Assembly: GCA_938091995.1 (NCBI GenBank)
Contig: CALKNZ010000011.1
Coordinates: forward strand, 1 to 64,000
DNA: 64,000 bases
Source of the DNA: an uncultured Luminiphilus sp.
GTDB lineage: Bacteria > Pseudomonadota > Gammaproteobacteria > Pseudomonadales > Halieaceae
Direction of reading: 5' to 3'
Shown here: positions 1-64,000 of the stretch, piece by piece
Layout of the letters: each line of letters starts with the position of its first letter
Numbering within the stretch: position 1 is the first letter of the stretch
The notes under the pieces: model-generated
The model's database searches: none
The model's input: the letters and a program-made list of their open reading frames with translations, nothing else
What the model was told of the DNA's origin: nothing
Made by a program: the position numbers and the translations under genes

Positions 1-12
1 AAGGAGTAGTGT

Positions 13-714
13 ATGAAGTTTCGTTTACCGCCATTGTTACTCGCGAGTCTTTTTGTTTCAGGATTGTCTGTTGCTGACGAAGACTCGACACCTGTCGTTA
101 GTGTCGTCAATGTTCAAACTACAGATCCGGCCGCTTATACAGCGTATCTCGTGGATAATCCCTCAATTTTTGCAGCGCTTGGCGCGGAGTCAGGAGGGGT
201 GTGTACAACCATTAGTGGTCATCGCTACCCCGGCCAGGCCTTTGCATTTAGTTTTTATAATGACGCTGCGTCGGCTTTTAAAGCCGCTAGAACATTCGCT
301 AAAAGCCCACGCAGCCCTGAGTTAGGGGCGATATCTTCTGTGGTTTCAGCGGAGTTTTATGCGGTCATAAAGCCGTTCACATTACCATCAGGTTTTGAGC
401 GTCGGTATCAAATCGTCGTTAATGATGCTGCGGCTTATATTGCTGCGGCGACCAAGCTGGAAAAGGCCATGCAAGATAACGGACATAAAGTCGAGGTAGG
501 GATCTTTCAGCCTTTGGGTAACGGACATCAAAAGGCAAACTTACTCGATGTTCGTATCTTTGCCGTAGAGCCCGAAGTGGCTGGCATGATGGTAAATGAT
601 TTTCTTCAGCGCAAGGCTTGGGCGTTGGAGCCCTATGGAGAAATGCTAGCCACCGTGGAGTCGCTTGAATTAGATACATTTGAAGACTGCGTGCAGGTTT
701 ACTCTGCCAATTAA
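13..714 (+). CDS. hypothetical secreted protein
   Basis: Complete ORF with AAGGAG-like RBS just upstream and N-terminal signal-peptide-like sequence (MKFRLPPLLLASLFVSGLSVA); no family recognised. Confidence 0.75.
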   Translation: MKFRLPPLLLASLFVSGLSVADEDSTPVVSVVNVQTTDPAAYTAYLVDNPSIFAALGAESGGVCTTISGHRYPGQAFAFSFYNDAASAFKAARTFAKSPRSPELGAISSVVSAEFYAVIKPFTLPSGFERRYQIVVNDAAAYIAAATKLEKAMQDNGHKVEVGIFQPLGNGHQKANLLDVRIFAVEPEVAGMMVNDFLQRKAWALEPYGEMLATVESLELDTFEDCVQVYSAN

Positions 715-794
715 CAAACACCATCGCCGCATCAATTCAGTGCTACCTAGTGGCTGAATCTGCGGCATCTACCAACATCAGGAGATAGTTAATC

Positions 795-1238
795 ATGCAC
801 AAATCATTTCGAACCGCCGGGGCACTTCTGTTTTCACTGTTTTTTGGATTGGCATCACTGCAAGTGCAGGCTTTTGAGCCAACGGGCGATTCCTTCCCCG
901 CAAGTTTTAAAATGACGAGCTGGACCAGTACTAAAGCCGGCAGTAGCCTCACGGCCGAGGGTGTGGTTGGTGAGGGTTATGGCAAAGTTTATCTGAGCTA
1001 CGAATTTCTGAGTAACTCCGCTGATCGCAATAAGGGCGATTTTTCGGGCAACCTAAGGTCTATTAACCAAGACGGTGAGATGATTGCGGCGACCCTTCAA
1101 GGTATTTGGAAGCGCGAGGGAAAACTCGTCAAAATGTACACTCTCGATACCTTCTCAAACGGCGATATGATTTACGCTGAAGGTATTATCGATTTAATCG
1201 AAGGGTCCTTAAATTTCACAGCATTCCCCATTGAGTAG
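795..1238 (+). CDS. hypothetical secreted protein
   Basis: ORF with signal-peptide-like N-terminus (ALLFSLFFGLASLQVQA) and RBS aggaga upstream; followed by a terminator hairpin. Confidence 0.75.
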   Translation: MHKSFRTAGALLFSLFFGLASLQVQAFEPTGDSFPASFKMTSWTSTKAGSSLTAEGVVGEGYGKVYLSYEFLSNSADRNKGDFSGNLRSINQDGEMIAATLQGIWKREGKLVKMYTLDTFSNGDMIYAEGIIDLIEGSLNFTAFPIE

Positions 1239-1322
1239 TACCCGTTAGGGATCGGTGTAGACAGGTTAGTCATCACCGCAGCGTGCAACTTACGTGGTTT
1301 CAACCTTGGGCGAAGCAGGTAC

Positions 1323-1356
1323 AAAAAGGGGGCATTTAAGCCCCCTTGTTTTTAAT
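1323..1356. terminator. bidirectional rho-independent terminator between convergent genes
   Basis: aaaaaGGGGGCatttaaGCCCCCttgttttt: A-tract, 6-bp stem, T-tract; overlaps the rne stop codon. Confidence 0.8.
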
Positions 1357-4267
1357 TTGCTTGAGCGTCCGGCAAGGGGTCCTCGTCGGGAGTCTCGTTG
1401 TCATGCTTCGGGGCTGTAAACGAAAGACCCGCTTTTGGCCCTCTAGGGTCATTGCTCGCTCGAGGAATATCTCGGCTAACAACACTTACCGGGGGCGCCT
1501 CTTGCTCGAGAAACAGTGCTTGCCTTAGGGTCTCAACGCTAACAACACCGACAGGCTTGGGTTCCACTCTTGGATCATTAACGGCTCTGCCTGCTTCGGT
1601 GAGGCCGGAACGGTCAGCATCTGTGACGGTGGTGGATTCGACATGCTGAGTCTGAGTTGCCTCTTGGGCAACCACCTCAGTTCCAGCATCCACGCTAATG
1701 TCTTCCACTGTGGGCTCGGCTTCCTCAGATATCGAAGGAGCCTGCTCAGACGTGTCGGCCTCGCTGAGTTCCTGCCCCTCCGTTTTAGAAACCGGTGCTA
1801 CTTCAGCCGTTTCAGCCTCTTGCGCCACTACAGGGGCTGTTTCTGTGGCCTCACTACCATCGGGTGGGGTACTCAGAAGGTCGATTTGATCTGTCACGGT
1901 GTCTAAGCCTTGAGCCAATGCATCCGTTGTCTCAGTGGTCACCGTCCCTGCTACTTCGGCGTTAACCGCAACTGCTGCACTGTCGCTTTCCACAGCGGTG
2001 ACGGTTGCATTTAGAGCATCTTCTGGCGTGTCGACCTTAGGTCCTCTTTGACGTCGACGTCTGCCTTCACTGCGCTTATCAGAGGGTCTGTGCCGTGCAT
2101 TTTGATGAGAAGTCTCAGTCTCAGCAGCTTGCACGACATGATCACCCTCGGGATCAACGTCACTATCGATCGACTGATCTTCGCTATCGCTATTAGCTTC
2201 AGTTTCAGCATCGTTTGACTGCGGGTGCTTTTGACCGCCACGACGTCCACGACGCCGGCGATTGCGCTTAGGTCGATCATCCGACTCGCCCTCGGCATCA
2301 GGTCCGTCGCCTTGTTCGGCATCTGCGGTCGTTGCATCTACCTCTTCCGAATCGTCGGTTAGGGTGTCTTCTGAATCAGGCCGTCGGTTGCGGTTGCGGT
2401 TTCTGCCGCCACGACTACGTCGTTGCCGATTAGTATTTTCTTTTTGCCCGGATCTTTCTTCGTCATCGGTGTCAGTGCTCTCTGCGACCGTTGATTCTTG
2501 GGTCTCTTCAACCGTCGCTGGGGCGAAAAGTGCCCCCCACATTCGCGTTAGAACACCGGCCTTCTGTGGCGAAGCGGCCAAAGTTGCCTGGGTGCTGGGT
2601 GCCTCTGCCGCTGCGCTAAGCGCGGGTTCAGATTCAACTGCAACAGGTACAACAGGTGCAGGGCCCTGGGGCGTGACGCCACGGACCAAAGGTTGCGGCG
2701 CTGCAGGAATCGCACTGACTTCATCCCGTACTGCGATAGGGTCAGGGGTTTCAATCGCGATTTCGTAACTTAATGTTGTGGTTTCTTCCACTTCATCGTC
2801 GCGAAGGCGAATCACATCAAAATGTGGTGTTTCCATGTGGGGGTTAGGAATAATCAGCACTCTGACGCCACTGGAACTTTCAATGTCGTTCACAGCACTG
2901 CGTTTTTCGTTTAAGAGAAACGCCGCGACTTCAACAGGTACTACAGCTCTCACTTCACCCGTTCGATCTTTAGCGGCTTCCTCTTGAAGAAGGCGCAAAA
3001 TGGCCAGAGCGAGTGACTTGGTATCGCGTATCGTACCTTTACCGGTGCAGCGCGGGCAGACCATGGCACTGATCTCGCCCAGGGAAGGGCGCAGTCGCTG
3101 CCTAGACATTTCGAGCAAACCAAATCGAGAAATTCGGCCAACCTGAACCCGAGCTCGATCGACCTCTAGAGCATCTCGAATCCTGTTCTCTACGGCTCTC
3201 TGGTTTTTATTGGCGTTCATATCGATAAAGTCAATAACGACCAAGCCGCCCATATCCCTAAGGCGGAGCTGCCTAGCTACCTCGTCGGCGGCTTCAAGGT
3301 TGGTTTGCAGTGCCGTTTGTTCAATATCGGAACCTTTAGTAGCACGGGCTGAGTTGATATCGATAGAAATCAGCGCTTCCGTAGGGTCGATAACAATCGA
3401 TCCGCCTGAGGGAAGTCGCACCTCGCGCTGAAAGGCGCTTTCGATCTGCCCTTCAACTTGAAATCGATTGAAGAGGGGGATGGCGTCTTCGTAAAGACGT
3501 ATGCGTTGAGAATATTTCGGCATAACCATCGTGACGAAGTCATGAGCCTGTTGCCACGCCGTCTTGTCGTCGATCAAAACCTGGTCAACGTCATCCCGTA
3601 AGTAATCTCGAATTGTACGAATGATGACATCGCTCTCTTGGTATAAAAGCACGGGAGCTTTGTTTTCATCCGATGCCGTTGAGATAGAACTCCAAAGCTG
3701 TAGGAGATAATCTAAATCCCACTGCAGCTCCTCTGGACTGCGCCCAACGCCTGCTGTACGAATGATCACGCCCATGCCATCGGGGATATTGAGTTGCGAT
3801 AGTGCATCTCTAAGTTCGCTGCGATCGTCTCCCTCAATTCGGCGCGATATTCCGCCCGCCTTGGGGTTGTTGGGCATCAATACCATGTATCGTCCAGCGA
3901 GACTGATGTAGCTGGTGAGTGCGGCGCCTTTGGTGCCGCGTTCCTCCTTATCAACTTGAACGATGATCTCAGTGCCCTCTTTGAGAACATCCTTGATTCG
4001 AGTCTTGCCTTCGCCTTCAGGTGCTGAACTGCGGTAATACTGGTGCGCTATTTCTTTTAGAGGTAAGAAACCGTGTCGGTCTGCTCCAAAGTCTACGAAA
4101 GCGGCCTCTAGACTCGGTTCAACCCGTGTGATCTTCGCTTTGTAAACATTGGCCTTGGTGGATCCCCGTGAGCGGTTCTCAATGTCGAGGTCGTTTAAGC
4201 GCTGTCCATCCACTAATGCGACCCGAATTTCTTCAGGCTGCGTGGCGTTAATGAGCATTTTTTTCAT
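1352..4267 (-). CDS. rne: ribonuclease E
   Basis: Start at [31 protein letters not shown]1 domain, catalytic region [48 protein letters not shown], Zn-link CPRCTGKG, Arg/acidic-rich low-complexity C-terminus. Confidence 0.97.
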
Positions 4268-4335
4268 AATAATGGTCCAGTGGGCGAAGCCACCGAACAG
4301 GTGCGATACCCCGGGACAGGGTAAGAAAACAAACA

Positions 4336-4423
4336 GGGTTTTGTGCGCTCTAGCGCCTAACCCAGACCTGTGGGTCCTCCACAGGTTTAATGTTGCCGTG
4401 GGTGTCGTCCTTATAACGACACC
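4336..4423 (-). promoter_or_regulatory. structured rne 5' leader with three consecutive stem-loops
   Basis: Inverted repeats GGGTT..GCGCtctaGCGC..AACCC (4336-4363), ACCTGTGGgtcctCCACAGGT (4366-4386), GGTGTCGTccttataACGACACC (4401-4423). Confidence 0.6.
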
Positions 4424-4740
4424 TAAAAGTCGCACCGCGTTCGTCGTATTCGCGGGTTAGCAAAAGCTCTCTGCGTACCCCGCTCTGACGGGGAGATGTC
4501 CTCAAATAGCCCGGAGTGGTAACGGTACAAGCAGGAGCGCGTTTAAATTTTTTAGGCAGTATTCTTTCGCTGGCATCGCAGCGCCCTCAATACGTATTTT
4601 CTGGAGGGTAGCGGCGGATCAGGCTACTCTGTCGGCCTGAGAGCGGGCGGGGCTAGGGTCGAACATATTTTCGACGTGCCTCCCCAAAAACACCAGTGTG
4701 TTGGAATACAACCAAAATGGACATTAACACTAAATGCTAA

Positions 4741-5703
4741 GTGATTCAATTGTCTGAAAAAAAGTGTCGCGATACCCATACTGAGCCTAAGGTTGAGGTG
4801 CGGACCATTTTGCCTGAAGAGGCGGGCCAGCGGCTGGATAATTTTCTCCTACGGGTACGTGGAGGGGTACCCAAGACGCGAATTTATAGGGCGATTCGAA
4901 AGGGGGAGGTTCGCGTCAATAAGGGCCGGGTCAAACCTGATATCCGTCTTGAAGCAGAAGATTCTGTTCGGATTCCCCCATTGCGGGTCCCTGAGAAAGC
5001 CGAGGCAGCTGGTGCGGCGGGCTGGCGAGCGCGGTTACGCGAAGCGATTGTGAGGGAAGAAACCCATTTGCTGGTCGTCAATAAGCCGCCGGGGCTTGCC
5101 GTACATGGGGGCAGTGGCGTTAACGTGGGACTTATCGAAACCCTGAGGGCCATGTATGACACAGATCGTTATTTGGAGCTGGTGCATCGTTTAGATCGTG
5201 ACACTTCAGGCCTGCTGCTGGTGGCACGGCGAGCCTCAACTCTTCGAAGTTTGCATGGCCTGTTGCGGTCCAATGGTGTCGACAAGCGGTATTTGTGTCT
5301 GGTCAGCGGCCGCTGGCCCGCGCATTTGAAACGCGTCGATGCGCCTTTGGAAAAATTTGCTCTGCCTTCCGGTGAGCGTCGCGTAAAGGTTGCAGCCACT
5401 GGACGGCAGTCTTTGACGACGTTCCGTGTAGTAACACGCTGGCCTTCAGCTACTTTAATCGAGGCCAAACCTGTCACCGGTAGGACCCACCAGATTCGTG
5501 TGCACTGTCAGCATGCCGGGTTTCCCATTTTGGGCGATGCCAAATATGCCGACGAAACCGCGCTTCGTCTCGCCGAGAAATTTCAGCTAAAACGGTTGTT
5601 TTTGCATGCGGCGAGCTTGAAGTTTCGACTCGATGATCACAATTACGCCTTAGAGGCCGCTTTACCGACTGAGTTAGAGCGCCTGCTCGCTTCCATCGCA
5701 TAG
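4741..5703 (+). CDS. rluC: 23S rRNA pseudouridine synthase RluC
   Basis: S4 domain (QRLDNFLLRVRGGVPKTRIYRAIRKGEVRVNKGR) plus RluA-type HRLDRDTSGLLLVAR motif; location next to rne. Confidence 0.93.
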   Translation: MIQLSEKKCRDTHTEPKVEVRTILPEEAGQRLDNFLLRVRGGVPKTRIYRAIRKGEVRVNKGRVKPDIRLEAEDSVRIPPLRVPEKAEAAGAAGWRARLREAIVREETHLLVVNKPPGLAVHGGSGVNVGLIETLRAMYDTDRYLELVHRLDRDTSGLLLVARRASTLRSLHGLLRSNGVDKRYLCLVSGRWPAHLKRVDAPLEKFALPSGERRVKVAATGRQSLTTFRVVTRWPSATLIEAKPVTGRTHQIRVHCQHAGFPILGDAKYADETALRLAEKFQLKRLFLHAASLKFRLDDHNYALEAALPTELERLLASIA

Positions 5704-5729
5704 GTTCGGTGCTGTACTCCCTAGATCGA

Positions 5730-6320
5730 CTACGGAATGCGGTAGCCCTGATCGCGCAACATTTGCGCTAACTTAATTAAAGGTAGTCCTTGTAGGGCTG
5801 TTGGATCAGGGCCTTCTGTGGCCTTAAATAGGCTGATTCCCAGCGCTTCCCATTTGAAACTGCCCGCGCAATCAAGAGGTTGATCTAAAGTAATGTAGGT
5901 GCTGATTTCGGCGTCGGACAGTGCTCGCATGCTGACCTTAGTCGCAACCACTTGGCAGTCGAGCGAATCCGTTCGGGGTCGCCAGAGGGCAACACCGGTA
6001 TAAAAAGTTACGGTCTTGCCGCTGATAAGCCTCAGCTGATCTCTAGCCCGAGCCTCGGTAATAGGTTTACCCAAAAGCCGCCCATCACAAGCCGCAACCT
6101 GATCACTACCGATGCTCAGATAATCTCCCGGAAAGTCGCTCAATGCCTTGGCTTTTTCTATTGAAAGCCGCTGTGAGAGCGCCGCTGCGCTTTCAGATGA
6201 TCGTGATGATTCGTCAATAGCGACCCGCTGAATCTCAAATGGAAGGCGCAAGCGACCTAACAACTCGGCCCGGTAGGGCGATGTTGAGGCTAGAACGAGT
6301 GTTTCTGGTCGTGAATTCAA
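5730..6320 (-). CDS. Maf family nucleotide pyrophosphatase
   Basis: LVLASTSPYRAELLGRLRLPFEI and IGSDQVAACDGRLLGKP motifs; adjacent to yceD as in other gammaproteobacteria. Confidence 0.93.
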   Translation of the reverse strand: MNSRPETLVLASTSPYRAELLGRLRLPFEIQRVAIDESSRSSESAAALSQRLSIEKAKALSDFPGDYLSIGSDQVAACDGRLLGKPITEARARDQLRLISGKTVTFYTGVALWRPRTDSLDCQVVATKVSMRALSDAEISTYITLDQPLDCAGSFKWEALGISLFKATEGPDPTALQGLPLIKLAQMLRDQGYRIP

Positions 6321-6365
6321 TGTGCAGCCCTAACAAAAACCCTTTGTATTACCAGTATTTAAGTT

Positions 6366-6394
6366 TTGACACCTCGCGGGGTCATCCGTATTAT
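6366..6394 (+). promoter_or_regulatory. sigma70-type promoter for yceD-rpmF-fab cluster
   Basis: TTGACA - 17 nt - TATTAT; -10 ends 8 nt before the yceD ATG. Confidence 0.75.
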
Positions 6395-6402
6395 GCGCCG
6401 CC

Positions 6403-6942
6403 ATGACGCTCGGTGCACTCCCACAAACGGTCGAAGTGCGCACATTGGCGGCGCGCGCAGTCACACTGGCGGGACTTGTTGATCCGTCCAGGCTCGGTCG
6501 ATTGAACGCCGCCATTATAGGCATGCAGGGTCCTGTTGAGGTGATCGCAGAATTTTATCGCGATGAGGAAGGGCGTTATGTAGTGTCTATGCAGGTTTCA
6601 GCCCAAGTGCTGGTAACCTGCCAACGGTGTTTGAGCTCGCTAGAGCAACCGGTGGCATCTACCACACTGCTAGCAGCGGTTTGGACGGACGAGCAGGCGG
6701 GGCAACTACCGCCAAGGTATGAGCCACTAGTGGCTGATGCTGAAATTGAACTTTGGGAGGTTGTTGAAGACGAGCTCCTGTTGGCACTACCGAGTTTCAA
6801 TTATCACAGTGACATGAACTGTGGCGCGGAAACGGGAGTTCAGGCAGTGGGCGAACAGGGCGAAACGATAGCCCAGGGAAACCCAGAACAAGACAATCCT
6901 TTTAGTGTGCTGAAAGCACTGAAGGGCGATACGGATAGTTAA
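6403..6942 (+). CDS. yceD: YceD family protein (DUF177), 23S rRNA accumulation protein
   Basis: [12 protein letters not shown] motif, C-terminal [10 protein letters not shown]; immediately upstream of rpmF. Confidence 0.92.
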
Positions 6943-6985
6943 CGATCGAAACTGCAACAATGTATTTGATCGAATGGAGAAAGTT

Positions 6986-7168
6986 ATGGCTGTGCAAAAG
7001 AATCGTAAAACTCGCTCTCGTCGCGGCATGCGTCGTTCTCACGATGCCTTAGAGGGTCCTACACTTACTGTGGATACAACCTCTGGCGAAGTGCGTCGAC
7101 GTCATCACATGAGTGCTGACGGTTTTTATCGTGGTAAAAAAGTTATCAACACCGGTTCTGACGACTGA
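6986..7168 (+). CDS. rpmF: 50S ribosomal protein L32
   Basis: [22 protein letters not shown]; start at 6986 preferred to the listed upstream ATG. Confidence 0.96.
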
Positions 7169-7234
7169 TTAACCGGGCGGGAGCGCTACTCCTGCCCTGA
7201 CTTGAATTCAGTTCTGGGCCGGGGGGGCGTAGGC

Positions 7235-8236
7235 GTGTCACAGATAGAGCTCAAGGAGCAGGCCGCTTCTACTGGGGAGCGAGGCGCTGTCGGGTTTGTG
7301 TTTCCTGGTCAAGGTTCCCAATACCTCGGGATGCTCTCAACTATCGCCGGTGACGAAAGCGTTATACGCGATACCTTTTCGGAAGCTTCAGATATTCTCT
7401 CCTTCGACTTGTGGTCTCTGAGTCAAGACGGACCTGCAGAGTCGCAAGCCCTCACTGCAAATACTCAACCGCTAATATTGACCGCAAGCGTTGCACTTTA
7501 CCGTCTGTGGTTACAGCGAGGAGGGCGACGTCCAGACGTCGTTGCGGGGCACAGCTTAGGCGAGTTTTCGGCGTTAGTGGCCGCTGGGTCTCTTGCCTTT
7601 AGCGACGGCGTAAAACTTGTGCGTCTTCGCGGCGAAGCGATGCAGGCGGCTGTCCCCATTGGTGACGGTGCCATGGCGGCGGTTTTGGGGCTAGACGACG
7701 AAGTCATTAAATCAGTTTGCGCTGAGGCCAGTATTGAGGGAGCGGCCCAGGTGATGGGCGTTAACTTTAATTCGCCGGGTCAGGTTGTCATCGCCGGTCA
7801 TGCTGACGCCGTAGCTCAGGCCTCGCTGGCGTTAAAGGCTGCCGGATCGAAACGCATTTTACCACTGCCGGTAAGTGCGCCTTTTCATACGCCGTTAATG
7901 CAGCCTGCCGCTGTCGTTTTGAATAACGCGTTAGCGGACATTGCATTGGCTGACGCTCAGGTGCCTGTTATTAGCAACGTCGACGCCCATCCTCATCAAG
8001 GTAGTGCAACGATTGCGGAATTACTCGTGCAGCAGGTCGTGGCACCCGTACAATGGACAGGTTGTGTGCAGACAATGTTGGAGCTGGGTTGTACTAGCTT
8101 CATAGAATGTGGCCCGGGCAAGGTTCTTGCGGGTTTGCTGCGCCGCATCGACCGGTCAAAGCCTTGCTTTTGTATTGAGAGTCCCGAGGCAATTCGGGAT
8201 GCCCTGAACCATAGCGCCGAGGTGCGAGAAGCATGA
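7235..8236 (+). CDS. fabD: malonyl-CoA:ACP transacylase
   Basis: FVFPGQGSQYLGML, VAGHSLGEFSALVAAG; GTG start at 7235 chosen over TTG at 7202, start uncertain. Confidence 0.94.
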   Translation: MSQIELKEQAASTGERGAVGFVFPGQGSQYLGMLSTIAGDESVIRDTFSEASDILSFDLWSLSQDGPAESQALTANTQPLILTASVALYRLWLQRGGRRPDVVAGHSLGEFSALVAAGSLAFSDGVKLVRLRGEAMQAAVPIGDGAMAAVLGLDDEVIKSVCAEASIEGAAQVMGVNFNSPGQVVIAGHADAVAQASLALKAAGSKRILPLPVSAPFHTPLMQPAAVVLNNALADIALADAQVPVISNVDAHPHQGSATIAELLVQQVVAPVQWTGCVQTMLELGCTSFIECGPGKVLAGLLRRIDRSKPCFCIESPEAIRDALNHSAEVREA

Positions 8237-8973
8237 GTGAAACCCATCCCCCTGTCGCACTGGTAACGGGCGCTAGCCGCGGTATCGGTTTTGCCATTGC
8301 CAATACGCTAGCCAATGAAAAGATGATCGTAGTTGGTACTGCAACGACCCAAGCAGGTGCCGATAGTATTGAAGCTAGACTGGGGCCACAGGGAGGCGCT
8401 GGGCTGGTGCTCGATGTTGCTAGCGAAGGCAGTATCGAAGACTTGATGACTACAATTAAAGCCCGTTTCGGTGCGCCGTTGGTATTGGTAAACAATGCGG
8501 GAATCACGCGAGATAACATTCTCATGCGGATGAAAACAGAAGAGTGGGATAACGTTATTGACACCAATTTAAGTTCAGTTTTTCGCCTAAGCAAGGCCTG
8601 CCTTAGAGGTATGACTAAGGCTCGATGGGGTCGTATCGTCACTATTACCTCGGTGGTGGGTTCTATGGGCAATGCTGGGCAAGCCAATTATGCTGCGACA
8701 AAGGCGGGGGCCGAGGGTTTTACGCGTGCGCTTGCGCGTGAAGTAGGATCTCGAGCCATTACGGTCAACGCGGTCGCCCCAGGCTTTATTGATACTGATA
8801 TGACACGAGATTTGTCAGACGAAAACCGTAATCTCATGCTTAATCAAATACCTCTATCGCGCCTAGGTCGCCCAGAGGAAGTCGCTGAAACGGTCAGGTT
8901 TTTGACTAGTGATGCAGCGGCTTACATCACCGGGGAGACGATACACGTCAATGGTGGTATGTACATGGCCTAA
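8233..8973 (+). CDS. fabG: 3-oxoacyl-ACP reductase
   Basis: SDR: TGASRGIG, NNAG, YAATKAG; ATGA overlap with fabD. Confidence 0.95.
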   Translation: MSETHPPVALVTGASRGIGFAIANTLANEKMIVVGTATTQAGADSIEARLGPQGGAGLVLDVASEGSIEDLMTTIKARFGAPLVLVNNAGITRDNILMRMKTEEWDNVIDTNLSSVFRLSKACLRGMTKARWGRIVTITSVVGSMGNAGQANYAATKAGAEGFTRALAREVGSRAITVNAVAPGFIDTDMTRDLSDENRNLMLNQIPLSRLGRPEEVAETVRFLTSDAAAYITGETIHVNGGMYMA

Positions 8974-9078
8974 TGGCCAGTCTGATCGAGTATTCTATCT
9001 GATGGCATTTACAGGTAGAATCCGCGTACTGATGAGGGCCTACGAGTCCGCCAACAAGTTGGGAGAGTAAAAGAGACC

Positions 9079-9315
9079 ATGAGCAGCATTGAAGATCGAG
9101 TCAAAAAAATCGTTGCCGAGCAGCTGGGTGTTAAAGAAGACGAGGTTCGCACTGAGGCGTCTTTCGTTGACGACCTAGGCGCAGATTCACTGGATACCGT
9201 AGAGCTTGTGATGGCCCTTGAGGAGGAGTTTGAAACAGAAATTCCAGATGAGGAAGCCGAGAAAATTACGACGGTGCAGTTGGCGATCAACTACATCAAT
9301 GAAAACCTAGCCTGA
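9079..9315 (+). CDS. acpP: acyl carrier protein
   Basis: [20 protein letters not shown]. Confidence 0.98.
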
Positions 9316-9344
9316 GATTTTCTGAACATACACAAAGTATGAGG

Positions 9345-9378
9345 GCCGCTCTGCACTAGTGACGAGCGGCTTTTTTTT
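9345..9378 (+). terminator. intra-operon rho-independent terminator after acpP
   Basis: GCCGCTC-tgcactagtgac-GAGCGGC followed by TTTTTTTT. Confidence 0.85.
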
Positions 9379-9459
9379 GTGCGGCTTGATTTTTTTGAGG
9401 TCCATGAAGACCTTTGGCGCTGAGAATTGAGTGGCGCCCCTAGTCGAGGGAGACTGTTC

Positions 9460-10704
9460 ATGAACGGTAATCGTGTGGTAGTGACTGGTCTAGGTGCAGT
9501 GACGCCAGTGGGGTTGGATGTAGCCTCGAGCTGGCAAGCGATCTGCGACGGAAAAAGTGGTGCGGCGAGCATCGAAGGGTTCAACACCGATGCCTTCAGC
9601 ACGCAATTTAGTTGTTCAGTTAAAGACTTTTCAACCGAAGGGTTTTTGGCGCCCAAAGATTCCAAACGCATGGACCCGTTTATTCAGTTTGGCATGGTCG
9701 CGGGTATTCAAGCGATTCGGGATAGTGGCCTTGAGGTTACCGAAGCTAACTGTGAGCGTATTGGGTGCGCAATAGGGTCAGGCATTGGCGGTATTGGTTC
9801 CATAGAGCGCAATAATGAGTTGATACTCAATGCCGGGCCTCGACGCATGTCGCCCTTTTTCGTGCCCGGCGCCATTATTAATATGATCAGCGGCAATCTT
9901 TCAGTCATGTACAACCTTCAGGGGCCCAATTTGGCGATCGTCACTGCTTGTACGAGTGGCACTCATAATATTGGTATGGGCGCTCGCTTGATCGCAACGG
10001 GCGAGGCCGATGCCATGCTGGTAGGGGGCGCTGAAATGGCAACGACGCCGGTTGGATTAGGGGGCTTTGCTGCAGCGCGGGCGCTCTCAACCCGAAATGA
10101 GAATCCGGAGCAGGCATCTAGGCCCTGGGACGCTGACCGTGATGGATTTGTACTGGGTGATGGTGCGGCTATGCTCATGCTTGAATCATTAGATAGTGCT
10201 GTTGCACGAAAGGCGACGATCTATGCAGAGCTTACGGGTTTCGGTATGAGTGGAGACGCCTATCACATGACCTCGCCCCCTGAGGATGGTCGTGGCGCAG
10301 CACGCTCGATGGCTAACGCGCTTCGGGACTCGGGTCTCAATGCATCAGATATTGGCTATATCAACGCACATGGCACCTCAACAATCGTAGGAGATCGTGC
10401 TGAGACTATGGCCGTAAAGTCAGTTTTCGGTGACGCTGCGTCTCAGCTGGCAGTGAGCTCCACCAAGTCGATGATCGGACACCTATTGGGCGCAGCGGGG
10501 GCCGTTGAAGCGGTATTTACGATTCTCGCGCTACGCGATGGCGTCGCCCCCCCTACAATTAATCTCGATAATCCGGGAGAGGGCTGTGACCTTAACTATG
10601 TTCCTCATAGCGCTCAGCAGAGAACCATTAACCATGCCATTAGCAACTCCTTTGGTTTTGGTGGGACGAATGGCACTCTGGTTTTCAGTCAGTTTTCAGC
10701 GTAA
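9460..10704 (+). CDS. fabF: beta-ketoacyl-ACP synthase II
   Basis: [12 protein letters not shown] active site, [20 protein letters not shown] at 9460. Confidence 0.96.
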
Positions 10705-10712
10705 CACCTCCC

Positions 10713-11546
10713 TTGGCTACTGAGACCTTTTGGGTCGATGGTGTCATCAACGCCGAGGTGTCTCCAGATGATCGTGGCTTGTGTTTAGCTGACGGTGTCT
10801 TTGAAACACTGCGGGTTGAGCGTGGGGTTATTTTGTGTAAACGCCGACATGTTCAACGCTTGAGTAGAGGGCTGGAGACCTTAAGGTTCCCGGCGCCTGC
10901 GCAGAGCGGCTTGAGGCTTGTTGAGCAGGCCGAGAGCGCTTTGACAAATGCCATCGTTGATGCCTCAGGTACCTTGAGGCTCACGGTTACCCGCGGTTCC
11001 GGGCCCCGAGGTTACAAGATCCCCAAGAATCAATCGCCACGCAGTATTTTGCGCTTCAGTCCGGGATTAGCCATGGCGGAGCCGCCTGCGGCCCTGACTA
11101 TCAGCAAGGTGTACTGGTCTAGCCAGCCTGTATTTCAAGGCTGTAAGTTATTGGCAAGAACCGAGCAGGTGATGGCGCTGGAGGAGGCGCGCGCTCGTGG
11201 GTTCACCGACGCTATCATGTGCGATTCAGCGGGTTCATGGGTGTCGACAACCAGTGGTAATTTGTTTCTGCGCATCGGCGCTTGTCTTGTTACGCCCCCC
11301 GTCGATGATGTCGGCATAGCAGGGACTCGCAGGGAAGCTATCGTGGACCGCTGGGCCAAGATCCTAGGCTATGAGGTGAGCATTCGAAAAATCACCCGTG
11401 ACGATATAATATCGGCACAGGAGGCTTGGTCTTGCAATGCGGTCAGAGGCATTAGTCCTATAGTTTCGGTAGATGAATTCCTTTTTGCTGAGACGACGGC
11501 CAGTGAGGCTTTAGCGGCTTGCATTCATCAAGAGGGGGCCCTTTGA
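10713..11546 (+). CDS. pabC: aminodeoxychorismate lyase (class IV aminotransferase)
   Basis: Class IV PLP fold (DRGLCLADGVFETLRV) and position between fabF and mltG. Confidence 0.9.
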   Translation: MATETFWVDGVINAEVSPDDRGLCLADGVFETLRVERGVILCKRRHVQRLSRGLETLRFPAPAQSGLRLVEQAESALTNAIVDASGTLRLTVTRGSGPRGYKIPKNQSPRSILRFSPGLAMAEPPAALTISKVYWSSQPVFQGCKLLARTEQVMALEEARARGFTDAIMCDSAGSWVSTTSGNLFLRIGACLVTPPVDDVGIAGTRREAIVDRWAKILGYEVSIRKITRDDIISAQEAWSCNAVRGISPIVSVDEFLFAETTASEALAACIHQEGAL

Positions 11547-12571
11547 GGCAATTGTTAGCGGGCTTAATCACCGTCCTCAGTGGGTTGTTCTTGTGTGTCT
11601 TCTTGGTAAATCAGTCTTTGCAGGCGCCGATGAACTTGCCTCCGAATGAGGCTACGATCGTTGTCGAGCAAGGGGAAAATCTCAAACAAATCTTAGTCAA
11701 GCTCAAGTCACGGGGTTTTATAAAGTCGAGCCGGGTGCTGGAACTTTGGGCTCGTTGGCAAGGCATTGATCGAAAAATCCATGCTGGCGAGTATCGATTG
11801 TCTCCGGGCTTGAGCGGTTATGAGTTTTTAAACCTGCTAAAGGACGGCGATGTGCTGAGTTATCAGATAACGCTTCCGGAAGGCATCACGCTGCAGCAGG
11901 CTCTGGATCGATTGCACGATGACACTCGCCTTGTACGGACCCTTGAAAATGCACAAGATCCGCTTTTATACGAGCTAGTGCTACCGTCATTGTCGCCCGA
12001 AGGATGGTTTTTACCTGAGACTTATCGGTTTGTGGCGGGCGATTCAGATTTGGACATACTGCGGCGCGCCCACCGTCTCATGCAAGGTGCGTTAATGCAG
12101 GCTTGGGAAGGCCGGGAGCTCGACATACCGCTCGCAACGCCCTTTGAGGCGCTCATACTTGCTTCTATTGTTGAACGTGAGACCTCAGTTGCTCAGGAGC
12201 GCGGGGCAATAGCCGGTGTATTCATGCGCAGGTTACAAGCCGACATGCGATTGCAGACTGACCCCACGGTTATCTATGGCCTAGGGGTTGAATTTGATGG
12301 TAATTTGACTCGCCGTCACCTAAAAGATGAGACCAACCCCTGGAACACTTATCGTATAAAGGGCTTACCGCCAACACCGATTGCACTTCCTGGCATAGCC
12401 GCATTAGAAGCGGCTGTACGGCCCGCTCGGGGTGCCGCTTTGTACTTTGTGGCTCGCGGTGATGGTTATCATGTGTTCTCTGAAACCCTTGAGGAACACA
12501 ATGCTAACGTTAAGCGCTACCAGCTATCAAAAAAGGTCGACTATCGCTCAACACCTAAAGGCGGCGGATAG
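11543..12571 (+). CDS. mltG: endolytic murein transglycosylase
   Basis: YceG-like: EGWFLPETYRF, ASIVERET, LQTDPTVIYGL, NPWNTYRIKGLPPTPI; TTG start at 11543 giving TTGA overlap with pabC. Confidence 0.93.
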   Translation: MRQLLAGLITVLSGLFLCVFLVNQSLQAPMNLPPNEATIVVEQGENLKQILVKLKSRGFIKSSRVLELWARWQGIDRKIHAGEYRLSPGLSGYEFLNLLKDGDVLSYQITLPEGITLQQALDRLHDDTRLVRTLENAQDPLLYELVLPSLSPEGWFLPETYRFVAGDSDLDILRRAHRLMQGALMQAWEGRELDIPLATPFEALILASIVERETSVAQERGAIAGVFMRRLQADMRLQTDPTVIYGLGVEFDGNLTRRHLKDETNPWNTYRIKGLPPTPIALPGIAALEAAVRPARGAALYFVARGDGYHVFSETLEEHNANVKRYQLSKKVDYRSTPKGGG

Positions 12572-12580
12572 GTACAGTTT

Positions 12581-13219
12581 GTGACTGATGCTCCAAAATT
12601 TATTACGGTCGAGGGTGGCGAAGGGGTGGGAAAAACTACCCAGCTAGGCCTCATTGAGAACCGATTGCGCGAGCTGGGTATTCCTTTACTCGTAACACGT
12701 GAACCCGGTGGCACGCTTTTGGGAGAGCAACTACGGGATTTACTCCTGCAAAAGGAGGGCCTTGCTCCCACCCCCATGGCAGAACTACTCATGGTGTTTG
12801 CAGCTCGCGCTCAACATGTCAGTACCGTTATTGCGCCGGCACTAGAGCGCGGTGAATGGGTTCTTTGCGACCGATTCACCGATGCCAGCTTTGCCTACCA
12901 AGGGTTTGGTAGAGGCATATCGTTAGATCTTATTCACCAATTAGCTCAGCTTACTCACCCCAAGACCAATCCCGACCTCACTATTTTACTCGACGTCGAT
13001 CCTGAAATTGGATTAGAACGTGCTCGATTAAGGGGAGAGCTGGATCGGTTTGAGCGCGAGGCCATGCCGTTTTTTGAAGCCGTGAGAGCTGGGTATTTGC
13101 ATCGCGTCAAACAAGAGCCCCATCGATGGCGGGTGATTGATGCCAGTATTGAGTTAGAGCAGGTGGAGCAACAGTTGGATACCGTGCTGAAAGAATGGAT
13201 AGCCCGTGAGATCTCCTGA
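12581..13219 (+). CDS. tmk: thymidylate kinase
   Basis: FITVEGGEGVGKTTQ, TREPGGT, DRFTDASFAYQG. Confidence 0.96.
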   Translation: MTDAPKFITVEGGEGVGKTTQLGLIENRLRELGIPLLVTREPGGTLLGEQLRDLLLQKEGLAPTPMAELLMVFAARAQHVSTVIAPALERGEWVLCDRFTDASFAYQGFGRGISLDLIHQLAQLTHPKTNPDLTILLDVDPEIGLERARLRGELDRFEREAMPFFEAVRAGYLHRVKQEPHRWRVIDASIELEQVEQQLDTVLKEWIAREIS

Positions 13220-14156
13220 GCTCCTTAAACCTTGGCTGAACCCAGCGCTACCCTGGCAACACGGGGTTCTTGAGCGCTTGTCATCGCTCCAAGCTCAGGA
13301 AAAACTACCCCATGCCATATTATTAACGGGCGCTAAGGGGTTGGGTAAAACTCGCATGGCGGCATCGTTTGCAGCGGGACTGCTATGCAAGATCCCCGGT
13401 ATTGATCCCTGTGGCAGCTGTGAGGCGTGTCAGCTTGTTGGGGGCGGGGCGCACGGCGATTTTAAATGGATTGCGCCCGAAGAGGGGAAGCGTGCTATCG
13501 GGGTTGATGCCATTCGTCATGCGGTGACGTTTATGCAGCAGACACCGGGCTATGGGTTTCATAAGCTTTTGGTGATTGAGCCTGCCGAGGCGATGACTGT
13601 GGCCGCAGCTAATGCTCTGTTGAAAACCTTAGAGGAGCCCTCAGGGAACGCCCACCTGATTTTAGTAAGCCATCGTCCTGGTGAGTTGCCGGCCACCATT
13701 AGATCACGATGTCAGCGCTTTAATGTGCCACACCCCACAATGCAGGTTGCGATAGATTGGCTTACGGCGCAGACGTCGTGTTCTGCTCAAATAGCCGATC
13801 AAGCCTACTCCCTTACGAGAGCTCAGCCATTGACTGCAGAACGCCTTATTCAAAGTGAAGATCTTGTTGCACGGGAAGCACTTGCTGGCGCCTTAGATGG
13901 GCTGCTCGACGGCACAAAAGTCATGCCAGAGGCGCTGGTGGAACTCAATAGTTACGAGCTCGACATGGTGCTCGAAACTGCGTTACAGAGTGTCGAGCGA
14001 CGAGTCTACGCAGCTGCAGTGCCTAATGCCTCACGCCAACACTTTTACCAGCGCGATCAAATTTTGCGGTGGTTAGCGGCGAGTCGAAGCGGTATCAACT
14101 TTGGTCGTGATGTCATGTTGCCCGAATTGGGCCGGCTCCTGACAAGCAGGCATTAG
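13206..14156 (+). CDS. holB: DNA polymerase III delta' subunit
   Basis: Walker A-like LLTGAKGLGKT, Zn motif CGSCEAC, LLKTLEEPSGNAHLILVSHRP. Confidence 0.94.
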   Translation: MRSPELLKPWLNPALPWQHGVLERLSSLQAQEKLPHAILLTGAKGLGKTRMAASFAAGLLCKIPGIDPCGSCEACQLVGGGAHGDFKWIAPEEGKRAIGVDAIRHAVTFMQQTPGYGFHKLLVIEPAEAMTVAAANALLKTLEEPSGNAHLILVSHRPGELPATIRSRCQRFNVPHPTMQVAIDWLTAQTSCSAQIADQAYSLTRAQPLTAERLIQSEDLVAREALAGALDGLLDGTKVMPEALVELNSYELDMVLETALQSVERRVYAAAVPNASRQHFYQRDQILRWLAASRSGINFGRDVMLPELGRLLTSRH

Positions 14157-14217
14157 GCAGCATGAATGTTTGGGGCCTAATTGTTAAACTGTGCGTCCGT
14201 GCACTGGAGTTCAAGTC

Positions 14218-14562
14218 ATGAGTGATAGTAACCGACAGGGCATTCTGTCCCTGACGATTAAGGATAAAGCCGTTTTGTATGCGGCTTACATGCCGTTTCT
14301 CGATAATGGCGGAATTTTCGTTCCCACCAACAAGCGCTATAGCATTGGCGATGAGGTATTTATGTTGCTGACGCTGATGGACGAGCCGGAAAAAATTCCT
14401 ATCGCCGGGCGGGTAGTATGGATTACACCGGCGGGTGCTCAGGGCAATCGACAGGCCGGTGTTGGGGTTCAATTTTCAGAGCAGGACGCAACGGCCAATG
14501 CCAAAATCGAACTCCATCTAGGGGGAGCACTGAATTCTGAGCGTCAGACCCATACCATGTGA
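14218..14562 (+). CDS. PilZ domain protein
   Basis: PilZ-like sequence (LPFLDNGGIFVPTNKRYSIGDEVFMLLTL...GRVVWITP); conserved position after holB. Confidence 0.88.
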   Translation: MSDSNRQGILSLTIKDKAVLYAAYMPFLDNGGIFVPTNKRYSIGDEVFMLLTLMDEPEKIPIAGRVVWITPAGAQGNRQAGVGVQFSEQDATANAKIELHLGGALNSERQTHTM

Positions 14563-14645
14563 TGCTTGTTAGGCCGAATAAATTTTGGGGGGCGTGCGGT
14601 TCATTAAGAGGTGGTTACGAAACGGCTACCCTTCCAAAGCTTGGT

Positions 14646-14669
14646 AAAAAAAAGGCCCCGTCGGGGCCT
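14646..14669 (-). terminator. minus-strand rho-independent terminator with no annotated minus-strand gene upstream
   Basis: Minus strand: GGCCCC-GAC-GGGGCC then TTTTTTTT; no T-run on plus side. Confidence 0.75.
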
Positions 14670-14989
14670 ATGTACTGCTGTCTTAGGAGTCGGCGATCCC
14701 TTGCATCCTGCTCAGGGTCTCGCTTTAACAGAGTCGCATTACCTCTGTCAGGTTGTCGGGCAGCGCTATTTACTCGGCAACGACTTCAGTATGCTACAAC
14801 TAGCGGGGGTGCTGTCCACCATCAATTACCTGCTTCTTAGACCAATATACGATAAAAATATCCATGTTCATAATATCTAGCCCTTCAGCGTCAACACATA
14901 AAGCTAAGTATTATAATATCGTCATAAATTACTGTATTTAAACAATAAAATGTTTATTTTTTTTCGGTGTGGTGGTGTTAATGTGTTTT

Positions 14990-15018
14990 TTGACACGAGC
15001 ACTTGCCAAGCTGATATT
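14990..15018 (+). promoter_or_regulatory. candidate promoter of tRNA-Leu
   Basis: TTGACA - 17 nt - GATATT upstream of the tRNA. Confidence 0.5.
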
Positions 15019-15094
15019 GCAACAGATGGGTGCCTGTGCGAGTATCCGCGCCCTTGGAATCGCTGGCTTTTGGCGATGTTCCTACAAGGATTCT

Positions 15095-15179
<85 letters not shown>

Positions 15180-15253
15180 TTAAACAGTAAAGCGTGGGCA
15201 TTCCGTGAGATGCCCTCATGCTGGGCTAAAATTAAGAAATTCAGGAGTTTTTC

Positions 15254-16579
15254 ATGCGGGTATCTATCGAAACGACCTCCGGCCTAGAGCGGCGCCTTAC
15301 CATTGGCGTGCCTGCCGACCGGGTCGATGGCGCGGTTGAACAGCGTCTGCGAGAGGCGGCACGCAACGTACGCCTGCCTGGTTTCCGCCCAGGAAAAGTG
15401 CCCATGAAGGTCATGCAGCAACGTTTTGGCGGCGGCATTCGTCAGGAAGTTATTGGTGAGGTGATCAATCAGTCGTTTCAAGAAGCTGTCATTACCGAGA
15501 AATTGCGCCCTGCTGGGCAGCCCAGAATAGAACCACGGGCTCTAGAAGCAGGCAGGGACGTCGAATACACCGCTACGTTCGAAATTTTTCCAACCCTTGA
15601 AATCAATGAGATCACGGATCTGAAAATAGACCGCCCTGTTGCTGAAGTGAATAGTGCAGATGTCGATGAGATCATTGAAATATTCCGTAAACAACGCGGA
15701 GAATTAAAGGACGTTGATCGACCTGCTGAGTCCGGTGACACCGTGGTAATAGACTTTGCGGGAACCCGAGATGGCGAGGCCTTTGACGGAGGCACTGGAG
15801 AAGATCATTCCCTCGAGCTCGGTAGCGGCAAAATGATTCCGGGTTTTGAAGATGGAATTGTGGGCATGTCTGCTGGAGATCAAAAATCTATCGACGTGAC
15901 GTTTCCAGAAGATTATTCGAGCGAAGAGCTGCAGGGCGCTGACGCCACTTTTGCCATCACTTGTAAGTCGGTTAAAGCGCTTGAGCTCGCGCCCCTCGAT
16001 GAAGAACTCTTCGCAAGTTACGGCGTAGAAGAGGGTGGTGAGCCCGTTTTTCGGGAGGAGGTGCAAAAAAATATGGAGCGAGAGCTCCGTAATGCAGTCC
16101 AGGCCCACATCAAGAATCAGGTCATGGACGGTGTTGTTGCCGCTCATGATGACATTGAAATCCCTTCGAGCTTGGTGGCTCAGGAAATCGATGGTATGCG
16201 CGGACAAATGTTCCAGCAGTTTGGGGGGCAAGCGGCACCAGAAATGGATCTCAAGAGCATACTGCCCGATGAAATGTTCAAGGAGCAGGCTGAGCGTCGC
16301 GTAAAGCTTGGATTGCTATTGGGAGAAATGATTACGAAATTTGAGTTGCGAGCTGATCCAGCTAAGGTTAGAGAGGCTATAGAAGACATTGCCTCAACTT
16401 ATCAGGAACCTGAAGAAGTGATTAACTGGTACTACAGCGAAAATGAACAGCTCGCCCAAGTGGAGTCGCGTGTACTGGAAGACCAGGTGGTCGATAAGCT
16501 GCTTGAGAGCGCGCAAATTGAAGATCAGGAAAGCACCTATCAAGACGCTTTGGCCGCTGCTCGGCCTGCACAGGCCTGA
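15254..16579 (+). CDS. tig: trigger factor
   Basis: MRVSIETTSGLERRLTIGVP, LPGFRPGKVP ribosome-binding signature, FKBP domain. Confidence 0.97.
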   Translation: MRVSIETTSGLERRLTIGVPADRVDGAVEQRLREAARNVRLPGFRPGKVPMKVMQQRFGGGIRQEVIGEVINQSFQEAVITEKLRPAGQPRIEPRALEAGRDVEYTATFEIFPTLEINEITDLKIDRPVAEVNSADVDEIIEIFRKQRGELKDVDRPAESGDTVVIDFAGTRDGEAFDGGTGEDHSLELGSGKMIPGFEDGIVGMSAGDQKSIDVTFPEDYSSEELQGADATFAITCKSVKALELAPLDEELFASYGVEEGGEPVFREEVQKNMERELRNAVQAHIKNQVMDGVVAAHDDIEIPSSLVAQEIDGMRGQMFQQFGGQAAPEMDLKSILPDEMFKEQAERRVKLGLLLGEMITKFELRADPAKVREAIEDIASTYQEPEEVINWYYSENEQLAQVESRVLEDQVVDKLLESAQIEDQESTYQDALAAARPAQA

Positions 16580-16601
16580 CACCCTTACATCGGAGTAATT
16601 T

Positions 16602-17240
16602 ATGATTCACGACAGACCCTTGCAGGACGCCAATAACCTCGGCTTGATACCCATGGTCATCGAGCAAACCTCTCGCGGCGAGCGCTCATTCGATATCTAT
16701 TCTCGGCTGTTAAAGGAGCGCGTCATTTTTGCCGTAGGTCCGGTTGAGGACAACATGGCAAACCTGATAGTTGCGCAGCTGTTGTTTTTGGAGTCGGAAA
16801 ATCCAGACAAGGACATTCATCTTTATATCAATAGTCCGGGCGGTTCGGTAACCGCCGGGCTGTCTATTTACGATACCATGCAGTTCGTAAAGCCTGATGT
16901 CAGCACGATGTGTTTGGGGCAGGCAGCCTCCATGGGTGCGTTTCTTCTCAGCGGTGGTGCCAAAGACAAGCGCTACATCCTGCCGAATGCACGAACTATG
17001 ATTCATCAGCCTTCAGGCGGCGCTCAAGGGCAGGCAACGGATATAGACATACAGGCAAAAGAAATCCTTATTATCCGTGAGCGGCTGAATCGACTGATGG
17101 CGGAACACACGGGACAGCCCTTAGAGGTCATTGAGCGTGACACTGAACGCGACCGTTTTATGGACGCTGAACAAAGCCAAACTTATGGCTTGGTGGACCA
17201 TGTGGTGAATAACCGCGAGGTCATAGCCACAGGCTCTTAG
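16602..17240 (+). CDS. clpP: ATP-dependent Clp protease proteolytic subunit
   Basis: [15 protein letters not shown] (Ser), [16 protein letters not shown] (His). Confidence 0.98.
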
Positions 17241-17324
17241 GGCAATTGGGTCTTGCAAACGAGCCCCAAACCGATCATCGTTTGCACTGGGAGATAGTTA
17301 AGTCTCCGCTTGAGGAAGTGCGTA

Positions 17325-18605
17325 ATGGCAAAAGACAGTGCTGACAGTGATAAGCTGCTTTACTGCTCATTCTGCGGCAAAAGCCAGAATGAGGTAAGAA
17401 AACTGATTGCGGGACCGTCGGTGTTTATCTGTGATGAATGCGTGGATCTGTGCAATGACATTATCCGTGAAGAAGTTCAAGAGGCCGCGAGCGAGTCAAG
17501 TTCGGACAAGCTGCCTATCCCATACGAGATTAATGAAATCCTTGACCAGTATGTCATTGGCCAGCAGAGAGCCAAACGCGTGCTGGCAGTCGCGGTATAC
17601 AACCACTATAAGCGACTCCGCTACACACCTGATGCGCGCTCAGGAGACGATGTGGAGCTCAGCAAGTCCAATATTCTGCTAGTAGGCCCGACAGGGTCTG
17701 GTAAGACACTCCTCGCTGAGACTCTGGCTAGACTACTCGACGTTCCCTTTACGGTTGCCGACGCAACGACATTGACTGAAGCCGGTTACGTCGGCGAGGA
17801 CGTTGAGAATATTATTCAAAAACTGCTGCAAAAGTGCGACTACGATGTGGAGCGCGCCCAGATGGGTATCGTCTACATCGATGAAATTGACAAGATTTCG
17901 CGGAAATCTGACAACCCCTCGATAACTCGAGATGTGTCTGGGGAAGGTGTACAGCAGGCTCTGTTGAAGCTGATTGAAGGCACTGTCGCGTCAGTGCCGC
18001 CCCAGGGTGGGCGTAAGCATCCTCAGCAAGAGTTTTTGCAAGTCGACACCAGCAATATTCTGTTTATCTGCGGCGGCGCTTTCGCTGGTCTCGATAAAAT
18101 TATTCGTAACCGCTCTGAAAAAGGCGGCATCGGTTTTACAGCCGAAGTTAAGAGTAAGGATGAAACGCGACGGTTTGGGGAGATGATCTCTGATCTTGAG
18201 CCTGAGGATTTAGTGCAATATGGTTTGATACCCGAGTTTGTTGGTCGACTACCGGTTATAGCGACCCTCGAGGAGCTCGACGTCGAAGCTTTGGTGCGGA
18301 TTTTAACTGAACCTCGCAATGCTTTAACCAAACAGTATGCAAAAATGTTTGACATGGAAGGGGTTGAAATCGACTTCCGTGAAGACGGGCTCCGGGCGGT
18401 AGCTGAGCGGGCGATGGATCGTAAAACCGGGGCAAGGGGTTTGCGCTCTATTCTAGAAAATGTTCTTCTCGAATCTATGTATAACGTGCCCTCACAGCAG
18501 AACGTTGCCAAAATCGTAGTCGATGAAAGCGTTATTCAGGGTGAGTCTGAGCCGTTGCTGGTTTACGAAAATAATGAAGCTGCACGAGCGGGTGCCGAAG
18601 ACTGA
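17325..18605 (+). CDS. clpX: ClpX ATPase subunit
   Basis: N-terminal Zn domain [18 protein letters not shown] Walker A. Confidence 0.98.
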
Positions 18606-18668
18606 CATCACCTTTGAATAGTGGCGTTGCCCGTTGGTGACCCCCTTTTCATTGAAAGTCATCCACCC

Positions 18669-18698
18669 CTTGAGAATACACCGTACTATCCCCATGTA
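18669..18698 (+). promoter_or_regulatory. sigma32-type heat-shock promoter of lon
   Basis: CTTGAG - 15 nt - CCCCATGTA, 25 nt before lon ATG. Confidence 0.75.
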
Positions 18699-18723
18699 AG
18701 TGGTATAGACATTGGAGTATTCC

Positions 18724-21135
18724 ATGAACGACGCTGTTGCTATTGAGTTGCCTTTACTGCCCCTTCGCGATGTGGTGGTGTATCCCCACATGGTGCTACC
18801 ACTGTTTGTGGGACGTGAGAAGTCCATTGAAGCCCTTGAACAGGCCATGGCTAACGACAAACAAGTCCTATTAGTTGCCCAGCGTAACGCCTCCGACGAC
18901 ATGCCTGCAGTTGACGATCTCTATCAGGTTGGCACCGTCTCTAATATTTTACAGCTGCTGAAGCTACCCGATGGCACCATTAAGGTACTGGTTGAGGGTG
19001 AGTACCGTGCCGCAGTTGAATCTATGAATGATGAGGGCGATTACACGATTGCCCATGTTCGACAAATAGAGATCAGCGCGCTTCCTGACGACGAAATTGA
19101 TGAGTGCATACGCACCGTGGTTGAGCAGTTCGAAAAATATGTGAGCTTAAGTAAGAAAGTGCCCTCTGAGGTGCTCGCTTCGCTTTCGGGCATTGAAGAC
19201 CCTGGGCGTCTTACAGACACCATAGCCGCACACATGAGTGTCGATCTGGAAGAGAAGCAGCGCATCCTAGAGATATCGTCACTGCGGGATCGTGTGAGCC
19301 ATTTGCTGGGTCTGATGGATGCTGAGATGGATTTGTTTCAGGTGGAGAAACGGATTCGTGGTCGGGTCAAGAAGCAAATGGAGAAAAGTCAGCGAGAATA
19401 CTATTTGAACGAACAAATGAAGGCTATTCAGAAGGAGTTGGGAGAGCTGGACGATGCCCCTAATGAGCTTGATGAGCTAGAGAGCCGGATATCTGATGCA
19501 AAAATGCCTGACGAGGCTCGTGATAAAGCGTTAGGTGAATTGAACAAGCTAAAAATGATGTCGCCCATGTCAGCAGAGGCCTCTGTGTTGAGGGGGTATA
19601 TCGACTGGATGGTGAGTGTCCCTTGGACAAAACGCAGTAAGGTTAAGCACGATCTAAAGCGCGCGGCCTCAATACTCGACGCCGATCATTATGGGCTTGA
19701 AGAGGTAAAGGATCGTATTTTGGAGTATCTCGCGGTCCAAAAGCGCGTGCGCAAGATAAAAGGGCCTGTTCTGTGCCTAGTTGGTCCTCCGGGGGTTGGC
19801 AAAACCTCCCTAGGAGAATCTCTGGCTAGAGCAACCAATCGAAAATTTGTCAGGATGGCGCTAGGCGGAGTACGTGACGAAGCTGAAATACGAGGCCACC
19901 GAAGAACCTATATTGGATCGATGCCAGGCAAGCTACTGCAGAAAATGGCAAAGGCAGGGGTTAGGAATCCACTCTTTCTGCTAGATGAAATCGATAAAAT
20001 GGGCACTGATCACCGAGGAGATCCCGCCTCAGCGATGTTAGAAGTTCTCGACCCCGAGCAGAATCATGCCTTTAACGACCATTACCTGGAGGTGGATTAC
20101 GACTTGTCAGACGTTATGTTTGTCTGCACCTCAAATACTATGAATATCCCAGGTCCTCTTCTAGATCGTATGGAGGTTATTCGGATACCAGGCTACACGG
20201 AAGATGAAAAGCTGAATATTTGCACTCGTTATCTGGCGCCCAAGCAGATCAAGCAAAACGGTTTGAAGCCAGAGGAAATAAAGTTAGGCCCAGAGGCACT
20301 TCTGGACGTTATACGCTATTACACCAAAGAGGCGGGTGTCAGGGGCTTGGAACGAGAGGTGGCAAAGATCTGCCGTAAGATGGTAAAGCAGTTCGCCACT
20401 GGTGAAAGCCAAGGCGAAGTTGAGATCACACCGAGCATGTTGCCAGACCTGCTAGGCGTACAGAAGTATAACTTTGGGATCGCTGAGGAAGACAGCAAAG
20501 TGGGGCAGGTGACTGGTCTCGCGTGGACTTCAGTCGGCGGAGAGCTGCTAACCATAGAGGCAGCGGCCGTAGCTGGCAAAGGACGTAATGTTAAAACCGG
20601 CTCCCTTGGCGATGTGATGCAAGAGTCGATTCAGGCTGCAACAACTGTTTTTCGATCTCGCTCACAAAGCTTAGGCGTGACCGCCGCCTATCACGAACGC
20701 AATGACATCCATATTCATGTGCCTGAAGGGGCGACTCCGAAAGATGGCCCGAGCGCTGGCATTGCCATGTGCACTGCACTGGTGAGCGTTGCTACGCAGA
20801 TTCCGGTGCGTTCGGAGGTGGCGATGACTGGAGAGATCACCCTTCGTGGTGAAGTGTTGCCTATTGGTGGGCTGAAAGAGAAATTACTTGCCGCGCGCAG
20901 GGGAGGCATTAAGACCGTTGTTATACCCAAAGAAAATGAGCGGGACTTAAAAGAGGTGCCAGACAATATTCTTGAGAACCTGAATATCATGCCTGTAAAG
21001 TGGATCGATGAGGTGTTAGCGATCGCGTTGGAGCGGGTGCCCGACCCGATCAGCGAAGAAGAGTATTTGGCTGACACGCTAGTAGGGACGAGTAATAAAG
21101 ACCAATTGGAGCCCTCAAGACCCCCCGCGCATTAA
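18724..21135 (+). CDS. lon: Lon protease
   Basis: GPPGVGKTSLGESLARA Walker A; catalytic DGPSAGIAM; start MNDAVAIELPLLPLRDVVVYPHMVLPLFVGRE. Confidence 0.98.
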   Translation: MNDAVAIELPLLPLRDVVVYPHMVLPLFVGREKSIEALEQAMANDKQVLLVAQRNASDDMPAVDDLYQVGTVSNILQLLKLPDGTIKVLVEGEYRAAVESMNDEGDYTIAHVRQIEISALPDDEIDECIRTVVEQFEKYVSLSKKVPSEVLASLSGIEDPGRLTDTIAAHMSVDLEEKQRILEISSLRDRVSHLLGLMDAEMDLFQVEKRIRGRVKKQMEKSQREYYLNEQMKAIQKELGELDDAPNELDELESRISDAKMPDEARDKALGELNKLKMMSPMSAEASVLRGYIDWMVSVPWTKRSKVKHDLKRAASILDADHYGLEEVKDRILEYLAVQKRVRKIKGPVLCLVGPPGVGKTSLGESLARATNRKFVRMALGGVRDEAEIRGHRRTYIGSMPGKLLQKMAKAGVRNPLFLLDEIDKMGTDHRGDPASAMLEVLDPEQNHAFNDHYLEVDYDLSDVMFVCTSNTMNIPGPLLDRMEVIRIPGYTEDEKLNICTRYLAPKQIKQNGLKPEEIKLGPEALLDVIRYYTKEAGVRGLEREVAKICRKMVKQFATGESQGEVEITPSMLPDLLGVQKYNFGIAEEDSKVGQVTGLAWTSVGGELLTIEAAAVAGKGRNVKTGSLGDVMQESIQAATTVFRSRSQSLGVTAAYHERNDIHIHVPEGATPKDGPSAGIAMCTALVSVATQIPVRSEVAMTGEITLRGEVLPIGGLKEKLLAARRGGIKTVVIPKENERDLKEVPDNILENLNIMPVKWIDEVLAIALERVPDPISEEEYLADTLVGTSNKDQLEPSRPPAH

Positions 21136-21184
21136 GATTGTTGTGCTGCAGGTCGTTTTTTCATCGGTTTATGGCTAACTTTCA

Positions 21185-21212
21185 TTGACCATTTCTACTT
21201 CGTCGTTATAAC
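21185..21212 (+). promoter_or_regulatory. candidate sigma70 promoter of hupB
   Basis: TTGACC - 16 nt - TATAAC. Confidence 0.6.
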
Positions 21213-21241
21213 CTTCTACTGAACAAGAGAGGGCTTACGCC

Positions 21242-21272
21242 CAACCCTGCATCAACCCTGCATCAAACCTGC
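21242..21272 (+). repeat. 11-bp tandem repeat in hupB leader
   Basis: CAACCCTGCAT x2 followed by degenerate partial copy CAAACCTGC. Confidence 0.8.
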
Positions 21273-21286
21273 CGAGAGGAACTCAA

Positions 21287-21562
21287 GTGAATAAAAATGA
21301 ATTAATAGACGCGATTGCCGAGGAAGCTGACCTGTCCAAAGCATCAGCGGGCCGTGCACTAGACGCCGCCATCAATGCCATTACTGGCGCCCTGTCAAAG
21401 CAGGACACCGTATCACTGGTTGGCTTTGGCACTTTTTCTGTGAAGCATCGGGCTGCCCGTGAGGGTCGTAACCCTCGCAGCGGTGAGACTATTCAGATCA
21501 AAGCTTCTAACGCGCCTGGCTTCAAGGCCGGTAAAGCACTCAAGGATGCGGTTAACAGTTAA
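21287..21562 (+). CDS. hupB: HU family DNA-binding protein
   Basis: [27 protein letters not shown]...[22 protein letters not shown]. Confidence 0.97.
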
Positions 21563-21626
21563 CCTAATGCTGTGCCGGTTCCCTGCAAGGGGTAACGCAA
21601 GAAGGCAACCGTAAGTTCACAAGATG

Positions 21627-21652
21627 AAAAGGCGCTTTATTGCGCCTTTTTT
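21627..21652 (+). terminator. rho-independent terminator after hupB
   Basis: AAAAGGCGC-tttatt-GCGCCTTTTTT. Confidence 0.85.
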
Positions 21653-21791
21653 CGTATAATTGTGTCAGATTAACCAGCCTCAATTTTGTGTGTGAATTAA
21701 GCTGGCTTACAAGGAGACCGATTTATCACTCGCATCACCCTTGCGAGGTTTCGGGCTGCTTTGCTAATTAAACAATTGGAAACCTCTAACG

Positions 21792-23666
21792 ATGATGCAG
21801 TCGATTCGCGCCGGCACCAAAACTGCCGGTTTCAAGGTCATTATTTTCTTCATAGTTTTTTCTTTTGCAGGCTTCGGTCTTGAACAAGTCATTTTTGGCG
21901 GATCGGGCACGTCGGTTGCGGAGGTCAACGGCACCGAAATCACGCCTCAAGAATTGGAGGTTGCAATCGCGGGGCAGAAACGTCAGCTCATACAAATTTT
22001 TGGCGACAACATCGATCCAGAAATGCTTGATGATGATCGCATTCGACCTCGAGCTCTGGAGGAAATGATTGAACGAACTGTTCTGCTTCAAGCTGCGACA
22101 GATAATGCCATGGTGGCCTCCAGTCGCGCTATTGGTGAGATCGTGGGTTCCATAGAAGCCTTCAAGGTTGATGGCGTGTTTAACGCCGATCAATACAAAG
22201 TGGTGTTGGCCAATGCCGGTTACAGCCCAGAGCGTTTTCGGCGAGAGCAAGTCCAGCAGGTTATTCTCAGCCAGCTACAGCAGAGTGTGTTGGGGTCCGA
22301 CTTTGTTACTAAGGTAGAACTTGTCTCGGCTGCTGAGGCGACAGAGGAAGAGCGCGACGTCAGATACCTAATAGTGACTAACGATATGCTGCGTTCATCA
22401 GCCGCAGTTTCTGAAGATTCAGTCAGGCAGGCGTACGATCGGGACCCCAGTGTGTGGACCACAGAAGCGACGGTAGTGGCCGATTACATTGTGATAGCCA
22501 GGGATGATTTTTTATCGCCAGTTGATCCAGAGGCCCTCGATGAGGAGTTTGAAAACGTAAAGGATGAGTACACCGTTGCCGAGCAAACACTGATTGCTCA
22601 TATTTTATTGATCCAGGGTGATGATGAGTCTGTTGAAGACTACGCCGGACGGATTGACCAGGTGGCCAGCCGCATCGCCGCAGGTGAGGATTTTGCTGAA
22701 CTCGCTGGCGAGGTTTCTGATGATGTAGGCTCAGCAACCCTAGGCGGAGAGTTGGGTTTCACGGATGGCACAGTATTCCCCGAGCCCATGGAAAATGCGG
22801 TGAGCAATCTTAGCGTGGGTGAGGTGTCTGCGCGGGTAGAGACCGACGCGGGCATTCACTTCATCCGTGTTCAGGAGCGCGTGGCCGGTGAGACGCCTGA
22901 TTACCAACAGCTGAAAGACGAGTTGGCTAAATCCATGCAAGAAGCCGAGGCCGACCAGACGCTGCTACTTACCGTCGAGGAATTACGAGAACTGAGTTTT
23001 AGTGCGGCAGATTTGCAGCAGCCCGCTGATGCCTTATCCCTCGTGGTAGCTCAATCTTTGCCAGTATCTTTGAACAGTGGCGAAGGGGTGTTCTCGGAGC
23101 GATCCGTACGGGAGGCCTTGTTCTCTGAGGAGGTCTACGAAGCGGGGAACAACAGTACCGTATTAGAGGTCTCGGGAAATCGCTATGTTGTGGTTAGAGT
23201 CGCCGAACGCCGACCCCCAGAGATTTTGCCTTTTACCCAAGTGGCACAAACTATCCGAGATGATTTAGAAGCCAATGCCCAGAAGGCCGCGAAGTTCGCG
23301 CTCTTGGAATCGCTGCGGTCACGCCGAACCGAGGGAGAGCGGTTGGAGGAAATTGCCAACGCTGAGGGTTACGAGTGGCGCGTTGAGTTGGGTGCACGCA
23401 GAGTCGGCAGTCTGCTGCCACCCGAGGTCGTGTCACTGGCTTTTTCCATGGGACAGGGTGCTGACGCCGCGCTAGATAGCGTTGATCTTGTGAATGGCGA
23501 TTTGGCCGTGGTCGAGTTAGCGCGGGTTGAGCCGGGTCGACTCGATAATCTATCGAGCGCTCAGCGGGATCAACTGGCTACACAGCTTACCCAACTTCAG
23601 GGGCAACTATCGATGCTCGAGTACCGAACAGCACTGCGTGACAATGCAGATATTGTTACACGCTGA
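21792..23666 (+). CDS. ppiD: SurA N-terminal/PpiD-type peptidyl-prolyl isomerase
   Basis: MMQSIRAGTKTAGFKVIIFFIVFSFAGFGLEQVIFGGSG; parvulin domain ILLIQGDDESVEDYAGRIDQVASRIAAGEDFAELAGEVSDD; follows hupB. Confidence 0.93.
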   Translation: MMQSIRAGTKTAGFKVIIFFIVFSFAGFGLEQVIFGGSGTSVAEVNGTEITPQELEVAIAGQKRQLIQIFGDNIDPEMLDDDRIRPRALEEMIERTVLLQAATDNAMVASSRAIGEIVGSIEAFKVDGVFNADQYKVVLANAGYSPERFRREQVQQVILSQLQQSVLGSDFVTKVELVSAAEATEEERDVRYLIVTNDMLRSSAAVSEDSVRQAYDRDPSVWTTEATVVADYIVIARDDFLSPVDPEALDEEFENVKDEYTVAEQTLIAHILLIQGDDESVEDYAGRIDQVASRIAAGEDFAELAGEVSDDVGSATLGGELGFTDGTVFPEPMENAVSNLSVGEVSARVETDAGIHFIRVQERVAGETPDYQQLKDELAKSMQEAEADQTLLLTVEELRELSFSAADLQQPADALSLVVAQSLPVSLNSGEGVFSERSVREALFSEEVYEAGNNSTVLEVSGNRYVVVRVAERRPPEILPFTQVAQTIRDDLEANAQKAAKFALLESLRSRRTEGERLEEIANAEGYEWRVELGARRVGSLLPPEVVSLAFSMGQGADAALDSVDLVNGDLAVVELARVEPGRLDNLSSAQRDQLATQLTQLQGQLSMLEYRTALRDNADIVTR

Positions 23667-23680
23667 AATTAGATTGTATC

Positions 23681-24301
23681 GTGACTCCCAAAAGCATGGC
23701 TAACTCAATACCGCCGGGTCAAAACGATGCTTTGGGTCAGTTAGCGGCCGCGGTGTCAGGCGTTGTGACAGCGAGCGATGTGCGCAGCCCTCTAGCACAA
23801 CCCGATTGGGTTACTGATAGGCGGCCTCCACCTGTAGAGCGGTGGCACCCGGAACACTGTGGTGATATCGGGATGGAAATCCGCGAAGATGGCAGCTGGT
23901 GGCATGATGGTTCACCCATCCGACGCAGTGAGTTAGTGCAGCTTTTTGCCAGTATCTTGCGGCTAGAGGAGGACGGCAACTATTACCTCGTCACCCCTGT
24001 GGAGAAGGTGGTCGTTGAGGTGGCGTTGCACCCTTTACGCGTGATCGATGCCGAGCCTCTGGCAGGGCACTCTCCTGATGTGCTCATTTTGACACTCAAC
24101 ACCGGCGGCCAAGTGCCGCTGGACAAACGACACACATTGACCCCAGAGCCCCGTGCCGCCGACGCGGCTTATATCACCTTGGACAACGGTCTAACCGCTC
24201 TGTTTACTAGAGCGGCATGGTATCGGCTTGTTAACCAAGCGGATGATTCTGGCGGCATTTACAGCGATGGCAGACGCCTTTCGCTGATGCCTTCTGAGTA
24301 G
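23681..24301 (+). CDS. DUF1285 domain protein
   Basis: WHPEHCGDIGMEIREDGSWWHDGSPIRRSELVQLFASILRLEEDGNYYLVTPVEK. Confidence 0.88.
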   Translation: MTPKSMANSIPPGQNDALGQLAAAVSGVVTASDVRSPLAQPDWVTDRRPPPVERWHPEHCGDIGMEIREDGSWWHDGSPIRRSELVQLFASILRLEEDGNYYLVTPVEKVVVEVALHPLRVIDAEPLAGHSPDVLILTLNTGGQVPLDKRHTLTPEPRAADAAYITLDNGLTALFTRAAWYRLVNQADDSGGIYSDGRRLSLMPSE

Positions 24302-24336
24302 GCGAAACCGGCTTAGCGCAGCGCGCCAATTATCCC

Positions 24337-25989
24337 TTACATATTGGGATAATTAGGCCCGCCAAATCCCTCAGGTGTAACCCAAGTAATATTTTGTGAT
24401 GGATCTTTAATGTCGCAGGTTTTGCAATGCACACAGTTTTGCGCGTTGATCTGGAACCGCTGCCCGCTGGGATCCTCTACTATTTCATACACACCAGCAG
24501 GACAATAACGCTGTGCCGGCTCATCGTAACGGGGCAAATTTGTTGCCAGTGGCACATCAGGGTCGAGTAGCGTGAGATGGCAAGGTTGATCTTCTTCGTG
24601 ATTAGTATTGGAGAGAAACACTGAGGACAAGCGATCAAAAGTGACAACATTGTCAGGCTTCGGGTACGCAATTTTCTTAGCCTTATCTGCATCTTCAAGG
24701 CAGGCATAGTCGGGCTTCTTATCCCGAAGTGTGAAGGGCAGTTTTCCGCCAAAAATATTCTGATCGATCCAGACTAAAGCTGCGCCTATCAAGTAGCCAA
24801 ACTTATGCATGAAGCCTGCGAAGTTGCGGGTGGTATACAGCTCTTCTCCCAACCATGAGCCTTTAAGGCGCTCTGTGTAGGCGTTGAGATCCTGAGGCGC
24901 TTCATCCCCTTGGGCCAGTGCATCCATGAGAGTTTCGGCGGCGATCATGCCGCTCTTCATGGCGGTATGATTACCTTTAATTTTTACGCTGTTCAATGTG
25001 CCTGCATCACAGCCAATGAGAAGTCCGCCCGGGAAGTGCATTTTGGGTAAAGAGTTGTGTCCTCCCTTTGCTAGAGCTCTCGCGCCGTAAGCGATACGAC
25101 TGCCACCTTCCAGAACGGTTTGGGTGGTGGGGTGGGTCTTCCAGCGCTGAAACTCTTCAAAAGGACTTAGGTGCGGGTTCGAGTAATTCAAGTCGCATAT
25201 CAGACCTAAGTAAACCTGATTGTTTTCTGCATGGTATAAAAATGCACCTCCAGATGAGTTACTCTCGGAGAGCGGCCATCCAAGGCCATGTACTACCTTA
25301 CCGGGCTCGTGCTTACTCGGGTCTATCTCCCATATTTCCTTGATACCAATGCCGTAATGTTGCGGATCGGCGTCTTTATTGAGTTCAAACTGTTGCATGA
25401 GTTGCTTACCGAGGTGACCCCGGCAGCCTTCAGCAAACAACGTGTAACGTGCATGCAGCTCCATGCTGGGTACATAGGCATCTTTTTGAGTGCCATCCAG
25501 CCCAACACCCATTTCTCCGGTGGCAATGCCCTTAACGGCCCCTGATTCATCATAAAGCACTTCTGCGGCGGCAAAACCCGGATATATCTCAACCCCCAGA
25601 CCCTCGGCCTGTTCGGCCAGCCAGCGGCAGACGTTGCCCATTGATACAATATAATTACCCTCATTATGGGTCGGTTTGGGAATCATAAAGTTGGGCAATT
25701 TAGTGGCACCGCTACCACTTGTATAGAAATAGAACGTGTCTTCTGTCACTGGGGTGGATAGCGGAGCGTCTAAGTCCGCCCAGTTAGGTAATAGTTCGTT
25801 GAGTGCCCTAGGCTCTAACACTGCACCCGAAAGAATGTGTGCGCCCACCTCTGAACCTTTTTCCACCACACAGACGGTTGTCTCGCGTTCTTGCTCCTGA
25901 GCCAGCTGCATTATGCGTATCGCGGCCGACAATCCAGCAGGCCCGGCGCCTACAATAACAACGTCAAACTCCATTGATTCGCGTTCCAT
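24337..25989 (-). CDS. electron transfer flavoprotein-ubiquinone oxidoreductase
   Basis: FAD motif VVIVGAGPAGLSAAIRI; C-terminal 4Fe-4S CVHCKTCDIKDPSQNITWVTPEGFGGPNYPNM. Confidence 0.96.
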   Translation of the reverse strand: MERESMEFDVVIVGAGPAGLSAAIRIMQLAQEQERETTVCVVEKGSEVGAHILSGAVLEPRALNELLPNWADLDAPLSTPVTEDTFYFYTSGSGATKLPNFMIPKPTHNEGNYIVSMGNVCRWLAEQAEGLGVEIYPGFAAAEVLYDESGAVKGIATGEMGVGLDGTQKDAYVPSMELHARYTLFAEGCRGHLGKQLMQQFELNKDADPQHYGIGIKEIWEIDPSKHEPGKVVHGLGWPLSESNSSGGAFLYHAENNQVYLGLICDLNYSNPHLSPFEEFQRWKTHPTTQTVLEGGSRIAYGARALAKGGHNSLPKMHFPGGLLIGCDAGTLNSVKIKGNHTAMKSGMIAAETLMDALAQGDEAPQDLNAYTERLKGSWLGEELYTTRNFAGFMHKFGYLIGAALVWIDQNIFGGKLPFTLRDKKPDYACLEDADKAKKIAYPKPDNVVTFDRLSSVFLSNTNHEEDQPCHLTLLDPDVPLATNLPRYDEPAQRYCPAGVYEIVEDPSGQRFQINAQNCVHCKTCDIKDPSQNITWVTPEGFGGPNYPNM

Positions 25990-26199
25990 GGCGATTTTCC
26001 CCCAAAATTGGTGTTGTGCTACTCAGTAGTGTGGTGTGTTCCCGTACGGTACTGGTATAGTCGCGCCCGTGGCAGATTTCTGCCTTAAACAGCCACCGGC
26101 TCAGTCTTACAACTGAACTTGTGGTCTCCTTTTTGAACTTCGGGTATGTTACACTAAACACCCCGCAAAGCACTATTCTAGCAAAGCTACGGAGTCACA

Positions 26200-26952
26200 A
26201 TGAAAGCACTGGTCGCTGTTAAGCGCGTAGTTGATTATAACGTCAAAGTACGTGCCAAAGCCGATGGCAGTGATGTTGAACTTAACAATGTCAAAATGGC
26301 CATCAACCCCTTTTGTGAAATCGCTGTCGAAGAGGCCGTGCGCCTCAAAGAGGCTGGCACTGTCTCTGAAGTCGTCGTGGTCTCAGTTGGAGAAAAGTCT
26401 AGCCAAGAGCAAATTCGCACAGCACTGGCGCTTGGCGCAGACCGCGGTATCCATGTCGAGGTTGAAGGTCGACCAGAGCCCCTTGAGATTGCCAAGCTTT
26501 TAAAGGGCGTTGTCGATAAAGAGCAGCCACAGCTGGTCATTTTAGGCAAACAGTCCATTGACGGTGATAATAACCAGACAGGGCAGATGCTGGGAGCACT
26601 GGCCAACATGGGACAAGGAACCTTCGCTTCTGAAATTAAAATTGATGGCGATAGCTTGCAGGTCATCAGAGAGGTTGATGGCGGCCTCCAGACCCTCAAG
26701 TTGGCACTGCCCGCAATCGTGACAACCGATTTGCGTCTTAATGAACCTCGTTACGCCTCGCTGCCTAATATCATGAAAGCTAAAAAGAAGCCGTTAGATG
26801 TTACGAATCCTGAAGAGCTTGGTGTTGCAGTGTCATCACACGTGACGCAGTTGGGAGTGGCACCACCGCCTGAACGTGCAGCGGGAATCAAGGTTGAAGA
26901 TGTGGCTCAACTAGTCGATAAACTCAAGAATGAAGCAAAGGTGATCTCATGA
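26200..26952 (+). CDS. etfB: electron transfer flavoprotein beta subunit
   Basis: MKALVAVKRVVDYNVKVR...NPFCEIAVEEAVRLKE; LRLNEPRYASLPNIMKAKKKPL recognition-loop region. Confidence 0.96.
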   Translation: MKALVAVKRVVDYNVKVRAKADGSDVELNNVKMAINPFCEIAVEEAVRLKEAGTVSEVVVVSVGEKSSQEQIRTALALGADRGIHVEVEGRPEPLEIAKLLKGVVDKEQPQLVILGKQSIDGDNNQTGQMLGALANMGQGTFASEIKIDGDSLQVIREVDGGLQTLKLALPAIVTTDLRLNEPRYASLPNIMKAKKKPLDVTNPEELGVAVSSHVTQLGVAPPPERAAGIKVEDVAQLVDKLKNEAKVIS

Positions 26953-27878
26953 ATACACTGGTTATTGCCGAACACGACAACAGCACGCTTAAGCCTGCAA
27001 CCCATAATGCGGTTGCTGCGGCACAGGCCATTGGTGGCGAAATTGATATTTTGGTGGCTGGAGCGGACTGCAGTGCGGCCGCAGCCGCTGCTGCTGCAAT
27101 TCCGGGTGTTGGTAAAGTACTCTGCGCCGATAACGCGGTATATGCGAATCAATTGGCCGAAAATGTGGCTCTACTGATTGCCGACGTTGCCGCAGCCTAT
27201 GACAACGTGGTTGCACCAGCGACAACGGGTGGCAAAAACACCATGCCTCGAGTGGCCGCCTTGCTAGACGTCGCTCAGATTTCCGACATCATCGCCGTTG
27301 ATAGTCCAGACACTTTTAAGCGGCCGATTTATGCGGGCAACGTTATAGCCACGGTACAGTCTTCCGATGCTAAAAAAGTTATTACGGTGCGAACGACCGC
27401 TTTTGATGGCGTGCCGGAGGAGGGTGGCTCTGCTACCGTTGAGGCCGTGGCAGCGGCTCATGACGCCGGGCTCTCAAGCTTTATCAGTGAAGAGGTTGCT
27501 GTGTCGGACAGACCGGAGCTCACCGCTGCATCAGTGGTTATTTCTGGTGGCCGAGGGATGCAAAATGGCGACAATTTCCAGCTGTTGGAAGGTATTGCTG
27601 ACAAGCTCGGCGCTGCGATTGGCGCCTCCCGTGCGGCGGTAGACGCCGGATTTGTGCCTAACGATTATCAGGTCGGACAGACCGGTAAGATTGTGGCACC
27701 GGACCTGTACATAGCCGTCGGTATTTCTGGCGCCATTCAGCATTTGGCGGGAATGAAAGACAGCAAAGTGATTGTTGCCATCAATAAGGATGAGGACGCA
27801 CCTATCTTTCAGGTTGCAGACTATGGCTTGGTTGCTGACTTGTTTCAGGCACTGCCTGAACTAGAGGCCGCGATATAA
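26949..27878 (+). CDS. etfA: electron transfer flavoprotein alpha subunit
   Basis: [64 protein letters not shown] overlap with etfB. Confidence 0.97.
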
Positions 27879-27891
27879 GCGCGTTTATCTA

Positions 27892-27918
27892 ACATCGCCC
27901 TGGTTTGCAGGGCGATGT
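27892..27918. other. perfect 11-bp inverted repeat after etfA
   Basis: ACATCGCCCTG-gtttg-CAGGGCGATGT; no T-tract. Confidence 0.7.
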
Positions 27919-28187
27919 CCTTAAGTCTTCCAAAATCTCCCCGAGATCATGCGTTGCGTTTATTTCCACGTAGATCGAATTTCTCGGGCGCTTTGTCGGT
28001 TAATGGGTGTGTCGGCTGCCAAGCTAGAGGGTTCCCTCAGATCGCATTTTTGTTGCCTACACAGACCGTGACGGTCGGGTATAAATACTCAGACAGGCTA
28101 GAGTCTTGTTGTGCCTGGGATTGATTTTCTCATTGAAAATTACTGCTCTGGCTCAGAGACTTGGCAATGCCTTGCCTGCGATAAAAT

Positions 28188-29714
28188 TTAATCAAGCTGC
28201 AGTTTAATCCCCAGCTTTTTAATAGCAGCGCTTGCCAGTAAAAGCTCTCCGGTGCTGAGCGGATAGTGCTCGTACCACTTTGCCGGGAAGCAAAGATGCA
28301 ATGTCGTCTCGGTTGCGCTCACCCGCAGACCCTCGAGGTTCTCTACCCACTTTAAAACTACGGCGAGGCGCATTATCACCAACAGTTTTGTCACGCTATC
28401 GCTATCGCTACTACGCAGCTTGTTTAGGTCATCCTGTCGGAGTTTGCCTCGCTGGTGGGCAACCAGCGTAGCCAAGAGCTCTTGTTCTCCCTGAGAAAAC
28501 CCTGGTAAATCTGAGTTTTTGAGCAGGTAAGCTGAGTGCCGGTTGTAATGTTTCTGGGAAATCGCCACGCCAATAGCGTGGCATCGGGCGGCCCACATAA
28601 GTAACTCGACCTCACGGCTGTCCAGTTGCCATATTGGAGAGAGCGCAGCGGTGAGATTGCTTACCATTGCCGAGACGTGGTCAGCTGTTGTGGTATCTGC
28701 CTTGTAACGTGCCAAGATGGCGGAAATCGACCGTTCTCGGACATCTTCATGTTGCAGCCTACCCACCAAGTCGTAGACAACGCCTTCTCGAAGCGCGCCT
28801 TTTGACGTTCGCATCCTCTCAATATTAAGCACCTGGAAAATGGCTAATGCTATAGCGACTCCTGCAGCAATGACGAGCCGTCGTTTATCGTTTAGGCCCT
28901 CCCAAGGGATTTCGTCCGCATGTTTATAGATCAGCAGGCTTTTTCGCAACCGTTCAAGGTTATTGATATCGATACCATCTTCGCTCCAACCATTTAATCT
29001 AATGAGCGCTTCGATTGCCTGGAATGTACCTGATGACCCGATGGCCTCGGACCAATACTTAGCCCTGTAATTTGAGCGAATATGTGATACCTCAATCATC
29101 GCTTGCTCATAGGCATTATTAAAGCGTCGTTTGCTGATTCTCCCGTTTGTAAAATAAGCGTTCGCGTAGCTGACGCAGCCTAGCTGCAGGCTTTCAAGAC
29201 GCGAAGGTTCAAAACGTCTGCCCACTATAAATTCTGTACTGCCACCACCAATATCGATGACGAGACGACTTCTTCGGTCATCGGCCAGTGCATGGGCGAC
29301 ACCCAGGTATACAAGGCGCGCTTCTTCACGACCGTAAACTACGTCTACAGGAACCCCAAGAATACGTTCCGCGGGCTTTGTGAAATCCTTACGGTTGCTA
29401 GCACGACGCAAAGCATGTGTGCCAACTACTCGAATTCGCGAGGGTTCGACACTTTGCAGTAACTGTGCAAATTGTTTTAGGCAGCTAAGGCCCCGTTCAA
29501 TCGAACTTTTTGAGAGCTTACGACCTTTAAGGCCTGCCCCGAGCTGAACCTTTTCTGCGAGGGTGTGAACAGGCTTAATCTCGCCATGCTCAATGCGCCC
29601 GATAAGCAAATGGAAGGAGTTACTGCCGAGATCGAGTGCGGCAAGCAGGCTGCCATCGGGGAGTGGGGTAGTCGTGCCGGCATTCATGAGCTTGGCATTG
29701 GTAGCGTTGGTCAT
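28188..29714 (-). CDS. ppx: Ppx/GppA family exopolyphosphatase
   Basis: AALDLGSNSFHLLIGR, VIDIGGGSTEFIVG; HD-like C-terminal domain. Confidence 0.93.
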   Translation of the reverse strand: MTNATNAKLMNAGTTTPLPDGSLLAALDLGSNSFHLLIGRIEHGEIKPVHTLAEKVQLGAGLKGRKLSKSSIERGLSCLKQFAQLLQSVEPSRIRVVGTHALRRASNRKDFTKPAERILGVPVDVVYGREEARLVYLGVAHALADDRRSRLVIDIGGGSTEFIVGRRFEPSRLESLQLGCVSYANAYFTNGRISKRRFNNAYEQAMIEVSHIRSNYRAKYWSEAIGSSGTFQAIEALIRLNGWSEDGIDINNLERLRKSLLIYKHADEIPWEGLNDKRRLVIAAGVAIALAIFQVLNIERMRTSKGALREGVVYDLVGRLQHEDVRERSISAILARYKADTTTADHVSAMVSNLTAALSPIWQLDSREVELLMWAARCHAIGVAISQKHYNRHSAYLLKNSDLPGFSQGEQELLATLVAHQRGKLRQDDLNKLRSSDSDSVTKLLVIMRLAVVLKWVENLEGLRVSATETTLHLCFPAKWYEHYPLSTGELLLASAAIKKLGIKLQLD

Positions 29715-29809
29715 GTTTATCGTCTTAGTGTCGAGTAACCAATGCCTGAGACACGGTTACTAGCATTCTGGGCGGTAGCGTCCACTTAGGTTTCATAGGC
29801 GCAGGCATG

Positions 29810-30880
29810 CTAGGGCTCAAAACTCATGGGAGCCCTACCGGTCATTCGTGTAAGAAGTTCATAACCAATGGTGCTTGCGTGCTGGGCAACCTCATTAACC
29901 GGTAGGTTTTTGCCCCAGAGTTCGACCGGAGTGCCGATTTGACAGTCGGGAAGGGTCGTGACGTCAACGGTGATCATGTCCATTGAAACTCTCCCAACCA
30001 GTGGAAATCGTTGGCCGTGTATCCATACGGGTGTCCCATCTTCTGCTCCTCTAGGATAACCGTCGCCATAACCCACTGGAACGGTAGCAATGAGGCTGTC
30101 CTGAGGTGCTGTCCAGCGTCCGCCGTAACCCACAGTCTGACCCCGAGGAACCTTTCTAAGCGCCATGATTTCCGATTTAAAGGACATAACGGGGCTTAGG
30201 GACGTAGGTTCTAAGCTGCCTGCATATGCTGCTCCATACAGCATGATTCCAGGTCGCAACCAATCTGTGGTCGACGTTAAGTTATTAATAATGGCCGCTG
30301 AGTTGGCTAGGCTTGTCCCTGACATTGCCGTGCTTTCTAGTGATCGCCAAGCCTGTTGTTGTTCTCGAGTTAGCGATGAGGAGGGATTTTCTCCATCGGC
30401 AAAGTGGCTCATGAGGGTTAACGAGTCTGCACCCAATTTGCGCAGACGCTCGGTCACCTGCACCGCCTCCGCGGGAGAAAAGCCGAGTCGATGCATGCCC
30501 GTGTCTATTTTAATCCATAGCGGAGTCGAGGGCATTTGGTCAGCCGCTTCCAGCAAGTCTATTTGATGATGACTATGCAGCGTCATCATCAGATTATGCT
30601 CAACGATGGTGTCGCAATCAGCTCGATCAAACGGACCCTCTAGCAACAATAAGGGCAGGGTGATGCCTTCTTGACGCAGTAGCACGGCCTCCTCGCAGAA
30701 CGCGACGGCAAATCCATCAACGTGTTGTTGTAGAGCCCGACAACAAGGAATAAGTCCGTGCCCATAGGCATTGGCTTTCACAGAGGCAAGAATTTTGCTG
30801 TTTCCCGCACGGCTGCGAGTTACTGCCACGTTGTGAACGAGGGAATCGAGATCAATAGAGATGGCTGTGGGTCTTGGCAC
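29810..30880 (-). CDS. alr: alanine racemase
   Basis: SVKANAYGHGL PLP-lysine motif; VPVGYGDGYPRG and GRVSMDMITVDVT; GTG start at 30880, 8 nt after the upstream gene. Confidence 0.93.
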   Translation of the reverse strand: MPRPTAISIDLDSLVHNVAVTRSRAGNSKILASVKANAYGHGLIPCCRALQQHVDGFAVAFCEEAVLLRQEGITLPLLLLEGPFDRADCDTIVEHNLMMTLHSHHQIDLLEAADQMPSTPLWIKIDTGMHRLGFSPAEAVQVTERLRKLGADSLTLMSHFADGENPSSSLTREQQQAWRSLESTAMSGTSLANSAAIINNLTSTTDWLRPGIMLYGAAYAGSLEPTSLSPVMSFKSEIMALRKVPRGQTVGYGGRWTAPQDSLIATVPVGYGDGYPRGAEDGTPVWIHGQRFPLVGRVSMDMITVDVTTLPDCQIGTPVELWGKNLPVNEVAQHASTIGYELLTRMTGRAPMSFEP

Positions 30881-30888
30881 GTTATATT

Positions 30889-31743
30889 TCAGGCACTGAA
30901 GCGATGACGCGCAAACAGCGATTGTGCCGCTGTCCATACGGGTCCCGGCTTGCCATCGTTTACGCTGTAACCGTCGATAGCAATAACGGGGGCAATTTCT
31001 TTCGTTGAGCTGGTCAGCCAGAGTTCATCGGCTGCCATTACTTCGGCACGGGTGACCGCACGTTCTTCTACATTCCAGCCCTCAGCGCGTAAAATATCCA
31101 CCAGCATGTTTCGTGTTATCCCAGGTAATTTTTCAATATCCAAAGAGGGGGTGACTACGGTTCCATTGTGAACAATAAAAACGTTACACGCAGCCGCCTC
31201 TGTGAGTTCTTCCTGCTCATTAAAGAGGATAATTTCATCTGCGCCAGCATCAACACCTTCCATCATATGCAGTACATTGCCCAGTAACGCAACAGATTTG
31301 ATATCGCAGCGTTTCCAGCGGCGATCGGTAGCGGTGGCCACTTGATAGCAGGTGGCGTGATCGGGGTCGCCGTCACTGGGAGCATTTACGGTGAATGTGT
31401 AGGCAAATATTGTGGGCTCGCAGTCAGTGGGGAAGCGATGATTCCGAACGGCGGCAGCGCCGCGGGTTACCTGTAGATAGACCCCCTGATATTCCCCGTC
31501 ATTCTTTTCGGTTAATTCATCAAAAAGTGTTCGCCAGGCTTCAATAGTCATAGGATTCTCAAGGCTGATCGCTGCTAAGCCTTGCTCAAGGCGTTGCATA
31601 TGTCTCTGAAAGCCGACAGGGCGACCGTTGTACCAGGGAATGACCTCGTAAATGCCATCGCCGAACAAAAAGCCGCGATCCATTGGAGAAATGCGAGCCT
31701 GCTCTAGAGGCAAAAACATACCGTTAAGATAGGCGATTGTCAT
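30889..31743 (-). CDS. D-amino acid aminotransferase-like class IV PLP enzyme
   Basis: ISPMDRGFLFGDGIYEV; DRRWKRCDIKSVALLGNVL lysine region; EAAACNVFIV. Confidence 0.88.
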   Translation of the reverse strand: MTIAYLNGMFLPLEQARISPMDRGFLFGDGIYEVIPWYNGRPVGFQRHMQRLEQGLAAISLENPMTIEAWRTLFDELTEKNDGEYQGVYLQVTRGAAAVRNHRFPTDCEPTIFAYTFTVNAPSDGDPDHATCYQVATATDRRWKRCDIKSVALLGNVLHMMEGVDAGADEIILFNEQEELTEAAACNVFIVHNGTVVTPSLDIEKLPGITRNMLVDILRAEGWNVEERAVTRAEVMAADELWLTSSTKEIAPVIAIDGYSVNDGKPGPVWTAAQSLFARHRFSA

Positions 31744-32588
31744 GGTTGTGTTCCTCCGCTAATGATTAGCCTGATCTCTTCAATGAGAGCTTCACCCACT
31801 GCAGCCTCAAAGCCATCTTCAGTATTGGTTGGCTCATGACTTACTCCGTCGACGGCGCCTAAATCCACACAACGTTGTAACAGTGCATCGCTGTCGAGCC
31901 AATCCAGTATGGGACGACTGCAGAGTGACTCTGCCATAGCAATCAGAGCGTAAGCTCCCCAATTAGATACGTCAGCTACAATAAGCTCATCGCACCCCGC
32001 ACGTGCCGGTTGTATATCTAGAGTGTCGAGAATCTCACCGGCTCGCCCCATGCCGGCTTCATTGCCGCCATCTCCAATGGCTATGACGGGGCAAGTAGCG
32101 AGTTCCAAGAGTGGCTCAACGGGTCGACAATGCTCGGTGATATCTTTTCCGACAATGTTGTAGAAGCGGCCATCTGCTGCAGCCCCGGGGCGTTCGATCA
32201 TGACTATGAGCGAGGGTGCCAAATCAAGAAGCAATCCCTGTGCTTCGGCATAAGCCTCCTCATAGTCAAAGCTTTTTAGTGGCCAGGTGCGAATCGACTC
32301 CCCGAGAGCTCCGATGATCGCATCTCCCGCAAGCAGCCAAGGCCGACTCCCTAGGCTGTCTAGAAAATGATAAAGCGCGAAGGCTCCGGGAGGGCCGTCG
32401 GTCTCAAAGGTGCCTGCAACAGGGAACCCGGTACAAATGATGATGTTTTCTTTAGCAGCCAGTACTTGTTCAGCCGCACGCAAAAGGTAGTTGGGTGACA
32501 GCGACTCCTGCACACGACGCATTCCTCTGGGATTTCGGGCGACTAGAGCGGCCTCTATGCGGCGACTGATTTCTTGTGATGACCTCAA
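31740..32588 (-). CDS. DUF4392 family protein (D-glutamate cyclase C-terminal-like)
   Basis: IIICTGFPVAGTFETDGPPGAFALYHFL, IERPGAAADGRFYNIVGKDIT, DVSNWGAYAL; 4-nt overlap with both neighbours. Confidence 0.82.
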   Translation of the reverse strand: MRSSQEISRRIEAALVARNPRGMRRVQESLSPNYLLRAAEQVLAAKENIIICTGFPVAGTFETDGPPGAFALYHFLDSLGSRPWLLAGDAIIGALGESIRTWPLKSFDYEEAYAEAQGLLLDLAPSLIVMIERPGAAADGRFYNIVGKDITEHCRPVEPLLELATCPVIAIGDGGNEAGMGRAGEILDTLDIQPARAGCDELIVADVSNWGAYALIAMAESLCSRPILDWLDSDALLQRCVDLGAVDGVSHEPTNTEDGFEAAVGEALIEEIRLIISGGTQP

Positions 32589-33565
32589 GGAGCGCTGTTC
32601 TCTAGGTTGCTAATGGCCTTTAAGTGGGTTTCTTCATAGTGCTGGTGTAGCCAAATAACTTGTTCTGCTGCTGCCAGCGTTACAGCCTCGAGTTGCACTC
32701 GCTGTCCTGCCCTTGCCTGACCAAGCCGAACGCGATCGGGAGGGATGATTACGCCCAGCTGAGGATAGCCACCCATCGTTTGGCGATCATTCAAAAGCAC
32801 GAGAGGTTGGCCATCGGGTGGAATTTGAATCGAGCCTAAACACGTGGCCTCTGACCATAGTTTCGTCAGGCCGGTATTAATCGGATCACCATTTAGAGGG
32901 ATAGCCATACGATTGGCGGCGCCTGAGATCGTGAAGTTCTGCACACTCAAAGTCTGCCTGCAGTTTTCGGTAACATCGTCATAGTGTAGACCGGCCACAA
33001 ATCGTAGTGTCAGAGTATCACTCTGCGTGCTTGTTTTTACGATGTTCTCATGGCGCCGGCGGCGCGGCTTTTTGCCGATGGTTGCCGATTCCAAGTGATT
33101 AGAGACGGGTAGCAGGTCTCCCGCTTTTAAAGCTTGGCCATTGAGTCCACCTAACCCTTCGCGAACAACCGTACTGCGACTACCCAGAACCGGTACAGTG
33201 TCTATTCCACCCTTAACGGCGAGATAGCTGTAAGTGCCCGTAATAGCTCTGCCGATAGTAATGGTCGATCCTGCTGTGACCGTTAGTCGTTGTTCCATTT
33301 CCTGAGGTTCGTCATCGATATGCAGCGTAACTTCAGCGCCACATAAAGATAGCTGTAGATTACAGGTTGCGATTAGAGTCATACCGGCGATCGCTATTTC
33401 GATACCAGCCAAGTCATCGGGGTTGCCCAGCAGCCGATTGGCACAGCGCAGTGAAAAGGCATCTAAAGCGCCACCTGTCGTGATGCCATGACCCAGATGG
33501 CCTATGCGGCCTAAATCCTGAACGGTAGCTAGCAGCCCTATTGTGACTATCCGAAGACCGGTCAC
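32585..33565 (-). CDS. pxpC: 5-oxoprolinase subunit PxpC (biotin-dependent carboxyltransferase/KipA family)
   Basis: TVQDLGRIGHLGHGITTGGALDAFSLRCANRLLGN; GYPQLGVIIPPDRVRLGQARAGQRV. Confidence 0.92.
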   Translation of the reverse strand: MTGLRIVTIGLLATVQDLGRIGHLGHGITTGGALDAFSLRCANRLLGNPDDLAGIEIAIAGMTLIATCNLQLSLCGAEVTLHIDDEPQEMEQRLTVTAGSTITIGRAITGTYSYLAVKGGIDTVPVLGSRSTVVREGLGGLNGQALKAGDLLPVSNHLESATIGKKPRRRRHENIVKTSTQSDTLTLRFVAGLHYDDVTENCRQTLSVQNFTISGAANRMAIPLNGDPINTGLTKLWSEATCLGSIQIPPDGQPLVLLNDRQTMGGYPQLGVIIPPDRVRLGQARAGQRVQLEAVTLAAAEQVIWLHQHYEETHLKAISNLENSAP

Positions 33566-34236
33566 AAGCTGCCACCCAGAGAGAAGAATTCATCTCGAGA
33601 AATCGGTTTAAAGACCACCTGGTCCCCAACTGCAATCAGCCCTGGGGGTGTTTGTGCTAAATCAAAGAGCGTAAGGGGGCATCGCCCTAATAGATGCCAT
33701 CCGCCCGGTGAGACCTTTGGGTAAACTGCTGTTTGTCGATCTGCAATCGCGACACTACCAGCAGGCACGAATCTTCGGGGCGTTCGAAGGCGTGGTATTT
33801 CCAGCTGCTCATCGACGTCCCCTAAATAGCAAAATCCCGGCGCAAACCCGGTAGCATAAGCGTTGTAGGGGCGACTGGAATGGAGCCTGATAACGGCTTC
33901 CATTGACAGCCCGCTGTTGTGGGCAACGGCCTGTAAATCTTCTCCCGATTCTTCGGAGTACCAGACGGGCAGTTCAACCGTTCGGCCCATATCTGGCTGA
34001 ATCTCCTGGTTGCTATCGAGATCATCTATGGCGGCCACTACAGCGTCTCGAGACAACTCCTCGGGGTCAAAGAAAAGCGTGAGGGTATGGTAGCCCAGTA
34101 CGCAATCTGTCAGCCCCTGAGGCCACTTTTTGCTCAGCCGGTCCCGAAGTGCAAGCAGGCTTGCGGTTACTGCAGGACTCGGTGGGCCGTCATGGCTCAC
34201 ACGTATACCGGTCAAACCAGCGTAGCTCCAACGCAT
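33562..34236 (-). CDS. pxpB: 5-oxoprolinase subunit PxpB (KipI family)
   Basis: YNAYATGFAPGFCYLGDVDEQLEIPRLRTPRRFVPAGSVAIADRQTAVYPKVSPGGWHLLGR. Confidence 0.92.
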   Translation of the reverse strand: MRWSYAGLTGIRVSHDGPPSPAVTASLLALRDRLSKKWPQGLTDCVLGYHTLTLFFDPEELSRDAVVAAIDDLDSNQEIQPDMGRTVELPVWYSEESGEDLQAVAHNSGLSMEAVIRLHSSRPYNAYATGFAPGFCYLGDVDEQLEIPRLRTPRRFVPAGSVAIADRQTAVYPKVSPGGWHLLGRCPLTLFDLAQTPPGLIAVGDQVVFKPISRDEFFSLGGSL

Positions 34237-34239
34237 AGG

Positions 34240-35034
34240 TCAGCCCGCAGGCACTTGTAGCGCACTGCGAATAGCTTTGAGCATTTCAAGTGCTTTTGGA
34301 GTATCACCGTGTACACAAAGGGTATCTGGGCGAATATTGAGTTTGTGTCCTTTAACGCTACGCAACGTGCCCGAGGTGATGGCTTTCGCCTGAGCCACTG
34401 CCGCAGTGACATCTAGTAGGGCGCCAGGCTTGTCTCGCGGCACGAGATAGCCCGCCCTTGTGTAGCCTCTGTCGGCGAATGCCTCAAAACGCAAAGTAAG
34501 CCCATATTCGAAGGCCGTTTCTACCGATTTTTTATCCCCTGGTGTGGCGAGCATGACTAAGTCAAGGGGACGATACCACGAAGCAATCGCTTTCATGACC
34601 GTGCTCTCGAGTGACTTATCGGCGTTCATGTCGTTGTAAAGCGCTCCGTGGGGTTTTACGTAGGTCACGCGACTGCCGTAGGTTCGCGCCATACCGTCGA
34701 GTGCAGATATTTGATACTGAATGCAGTCAATAAGCTCCTGGCCACGGAGACTCATCGAACGACGGCCAAAGCCTTGTAAATCTGGATAAGCTACGTGGGC
34801 GCCGATCTCGACTTTATGTCGCTTGGCTAGCAAAACCGTCTTGCGGATAATTGAAGGATCACCACCATGATATCCACAGGCCACGTTCGCGCAGTCAATG
34901 AGAGGCATGATTTCTTCATCACAGCCCATTGTGTATGCACCAAAACCTTCACCCAAATCGCAGTTGAGTTTGATGTTTAGTGGGGCGGGAGGTTTCCTTT
35001 GGGCGCGACGTACAACCCTTTTTACAGCTTTCAC
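34240..35034 (-). CDS. pxpA: 5-oxoprolinase subunit PxpA (LamB/YcsF family)
   Basis: [47 protein letters not shown]. Confidence 0.95.
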
Positions 35035-35831
35035 AGTATGGCGAGTCCTGTATTGGGTTTATCGGATACCAGCATATGCCCCGGAGCGTGGGTAAACGCC
35101 ACGGGTAGTTTGGCATTTTCTAAGGCCACCTGTGGGGTGACCCCACAGGCCCAGAATAGGGGCACTTCGCCTTCTTTTATTGACACGGCGTCTCCAAAAT
35201 CAGGCTGTTGGAGGTTGTTGATGCCTATTTGTGCGGGGTCTCCAAAATGAATGGGAGCACCATGAACTGCAGGGAACCGGGTGCAAATTTGGATGGCTCT
35301 AATGGCGTCTTTGGGTGTCATAGGACGCATGCTAACCACTAAGTTTCCAGCAAAGGGACCGGCAGAAAAACAGGGTAGATTAGTTCGAAACATGGGCACA
35401 TTCACACCCTCAGAAATGTTCCGAATTTCAAGACCATCGGCCAGCAGGGCCTCTTCGAATGAGAATGAGCAGCCAAGTGCAAAGGCAACGTGGTCACTGC
35501 ACCAGTGGTTGAGCAGATTGGAGGGCTCCTCGACTAATACGCCATTCTCCCAGCGCCGATATCGCGAAATATCGGTGCGCACGTCAATATCAGGGCCAAG
35601 TTCGGGCAGGCTAACGTCCCCTGCCATTGGACTCACGGCAAGCAGGGGGCATGGCTTGGGGTTGCGTCGACAAAAATCGGCAAAGTCGCTGGCATAATGC
35701 TGGGGGATGATCACCAAATTACATTGGACAAAACCCGGAGCCAAACCGCTGGTCGTTTCATTGAAATGCCCTTCACGCGCGGCAAGACGTAGCTGTTCGG
35801 GTGTCTTATGCTTGAGCTGGTCACCAACCAC
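35031..35831 (-). CDS. putative hydro-lyase, DUF1445/YcsI family (D-glutamate cyclase N-terminal-like)
   Basis: [38 protein letters not shown]...[17 protein letters not shown] start at 35831 preceded by AAAGGAGGT, preferred to listed start 35912. Confidence 0.88.
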
Positions 35832-35903
35832 TTTTACCTCCTTTGCTTTATCTCGCTGCGAGCTCTTGTATAGTAAGGCAAACATACCATTGCGAGAGAC
35901 CTG

Positions 35904-37439
35904 ATGCCCCACATATCAATTACTGCCTCTGAAACACCTCACAAGCCCGCCTTCGTCATGGCGAACTCTGGGGAAATGGTCACCTACGGCGAATTGGAGG
36001 GCCGCAGTAATCAGATAGCACATTTGTTTCGCCTATGCGGGCTTAAGTCTGGTGACCATGTCGCCATTATGCTGGAAAACTGTCGGCAGTTTCTTGAAAT
36101 TACGACGGGTGCCATGCGCTCCGGCATTATTTTCACTCCAATCAGTACACATCTCAAGGAAGATGAGACGGCCTACATTTTGGAGAACTGCGGTGCCAAA
36201 TTATTTATTGCTTCACACGCATTGGCCGCTGTGGCCCGTCACATGATTGGCAGTGCGGAAGCACTGAAGCATTTTTATATGGTCGGGGGAATCGAGGAGG
36301 GCTTTCTATCCTTTGAGGAAACTGTTGATGCACTGCCCACGTCGACTATTGATGATCAAGCGATGGGCACGACCATGTTGTATTCCTCGGGAACGACCGG
36401 CAAGCCAAAAGGTGTTTATACCAAGCCTTATACCGAGGTTTTTGATGAGCCTCTGCCCCTAACGCTGTCCTTGGGCGCCGCTTTTGGTTTTGGACCCGAA
36501 ACAACCTATTTATCACCCGCACCGCTGTACCATGCGGCACCGCTGCACTACAACATGGTGGTACTCGATACCGGGGGCACCTCCATTATCATGGAGAAGT
36601 TTGATGCCGTCAGAGCTCTGGAGTTAATACAGGAGCACCGGGTGACGCACAGTCAGTGGGTGCCCATTATGTTCGTTCGGATGCTCAAGCTCCCTGAGGC
36701 TGTGCGCACCCAATTTGACACCAGCTCGATGCAGGTTGCTATTCACGCCGCCGCGCCTTGCCCAATTGATGTTAAGGAACAAATGATTGAATGGTGGGGA
36801 CCCGTGATTCTCGAATATTATTCGTCGAGTGAGGGCGTTGGCTTTACTCTGATTGACTCAAAGGATTGGCTCAACCACAAAGGCTCGGTTGGGCGCCCTC
36901 TGTTTGGTGTGCCTCATGTGTTGGATGAGGAAGGTAATGAATTGTCTGCGGGTAAAGTTGGTGCGATATGGTTTTCAGACATAGCCAATAAATTTGAGTA
37001 CCACGATGAGCCAGGCAAGACGGCAGAGGCGTACAATAAACACGGCTGGAGTTCAGTCGGTGACATGGGCTACCTTGATGAAGAGGGTTACCTGTACCTG
37101 ACCGATCGCAAAAACTTCACGATCATATCTGGTGGCGTCAATATTTATCCCGCTGAAATAGAAAACCTACTAATCAATCACGACAAGGTCGCCGATGTGG
37201 CAGTTTTTGGCGTGCCCTGCGACGAGTTTGGCGAGTCGGTTCAAGCTGTTGTACAGCCCGCCAATTGGGTTGACGCTACTGATGAGACTGCGTTGGAGCT
37301 TATGCAATGGCTCAAAGAGCGGTTGTCTCATATCAAAATTCCCAGAAATTTAGATTTCATGGAACAGCTCCCTAGGATGGATAACGGTAAACTGTATAAG
37401 CGCCACTTGATGGACGCCTATCGAAACCAAAATAAGTGA
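35904..37439 (+). CDS. acyl-CoA synthetase (AMP-dependent ligase)
   Basis: [50 protein letters not shown]. Confidence 0.93.
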
Positions 37440-37649
37440 TGCTGTAGCAGTCAAAACTGGTGTTAAAGTGGTTAGAGCGTTGTTCCCTAGTCGCTGACTA
37501 AGGCAGTGAGTATTTAGTTGCAATTTACAGTTTAAGCAACTGAAATATAAGCTATAAGTCATAATTATAGGCTAACACACCCTGTTTTTTTTTGCGCATT
37601 TATTGATCCAGTCCATATACCCAGAAGCCCAACAGTAATAAGCTGACGG

Positions 37650-39311
37650 TTGATCCCATTGTGGTATGAGGTGAGGGTGCGGAATAAACGAAAACTCAAG
37701 GTATTGGCGCGCGACATGGCTAATACCGAGAATTACGCTGATTGGTTAGCAGCAGCCCGTGATCATGATGATCTCACCGGTATGACCGACTGGCGGCATG
37801 TTGAGCACACGGATCTATACGACTATGCGCAAATCCGATTGCGGCTCGATCGATTGCGCAACCTCCGCGCTCGGTCAGATCATCAGGGGTTACTTTATGC
37901 ACTGAACGAAGGCATCCATGGCAACATGGGCGGCATGGGTAAAGGCGTGCTTTATCGAATGGCAAAGGCTGGAACCAAACGCCTGATTGAGGATTACATC
38001 GATGAGATCGATGCTTCATTAAAGCTGCTTGCTGATCTTGATGACAGTATTATTCCAGCGCAACAAAAGATCGATTTCTTTTATCGAGCTAATATTTGTT
38101 TTGGCCGCTCCGCGCTGATGCTCAGCGGTGGCGGCGTTTTAGGTTTTTTACACCTCGGTGTTGTCAACGTGTTGTTGGAACAGGGCCTTTTGCCTCGCGT
38201 TATTTCAGGCTCAAGTGCAGGAGCCCTCGTAGCCGGGGTACTGGCATGCCACACGGATGACGAAGTGGCCGATCTCGAAAAGCTTGCCATACTGCAAAAC
38301 GGTACCCAAGACGAAAGTGGGTTTCTCCGCAAGTTATTAACCGGCGGCCCCAGTATCTCTCTCGACGACCTTGAGCAGCTTATTGAGCGTCTCATCCCCA
38401 ACATGACGTTTGAAGAGGCGTACGCCAAGACCGGACGTCAGGTGAGTATCACGATTGCACCCGCTGAGCCTCACCAACGTTCGCGGCTTCTTAATGCCGT
38501 GACCTCTCCCAACGTCTATATTCGCTCTGCTGTTATGGCATCGTGTGCTGTACCCGGAGTGTTCCCGGCAGTCATGTTAATGGCTCGCAATGTTCATGGA
38601 GAGCCACAACCGTATTTGCCGGGTCGTCGCTGGATCGACGGTTCGGTAGCCGATGACTTGCCCGCAAAACGCTTGTCTCGACTGTTTGGCACAAACCACC
38701 ATATCGTGAGCATGGTGAATCCCATAGCTACGGCGTTTATCGCTAAGGATGAGGATCGAGGAGGGCTGTCTAAAGCAGCAGGGGCATTGGGTGTTGGTGT
38801 TGGGCGTGAATTCCTTAACTTTTATCGGGGGTTGGCGCAGAAGCGAGGTGACAAGTGGCCGCGTTTTAATATGATGCTACACGGCTTACATGCGCTTATG
38901 GACCAAGAATACACGGGTGACATTAATATTATGCCCAGCTTCCGGCTCGCCAATCCGTTGCGCCTGCTTTCGCACCTAAGTGAGGAAGAGTTGATTAGGC
39001 TGACTCACCACGGCGCACATGCTTGCTATGAAAAGGTCGAGGCCATTCGCCGGTGCACTCAAATATCCAGAACCCTTGAGGATATTTTGTATCGCTTCGA
39101 ATACGGTGATTTGCGACCCGATCCAGCGGTTGCAAGAAAACCCCGCTCCTCTCGCCGCAGACCCGCTCCGACGCGCGCCCAACGCGAAAGGCTGAGCGGC
39201 GTATCAGATAGCAGCCCCTCCGATGTCAAGCCTAGACGTCAAGGTAAACCCCGAGCGAACACCCCGGCCAGGTCAAAAGCGGCTAAGAAATCGATGCAAA
39301 TGACCCATTGA
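37650..39311 (+). CDS. patatin-like phospholipase with N-terminal DUF3336-like region
   Basis: GGGVLGFLHLGV, GSSAGALVAG, DGSVADDLP; exact start uncertain (TTG 37650 or internal GTG 37671/37677). Confidence 0.9.
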   Translation: MIPLWYEVRVRNKRKLKVLARDMANTENYADWLAAARDHDDLTGMTDWRHVEHTDLYDYAQIRLRLDRLRNLRARSDHQGLLYALNEGIHGNMGGMGKGVLYRMAKAGTKRLIEDYIDEIDASLKLLADLDDSIIPAQQKIDFFYRANICFGRSALMLSGGGVLGFLHLGVVNVLLEQGLLPRVISGSSAGALVAGVLACHTDDEVADLEKLAILQNGTQDESGFLRKLLTGGPSISLDDLEQLIERLIPNMTFEEAYAKTGRQVSITIAPAEPHQRSRLLNAVTSPNVYIRSAVMASCAVPGVFPAVMLMARNVHGEPQPYLPGRRWIDGSVADDLPAKRLSRLFGTNHHIVSMVNPIATAFIAKDEDRGGLSKAAGALGVGVGREFLNFYRGLAQKRGDKWPRFNMMLHGLHALMDQEYTGDINIMPSFRLANPLRLLSHLSEEELIRLTHHGAHACYEKVEAIRRCTQISRTLEDILYRFEYGDLRPDPAVARKPRSSRRRPAPTRAQRERLSGVSDSSPSDVKPRRQGKPRANTPARSKAAKKSMQMTH

Positions 39312-39321
39312 TTACCGCGAA

Positions 39322-40341
39322 TTATTGATTGATATAAGACATGCCAAGCTCAGCGAGTGGGTGTACAAGGTCGCCTCGACTTTCGGCTTCAGCGCTCGAG
39401 GCAGTGCCATCTAGGGCGCGCTTTTTTACCCCTTGAACAATGGCTGCTAAGCGGAAGAAACAGAAAGCCAGGTAAAAATTCCAATGCTTAATCTCATTGC
39501 GCCCGGTGCGCTCGCAATACCGTCTGACGTAGTCGGTGTCATCTGGAATATCTAGGGGCTTACGATCGATACCGCTCAAGCCGGTGATCCCCGCATCACG
39601 GGGAAGTTGCCAGGCCATGACTTGGTAGGCTAAGTCAGCAATGGGGTTACCTAAGGTGCTGAGCTCCCAGTCTAAAACTGCAATAATTTTAGGTTCTGTC
39701 GGATGAAACATGACGTTGTCCAAGCGATAGTCTCCATGAACCAGCGTTGCACGGCCATCGTCAGCGGGCATGTTTTCTTGCAACCACACCATTAGGTCTT
39801 CCATCTCAGGTACCGTCTCAGTCTCTGAAGCACGATATTGTTTACTCCAACGGCCCACTTGTCTTTCGAAATAATTGCCTGGCCGACCGTAGTCACCCAA
39901 CCCGACCGCGTCGACGTCAACGCTGTGCATCGCCGCGAGCACGCGATTCATATCGTCATAAACAGCACGGCGCTCATGATTACTGAGTTCAGGCAGCACG
40001 GGATCCCAGAAGACACGGCCTTCCATGTATTCCATCAGGTAGAACATAGAGCCAATAATGTCGTCGTCTTCGCATAAAGCCACCGCACCTGGGACAGGAA
40101 CCTCACTGTTCTGCAACGCTGAAATGACACGAAACTCGCGATCGACCGCGTGAGCAGAGGCTAAAAGCTGCCCTGGAGGCTTGCGCCGAAGCACAAATTG
40201 CCGAGCTCCCGCAGTTAACTTAAAGGTTGGGTTAGATTGTCCCCCCGCAAACTTTTCGGCGGTTAAGGAACCACTGAAGTCACATACATTGTCTTTAACC
40301 CATTCGTTCAGTTTGGAAAGATCTAAGCTTTGTGTGCTCAA
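39322..40341 (-). CDS. phosphotransferase family protein (APH/ACAD10-like)
   Basis: KFAGGQSNPTFKL, LVHGDYRLDNVMFHPTEPKIIAVLDWELSTLGNPIADLAY. Confidence 0.92.
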   Translation of the reverse strand: MSTQSLDLSKLNEWVKDNVCDFSGSLTAEKFAGGQSNPTFKLTAGARQFVLRRKPPGQLLASAHAVDREFRVISALQNSEVPVPGAVALCEDDDIIGSMFYLMEYMEGRVFWDPVLPELSNHERRAVYDDMNRVLAAMHSVDVDAVGLGDYGRPGNYFERQVGRWSKQYRASETETVPEMEDLMVWLQENMPADDGRATLVHGDYRLDNVMFHPTEPKIIAVLDWELSTLGNPIADLAYQVMAWQLPRDAGITGLSGIDRKPLDIPDDTDYVRRYCERTGRNEIKHWNFYLAFCFFRLAAIVQGVKKRALDGTASSAEAESRGDLVHPLAELGMSYINQ

Positions 40342-40493
40342 GTGGAACCCCTTGAATTACAGCTGCACTAACGTCGCCCAATACGGCTTGTGTTAGTAAA
40401 TGTTTGATCGCTCAGTATGCTGTGGTTATGCTGGGTCGCGCAACCCAACGGACTCAAATGAAGTCCACTAAAAATCTCTTGCGAGGAGAGTTC

Positions 40494-42197
40494 ATGAGCA
40501 GTATCGAAAATTTTAAAGTAGCCAAAAATTTGGTTACTCAGCCCGGTTCTTTGTTAGAGGTAGGGCGGATTGATGTCGCGGGGCAGTCATTACTGGGCTA
40601 CGTCAATGCGCCCGGCAGCATGCGCGATCTATGGATGCTGGCTACTGGACATGGCGATGCGGAGTACATGGTATATCTCGACGAGCGCCTAACTTACCGC
40701 GATGCCGCTGAGCGTGTAGCGGGTTTTGCCAGTTGGTTGCAAGGGCAGGGCATCGCCCCAGGTGATCGTGTGGCGATCGCTATGCGCAACTATCCCGAGT
40801 GGATGCTGGCTCACTGGGCCATTAACTCAATAGGTGCGGTAGTCGTTGGATTAAATGCTTGGTGGGTCGCTGATGAAATGGCCTACGCATTAGATGATTC
40901 TAAACCTAAGATGCTAATCGCAGATCAGCAGAGGCTGGCGACTTTTAGCACGATCAGTGATCAATTTTCAGATATCGCCTTGGTCTCTGTGCGCACAGAA
41001 ACCTGCGACTTAAAAACAACGGACTGGGAAACAGCAGTCGCCACGGGTGGCACGTTACCAGAGGTTGCGGTTGATCCTGATAGTGATGCTTGCATCTTTT
41101 ACACTTCAGGGACAACAGGGCGTCCTAAAGGTGCCCAATTGACCCACCGGGGTTGTGTGGCTAACGTGTTAAATGTTGCGGCCATGGGCGGTATTTACGC
41201 ATCACACCGTGCTCTTGAGGCCGGAGAGGTCTTAGAGGCGCCGGCATCTGCACCTGCACCGGTGGCGTTAATTGCCACCCCACTTTTCCATGTAACCGCC
41301 AACAATTGCATTATGCAGGCCGGTACCGTCGCAGGTGGTCGCTTTATACTGATGTATAAGTGGGATCCTGTTGAAGCTATGCGCCTTATTGATGCTGAAA
41401 AAGTGACCACTATGAGTGCCGTGCCCATGATGAGCAGGGAAATTCTGACCCACCCCGAACGAGACGAATACGATCTGGGCAGCTTAGCCGCGATGGGAGG
41501 TGGTGGTGCCGCTATGCAGCCCGATTTGGTGGGTAAAGTGGCCGCTGAAATGAAGCGAGCGAAGCCTACTCAAGGCTATGGTATGACCGAAGTCTGCGGA
41601 ATTATTAGTTATATCACCGGAGATATATTTTTGGAGCGCCCTAGTAGCGCGGGACCCATGGTGCCAACCCTTGAAGGCAAATGTGTTGACGCTGAAGGTA
41701 AAACACTGGCACCTCATGAGGTCGGTGAAGTTTGTGTTCGTGGTACTCCCGTTATTAAAGGCTATATCAATCGGCCTGAAGCAACAGCTGAAACGATTGT
41801 CGATGGTTGGCTGCAAACGGGCGATATCGGTTATTTCGATGCGGATGGATTTTTATATTTAGTCGATCGAGCCAAGGATATGATTCTTCGTGGCGGCGAA
41901 AATATCTACGGTGCTGAAGTGGAAAACGCGATTTTCGACCATCCAGCTGTATTGGAGTGTGTTGCTTTTTCTGTGCCAGATGATCGTCTAGGTGAGGAGG
42001 TGGGTGCCGCTATACATCTCAAAGAAGCCGCCATGCTCGACGCGCCGAGTTTACGTGAGCACCTGGCGAGCCGGATCGCGGCATTTAAAGTGCCGCGTTA
42101 CATTTGGTTTTTAGCCGAGCCGTTACCCCGAAATGCAAATGGTAAATTCTTGAAGCGCGAGTTGAAAGACGTATTGGATCCAGAGAGTGCTGACTAA
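40494..42197 (+). CDS. class I adenylate-forming enzyme / acyl-CoA ligase
   Basis: ACIFYTSGTTGRPKGAQ, GYGMTEVCG, LVDRAKDMILRGGENIYGAEVE; ATG at 40494. Confidence 0.92.
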   Translation: MSSIENFKVAKNLVTQPGSLLEVGRIDVAGQSLLGYVNAPGSMRDLWMLATGHGDAEYMVYLDERLTYRDAAERVAGFASWLQGQGIAPGDRVAIAMRNYPEWMLAHWAINSIGAVVVGLNAWWVADEMAYALDDSKPKMLIADQQRLATFSTISDQFSDIALVSVRTETCDLKTTDWETAVATGGTLPEVAVDPDSDACIFYTSGTTGRPKGAQLTHRGCVANVLNVAAMGGIYASHRALEAGEVLEAPASAPAPVALIATPLFHVTANNCIMQAGTVAGGRFILMYKWDPVEAMRLIDAEKVTTMSAVPMMSREILTHPERDEYDLGSLAAMGGGGAAMQPDLVGKVAAEMKRAKPTQGYGMTEVCGIISYITGDIFLERPSSAGPMVPTLEGKCVDAEGKTLAPHEVGEVCVRGTPVIKGYINRPEATAETIVDGWLQTGDIGYFDADGFLYLVDRAKDMILRGGENIYGAEVENAIFDHPAVLECVAFSVPDDRLGEEVGAAIHLKEAAMLDAPSLREHLASRIAAFKVPRYIWFLAEPLPRNANGKFLKRELKDVLDPESAD

Positions 42198-42731
42198 TTG
42201 TCTTTGTCACCGCTGACCGAAGCCCAAGTTCAGGAAATTGAGGCGCGCGTTAGCTACGATATCGATCGAGCTCAACGGATACTCGACATATCCCTAGATC
42301 GAATCGAAGCGCGCCTAGATCTTTCGGGGACCACGGCCGGTATGTACTGTTATAAGGGGCAGCACCGGTGGCTTCGTTTTAACCCCTGGGTATTTGCGAC
42401 CGACCTGTCGCTGCACCTGCAAGATACTGTGTCCCACGAAGTCGCACACTATGCGATTCATCAGCAGTTTGGGCGACGCAGAGTTAAGCCCCACGGTCTC
42501 GAATGGCAATCTTTAATGGTGGCTATGGGGGCCAATCCCGCCGCAACCTATACAGCGGATTTAAGTCATATTCCGGTGCGCCGCCAGCATCGGCATGCTT
42601 ACCGATGTGCCTGCAAAGACCATAGCGTATCCACCACGCGACATAATCGCATACGTGCGGGCAGAGCAATTTATCGCTGCTGTTCCTGTGGTGAGACTCT
42701 GGTGGCGGCGTTTGCACTCACGGACTGTTAG
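42198..42731 (+). CDS. SprT-like zinc metalloprotease domain protein
   Basis: DTVSHEVAHYAIHQQFG HExxH motif; CxC..CCSC zinc-ribbon-like C-terminus. Confidence 0.85.
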   Translation: MSLSPLTEAQVQEIEARVSYDIDRAQRILDISLDRIEARLDLSGTTAGMYCYKGQHRWLRFNPWVFATDLSLHLQDTVSHEVAHYAIHQQFGRRRVKPHGLEWQSLMVAMGANPAATYTADLSHIPVRRQHRHAYRCACKDHSVSTTRHNRIRAGRAIYRCCSCGETLVAAFALTDC

Positions 42732-42892
42732 CGCATTTATTTCGACAGTAATAACCATAATCCAGGGCATAGCCCTATGGGATGGCGTTCTTAAGTCGTA
42801 GAATGGCGGCTGTCAGATGCTTCCTTTGTTACACGGCGAGGGTTGTCGTCATCGGTCCCAAGTCTACTTGCTGGAAAAATTGAGAGAACACA

Positions 42893-43696
42893 ATGTCAAA
42901 ATTTGAAACCGTTAAAGTCACTCGTGATGGCGCTGTAGCCCGGGTTGCGTTCAATCGTCCTGACAGCCTTAACGCCATGAATGGCCAAATGCGCCGAGAG
43001 TTTTATGCCGCTGCGCGGGAGATCAATATGGATGATGCTATCCGCGTGATCATTTTAACGGGAGAGGGCAGAGCCTTTGGCGCGGGCGCTGATCTCGCCG
43101 AGGAGGGCGACGCAAGTGGTGCAAACTTGATGGTTGGGGCCCAGACTAGAGATGATCTGATTCATGAGTTTAAACCCGGTGTGTTAGCCATTGCCGAAGC
43201 GCCAAAGGTTTGGATCGCAGCAGTTAACGGGCCTTGTGCAGGTATTTCATACAGCTATGCAATGGCCTGTGATCTTGTGGTCATGGCTAAAGACGCCTAT
43301 CTGTATCAACCCTTTTCGGCTATTGGTTTGATTCCTGATGGCGGCTCAACCTGGCTGCTGCAAAAACTTATTGGTAGTCGCCGAGCCTTTGAACTAATGG
43401 CACTGGGCGAAAAGTTAGGTGCAGAGAAGGCGCTTGAATGGGGCATGGCTAATCGAGTTTTTGACAACGCGACCTTCGCGCAACAGGCCATGGATTTTGC
43501 TGAGAATCTGGCGGGACGTTCACCTTTGGCGCTTCGATATACCAAGGAAGCCTTGCGCTTTGCGGCTACGGCATCTTTAAGCGACACGATCATTAAAGAG
43601 GCTGACTTACAGGAGTTTTGTATTTCGAGCGAGGACTGTCCCAACGCTGTGGCCGCTTTTTTTGATAAAAAACCCTACACTTGGAAGGGTCGGTGA
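42893..43696 (+). CDS. enoyl-CoA hydratase/isomerase family protein
   Basis: FNRPDSLNAMNGQMRREF, GEGRAFGAGADLAE, PCAGISYSYAMACDLVVM. Confidence 0.93.
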   Translation: MSKFETVKVTRDGAVARVAFNRPDSLNAMNGQMRREFYAAAREINMDDAIRVIILTGEGRAFGAGADLAEEGDASGANLMVGAQTRDDLIHEFKPGVLAIAEAPKVWIAAVNGPCAGISYSYAMACDLVVMAKDAYLYQPFSAIGLIPDGGSTWLLQKLIGSRRAFELMALGEKLGAEKALEWGMANRVFDNATFAQQAMDFAENLAGRSPLALRYTKEALRFAATASLSDTIIKEADLQEFCISSEDCPNAVAAFFDKKPYTWKGR

Positions 43697-43741
43697 GTCC
43701 GCGCTCATTCGCTATCTGACTCGGTATTTGGTACTGCTAAC

Positions 43742-45616
43742 GTGAGAACAATCATGAAAAATCTAACATGGGTTGCATTGATTTTTGCCGTAACCTTTAC
43801 GATGAGCGTCCAGGCGGACGAAAAAAAACTGCTGTGGGGCGATACGCACCTGCATACAACCTATTCCTCGGATGCCTTTGCTAACAATAATCTTACCGCC
43901 ACTCCTGACATGGCCTACCGCTTTGCCAAAGGCGCTCCTGTCGTTCACGGCTGGGATGGTCGGCGTGTACAGTTGGAGACACCTTTAGATTTTTTGGTTG
44001 TGTCAGATCATGCAGAGCTCATGGGTGTAATCCGGAGCGTCTACTATGATGGGATCACACGTGATGATCTGTCTCTGATAGATAAGTTAAAGGCTTGGAT
44101 AGCGACTTCAATACTGCGTAATGCCGTCGATCAGCAAACCGCCCGTAATTTGTTTCTCGCTGTGCTGCCAGAACCCACCGATGATTACGCGGCTGCGGCG
44201 CAGAATTGGAATACGGATATTGGTTGGATTCCCGATTTGCCCGAGGTTGAAGCTGATGCATGGAAGACCATTACTAACGCTGCTGATGCTCACAACGCCC
44301 CGGGCGACTTCACCGCGTTAATCGGATGGGAATACAGTGCCATTCCTGGAGGCGCTAATCTTCACCGTATAGTGGTCGGCGATATTGACGCAGAAACCGC
44401 TCAAACGTTTGTACCTTATGGCCTAGATAACAGCTCATTTCCTGAGGATCTCTGGGAGTGGCTCGAAACTACAGCAGACTCTACGGGGGGCACATTTTTA
44501 GCAATTCCGCACAATTCCAATATCTCAAAAGGCATTATGTTTGACCTGACATCCTTGCGAGGAGAGAAAATAGACGCGCGTTATGCCGAGCGCAGACGCT
44601 ACTGGGAACCCCTGGTTGAAATCACGCAAATCAAAGGTGATTCCGAGACACATTCGGCTTTATCTCCAGATGACGAGTTTGCCGATTTCGAAACCTACCC
44701 CTTTTATATTCAGAGTCGATGGACTGAATATGCACCAAAGCCTGGCGATTATGTGCGATCAGCACTGCGTAGAGGGCTGAGTCTGGAAGCTGATTTGGGC
44801 ATCAATCCCTACCAATTCGGTGTCATAGGTTCTACCGATGGCCACACGGCGCTAGCGAGTGCAGAGGAGGCTAATTTTCAGGGTAAGTTTGTAACAGACT
44901 CAATACCCAGTAAAAAGAGTAATGGCTGGGGTGACGAGCCGCAAAGACCTTTCGGTTGGGCAATGTCGGCCTCCGGATTGGCGGCAGTATGGGCGGAAGA
45001 AAATACCCGTGAAAGCATTGTCGCTGCCATGCGCAGGCGAGAAGTATACGCCACCACTGGCCCGCGTATCGGTGTCAGGGTCTATGGAGGATGGAACTTA
45101 GGGCCGGAATCTTTGGACGACGCTAGTTTCCCTGACAATATTGTCTCCCAAGCTGTGCCTATGGGCGGAGAGCTGATGACTGCAGCAGAGGGCGCAACGC
45201 CCACATTGCTCATTGAGGCTACGGCCGATCCCGCATCGGGTTCACTGGACAGAGTGCAGGTCATTAAAGGCTGGACGCTTGGCGATGGCAGTACCCGAGA
45301 GCGGATCTATAACGTGGCTTGGGCTGGGGGCGATCGATTGCGACAAGATGGGTCACTGGCGCCCATTGCAAATACCGTCGACCTGTCCACTGGATTAGTC
45401 GATAACAGTATTGGGGCCGCTCGTCTAACCGCGGCCTGGAGCGATCCAGATTTTGATCCCAGTCAATCGGCCTTTTATTACGTACGAGTATTGCAAATAC
45501 CAACGGCGCGCCATTCCTTGCTGGATAAGCTGGCACTGGGTGGTGAGGTTGATACGCTGCGCCCAGACACCCTGCAGGAGCGTGCTTACACGTCGTCCAT
45601 TTGGTATCGCCCTTAA
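43742..45616 (+). CDS. DUF3604 domain protein, probably exported
   Basis: Signal peptide; WGDTHLHTTYSSDAF, VVSDHAELMG, IPHNSNISKG, GSTDGHT. Confidence 0.88.
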   Translation: MRTIMKNLTWVALIFAVTFTMSVQADEKKLLWGDTHLHTTYSSDAFANNNLTATPDMAYRFAKGAPVVHGWDGRRVQLETPLDFLVVSDHAELMGVIRSVYYDGITRDDLSLIDKLKAWIATSILRNAVDQQTARNLFLAVLPEPTDDYAAAAQNWNTDIGWIPDLPEVEADAWKTITNAADAHNAPGDFTALIGWEYSAIPGGANLHRIVVGDIDAETAQTFVPYGLDNSSFPEDLWEWLETTADSTGGTFLAIPHNSNISKGIMFDLTSLRGEKIDARYAERRRYWEPLVEITQIKGDSETHSALSPDDEFADFETYPFYIQSRWTEYAPKPGDYVRSALRRGLSLEADLGINPYQFGVIGSTDGHTALASAEEANFQGKFVTDSIPSKKSNGWGDEPQRPFGWAMSASGLAAVWAEENTRESIVAAMRRREVYATTGPRIGVRVYGGWNLGPESLDDASFPDNIVSQAVPMGGELMTAAEGATPTLLIEATADPASGSLDRVQVIKGWTLGDGSTRERIYNVAWAGGDRLRQDGSLAPIANTVDLSTGLVDNSIGAARLTAAWSDPDFDPSQSAFYYVRVLQIPTARHSLLDKLALGGEVDTLRPDTLQERAYTSSIWYRP

Positions 45617-45696
45617 CTGGACAATCACCCAGCCGGTAAGCCTGATTCCTCCAAAGGTCTCGACCAAGCTTAAAAGACTGGGCCTGCAAGGATCCA

Positions 45697-48450
45697 TTAA
45701 GTCGCCACGACCACCCTAAGTGCTTGGCTGACAGCTTGTGTATCGCCAACGGAGGCCAGTGTTGCAGCGATACGTGACTCCAGTTCAACGATCTCAATAT
45801 CGCGCACAGCAGGATTAACGCTGCGCAAGTACACAAGGCGATTGAGCTCTGCACCCAGCTGCTCATTTATTGCGGTAGCCGCATCCCGTTTTCTTGTTTC
45901 CAGCTCGGCTTTAGCTAAGGCGTCGGCCGCTTTTAGCTGTTGCTCCAGCAAGGATCGAATTCTCCTCATCACATTGGCAGCGGTTGCAGTAGCGACGGGA
46001 CCAACCATACGATTGAGCGCCTGATGCCCCATACTCTTAGCGCGATCGATGCACTTAGGGTCAATGACAAAGCGCAAAGGGGTCTGGTCGACATAGCGAC
46101 CCATTTCAAGGTGGCTCGGCGCCATGCAGTCGAGGCTATACACACATTCCAGCAACACAGTGCCACCGGGTATCTTGGGGTGCTTGAGCGTCCCCAAGGC
46201 CGAATTTCCTAGTTCGCTACTCAATACGACCGACATGGCTTCTCGGAGCAACGGGTGTTCCCGAGTCAAAAATAATACGTCATCCCGCGCCAGAGCGGTT
46301 TCTCGATCAAAACTGACCACGGTGCCATCTTCATTGAGACCTGGCAGTTCACCTGTAATCATCATTTCTGTCGGTTTCAACAACTGAGTCGTTTCAGAGT
46401 GGTAGTCCTGACTCACGCCAATGCGGTCAAATAAAAGTTCTGCAAAGTTCAGAACCTGATCAGGTGTTTCTTCCCGTCGAATGGTGTCAATAATCGCGGC
46501 GCCGCGCTCGGGGTTGTGAGAATTCAACTCCAACAAACGATCACGCCCTTCACGCATTTCTAATTCCAGTGAAGTGCGCAGTTCAAGAGATGCCTTTAGC
46601 AACTGTTCGACTGAGGCGTGAGGATTTGCTAGCGCCGTATCGAGCTCCTGCTGAAACTTTTGTAAGACGGTATAGCCCACGGCACAACTACTGGTAAACG
46701 CTCCGAGAGCTCGATCGTGCCACTGAAAGAGCACCTCCTGAGCACTATTGCGTAGGAAGGGCACATGGATCAACACCTCGGCTGTCTGGCCAATTCTGTC
46801 CAATCTACCGATACGCTGTTCTAACAAATCAGGATTTTTGGGCAGGTCAAAGCAAATAAGGTGATGGGCAAATTGGAAATTGCGACCTTCACTGCCAATT
46901 TCAGAGCAAATTAGCGCCTGTGCGCCACCGTGTTCATCGGCGAAATACGCTGCGGCACGATCACGTTCAACAAGTGTCAGTCCCTCGTGAAAAGCGGCAC
47001 AGCGAATACCTGCACGCAAATGCAGTTGATGTTCTAGTGCTAGGGCGGTCGTTGCATTTGCGGCGATCACCAGCACTTTCTCTGGACGTAATGCGCGAAG
47101 CTGAGCCTCTAGCCATCGGACACGTGGATCGTGTTCTAGCCATTGCTCTTCTGGGAAAGAGACCTCTGGAAACAGCTCCCCACGGTTTTCACTATATATT
47201 TCAGGCGGATCCAAAGGGTAGGCAGACAACTTACGGGTCGGAAATCCAGGTACTGACGCGCGGGTATTGCGGAATAACACACGCCCTGTTCCGTAGCGAT
47301 CAAGTAATTGTCTGATTTGGGATTCACTATCTGCATTTTTATCGACCCCCGAGGGCAGAGAAACGACCTTTTGACCCGACTGAAGCAACTCAATAACACC
47401 ATTCCACTCAGTAAATAGCGCTTGTTCTGCCAGGAAAGCTGTCAAATCACTGAATCGATCGGGATCCAATAGACGAAGTCTGTCAAAGTGGCTCTCTATG
47501 CCGGCCTGCTCCGGCGTGGCCGTTAGGAGAAGTAGGCCAGTACAACGGACCGCAAGGGCCTCAACAAAGCCTGAAAGAGCCTCCTCCTGAGCATTCTGAT
47601 GACTCAGATGATGCGCCTCATCAACAATAACCATGTCCCAGTGCGCAGCTAGGGCACTAGCTCTAGCATCTTCATGCTCAGCCATGAGCGAAAAAGGGCA
47701 TAAAATTAGCTGCTCTGAGTCGAAAGCTGATTCGATTTCAAGGTCAGTTAGGCGGTCATGATCAAATAAAGAAAACGCCAAACTAAAGCGCCTTAGCATC
47801 TCGACGAGCCACTGGTGTATCAAAGAGTCAGGAACGAGAATCAGAACTCTGGAGGCTCGTCCGGAGGCGAGTTGTTGCGACAGGATAAGGCCCGCTTCAA
47901 TCGTTTTGCCAAGTCCGACTTCGTCCGCTAGCAGCACTCTGGGGGCCATGCGCGTACCCACTTCGCTGGCGATATAAACCTGATGAGACAGTAGTGATGT
48001 TCGTGCTCCTAGGAGGCCGCGCACGGCACTACCTGAGAAATGGGCGCGTTGCTTTAATGTTTCGTAGCGGAGTTGGAAGTCGAGTAGCTTGTCTAATTGA
48101 TTGTTTAAAAGCCGATCTCTAGGCGAGCGGAGTTGTATGTGGGGATCAATGTCAAGCTCGGAAACGAGCTCTTGTTCCCCAGCATCACTTTCGATCAGGT
48201 AGGCGAGGATCCCCTCAGATTCGTGCCGTTCCAAAACCGTATATTCGTGCCCATTGATATGTTGGTAACGGTCGCCGCTTTCGAGGATCAGTCGTGTCAA
48301 AGGCGCACGATCTGTTGCGTAGGTGCGTTCTTCTCCGACTGCGGGAAAATGCAAAGTTATCCGTCTTCCATCGAGCTCCACTACAATCCCCAGGCCTAGT
48401 TCGACGTCAGCATGACTGACCCAACGTTGCCCGATCGCAAATTCACTCAT
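45697..48450 (-). CDS. rapA: RNA polymerase-associated SNF2-family ATPase RapA
   Basis: LLADEVGLGKTIEAGLI, VDEAHHL, EQRIGRLDRIGQ; N-terminal ..IGQRWVSHADVELGLGIV. Confidence 0.95.
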   Translation of the reverse strand: MSEFAIGQRWVSHADVELGLGIVVELDGRRITLHFPAVGEERTYATDRAPLTRLILESGDRYQHINGHEYTVLERHESEGILAYLIESDAGEQELVSELDIDPHIQLRSPRDRLLNNQLDKLLDFQLRYETLKQRAHFSGSAVRGLLGARTSLLSHQVYIASEVGTRMAPRVLLADEVGLGKTIEAGLILSQQLASGRASRVLILVPDSLIHQWLVEMLRRFSLAFSLFDHDRLTDLEIESAFDSEQLILCPFSLMAEHEDARASALAAHWDMVIVDEAHHLSHQNAQEEALSGFVEALAVRCTGLLLLTATPEQAGIESHFDRLRLLDPDRFSDLTAFLAEQALFTEWNGVIELLQSGQKVVSLPSGVDKNADSESQIRQLLDRYGTGRVLFRNTRASVPGFPTRKLSAYPLDPPEIYSENRGELFPEVSFPEEQWLEHDPRVRWLEAQLRALRPEKVLVIAANATTALALEHQLHLRAGIRCAAFHEGLTLVERDRAAAYFADEHGGAQALICSEIGSEGRNFQFAHHLICFDLPKNPDLLEQRIGRLDRIGQTAEVLIHVPFLRNSAQEVLFQWHDRALGAFTSSCAVGYTVLQKFQQELDTALANPHASVEQLLKASLELRTSLELEMREGRDRLLELNSHNPERGAAIIDTIRREETPDQVLNFAELLFDRIGVSQDYHSETTQLLKPTEMMITGELPGLNEDGTVVSFDRETALARDDVLFLTREHPLLREAMSVVLSSELGNSALGTLKHPKIPGGTVLLECVYSLDCMAPSHLEMGRYVDQTPLRFVIDPKCIDRAKSMGHQALNRMVGPVATATAANVMRRIRSLLEQQLKAADALAKAELETRKRDAATAINEQLGAELNRLVYLRSVNPAVRDIEIVELESRIAATLASVGDTQAVSQALRVVVAT

Positions 48451-49271
48451 GGATCAGCGAAAAACAGCGCCATGCTGTTTCTCCGAACGGCTCTCAACAG
48501 TGCTTCAACGGGCATGTTTTTAATCTCAGCAATTTGTGCGGCAATTAGCGGTAAAAAGCGGGGGGAATTTACCCGACCACGAAAGGGGACCGGCGTGAGG
48601 TAGGGGGCATCGGTTTCTAATACGATTTTATCGATTGGGGTGGCGTCGATAACGGCGCGCACATTGTCGGCGTTTTTGAACGTGCAGATACCATTAAATC
48701 CCAAACAAAACCCCTCGGATAGACAAAAGTCGGCGAGGCTTTGAGAGCTGGTAAAACTATGGATCACTCCTTTTTTCTTCAAATGCCTTGCGTGGTTTTC
48801 CAGCACGGCACGGGTGTCGGCATCCGCCTCTCGTGTGTGTATGACTACGGGCAGATCTAACTCGGCGGCTAGAGCCAGCTGCGCCTCAAATGCTTCAGTC
48901 TGAGCTTTAGGGGAGGCGTGCTCATAGTAGTAGTCTAGACCAATCTCGCCGATCGCCACGACCTTGTGGTGAGCAGCCCCTCGGGCTACAGCTTGAGCTA
49001 CCGATGTGTTCCATGATGAGGCTTCATGGGGATGTATACCTTGTGTGCCCCAAATATTTTCATGGCCATCGCACAGGTCCAACACAGTCGATAGATTATC
49101 CGGTGACACCGCAATGGTAACAATACGCTCCACGCCGGCCTCACAAATCGCACGCAGTTCTTCGTGCATAGTCTCCTGCGCCAGATAATCGAGGTGACAG
49201 TGCGTCTCGATAATGGGCGTTTGGAAGTGTGGAATCGATTGGAGGGTGCGTTTAGACATGAACAGCAGCAA
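48447..49271 (-). CDS. TatD family metal-dependent DNase
   Basis: IIETHCHLDYL, AIGEIGLDYYYEHA, LETDAPYLTPVPFRGRVNSP. Confidence 0.94.
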   Translation of the reverse strand: MLLFMSKRTLQSIPHFQTPIIETHCHLDYLAQETMHEELRAICEAGVERIVTIAVSPDNLSTVLDLCDGHENIWGTQGIHPHEASSWNTSVAQAVARGAAHHKVVAIGEIGLDYYYEHASPKAQTEAFEAQLALAAELDLPVVIHTREADADTRAVLENHARHLKKKGVIHSFTSSQSLADFCLSEGFCLGFNGICTFKNADNVRAVIDATPIDKIVLETDAPYLTPVPFRGRVNSPRFLPLIAAQIAEIKNMPVEALLRAVRRNSMALFFADP

Positions 49272-49341
49272 ACTTAGACCGCGCTATTATGCCACTTCTT
49301 AGTGACCATAGAAATAGTTGGCAGGCATTCCCGGATTAAAC

Positions 49342-50283
49342 CTAGCCGCGGTGAACGGTTCGTAAACGCATACTTCGAACCGTATCGACGATTTCGTTCC
49401 ACAGCCATTGGTGAGCGGGAGACGCCTGGGTTCGTCTGTGAGCTACCAGTGCGTAGTCCACATATTGAGCGTCTTCTGGGGGTAACGGCAACGCAATAAC
49501 GTCCCGGGTTGCGCCTTGATTCCTTGCGAGATAGGCCGGGCAAACCAAAGTGAAATTTGTTTCCCTAAGTATCTCTAACGCGGTTAAAAGGTGCGATGTT
49601 TCCAGCATTGCGACAGAGCCTGCTCGCATTTTCGCATGAGGAGAGAGTGGCAACTCGGTATCACTGCGATCAGATACATACAGGCTGATAGCAGGATACT
49701 CTGTCAGGCTGTCCCTAGTGAGTGGCCTACTGGCCAAGGGGTGACCATCTCGCACAAATACTGCTAGGGGTGATCCTCCTAGAGACTGGTACCGGAATTC
49801 CTCAGAATAATCAGACCGAGTCAATTGCACAGCGAAATCCAGCCCACCTGCCGCAAGTTTATCAAGTTGGCCCTCCACTCGAGTGATTGTTCGCAGGCTT
49901 AGGCCCGGTGCAATCTTTTGTAATCGCGCCGTGAGTGGCGGAAGCAGGGAGAGTCCCACATATTCAGAGATGGCTATGGTGATCTCTCCTTTGTAGGTGC
50001 TGGGTGAAAAATCACCCGCCTCAAGGAGTGCTTCAGCGGCAGCTAACAGTGCAGGTAGTTCAGCAGCAATAGACAGTGCTCTGGGCGTCGGCTGAATTCC
50101 GCGTTTCGAGCGCACAAATAGCGGGTCATTGAAGGTCTCCCTGAGGCGGCCTAAGGTTTTAGACATTGCCGGTTGGGTGATGGACATTCGTTTCGCTGCT
50201 GATGAGACGCTGCATTCTTCCAGTAGTATTTGCAATGAAACCAATAGGTTAAGGTCAACTTTTGAGAGCTTTTTAATATCCAT
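49342..50283 (-). CDS. LysR family transcriptional regulator
   Basis: MDIKKLSKVDLNLLVSLQILLEECSVSSAAKRMSITQPAMSKTLGRLRETFNDPLFVR HTH. Confidence 0.94.
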   Translation of the reverse strand: MDIKKLSKVDLNLLVSLQILLEECSVSSAAKRMSITQPAMSKTLGRLRETFNDPLFVRSKRGIQPTPRALSIAAELPALLAAAEALLEAGDFSPSTYKGEITIAISEYVGLSLLPPLTARLQKIAPGLSLRTITRVEGQLDKLAAGGLDFAVQLTRSDYSEEFRYQSLGGSPLAVFVRDGHPLASRPLTRDSLTEYPAISLYVSDRSDTELPLSPHAKMRAGSVAMLETSHLLTALEILRETNFTLVCPAYLARNQGATRDVIALPLPPEDAQYVDYALVAHRRTQASPAHQWLWNEIVDTVRSMRLRTVHRG

Positions 50284-50436
50284 AAATTCAATAATGCCAT
50301 GAAAGAATATAAAAGATGAAATAAATACATTTGATTTATGTGTCCAGGAATAGAGAATAGCACCATTGATGTGATTACGGCAGTTAGTGGCCTTTGCCCT
50401 ACGGCTGCAACTCACTCAGGTCCTTTTAAGTTTTTA

Positions 50437-50461
50437 CCCGCCATTTGGCGGGTTTTTTTTT
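50437..50461 (+). terminator. plus-strand rho-independent terminator without an annotated upstream plus-strand gene
   Basis: CCCGCC-attt-GGCGGG followed by 9 T. Confidence 0.85.
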
Positions 50462-50485
50462 GTGCCATAGGTTTACACTAGCTTC

Positions 50486-51751
50486 ATGTTTGGTCATTTA
50501 AAGTCCCGGAATCTTTCCCTGCATCAGGGGGTGTTTTACATCTTACTGCTGGCAGGCTGGGCCTCCGCCGGCGTTGCGGGAGAGCCTCAGCCCTGGGGTA
50601 TCCATATTCTCTGGCCAGACACCCCGGGGGCTGAATTAGGGGCAGGGGAACCCTCATCAGCGCTGACTGTTCAGCGACGTCTGGAAGCCACTGCAAGGGA
50701 GATTGAGGCTCTGGAAGCGAGCCTAGGGCCCTATTCGCCTGAGCTGACACCCAAGCTAGTCAATGCGGCTCGAGAGGCTCAAGAGTATGGAGTGGCTGAA
50801 ACAGCCCTTGAATTTTATAAGTGGGCATTACACAGCACACGGATAAACAACGGATTGAGCACTGCCGAACAACTCCCCTTACTCGAGAGTATTCTTGAAT
50901 TGTTGCGTGATAAAGGCGACCCCATCGATGTTGGACGCCAGATCGATTACTTTTATCGACTCTTAGGTCGCGGTGCTGAACCTTGGACAGATCAGCGCCT
51001 AGAAGCTTCGGTTCGGTGGCTGTCGGTGCAGAGTGAGATCTTCGCGAGTATGGCGTGGTCTGGTAAAGAGTCTGATGTTTTGTTCGTCATAAGACACGGC
51101 GATGATATGACTAAAGCCGTCTGCGAAAGTGATCAGTGGCAGCAACCTTGGTGTAAATTCCTGAGTCTTGAGGTCCTTAAACTCTATTATTTAGTCGATT
51201 TCAATGTTGACCCTCTAGTGGCGGATACCTTTGGTGTCTCTCAAGATCGCTACCCCAGTCCTTACCAGCAAAATCGCGATCAATCGCCAGGTGAGTTTCG
51301 CTTGCGCAATATCGAAAGCACGCTGGGATCCAGCGCGAGAGGACTCATTGATCGTGCACTGAAGATATTTCCCAATGACGAGGTCTTGCTACATGCCAAG
51401 GCCGATTGGTTAATGCTAAAGGGGCGGCAGGCGCAGGCACTAGACATTTATCGGGAGTTGCAACGCCAGGGCAGCTATGATTTTTCAAGTCCGGGGGCGC
51501 TGCCAGAAATTCCCAAGCTGAGCCGCGATCATCGCTTTAGCCGCGAGTGGTCGACCTTTGATATTCGCGCAGAGGTCACCCCCCGAGGCAACCTCAAAAA
51601 TGTTGAGGTAAACGAAAAGTCCTCTCCTGAAAATAAGTTGGCAGGGTTTGCCCGGCGTCAGTTACGTGACATGCGCTTTCGACCCGCCTTAACGGAGTCT
51701 GGAGAAGCCACAGAGAGCACTATTGTCTGGCAGGTGAAAGTGCTGCGTTAA
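50486..51751 (+). CDS. hypothetical exported protein with TonB-C-terminal-like end
   Basis: Signal-like N-terminus; C-terminal FDIRAEVTPRGNLKNVEV...RQLRDMRFRPAL resembling energy-transducer TonB C-terminus. Confidence 0.75.
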   Translation: MFGHLKSRNLSLHQGVFYILLLAGWASAGVAGEPQPWGIHILWPDTPGAELGAGEPSSALTVQRRLEATAREIEALEASLGPYSPELTPKLVNAAREAQEYGVAETALEFYKWALHSTRINNGLSTAEQLPLLESILELLRDKGDPIDVGRQIDYFYRLLGRGAEPWTDQRLEASVRWLSVQSEIFASMAWSGKESDVLFVIRHGDDMTKAVCESDQWQQPWCKFLSLEVLKLYYLVDFNVDPLVADTFGVSQDRYPSPYQQNRDQSPGEFRLRNIESTLGSSARGLIDRALKIFPNDEVLLHAKADWLMLKGRQAQALDIYRELQRQGSYDFSSPGALPEIPKLSRDHRFSREWSTFDIRAEVTPRGNLKNVEVNEKSSPENKLAGFARRQLRDMRFRPALTESGEATESTIVWQVKVLR

Positions 51752-51762
51752 ACACAAAATGG

Positions 51763-52404
51763 CTACTGATTATTGATGACCAGCAGTGCTCCAGTCGCTT
51801 TGATTTTCCCTTTGAGTGCCCAATGTATGAGCTCACCACCATGGCGGGTAATGGCTTTTTCTGCCATTTCATGGAAGGTAGGTCGCTCCGGGTCGGCAAT
51901 CACAATTTGGCCAACGCCGGCATCAATTGCACGATCTATTAACTTGCCAACGGGTTTGACGAGTTCCTCCCAAAAACAAACATCTGCTGCAACTAAAAGG
52001 TCGAAGGATCTGAGTTGGGATTTTTTCAATGCTTCGAAGCGCCGTACCATCGGTGTTGTGGTGACGCCATTGAGTTCAGCCACAGCATTGAGATACGGAA
52101 AAACTGCTGGGTCAGCGTCGAGTGAGGTCACAGAAGCGCCAAACTTTTTCGCGCACCAAATACCTGTAATACCCCAGCCACAACCGGCATCGAGCACCTG
52201 ATTAACAGTTTCTGGCGGATTTTTGTGAAGATAATCCATAATAAGAAAACTGGAACGCCACAGCTTCGTCCCGTGGATAGACGGTTCGTATCCTTCCCGT
52301 TTTACTCTTCTGATAACTTTGTGACCTGCGGTTGGCAGCGTCACCCCACGAAATTTACGCTCAGTAACCTGGGGCTTTTTCACTTTGCTAACGGCATCGC
52401 TCAT
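51763..52404 (-). CDS. class I SAM-dependent methyltransferase
   Basis: VLDAGCGWGITGIWCAKKFGASVTSLDAD. Confidence 0.85.
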   Translation of the reverse strand: MSDAVSKVKKPQVTERKFRGVTLPTAGHKVIRRVKREGYEPSIHGTKLWRSSFLIMDYLHKNPPETVNQVLDAGCGWGITGIWCAKKFGASVTSLDADPAVFPYLNAVAELNGVTTTPMVRRFEALKKSQLRSFDLLVAADVCFWEELVKPVGKLIDRAIDAGVGQIVIADPERPTFHEMAEKAITRHGGELIHWALKGKIKATGALLVINNQ

Positions 52405-52817
52405 ACAGGCATAACGCCTTCAGCCTGAGGGCCTCGGTCACTGGCCCGAACAGAGTAGGCCACGCGCTGCCCCTGTTTGATGCTGCGCTTAGCCAAACCT
52501 TCTACATTGCGATAATGAACGAACACCTCAGCGCCATCGTCTCCGACAATGAAGCCAAATCCTTTGGTGGCGTTAAACCATTTGATATTACCTTCATGGG
52601 TGCTTTTCTGTGCAAGTGCTTTCTTTTTTGGGACACCGGGAGCGCGTAGGCTGAGATCACCGATGACAGCACACAAGATGGCCAAAACGATAAGGCTGGC
52701 AAGGTGGATCCATTGGGTATCGGCGAACTGCGCCATAACTAAGTAGATGACAACAGCGATTAAATCATTGATGACAAGCCTGCCAACAAGGCTGAATTTC
52801 TGTGGGTGCGAAGACAT
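52401..52817 (-). CDS. membrane-anchored cold-shock-domain protein
   Basis: Two hydrophobic segments (LVINDLIAVVIYLVMAQFA, ASLIVLAILCAVIGDL), then GNIKWFNATKGFGFIVGDDGAEVFVHYRNV. Confidence 0.85.
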   Translation of the reverse strand: MSSHPQKFSLVGRLVINDLIAVVIYLVMAQFADTQWIHLASLIVLAILCAVIGDLSLRAPGVPKKKALAQKSTHEGNIKWFNATKGFGFIVGDDGAEVFVHYRNVEGLAKRSIKQGQRVAYSVRASDRGPQAEGVMPV

Positions 52818-52875
52818 GGGACATCCGGATTATGAAAGGAGCCGAAGTCTACCAAATCCTGACCGGTTGTAGGTG

Positions 52876-53088
52876 CTACTGTTTAGTAACTTCTTCCGCC
52901 TGAAGCCCTTTATCACCCTCTGCGAGGGTGAATTCAACCGCATCGCCTTCATTTAACGAGCGATAGCCGTCTCCTTGGATGGCACGGAAATGCACAAAAA
53001 TATCTTCTTCACGATCAGTCATCGTGATGAAACCGAAACCTTTCGCGTTGTTAAACCACTTTACAACGCCGGTTTGACGCTCAGACAT
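52876..53088 (-). CDS. CspA family cold shock protein
   Basis: [31 protein letters not shown]. Confidence 0.96.
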
Positions 53089-53134
53089 ACGCCGCTCCTT
53101 ATTTTTATTAGGTGTTATTACCAGTATCGCGACC

Positions 53135-55897
53135 TTAGTGCAATCCCTCCAGCCTCTTCAATTGTGATGCGATGGTCTGTACGGCATCTTCCGCGACCTG
53201 CTGCTTTTGTCTTTCGCTGGCCACAACCGCCTCGGGAGCACGGTCGACGAAGCTAGCATTAGAGAGTTTTCCTTGGAGTCGACTGAGCTCATCTCGCTGT
53301 TTTTGCAATTCTTTTTCAAGTCGTGTGCGCTCAGCGCCCAAATCGATAACGCCTGCCATAGGTACCAAAATTTCGAGATTTCCACACAAGGCAGACAACG
53401 ACGGCGGCACCTCTTCGTCGGCGGGTAAAATGGTGATCGATTCTAGTTTTGCCAGCTTGCGCAAATAAGCGGTGTTGCGGGTAAAACGTCGCTGATCCTC
53501 CTGTGTCCCGTTACGAACAAGAATGTCGAGGGTCTTTCCCGGTCCTAACTGACCTTCGGCACGAATGGTGCGAACGGCAACAATGACACCTTGCAGCCAC
53601 GCAACTTCGAGCTCAGCTTCAGTATCTGATTCCTGAGCCTCAAAGCTGGGCCAGGGTTGCAGCATAATAGTTTCGCCTGATTTTTCGGCGAGTGGGGCAA
53701 TGCTCTGCCAAATTTCTTCGGTGATAAAGGGCATCATAGGGTGAAGTAACCGCAGGATATTCTCGAGCACGTGCACTAAGGTATGGCGTGTGACTGTCGC
53801 CTCATCAGGGTGTAATTCTGCATCCCAGAGAATAGGTTTGGAGAGTTCAAGGTACCAATCACAGAATTCATTCCATACAAAGTCGTAAAGCGCTTGAGAT
53901 GCCAAATCAAATCGGTACTGATCAATCGCCTGCTCGCAATCTCTTCCGGCAGCGATCAGCCGGCTTAAAATCCATCGATCGGCCAAAGACGGTTCAACTC
54001 CGCTTGGGGATGGCGCCAAGCTTTCGCAGTTCCCGAGAACATAACGGGCAGCATTCCACAGCTTGTTGCAGAAGTTTCTGTAACCCTCCATTCGATGCAT
54101 ATCGAATTTAATATCACGCCCCGTTGAAGCCAGAGAATAAAAGGTGAATCGTAAGGCGTCAGTACCATAACCAGGAATGCCGTCTGGGAAATGTTTGCGC
54201 GTTTGCTTGACGATGCGCGCCGCCATTTGCGGTTGCATCATTCCCGCTGTTCGTTTTTCTACAAGGCTTTCAAGGTCAATACCATCAATCAAATCAATGG
54301 GGTCGATGACGTTACCCTTAGACTTCGACATTTTTTGTCCTTCACCATCTCTCACCAAGCCGTGAACATATACAGTATGGAAAGGAACTTCTTCGCAAAA
54401 GTGCAGCGACATCATGATCATGCGTGCGACCCAGAAAAATATGATGTCAAAGCCGGTGACCAGCACTGATGCCGGATGGAACTTTGCCATTTCAGGGGTT
54501 TTGTTGGGCCAACCCAAGGTTGAGAATGTCCAAAGGGCAGAGGAGAACCAAGTATCCAAAACATCGTCGTCTTGCGTCAGTACTAGGCTGTCGTCCAGTT
54601 GATGGGCAGCACGAACCGCGGTCTCATCAGCGCCGACAAAGACATTGCCTGCCTCGTCATACCAGGCTGGAATTCGGTGTCCCCACCAAAGTTGACGGCT
54701 GATACACCAGTCCTGAATATCACGCATCCACGCGAAATAAGTATTCTCCCACTGCTTGGGAACGAATTTGATGGTTTCATTTTCGACAGCAGTGATCGCA
54801 GGTGCCGCTAGCTTCTTAGCATCCACATACCATTGCGGCGTTAGCCAAGGTTCCACGACGACGCCCGAGCGGTCGCCTCGAGGAACTTTCAGTCGATGGT
54901 CTTCTGTTTTTTCTAACAGTCCAATGGCATCAAGATCGGCAATGATTTGCTTTCTGGCTGCGTAGCGATCGAGACCTCTATAGGCCTCTGGGGCGTTGTC
55001 ATTGATCTCAGCATTTCGCGTCAGAATATTTCGTAGGGGCAGGTCATGGCGCTGGCCCATCTCGTAATCATTGAAATCATGGGCGGGAGTAATTTTAACG
55101 CATCCGGTACCGAATTCAGGATCCACATAGTCATCGGCGATGATAGGAATCTCTCGATCACAAAGCGGTAACAAAACCATTTTCCCTATAAGGTTTTGGT
55201 AGCGCTCATCTTCAGGGTGGACAGAGACAGCCGCATCGCCCAGCATTGTTTCTGGTCTTGTAGTGGCGACAACCAAGTGGCCAGAACCATCGCTCAAAGG
55301 ATAGCGCAGGTGCCACAAGAAGCCCTGTTCCTCTTCTGCAACCACTTCAAGATCTGAAATGGCCGTGTGCAGTTTTGGGTCCCAGTTCACCAAACGCTGA
55401 CCTCGGTAGATCAGCCCTTGGTCATAGAGTTTGATAAAAACCTGCTGAACGGCATCAGACAGACCTTCATCCATGGTGAAGCGTTCACGGCTCCAGTCTG
55501 CAGAAGCGCCTAGCCGCCTAAGTTGCTGGGTGATTGTTCCACCAGATTGCTCTTTCCATTCCCAAACTTTTTCGATAAAAGCCTCTCGACCAATAGCTTC
55601 GCGTTTGACTCCTTCAGCCTCAAGCTGGCGTTCGACCAGCATCTGGGTGGCAATTCCCGCATGGTCTGTTCCCACCTGCCAGAGAGTGTCTGCACCTTTC
55701 ATCCGGTGGTAACGAATAAGAGCATCCATTATGGCTTGTTGAAAGCCGTGGCCCATATGCAGCGAGCCGGTGACATTAGGCGGTGGTATGGGTATCGAAA
55801 AAGCGGTTTCACCTCCTTGGGGGGCAAAATAGCCGCTCTGTTCCCAGGTGTCATACCATCGCTTTTCAATGTCGCCGGGAGAAAAAACCTTGTCCAT
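53135..55897 (-). CDS. valS: valyl-tRNA synthetase
   Basis: [15 protein letters not shown] (HIGH), [12 protein letters not shown] (KMSKS), [11 protein letters not shown]. Confidence 0.98.
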
Positions 55898-55944
55898 ATT
55901 ACTGTTCCGATGTAGATGGTGCCGGCCTAAAAACGGCCAAGTGA

Positions 55945-56364
55945 TTACAGATCGTGCTTTTGCAGTGGGTAGCCCCGATCCTTATAAAATCGCCAAGCGT
56001 CACGCATTGCTTCGAGAGCAGTGGCCTCTTGGGTTACCACTTCCGCGACGCGCTGAAATCGGGAAAAAAAAGCCGGTGGCGTGAGGGCAAGGTTAATCAG
56101 GACATCATCATGTCCCTCAGGTTCCTGTCCCCAGCCAAGAACCACCGAACCCTTTGGGTTCTCGCTAATGGGGTCGTGGGGTATGAAGCTTCCAGAACGA
56201 AAAGTCCATAAAAGCTCGTCTAACGCTGCTGCCTCTGATTCACTGCAAGTGTTAATGAACAGGGCATGTCCCTGGCGGTGAGCTTTTTCAGCGAGGCGTG
56301 CCGCGACCTGCAGACGAGCATCTGGGCTCTCGTCTGCAACCACATAAAAGTCAACTCGAGTCAT
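55945..56364 (-). CDS. holC: DNA polymerase III chi subunit
   Basis: [13 protein letters not shown]...[16 protein letters not shown]; between pepA and valS. Confidence 0.9.
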
Positions 56365-56367
56365 AGA

Positions 56368-57861
56368 TTACTGACCAGCACGGGCTCGTAAATACTCGAC
56401 AAGCATTGGTACAGGCCTACCCGTGGCACCTTTTGGGGCGCTAAGAAATGAAGTTCCCGCGACATCTAAGTGAGCCCACTTATATTTTTCGGTGAATCGA
56501 GCGAGAAAACAGGCCGCCGTCACACTTCCCGCCGTACCCGCACCAATGTTTTGCATATCAGCGAATCTCGAATCAAGCTGCTTCTGATATTCCTGCCATA
56601 TTGGCATTCGCCATCCGCGATCATGACTGCGTTGACCTGCGGCAAGCAGGGCGTTAGCCAGGTCATCATCGTTGGCAAAAATACCACTCGCTTCGTGTCC
56701 CAGGGATACAATAATTGCGCCGGTTAACGTCGCGATATCAACAACCTCTTTGGGTTTGTAGCGTCCTACGTACGTTAGCGCATCACACAAGACCAGGCGT
56801 CCTTCGGCATCCGTATTGAGGATCTCAATGGTCTGACCACTCATGCTTTTAACAACGTCACCGGGTTTGGTGGCACGTCCACTTGGCATATTTTCGGCCG
56901 CAGCCACAATGCCCACCACGTTAATCGGCAAATCCAAATTTACTACAGCCTGAAGGGTACCGAAGACTGAGCTAGCGCCCCCCATGTCAAACTTCATCTC
57001 ATCCATCTTACCGCCAGGCTTTAGGGAAATACCGCCAGTATCAAATGTGATGCCTTTGCCAACTAGAGCATAGGGCGCTTCTTTTGCTTTTCCGCCTTTG
57101 TATTCCATAACAATAAGTTGAGAAGGCTCGTCACTGCCGTGTCCCACGGAGAGCAGCGAACCCATACCCAGTTCGCGCATTTTCTTCTCATCAAGAATGC
57201 TGACAGACAACTTGGCGTGTTTACGACCCAGTGCTCGAGCTTGTTTTGAGAGGTATGTTGGTGTGCAAATATTAGCCGGAAGATTGCCAAGCTGGCGGGT
57301 AAAGTTCACGCCTTCTCCTATCGCAACTCCCGCGTCAAGCGCTTTACGTGCTTTGCCAGTCGTTAACCCCGCTGCCGTCGTGACACTGACTTTTGCCAAG
57401 CTTGGGACATTCTTAGGATTGCTTAATGTCTCGGTGTAGACATAGCAGGCCCATAAGATTTCCGTTGCCAGCGTCTCAAGGAGGCTTGCGGTCTCCTCTG
57501 GTGGAAGCGTTAGGCTCTCGAGGGCTATGTGGGCCTCACGCGCTTTTGTGGTCGATAAATGCTTGCCAGCGGACTGGGCCACTTTTTTACTCGAGACCAA
57601 GTCGAAGTCTTCCGCAGGGCCGCAACCGAGCAACAGGATCCGCTGTGTCTGCTGGGTCCCGAGCAAAGAAAATGCAGTACCGACTTCGGCCGTAAAGTCT
57701 CCAAGTTTTATGGCGCGAGAAATAGCCCCGGACATTTGAGCATCCAGTGCCGCAATATCACCTTTTAAACGCCCACCTTTGAAAATTGGAAGCACTAGGC
57801 AGGGGGTAGCCATTTTGGTGATATTAGCTGATTTACGAACCGTAAAAGATGGTTGAGGCAT
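56368..57861 (-). CDS. pepA: leucyl aminopeptidase
   Basis: VGKGITFDTGGISLKPGGKMDEMKFDMGGA, NTDAEGRLVLCDALTY. Confidence 0.96.
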   Translation of the reverse strand: MPQPSFTVRKSANITKMATPCLVLPIFKGGRLKGDIAALDAQMSGAISRAIKLGDFTAEVGTAFSLLGTQQTQRILLLGCGPAEDFDLVSSKKVAQSAGKHLSTTKAREAHIALESLTLPPEETASLLETLATEILWACYVYTETLSNPKNVPSLAKVSVTTAAGLTTGKARKALDAGVAIGEGVNFTRQLGNLPANICTPTYLSKQARALGRKHAKLSVSILDEKKMRELGMGSLLSVGHGSDEPSQLIVMEYKGGKAKEAPYALVGKGITFDTGGISLKPGGKMDEMKFDMGGASSVFGTLQAVVNLDLPINVVGIVAAAENMPSGRATKPGDVVKSMSGQTIEILNTDAEGRLVLCDALTYVGRYKPKEVVDIATLTGAIIVSLGHEASGIFANDDDLANALLAAGQRSHDRGWRMPIWQEYQKQLDSRFADMQNIGAGTAGSVTAACFLARFTEKYKWAHLDVAGTSFLSAPKGATGRPVPMLVEYLRARAGQ

Positions 57862-57963
57862 GAAAACTCCAGTAGAAGCAAAATTCGAGAGGGCATAGTG
57901 TATGATGTTGAAGGCCTTAACAAAATATATTCAGCACAATCCATTGAGCCAAATCACTGACTG

Positions 57964-59055
57964 ATGCGCATTTTCCTGTATTTGACCCGAGATGTGGTGA
58001 CACACACCCTAGCCGTCACCTTTGTTCTTTTTTTAGTGGTGTTCAGTGGCCGGTTTATCAAGTACCTGGCAGAAGCCGCCGTTGGCAGCTTATCGGCTGA
58101 TGTATTGCTGCCGGTCATGCTTTTTAAGCTCCCCAGCTTTTTTGAATTGATTCTTCCACTCGCACTTTTCTTGGGAATCCTGCTTTCGCTCGGGCGAATG
58201 TACGCGGAAAGTGAAATGGTGGTGCTCAAAGCCTGCGGCATCAGCCCCAGTCGATTGGCGTCCTATTTATTGGTGCCGGCGGCATTTACTATGCTGCTGG
58301 TTGCATTTTTGACCCTTTATTTGGGGCCCGAAGGCTCAGCCCGGGCACAGCGGCTACTGGATAACCCACGTACCGCCGAGGGCCTACAGCTCATGGCCGA
58401 AGGACGTTTTAAATCTCAGCGTGGGGGAGAGCTGGTAACTTATACAGAGCGAATTGATAAAGCCGGCGTGATGCACAACGTCTTCGTTGTCGAGGAACAG
58501 TCGGGTACCGATGCCACGCAAGTCACTCTGGCGCGGGAAGCAGAAATCATTGTCGATACCGATACCAACAGGCGATATCTTGAGTTACGTGGTGGTACTC
58601 GCTATAGCGGTGTTCCCGGTGAGCCCGCTTATGAGGCTCTGTCATTCCAGCGCTTTGGCGAATTGATACCGGAGAAACGTGACAGTTTACGGGCGTCCAC
58701 TCGCATTGATGCAACGCCTACGGTTGAGCTCCTTAACAGCGAAAATCCAAGAAAACGTGCCACGCTCTGGTGGCGGTTATCGCTGCCTTTTTTGGTGCCC
58801 GTTAGCGTCGTCATAGCGTTAGCACTGAGCAAAACAGACTCTCGACGAGGGCGGTATGCCCGACTCGGGCCCGCTCTAGCCCTTTTTCTATTTTACTTTT
58901 TAGCGCTGACGCAAGCCCGCTCTCTAATGGAGTCGGGAGGAGGGGGGGCTGCAATGCTGGCGACGCACTTGATATTTTTGGTGATCGCACTAATCCTGCT
59001 TTATTGGGAGTCACTATCACTCGGGATTCTTGGGAAAAAGCATGGGTCGCTTTGA
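57964..59055 (+). CDS. lptF: LPS export permease LptF
   Basis: MRIFLYLTRDVVTHTLAVTFVLFLVVFSGRFIKYLAEAA; divergent from pepA. Confidence 0.94.
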   Translation: MRIFLYLTRDVVTHTLAVTFVLFLVVFSGRFIKYLAEAAVGSLSADVLLPVMLFKLPSFFELILPLALFLGILLSLGRMYAESEMVVLKACGISPSRLASYLLVPAAFTMLLVAFLTLYLGPEGSARAQRLLDNPRTAEGLQLMAEGRFKSQRGGELVTYTERIDKAGVMHNVFVVEEQSGTDATQVTLAREAEIIVDTDTNRRYLELRGGTRYSGVPGEPAYEALSFQRFGELIPEKRDSLRASTRIDATPTVELLNSENPRKRATLWWRLSLPFLVPVSVVIALALSKTDSRRGRYARLGPALALFLFYFLALTQARSLMESGGGGAAMLATHLIFLVIALILLYWESLSLGILGKKHGSL

Positions 59056-60103
59056 TCGATATCTAGCAGGAAGCGTTTTGAGTGCGACGCTAGGGGTCTT
59101 AGGCGTGCTCGTTGGGCTTGACGCTCTGAGCTCAGTCATTGACGAACTCGATGACGTATCGGTTAACTATGCGTTCTCAGATGCGCTCATTTACGTCGCA
59201 TTTACGTTGCCGCGACGCCTGCACGAATATGTACCCTTCGCTGCGCTGATCGGTGCGCTTGTAGGGTTGGGCCGGCTTGCAGCAACGAGTGAACTTACCG
59301 TCGCTAGAGCCGCGGGGCGTTCATTGCCCCAGCTGGCCGTAGCAACACTCAGGCCTGCATTACTGCTCGCAGCCCTGGGGTTTTTAATCGGCGAATTTAT
59401 ATCTCCAGCCGCAGAACAATTTGCAGTCAGTCATAAGGCTCTCGCTCAAGGCTCAAAGAGTAGCTTTACTGGTCGCGGGGGTGTCTGGAATCGCGACGGC
59501 AACACTTTCATCCATGTGTCAGCTGTAGAGCGCGGAGGCATCATTCATGGGGTACAGCTGCTTAGCTTCGACGAAGAGCGACGGCTCACACGCAGTTTAC
59601 GGGCAGAACGTGGCACCTATCAAAGCGGGCAGTGGCTACTGGAAAAAATATCGCGAACCGAGCTCACCAAAGATCGTGCTGTTACAGACACACTCATCCA
59701 GCAGGTCTGGAGAACTGAAATTACGCCTCAACTATTGGCTTTGGAAGCCGTATCCCTAGATAGCCTTCCCACCTTTGATCTGTGGCCCTACGCGCAGTAC
59801 TTACGAAAGCAAGGTCTAATGTATCGAGATGTAGAGCTCGCTTTCTGGCGCAAAGTCCTGCAGCCATTCGCAGTGGCAGGTCTTGTTTTGGTAGCGATGT
59901 CATTTATCTTTGGTCCGCTCCGTGAGGGGAGCCTAGGTGCTCGTATTTTTACCGGTGTGATTATTGGCGTCGTATTTCGAATCTCCCAAGATTTTTTTGG
60001 ACCTGCCAGCCTAATTTTTGGTTTTCCGGCACTACTCGCGGCAGCCACGCCCATTGGTATTTGCTGGATCACGGGTGGCTGGCTGTTAACGCGAGACACC
60101 TAG
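59042..60103 (+). CDS. lptG: LPS export permease LptG
   Basis: MGRFDRYLAGSVLSATLGVLGVLVGLDALSSVIDELDDV; overlaps lptF end. Confidence 0.94.
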   Translation: MGRFDRYLAGSVLSATLGVLGVLVGLDALSSVIDELDDVSVNYAFSDALIYVAFTLPRRLHEYVPFAALIGALVGLGRLAATSELTVARAAGRSLPQLAVATLRPALLLAALGFLIGEFISPAAEQFAVSHKALAQGSKSSFTGRGGVWNRDGNTFIHVSAVERGGIIHGVQLLSFDEERRLTRSLRAERGTYQSGQWLLEKISRTELTKDRAVTDTLIQQVWRTEITPQLLALEAVSLDSLPTFDLWPYAQYLRKQGLMYRDVELAFWRKVLQPFAVAGLVLVAMSFIFGPLREGSLGARIFTGVIIGVVFRISQDFFGPASLIFGFPALLAAATPIGICWITGGWLLTRDT

Positions 60104-60120
60104 CGGCTATCAGAGCGACT

Positions 60121-60558
60121 TCATTTTTTCTTGGGAAGAAGCTCTAGGTGGGATTTTGATATTAAATCGTGCCAAGAACGGCTCTGCGGGTGGAGAAAAA
60201 TCCACCAGTAGCCCAGGCCCAAGCACATTAAACTCAAGCACGCCGCTGCGCAGCGTATATAACCTTGTTTGACGCTAATGGGCCTGCCAAGGTTGTCTAC
60301 CAGTTTTAAACGCCATGCTTGCATACCCAGAGTTTGGCCACTTTTATGCCAAAAAATGATGAAGAAACCTGTAAATACGAGCAGTGATGTTATTCGCATT
60401 AGCCAATCTGGAACAGCAGGTTGGGCGATCGATTCTGTAGGACCAAACAGCGTCACAAGCACAAACGCGTTTGCCATGAGCAGGGGGGCCACCAAAAATA
60501 GGTCGTAAACCATGGCAAGCAACTGGCGCCAAGCATTCAGCCTAGAAAGTTGAACCAC
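60121..60558 (-). CDS. RDD family membrane protein
   Basis: RLNAWRQLLAMVYDLFLVAPLLMANAFV; GQTLGMQAWRLKLVD. Confidence 0.88.
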   Translation of the reverse strand: MVQLSRLNAWRQLLAMVYDLFLVAPLLMANAFVLVTLFGPTESIAQPAVPDWLMRITSLLVFTGFFIIFWHKSGQTLGMQAWRLKLVDNLGRPISVKQGYIRCAAACLSLMCLGLGYWWIFLHPQSRSWHDLISKSHLELLPKKK

Positions 60559-61188
60559 TTACCCTTCCTTATCCGGGGCCAGCTGTAAATGATCAGTTTT
60601 TGGATTGAGGGGCTGCATTTCCGGTTTGATACTGGGAATTAATGCGCCAGTCGGTGCCAGATCAAACGCCACGCCGATGGTCGAAGGCACTGCGGATTCG
60701 CTGGGTGAAAGCAACAACTCGCCCGGTGGCGCCACCTCCAAGGGACCCTCAACGTTAACTTCGTAGGGCTGGTGGCTGGGTCGCGATGAAACGGTATCTA
60801 TTGGCTCGTAGTCCAGCGGGACGTCAACCGATTCTTGAGGTAAACCCTGAATAAGTTCGGCCGGCATGGTGGGCGCTTTAGATTCAAAGACTGCTTTTTC
60901 ATGTGATCCCCCCTCAACGACCTGAGGGTTGGCTTTTTTACTTAAGCCATTTATTAGGTCATGGCGCTGTACCGACACCTGCAGTCCAGCCTCGGTAAGG
61001 ATCTTGCGAAACTGTAGCGCAGCCGCTTTATTGCAGTTCTTCTTCACGCGGCGGCGCGTCCCGTTCAATAGTTGATCCGCCGTGGTTATTTCCAGATTGA
61101 AAACCTCGGCCAATTTGGCGACAGCATCACCCCGCCGGCATCCGGGTAGAATTTCTCCAGTCAGGTAAATGTCAAAATTGGATTCCAT
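60559..61188 (-). CDS. hypothetical protein
   Basis: Ordered N-terminus (DIYLTGEILPGCRRGDAVAKLAEVFNLEITTADQLLNGTRRRVKKNC) plus proline-rich tail; abuts the RDD gene. Confidence 0.75.
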   Translation of the reverse strand: MESNFDIYLTGEILPGCRRGDAVAKLAEVFNLEITTADQLLNGTRRRVKKNCNKAAALQFRKILTEAGLQVSVQRHDLINGLSKKANPQVVEGGSHEKAVFESKAPTMPAELIQGLPQESVDVPLDYEPIDTVSSRPSHQPYEVNVEGPLEVAPPGELLLSPSESAVPSTIGVAFDLAPTGALIPSIKPEMQPLNPKTDHLQLAPDKEG

Positions 61189-61332
61189 GGACCTAGCAGC
61201 CGCTAATCGCGCGCCGGTTAAATGATTTTAAATAAATTACCATAAACGTCTATGTTCCTCCAACCAGTATTCGGTTGCAATAAGATAGATTCTTACATAC
61301 CGTTGCATATTGACAATAAGGTTTGGCATGAA

Positions 61333-61641
61333 ATGGTAGTGCAAAAAGACATCGAAGCCCGTCTCGACGACAGGTTAACACCGATTCAGCTTGAGGTGAG
61401 TAACGAAAGTTTTATGCACAACGTTCCCGCAGGCTCTGAAACACATTTTAAAGTGACTGCCGTGAGTCTGGAGTTCAGCGGTTTACGAAAAGTTCGGCGT
61501 CATCAACTGGTCTATGAAGTTCTCAGTGATTTGCTGGCCGGACCGGTTCATGCCCTTGCATTGCATCTATTTACGCCAGATGAATGGCAAGAAAGCCTCG
61601 GGGCACCTGATTCACCGAAGTGTCACGGCGGAGCGATATAA
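61333..61641 (+). CDS. BolA family protein
   Basis: LEVSNESFMHNVPAGSETHFKVTAVSLEFSGLRKVRRHQLVYEVL; ATG at 61333 preferred. Confidence 0.92.
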   Translation: MVVQKDIEARLDDRLTPIQLEVSNESFMHNVPAGSETHFKVTAVSLEFSGLRKVRRHQLVYEVLSDLLAGPVHALALHLFTPDEWQESLGAPDSPKCHGGAI

Positions 61642-62315
61642 GACCCCAGACGCGATAGGGGAACGAACAAAACACCACCCTCTGAAGATTTGGCTGAAAT
61701 AACGCCGATCAGCCTCATACGGCCGCCCTCAATGCGCATAACCGCACCACCAGAAGCACCTCTTTCAAGCTGACAATCGGTTTCACTCCAATACTTACCA
61801 TGACGGGTAATAACGCAGGAGGTTGTGGCTTGGATCCACTCGGCAGTGTCTGCGCTGCCGTCGCGCTGATAACCCGACATGATGACCTCAGCCCCTGGCA
61901 TCAGCGCATCATCACCATAAGCCATGGCATAATTTTCTAGGATGTTAGGGCGAACTAGGTAGACAATAGCCCAATCACTATTCATTTCTCCGCCGTTAAC
62001 GCCAAGCCTGACTTCCTGCCATGCCCCCTCTAACCACACTTTTGGCGGCTGAGTCAGATCCATACTGCCGTCAAAACAGTGCCATGCCGTCACGATCATG
62101 CCCGACTCGCGATCGACCAAGGTGCCCGAGCAATCCTCCGTAACATGGTAAGAATGGACACCATCATTTCGCTGTAGCGGCACCGTCAATCGTACAACCG
62201 CAGCAAGGGCCGCTCGATGTGTACCCTGACGCATCACCTCGGCTGAGGACTGAGCCGTCGACAGACCACACGTAAAAATCACCAACGACACCCAGACCGT
62301 GGTAAGGAACGGCAT
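61623..62315 (-). CDS. exported trypsin-like serine protease
   Basis: VTAWHCFDG (His), NSDWAIVYL (Asp), ERGASGGAV (Ser); signal peptide from MPFLTTVWVSLVIFTCGLSTA. Confidence 0.88.
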   Translation of the reverse strand: MPFLTTVWVSLVIFTCGLSTAQSSAEVMRQGTHRAALAAVVRLTVPLQRNDGVHSYHVTEDCSGTLVDRESGMIVTAWHCFDGSMDLTQPPKVWLEGAWQEVRLGVNGGEMNSDWAIVYLVRPNILENYAMAYGDDALMPGAEVIMSGYQRDGSADTAEWIQATTSCVITRHGKYWSETDCQLERGASGGAVMRIEGGRMRLIGVISAKSSEGGVLFVPLSRLGSYIAPP

Positions 62316-62458
62316 GATAGGAACTGCAGATCTCGATGGGATATCGAGCACTAGATAGCTAACTGTGACAATGGAAGAACTCGATTTATGACTTGCTGTG
62401 TCCAAATTGCCGGAATGTCAGGCTTTAACATCAGAGGGTAACCGCAACCACCTAAGTG

Positions 62459-62497
62459 CTTGGAACAGCCACGGATTTCCCTCGTGACTGTCCCAAG
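62459..62497 (-). terminator. possible terminator/stabiliser hairpin downstream of the 62516-63136 gene
   Basis: CTTGGaACAGcCACG...CGTGaCTGTcCCAAG imperfect long stem; no clear T-run. Confidence 0.4.
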
Positions 62498-62515
62498 TGT
62501 TCTGATGCGATTCTC

Positions 62516-63136
62516 CTACATTGGGTTAGGAATTGTCTCAATCGCAATAGCTAGAGCCTCGGTGTAGACAACGACCATAGACTCACCCAGTGAAACACCC
62601 TCAAATTTAACAGCCGGGATACCTCCAACGGTATGCATCTTTCCGCGGCTATCTTTGATCATTACGAAACCTGCTTCGGCATCGAAAGCTTCAATAGAAC
62701 AGACTGCCCGTACCTGCCTAGCCGCACCTACCGCGGGGTGGGCAGGATTTTCATCGATAACGCCATCTTCCAGAACCACCCAGGGATTGGCGAGTTCTTC
62801 TTCCGTGGGCTCACGAACTTCACCGTGAAGTGACGCGAGATATTCTGCTGCAACCCGATCACCCACTTTTAGATCGGAGAGTTTGACGACTTGCTCCCTA
62901 GCGACGATTGTTAGGTGTTGCCCCTGGGGGCCTACGAGAGTCACTTCTTTTGTCTCAAGATCTATTGCGGCAATTTCCGCTTCAATTGCGGCTACTACCG
63001 CTCGAGTGCCCTCAGCCTTCGGTGTTTGATGGTTATGAGGCATCGCATGATCATGACCGGCCTCATGATGAGCGGCCTGCAGCGAATGCGCAGAAAAGGC
63101 GAGTAATACGGCAAGTACGTGGATGAAAACTTTCAT
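62516..63136 (-). CDS. hypothetical secreted protein with His-rich N-terminus
   Basis: Signal peptide then HHEAGHDHAMPHNHQTPK. Confidence 0.78.
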   Translation of the reverse strand: MKVFIHVLAVLLAFSAHSLQAAHHEAGHDHAMPHNHQTPKAEGTRAVVAAIEAEIAAIDLETKEVTLVGPQGQHLTIVAREQVVKLSDLKVGDRVAAEYLASLHGEVREPTEEELANPWVVLEDGVIDENPAHPAVGAARQVRAVCSIEAFDAEAGFVMIKDSRGKMHTVGGIPAVKFEGVSLGESMVVVYTEALAIAIETIPNPM

Positions 63137-63277
63137 GATTTTTCCTTTAGTTTTTGGCGGTATTTAAAGCGCTCAAAGCCGCCGTAATAAGTGCTAGAAC
63201 CTTATCTTGATTCCGCTATCTTCAACCATGTTAACAGTTAGGGTTCGTTTTCATGCACCGGGGGCTTTTAGACGCAT

Positions 63278-64000
63278 TCAGAACATATCTTTCCATTGGC
63301 GAAGGCCTGCAAACACGTCGTCGCTATTAGAACCGATCAGCTTTGATTCCGCTACCAAGGTGGCCATTACACTGGGGGCATCCCAGCGCAAAAAAGGGTT
63401 GGTGGCTATTTCATCAGCCAAGATCGAAGGAACAGTGGGAATATTTTGCTCTCGCAAAGACTCGCAATGCGTCACGCGCTCCTCAAGCACCGTATTTTTA
63501 GGGTCCGCTGCGACGGCGAATTGAAGGTTTGCGAGTGTATATTCGTGAGCACAATATATTTTCGTCTGTGGGTCTAAACGCCGGATTTTCGCTAGCGAAT
63601 TTCTCATCATTGGATGGGTTCCCTCGAAAACTCGGCCACAGCCACCGGCAAATAAGGTGTCACCACAAAACAGAATCCCTTCGCCTTGATAGGCAATATG
63701 ATCGAGAGTATGCCCCGGCACTTCCATAACCTGAAACGCCTGCCCTAGAATGTGCAATGTGTCTCCCTCGCTGACACGATGGGTGACCGGGATTATTTTG
63801 GGGTTTTCAGGGCCCCAAACCTCACATTGTGTGGCCGCTGTCAGCGCTTCGAGGCCACCAACATGATCGAAGTGATGATGGGTAATCAAAATCCCTTTCA
63901 GTGCTAGCTTTCGCTCTGACAGGGCAGCAAGCACAGGACCTGCGTCGCCCGGATCTACAACAACCGCGTCAGTACCATTGTGCAGCAACCAAATGTAGTT
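63278..64000 (-). CDS. gloB: hydroxyacylglutathione hydrolase (glyoxalase II), 5' end beyond the window
   Basis: THHHFDHVGG, FCGDTLFAGGCGRVFEG, YCAHEYTLANLQFA; reading frame open to the window edge (NYIWLLHNG). Confidence 0.94.
   Translation of the reverse strand, partial: NYIWLLHNGTDAVVVDPGDAGPVLAALSERKLALKGILITHHHFDHVGGLEALTAATQCEVWGPENPKIIPVTHRVSEGDTLHILGQAFQVMEVPGHTLDHIAYQGEGILFCGDTLFAGGCGRVFEGTHPMMRNSLAKIRRLDPQTKIYCAHEYTLANLQFAVAADPKNTVLEERVTHCESLREQNIPTVPSILADEIATNPFLRWDAPSVMATLVAESKLIGSNSDDVFAGLRQWKDMF

Follow-up and report, generated by a model that had tools for sequence, protein, structure and literature searches.

The seven genes at positions 29,810 to 35,831 of the window (the whole stretch of 64,000 nucleotides analysed here, from an uncultured Luminiphilus sp.) form one conserved operon, in which two genes probably make D-glutamate and five probably remove or salvage it. 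The evidence leans, if modestly, towards a reading in which the operon manages D-glutamate levels in a bacterium lacking glutamate racemase (MurI) by means of two modules, one for supply and one for drain. D-glutamate is an essential component of the cell wall. Most Gram-negative bacteria make it with MurI (PMC5885031), whereas a large gammaproteobacterial group appears to depend on alanine racemase (Alr) and D-amino acid aminotransferase (DAAT) instead. The operon would couple this supply to two uncharacterised bacterial halves of a mammalian D-glutamate-clearing enzyme; DUF1445 and DUF4392 thereby acquire a definite role that is open to testing, and for bacterial D-glutamate cyclase and 5-oxoprolinase it provides a testable context, namely marine bacteria without the usual enzyme for D-glutamate. 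Cultured carriers of the operon include Luminiphilus syltensis, Chromatocurvus halotolerans, Haliea salexigens and strain HTCC2080.

All seven ORFs are located on the minus strand, in the order DUF1445-pxpA-pxpB-pxpC-DUF4392-dat-alr, and are preceded by a short divergent intergenic region:

35031..35831, minus strand, DUF1445 / PF07286 (UPF0317, "putative hydro-lyase"), 266 aa, GTG start; PF07286 1.2e-64
34240..35034, minus strand, pxpA, 5-oxoprolinase subunit A (LamB/YcsF), 264 aa; PF03746 3.6e-87
33562..34236, minus strand, pxpB, 5-oxoprolinase subunit B (KipI-like), 224 aa; PF02682 8.6e-63
32585..33565, minus strand, pxpC, 5-oxoprolinase subunit C (KipA-like), 326 aa; PF02626 4.7e-77
31740..32588, minus strand, DUF4392 / PF14336 (D-glutamate cyclase-like C-terminal domain), 282 aa, TTG start; 2.7e-58
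30889..31743, minus strand, dat, D-amino acid aminotransferase (fold IV), 284 aa; PF01063
29810..30880, minus strand, alr, alanine racemase, 356 aa, GTG start; PF01168/PF00842
35832..35903, no strand, divergent intergenic region between a fadD-like gene (plus) and DUF1445 (minus), 72 nt, probable operon promoter region

The starts, stops and spacing confirmed the gene order and junctions described in the earlier note: 4-nt overlaps at DUF1445/pxpA, pxpB/pxpC, pxpC/DUF4392 and DUF4392/dat, gaps of 3 nt (pxpA/pxpB) and 8 nt (dat/alr, with the alr GTG start at 30880), and no internal stop in any of the seven frames. The gene identities proposed there were borne out as well, all seven products matching their Pfam families well over the Pfam thresholds. 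In its longest form, the alr frame would begin at ATG 30937 and entail a 49-nt overlap with dat, and that of DUF1445 would begin at 35912. A good ribosome site (AAAGGAGG) lies upstream of the DUF1445 start at 35831; for both genes the shorter starts (30880 and 35831) are more likely. No sigma-70 consensus site was found within the 72-nt intergenic region, and scans for promoters and terminators returned no more matches than shuffled sequence did.

Judged by sequence, DUF1445 is homologous to the N-terminal domain of mammalian DGLUCY, and DUF4392 to both the DGLUCY C-terminal domain and TON_0340; the two Pfam families are now named D-Glu_cyclase (PF07286, formerly DUF1445) and GLUCM-like_C (PF14336, formerly DUF4392). 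DUF1445 scored 381.5 bits against the curated model NF003969 (cut-off, 324) and matched structures 2pif and 3db9 (TM of the predicted model, 0.82–0.92). An Asp/Glu-racemase-type fold was considered for this protein and rejected, since the structure search returned only UPF0317 and a weak, distant fold similarity to an NrpR-type, 2-oxoglutarate-sensing domain; a profile search of PDB sequences returned nothing beyond this. The PDB matches of DUF4392 are 4fc5/5gkx. All six acidic metal ligands of TON_0340 (E59, D61, E115, D157, E161 and D246) are matched in DUF4392, where the ligands E62, D64, E132, D173, E177 and D247 are at least 97% conserved among 121 sequences.

The three 5-oxoprolinase subunits are adjacent and all above family cut-offs: PxpA scored 309 bits against NF003816 (cut-off, 213), PxpB 163.7 against TIGR00370 (cut-off, 145.55), and PxpC passed the TIGR00724 domain cut-off only (240 over 230), lying under the PxpC equivalog cut-off (195 vs 500). 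The best PDB match of DAAT is the D-amino acid aminotransferase 4pbc (1.4e-56). DAAT possesses a PLP lysine (K149) and the Arg/His pair and Tyr that bind the carboxylate of the D-amino acid (R100, H102 and Y32), which, together with E182, are at least 97% conserved among 124 sequences; the counterparts in Bacillus DAAT are K145 and the R98/H100 pair with Y31. Although DAAT falls under the curated NCBIfam cut-offs (TIGR01121, 229 vs 277 bits; NF005209, 259 vs 320), these two are still its top-scoring models. Alr scored 339.6 bits against TIGR00492 (cut-off, 168), its catalytic K54 and Y271 are conserved, and it is the only Alr found in the window's genome.

The linkage anticipated in the earlier note is conserved: all seven genes are present in 53 of the 61 relatives with full flanks, and the gene order is colinear in 61 of 61. 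These counts, together with the gene order kept across genera, rule out chance clustering. Within the genus, DUF1445 and DUF4392 co-occur in all but one of the genomes having either, in agreement with the proposal that they are a split, putative D-glutamate cyclase. The single carrier of DUF4392 detected in the class-wide sample was the window's own genome, so that correlation with this family is based on individual loci and relatives. In Oceanospirillaceae-type genomes the entire operon sits inside the wall cluster rodA-mltB-rlpA-dacA-dat-ybeD-lipB-lipA, and in other families dat lies directly 3' of dacA in the same cluster. The previously suggested connection to peptidoglycan is supported.

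Across the genus (37 genomes, 12 of which have a completeness of 90% or more) no MurI was found and no score was intermediate, and none was found in 39 of 40 other operon-bearing genomes from many genera; MurI and the operon were seen together in two genomes, Thalassotalea ND16A and G037. Among 22 other families of the order, each represented by one genome, DAAT is present in 7/7 MurI-less versus 2/15 MurI-bearing genomes (p = 2e-4). Across the class (185 genomes), the respective proportions are 110/124 and 27/61 (p = 4e-10). The combination of absent MurI with Alr and DAAT present, as looked for in a MurI-independent supply, was therefore found, and the gene complement suggests that alr and dat are probably a MurI-independent source of D-alanine and D-glutamate for peptidoglycan.

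Six genus-mates have cleanly lost DUF1445-pxpABC-DUF4392 and kept dat-alr at the same site, from which it follows that the operon consists of two modules, the five-gene one being dispensable. As these six genomes form one clade, the retention of dat-alr is evidence from one loss event. They were also considered as counter-evidence to a D-glutamate role of dat-alr and rejected as such, dat-alr being kept in place and the loss being one event. With MurI absent across the genus and dat-alr surviving the five-gene loss, the alr-dat pair most likely runs toward wall D-glutamate; it is probably mainly biosynthetic, not catabolic, and the view of it as a redundant catabolic pair is contradicted by the absence of MurI and by the operon Alr being the sole one found in the genome. 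The module-less clade has a distant Pxp elsewhere in the genome, belonging to a different deep branch and adjoining an Nramp transporter. Genomes of the genus with the operon Pxp have no other Pxp, and another takes over where it is lost; this replacement suggests the usual 5-oxo-L-proline function for the operon enzyme.

In the proposed scheme, Alr would convert L-alanine to D-alanine, and DAAT would transfer the amino group of D-alanine to 2-oxoglutarate to give D-glutamate, so that the two enzymes would provide both peptidoglycan D-amino acids in place of MurI. Since the transaminase is reversible, the D-glutamate level would track 2-oxoglutarate, pyruvate and D-alanine. Homology and co-occurrence point to DUF1445 and DUF4392 as a D-glutamate cyclase (EC 4.2.1.48, D-glutamate to 5-oxo-D-proline), which would drain surplus D-glutamate to 5-oxoproline; the ATP-driven PxpABC would then reopen the ring to glutamate, making the return one-way. 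From its linkage, the five-gene module most likely serves to drain or repair surplus D-glutamate and 5-oxoproline in one direction, although DAAT in reverse already removes D-glutamate and a second drain is not strictly required. The known substrate of bacterial Pxp is 5-oxo-L-proline, whereas DGLUCY yields 5-oxo-D-proline, which leaves a chirality gap in the scheme, a stereochemical puzzle that the earlier note posed well. The gap might be bridged if one of the proteins acts as a racemase, or if Pxp accepts the D-form. The fully specified route, D-glutamate to 5-oxo-D-proline to 5-oxo-L-proline to L-glutamate, with DUF1445, DUF4392 or the operon-type Pxp inverting 5-oxoproline, is a tentative and rather doubtful proposal; if true, this inversion would be a novel enzymatic step as well as a new control of the D-glutamate pool in MurI-less bacteria.

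The main reading of the earlier note, a catabolic route into 2-oxoglutarate and L-alanine, gives way before the genus-wide absence of MurI and the retention of dat-alr without the other five genes. It is unlikely that the operon degrades D-glutamate, D-alanine and 5-oxoproline from peptidoglycan or the environment, with DAAT converting D-glutamate to 2-oxoglutarate, Alr D-alanine to L-alanine, and Pxp opening 5-oxoproline. The enzymes are reversible, a LysR gene lies within the operon of Oceanospirillaceae-type genomes, and in G043 and G057 DUF1445 and pxpABC are accompanied by a LysR regulator together with a transporter of the TRAP type, which is a catabolic layout; however, the window's operon has no transporter, no second alr was found in the genome, and with MurI missing D-glutamate must come by another route.

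Less likely still is metabolite repair, in which the split cyclase would hydrolyse 5-oxo-D-proline and Pxp would repair the L-form, the two rings arising by spontaneous cyclisation of D-glutamate and of L-glutamate or L-glutamine, respectively. MurD and DAAT would pull the hydrolysis, and, as opposite enantiomers are handled, there would be no futile cycle. Co-location would thus be explained without a D-to-L step, 5-oxo-L-proline is established to arise spontaneously (PMC13274462), and the separate Pxp kept on module loss indicates that L-form repair is separable. However, in people given D-glutamate, plasma 5-oxo-D-proline reached ten-fold over D-glutamate (PMC5339696), suggesting that the ring is favoured, and G043, G051 and G057 carry DUF1445 with pxpABC but without adjacent DUF4392 or dat. 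A salvage of 5-oxo-D-proline via D-glutamate to the wall, by an operon-type Pxp or DUF1445 specific for the D-form and with DUF1445/DUF4392 acting on or regulating 5-oxoproline rather than cyclising, would accommodate G048 (pxpABC linked to dat-alr, no DUF1445 or DUF4392), Pseudoalteromonas (pxpA kept with DUF4392-dat, pxpBC not adjacent) and the distant likeness of DUF1445 to the NrpR-type domain, but it is improbable given that the L-form is the known Pxp substrate and that a sole Pxp, replaced when lost, is expected of a housekeeping L-enzyme.

Returning to the supply-and-drain reading, its individual parts have known relatives. DAAT as a D-glutamate source and pxp together with DUF1445 are already known, while the joining of all seven genes, the association with MurI loss and the modular loss appear undescribed in the literature searched, where only a general homology survey was found to name D-glutamate cyclase and 5-oxoprolinase together. 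Mammalian DGLUCY (9030617O03Rik / C14orf159) is a DUF1445-DUF4392 fusion that makes 5-oxo-D-proline (PMC5339696). The operon shares homologues of both domains, co-occurring across the genus and with the DUF4392 metal ligands conserved, but here they are two bacterial genes linked to Pxp, DAAT and Alr; humans, by contrast, excrete 5-oxo-D-proline without recovery. TON_0340 of Thermococcus, a Mn-dependent DUF4392 protein that shares the six metal-binding acidic residues, behaved as a weak phosphatase in assay, and no bacterial function for DUF1445 was assigned in the paper describing it (PMC5132392). The B. subtilis pxpABC operon (with ycsG and ycsI) and C. glutamicum pxpTABC contain the same three subunits, and DUF1445 (YcsI) is already part of the former; unlike these, the window's operon adds DUF4392, dat and alr and has no transporter, and its Pxp belongs to a deep branch other than that of the Nramp-linked Pxp of the genus-mates. 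The MurD2/MurL bypass of Xanthomonas also supplies D-glutamate without MurI (PMC8788868), by different chemistry. The principle of Alr/DAAT supply as an alternative to MurI has been stated before (PMC8788868, PMC5885031), and the operon resembles it in that Alr would give D-alanine and DAAT D-glutamate for peptidoglycan; it differs in that this is probably the only route in these Gram-negative bacteria and is joined to a putative disposal module.

All seven minus-strand frames that the earlier note had proposed for the operon DUF1445-pxpA-pxpB-pxpC-DUF4392-dat-alr (29810–35831) were found at those coordinates, free of internal stops, and profile matches assigned each of them to the family it had named. 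Recomputation of the junctions returned four 4-nt overlaps, one 3-nt gap and one 8-nt gap. In the current Pfam, PF07286 (DUF1445) is named 'D-Glu_cyclase' and PF14336 (DUF4392) 'GLUCM-like_C'. The source genome is a draft (2.88 Mb, 80.75% complete), and the closest matches of its DUF4392 gene come from Luminiphilus and other Halieaceae (OM60/NOR5) genomes. The first gene of the operon is:

35031–35831, minus strand, DUF1445 gene

Relatives of the DUF4392 protein were sought in one genome per species, many of them drafts; 226 encoding stretches were found and 80 loci retained, 61 of which had sufficient flank for gene-content counts. The conserved linkage anticipated earlier was borne out: pxpA, pxpB and pxpC each occur in 61/61 loci, DUF1445 in 60, dat in 59 and alr in 54, the full set is present in 53, and the order is colinear in all 61. 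Genomes of the Oceanospirillaceae type have a gene for a LysR regulator between DUF4392 and dat, and in them the entire block adjoins a peptidoglycan cluster (dacA, rlpA, mltB, rodA and mrdA-like genes). These wall-gene names are presumed from the sequences, the Pfam check covering dacA and the lytic transglycosylase in other genomes. The Pseudoalteromonas block consists of DUF1445-pxpA-DUF4392-aminotransferase. At L025/L026 (G010 C8), frame changes split DUF4392, pxpC and alr and leave dat intact, reflecting either decay or sequence errors of the draft.

The operon appears to be built of two modules. In six genus-mates (G006, G016, G017, G027, G030 and G035), the operon site holds fadD and dat-alr-ppx, with DUF1445-pxpABC-DUF4392 cleanly missing, and neither DUF1445 nor DUF4392 was found anywhere in these genomes. 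Since the six form one clade (support 100/98) nested among carriers, a single loss is the simplest reading. Within the genus, DUF1445 and DUF4392 occur together in 22 genomes, including that of the window, versus one with DUF1445 alone (G028, 68% complete, gene near a contig start). This co-presence supports the earlier suggestion that the two may act jointly as a split D-glutamate cyclase. No work tying bacterial DUF1445/DUF4392 to Pxp and DAAT was found among the open papers searched.

All six metal ligands of Thermococcus TON_0340 (PMC5132392) are conserved in DUF4392, DAAT retains the PLP lysine and the Arg/His pair, and Alr retains its Lys and Tyr. The DUF1445 model (pLDDT 89.8) matches both solved UPF0317 structures; beyond these, only MJ0159, an NrpR-like nitrogen repressor, is matched significantly (3nek; E-value, 2.5 × 10−6; TM, 0.38–0.45). 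Because NrpR action depends on 2-oxoglutarate (PMC9765008), this match offers a lead, and no more, to a possible C5-dicarboxylate pocket for a 2-oxoglutarate- or glutamate-like ligand. Distant DUF4392 genes of Salipiger and Sinorhizobium (L172, L173) are accompanied by TRAP or tripartite transporters, by a gene of the arylmalonate-decarboxylase family, or by a RidA gene that has a hydantoinase B/oxoprolinase gene close by; judging by these surroundings, the substrates of other DUF4392 members are probably different small molecules.

Glutamate racemase MurI (TIGR00067), said to serve most Gram-negatives (PMC5885031), was found neither in the window's genome nor in any of the 37 genus genomes, 12 of them at least 90% complete. 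The classes are well separated, as weak genus matches score 25–28 bits versus 154–238 for true MurI in the order. MurI was likewise not found in 39 of 40 other operon-bearing genomes (completeness not given), the sole exception being Thalassotalea ND16A; given the class base rate (MurI in 61/185 genomes, mostly one per family) and the kinship of the operon genomes, this is an association whose counts are not independent. DAAT is present in 7/7 MurI-less versus 2/15 MurI-bearing genomes from other families of the order, and in 110/124 versus 27/61 across the class. Outside the operon, dat immediately follows dacA of the wall cluster at L142, L143 and L144, and adjoins its ybeD-lipB-lipA side at L141 and L145. 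Together, MurI absence, DAAT enrichment and this placement point to DAAT, supplied by Alr, as the likely D-Glu source, a principle already known (PMC8788868).

In several other families (L141–L145), the cluster reads rodA-mltB-rlpA-dacA-dat-ybeD-lipB-lipA, with dat beside wall genes. About two-thirds of the class sample lacks MurI, and most of those genomes have DAAT. The 14 with neither, some of them incomplete or reduced, may rely on MurL/MurD2 or on a different source of D-Glu.

Genome comparison shows the linkage, the lack of MurI, the loss of one module as a unit and the co-occurrence. Under the proposed mechanism, Alr and DAAT would produce the D-Ala and D-Glu that go into the wall, DUF1445 and DUF4392 would convert surplus D-Glu to 5-oxoproline, and Pxp would reopen it at the expense of ATP, a cost that would make the return one-way. 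The known substrate of Pxp is the L-form of 5-oxoproline. The product of mammalian DGLUCY, in contrast, is 5-oxo-D-proline (PMC5339696). Either one of the proteins would invert 5-oxoproline, or this particular Pxp would accept the D-form, or the two activities would deal with opposite enantiomers in parallel.

Other Pxp loci were also seen. In G048, pxpABC, a phosphoribosyltransferase-domain gene, dat and alr are consecutive (L137, 6115–11064), downstream of recJ-like and thrC-like genes and without DUF1445 or DUF4392. L162 and L163 carry LysR-DUF1445-TRAP transporter-pxpABC without DUF4392, likely a system for uptake and use of 5-oxoproline or a related compound.

The operon Pxp is the sole Pxp of carriers in the genus. 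The cassette-less clade has pxpABC at another site, with an Nramp transporter, and its Pxp belongs to a deeply different branch; we read this pattern as the replacement of a needed 5-oxo-L-prolinase. Nramp-pxpABC operons stand in place of the operon-type Pxp at L156–L161 and L170 of this clade. The pxp operon of B. subtilis is already known to include an Nramp gene, ycsG, which imports Mn there (PMC10448178).
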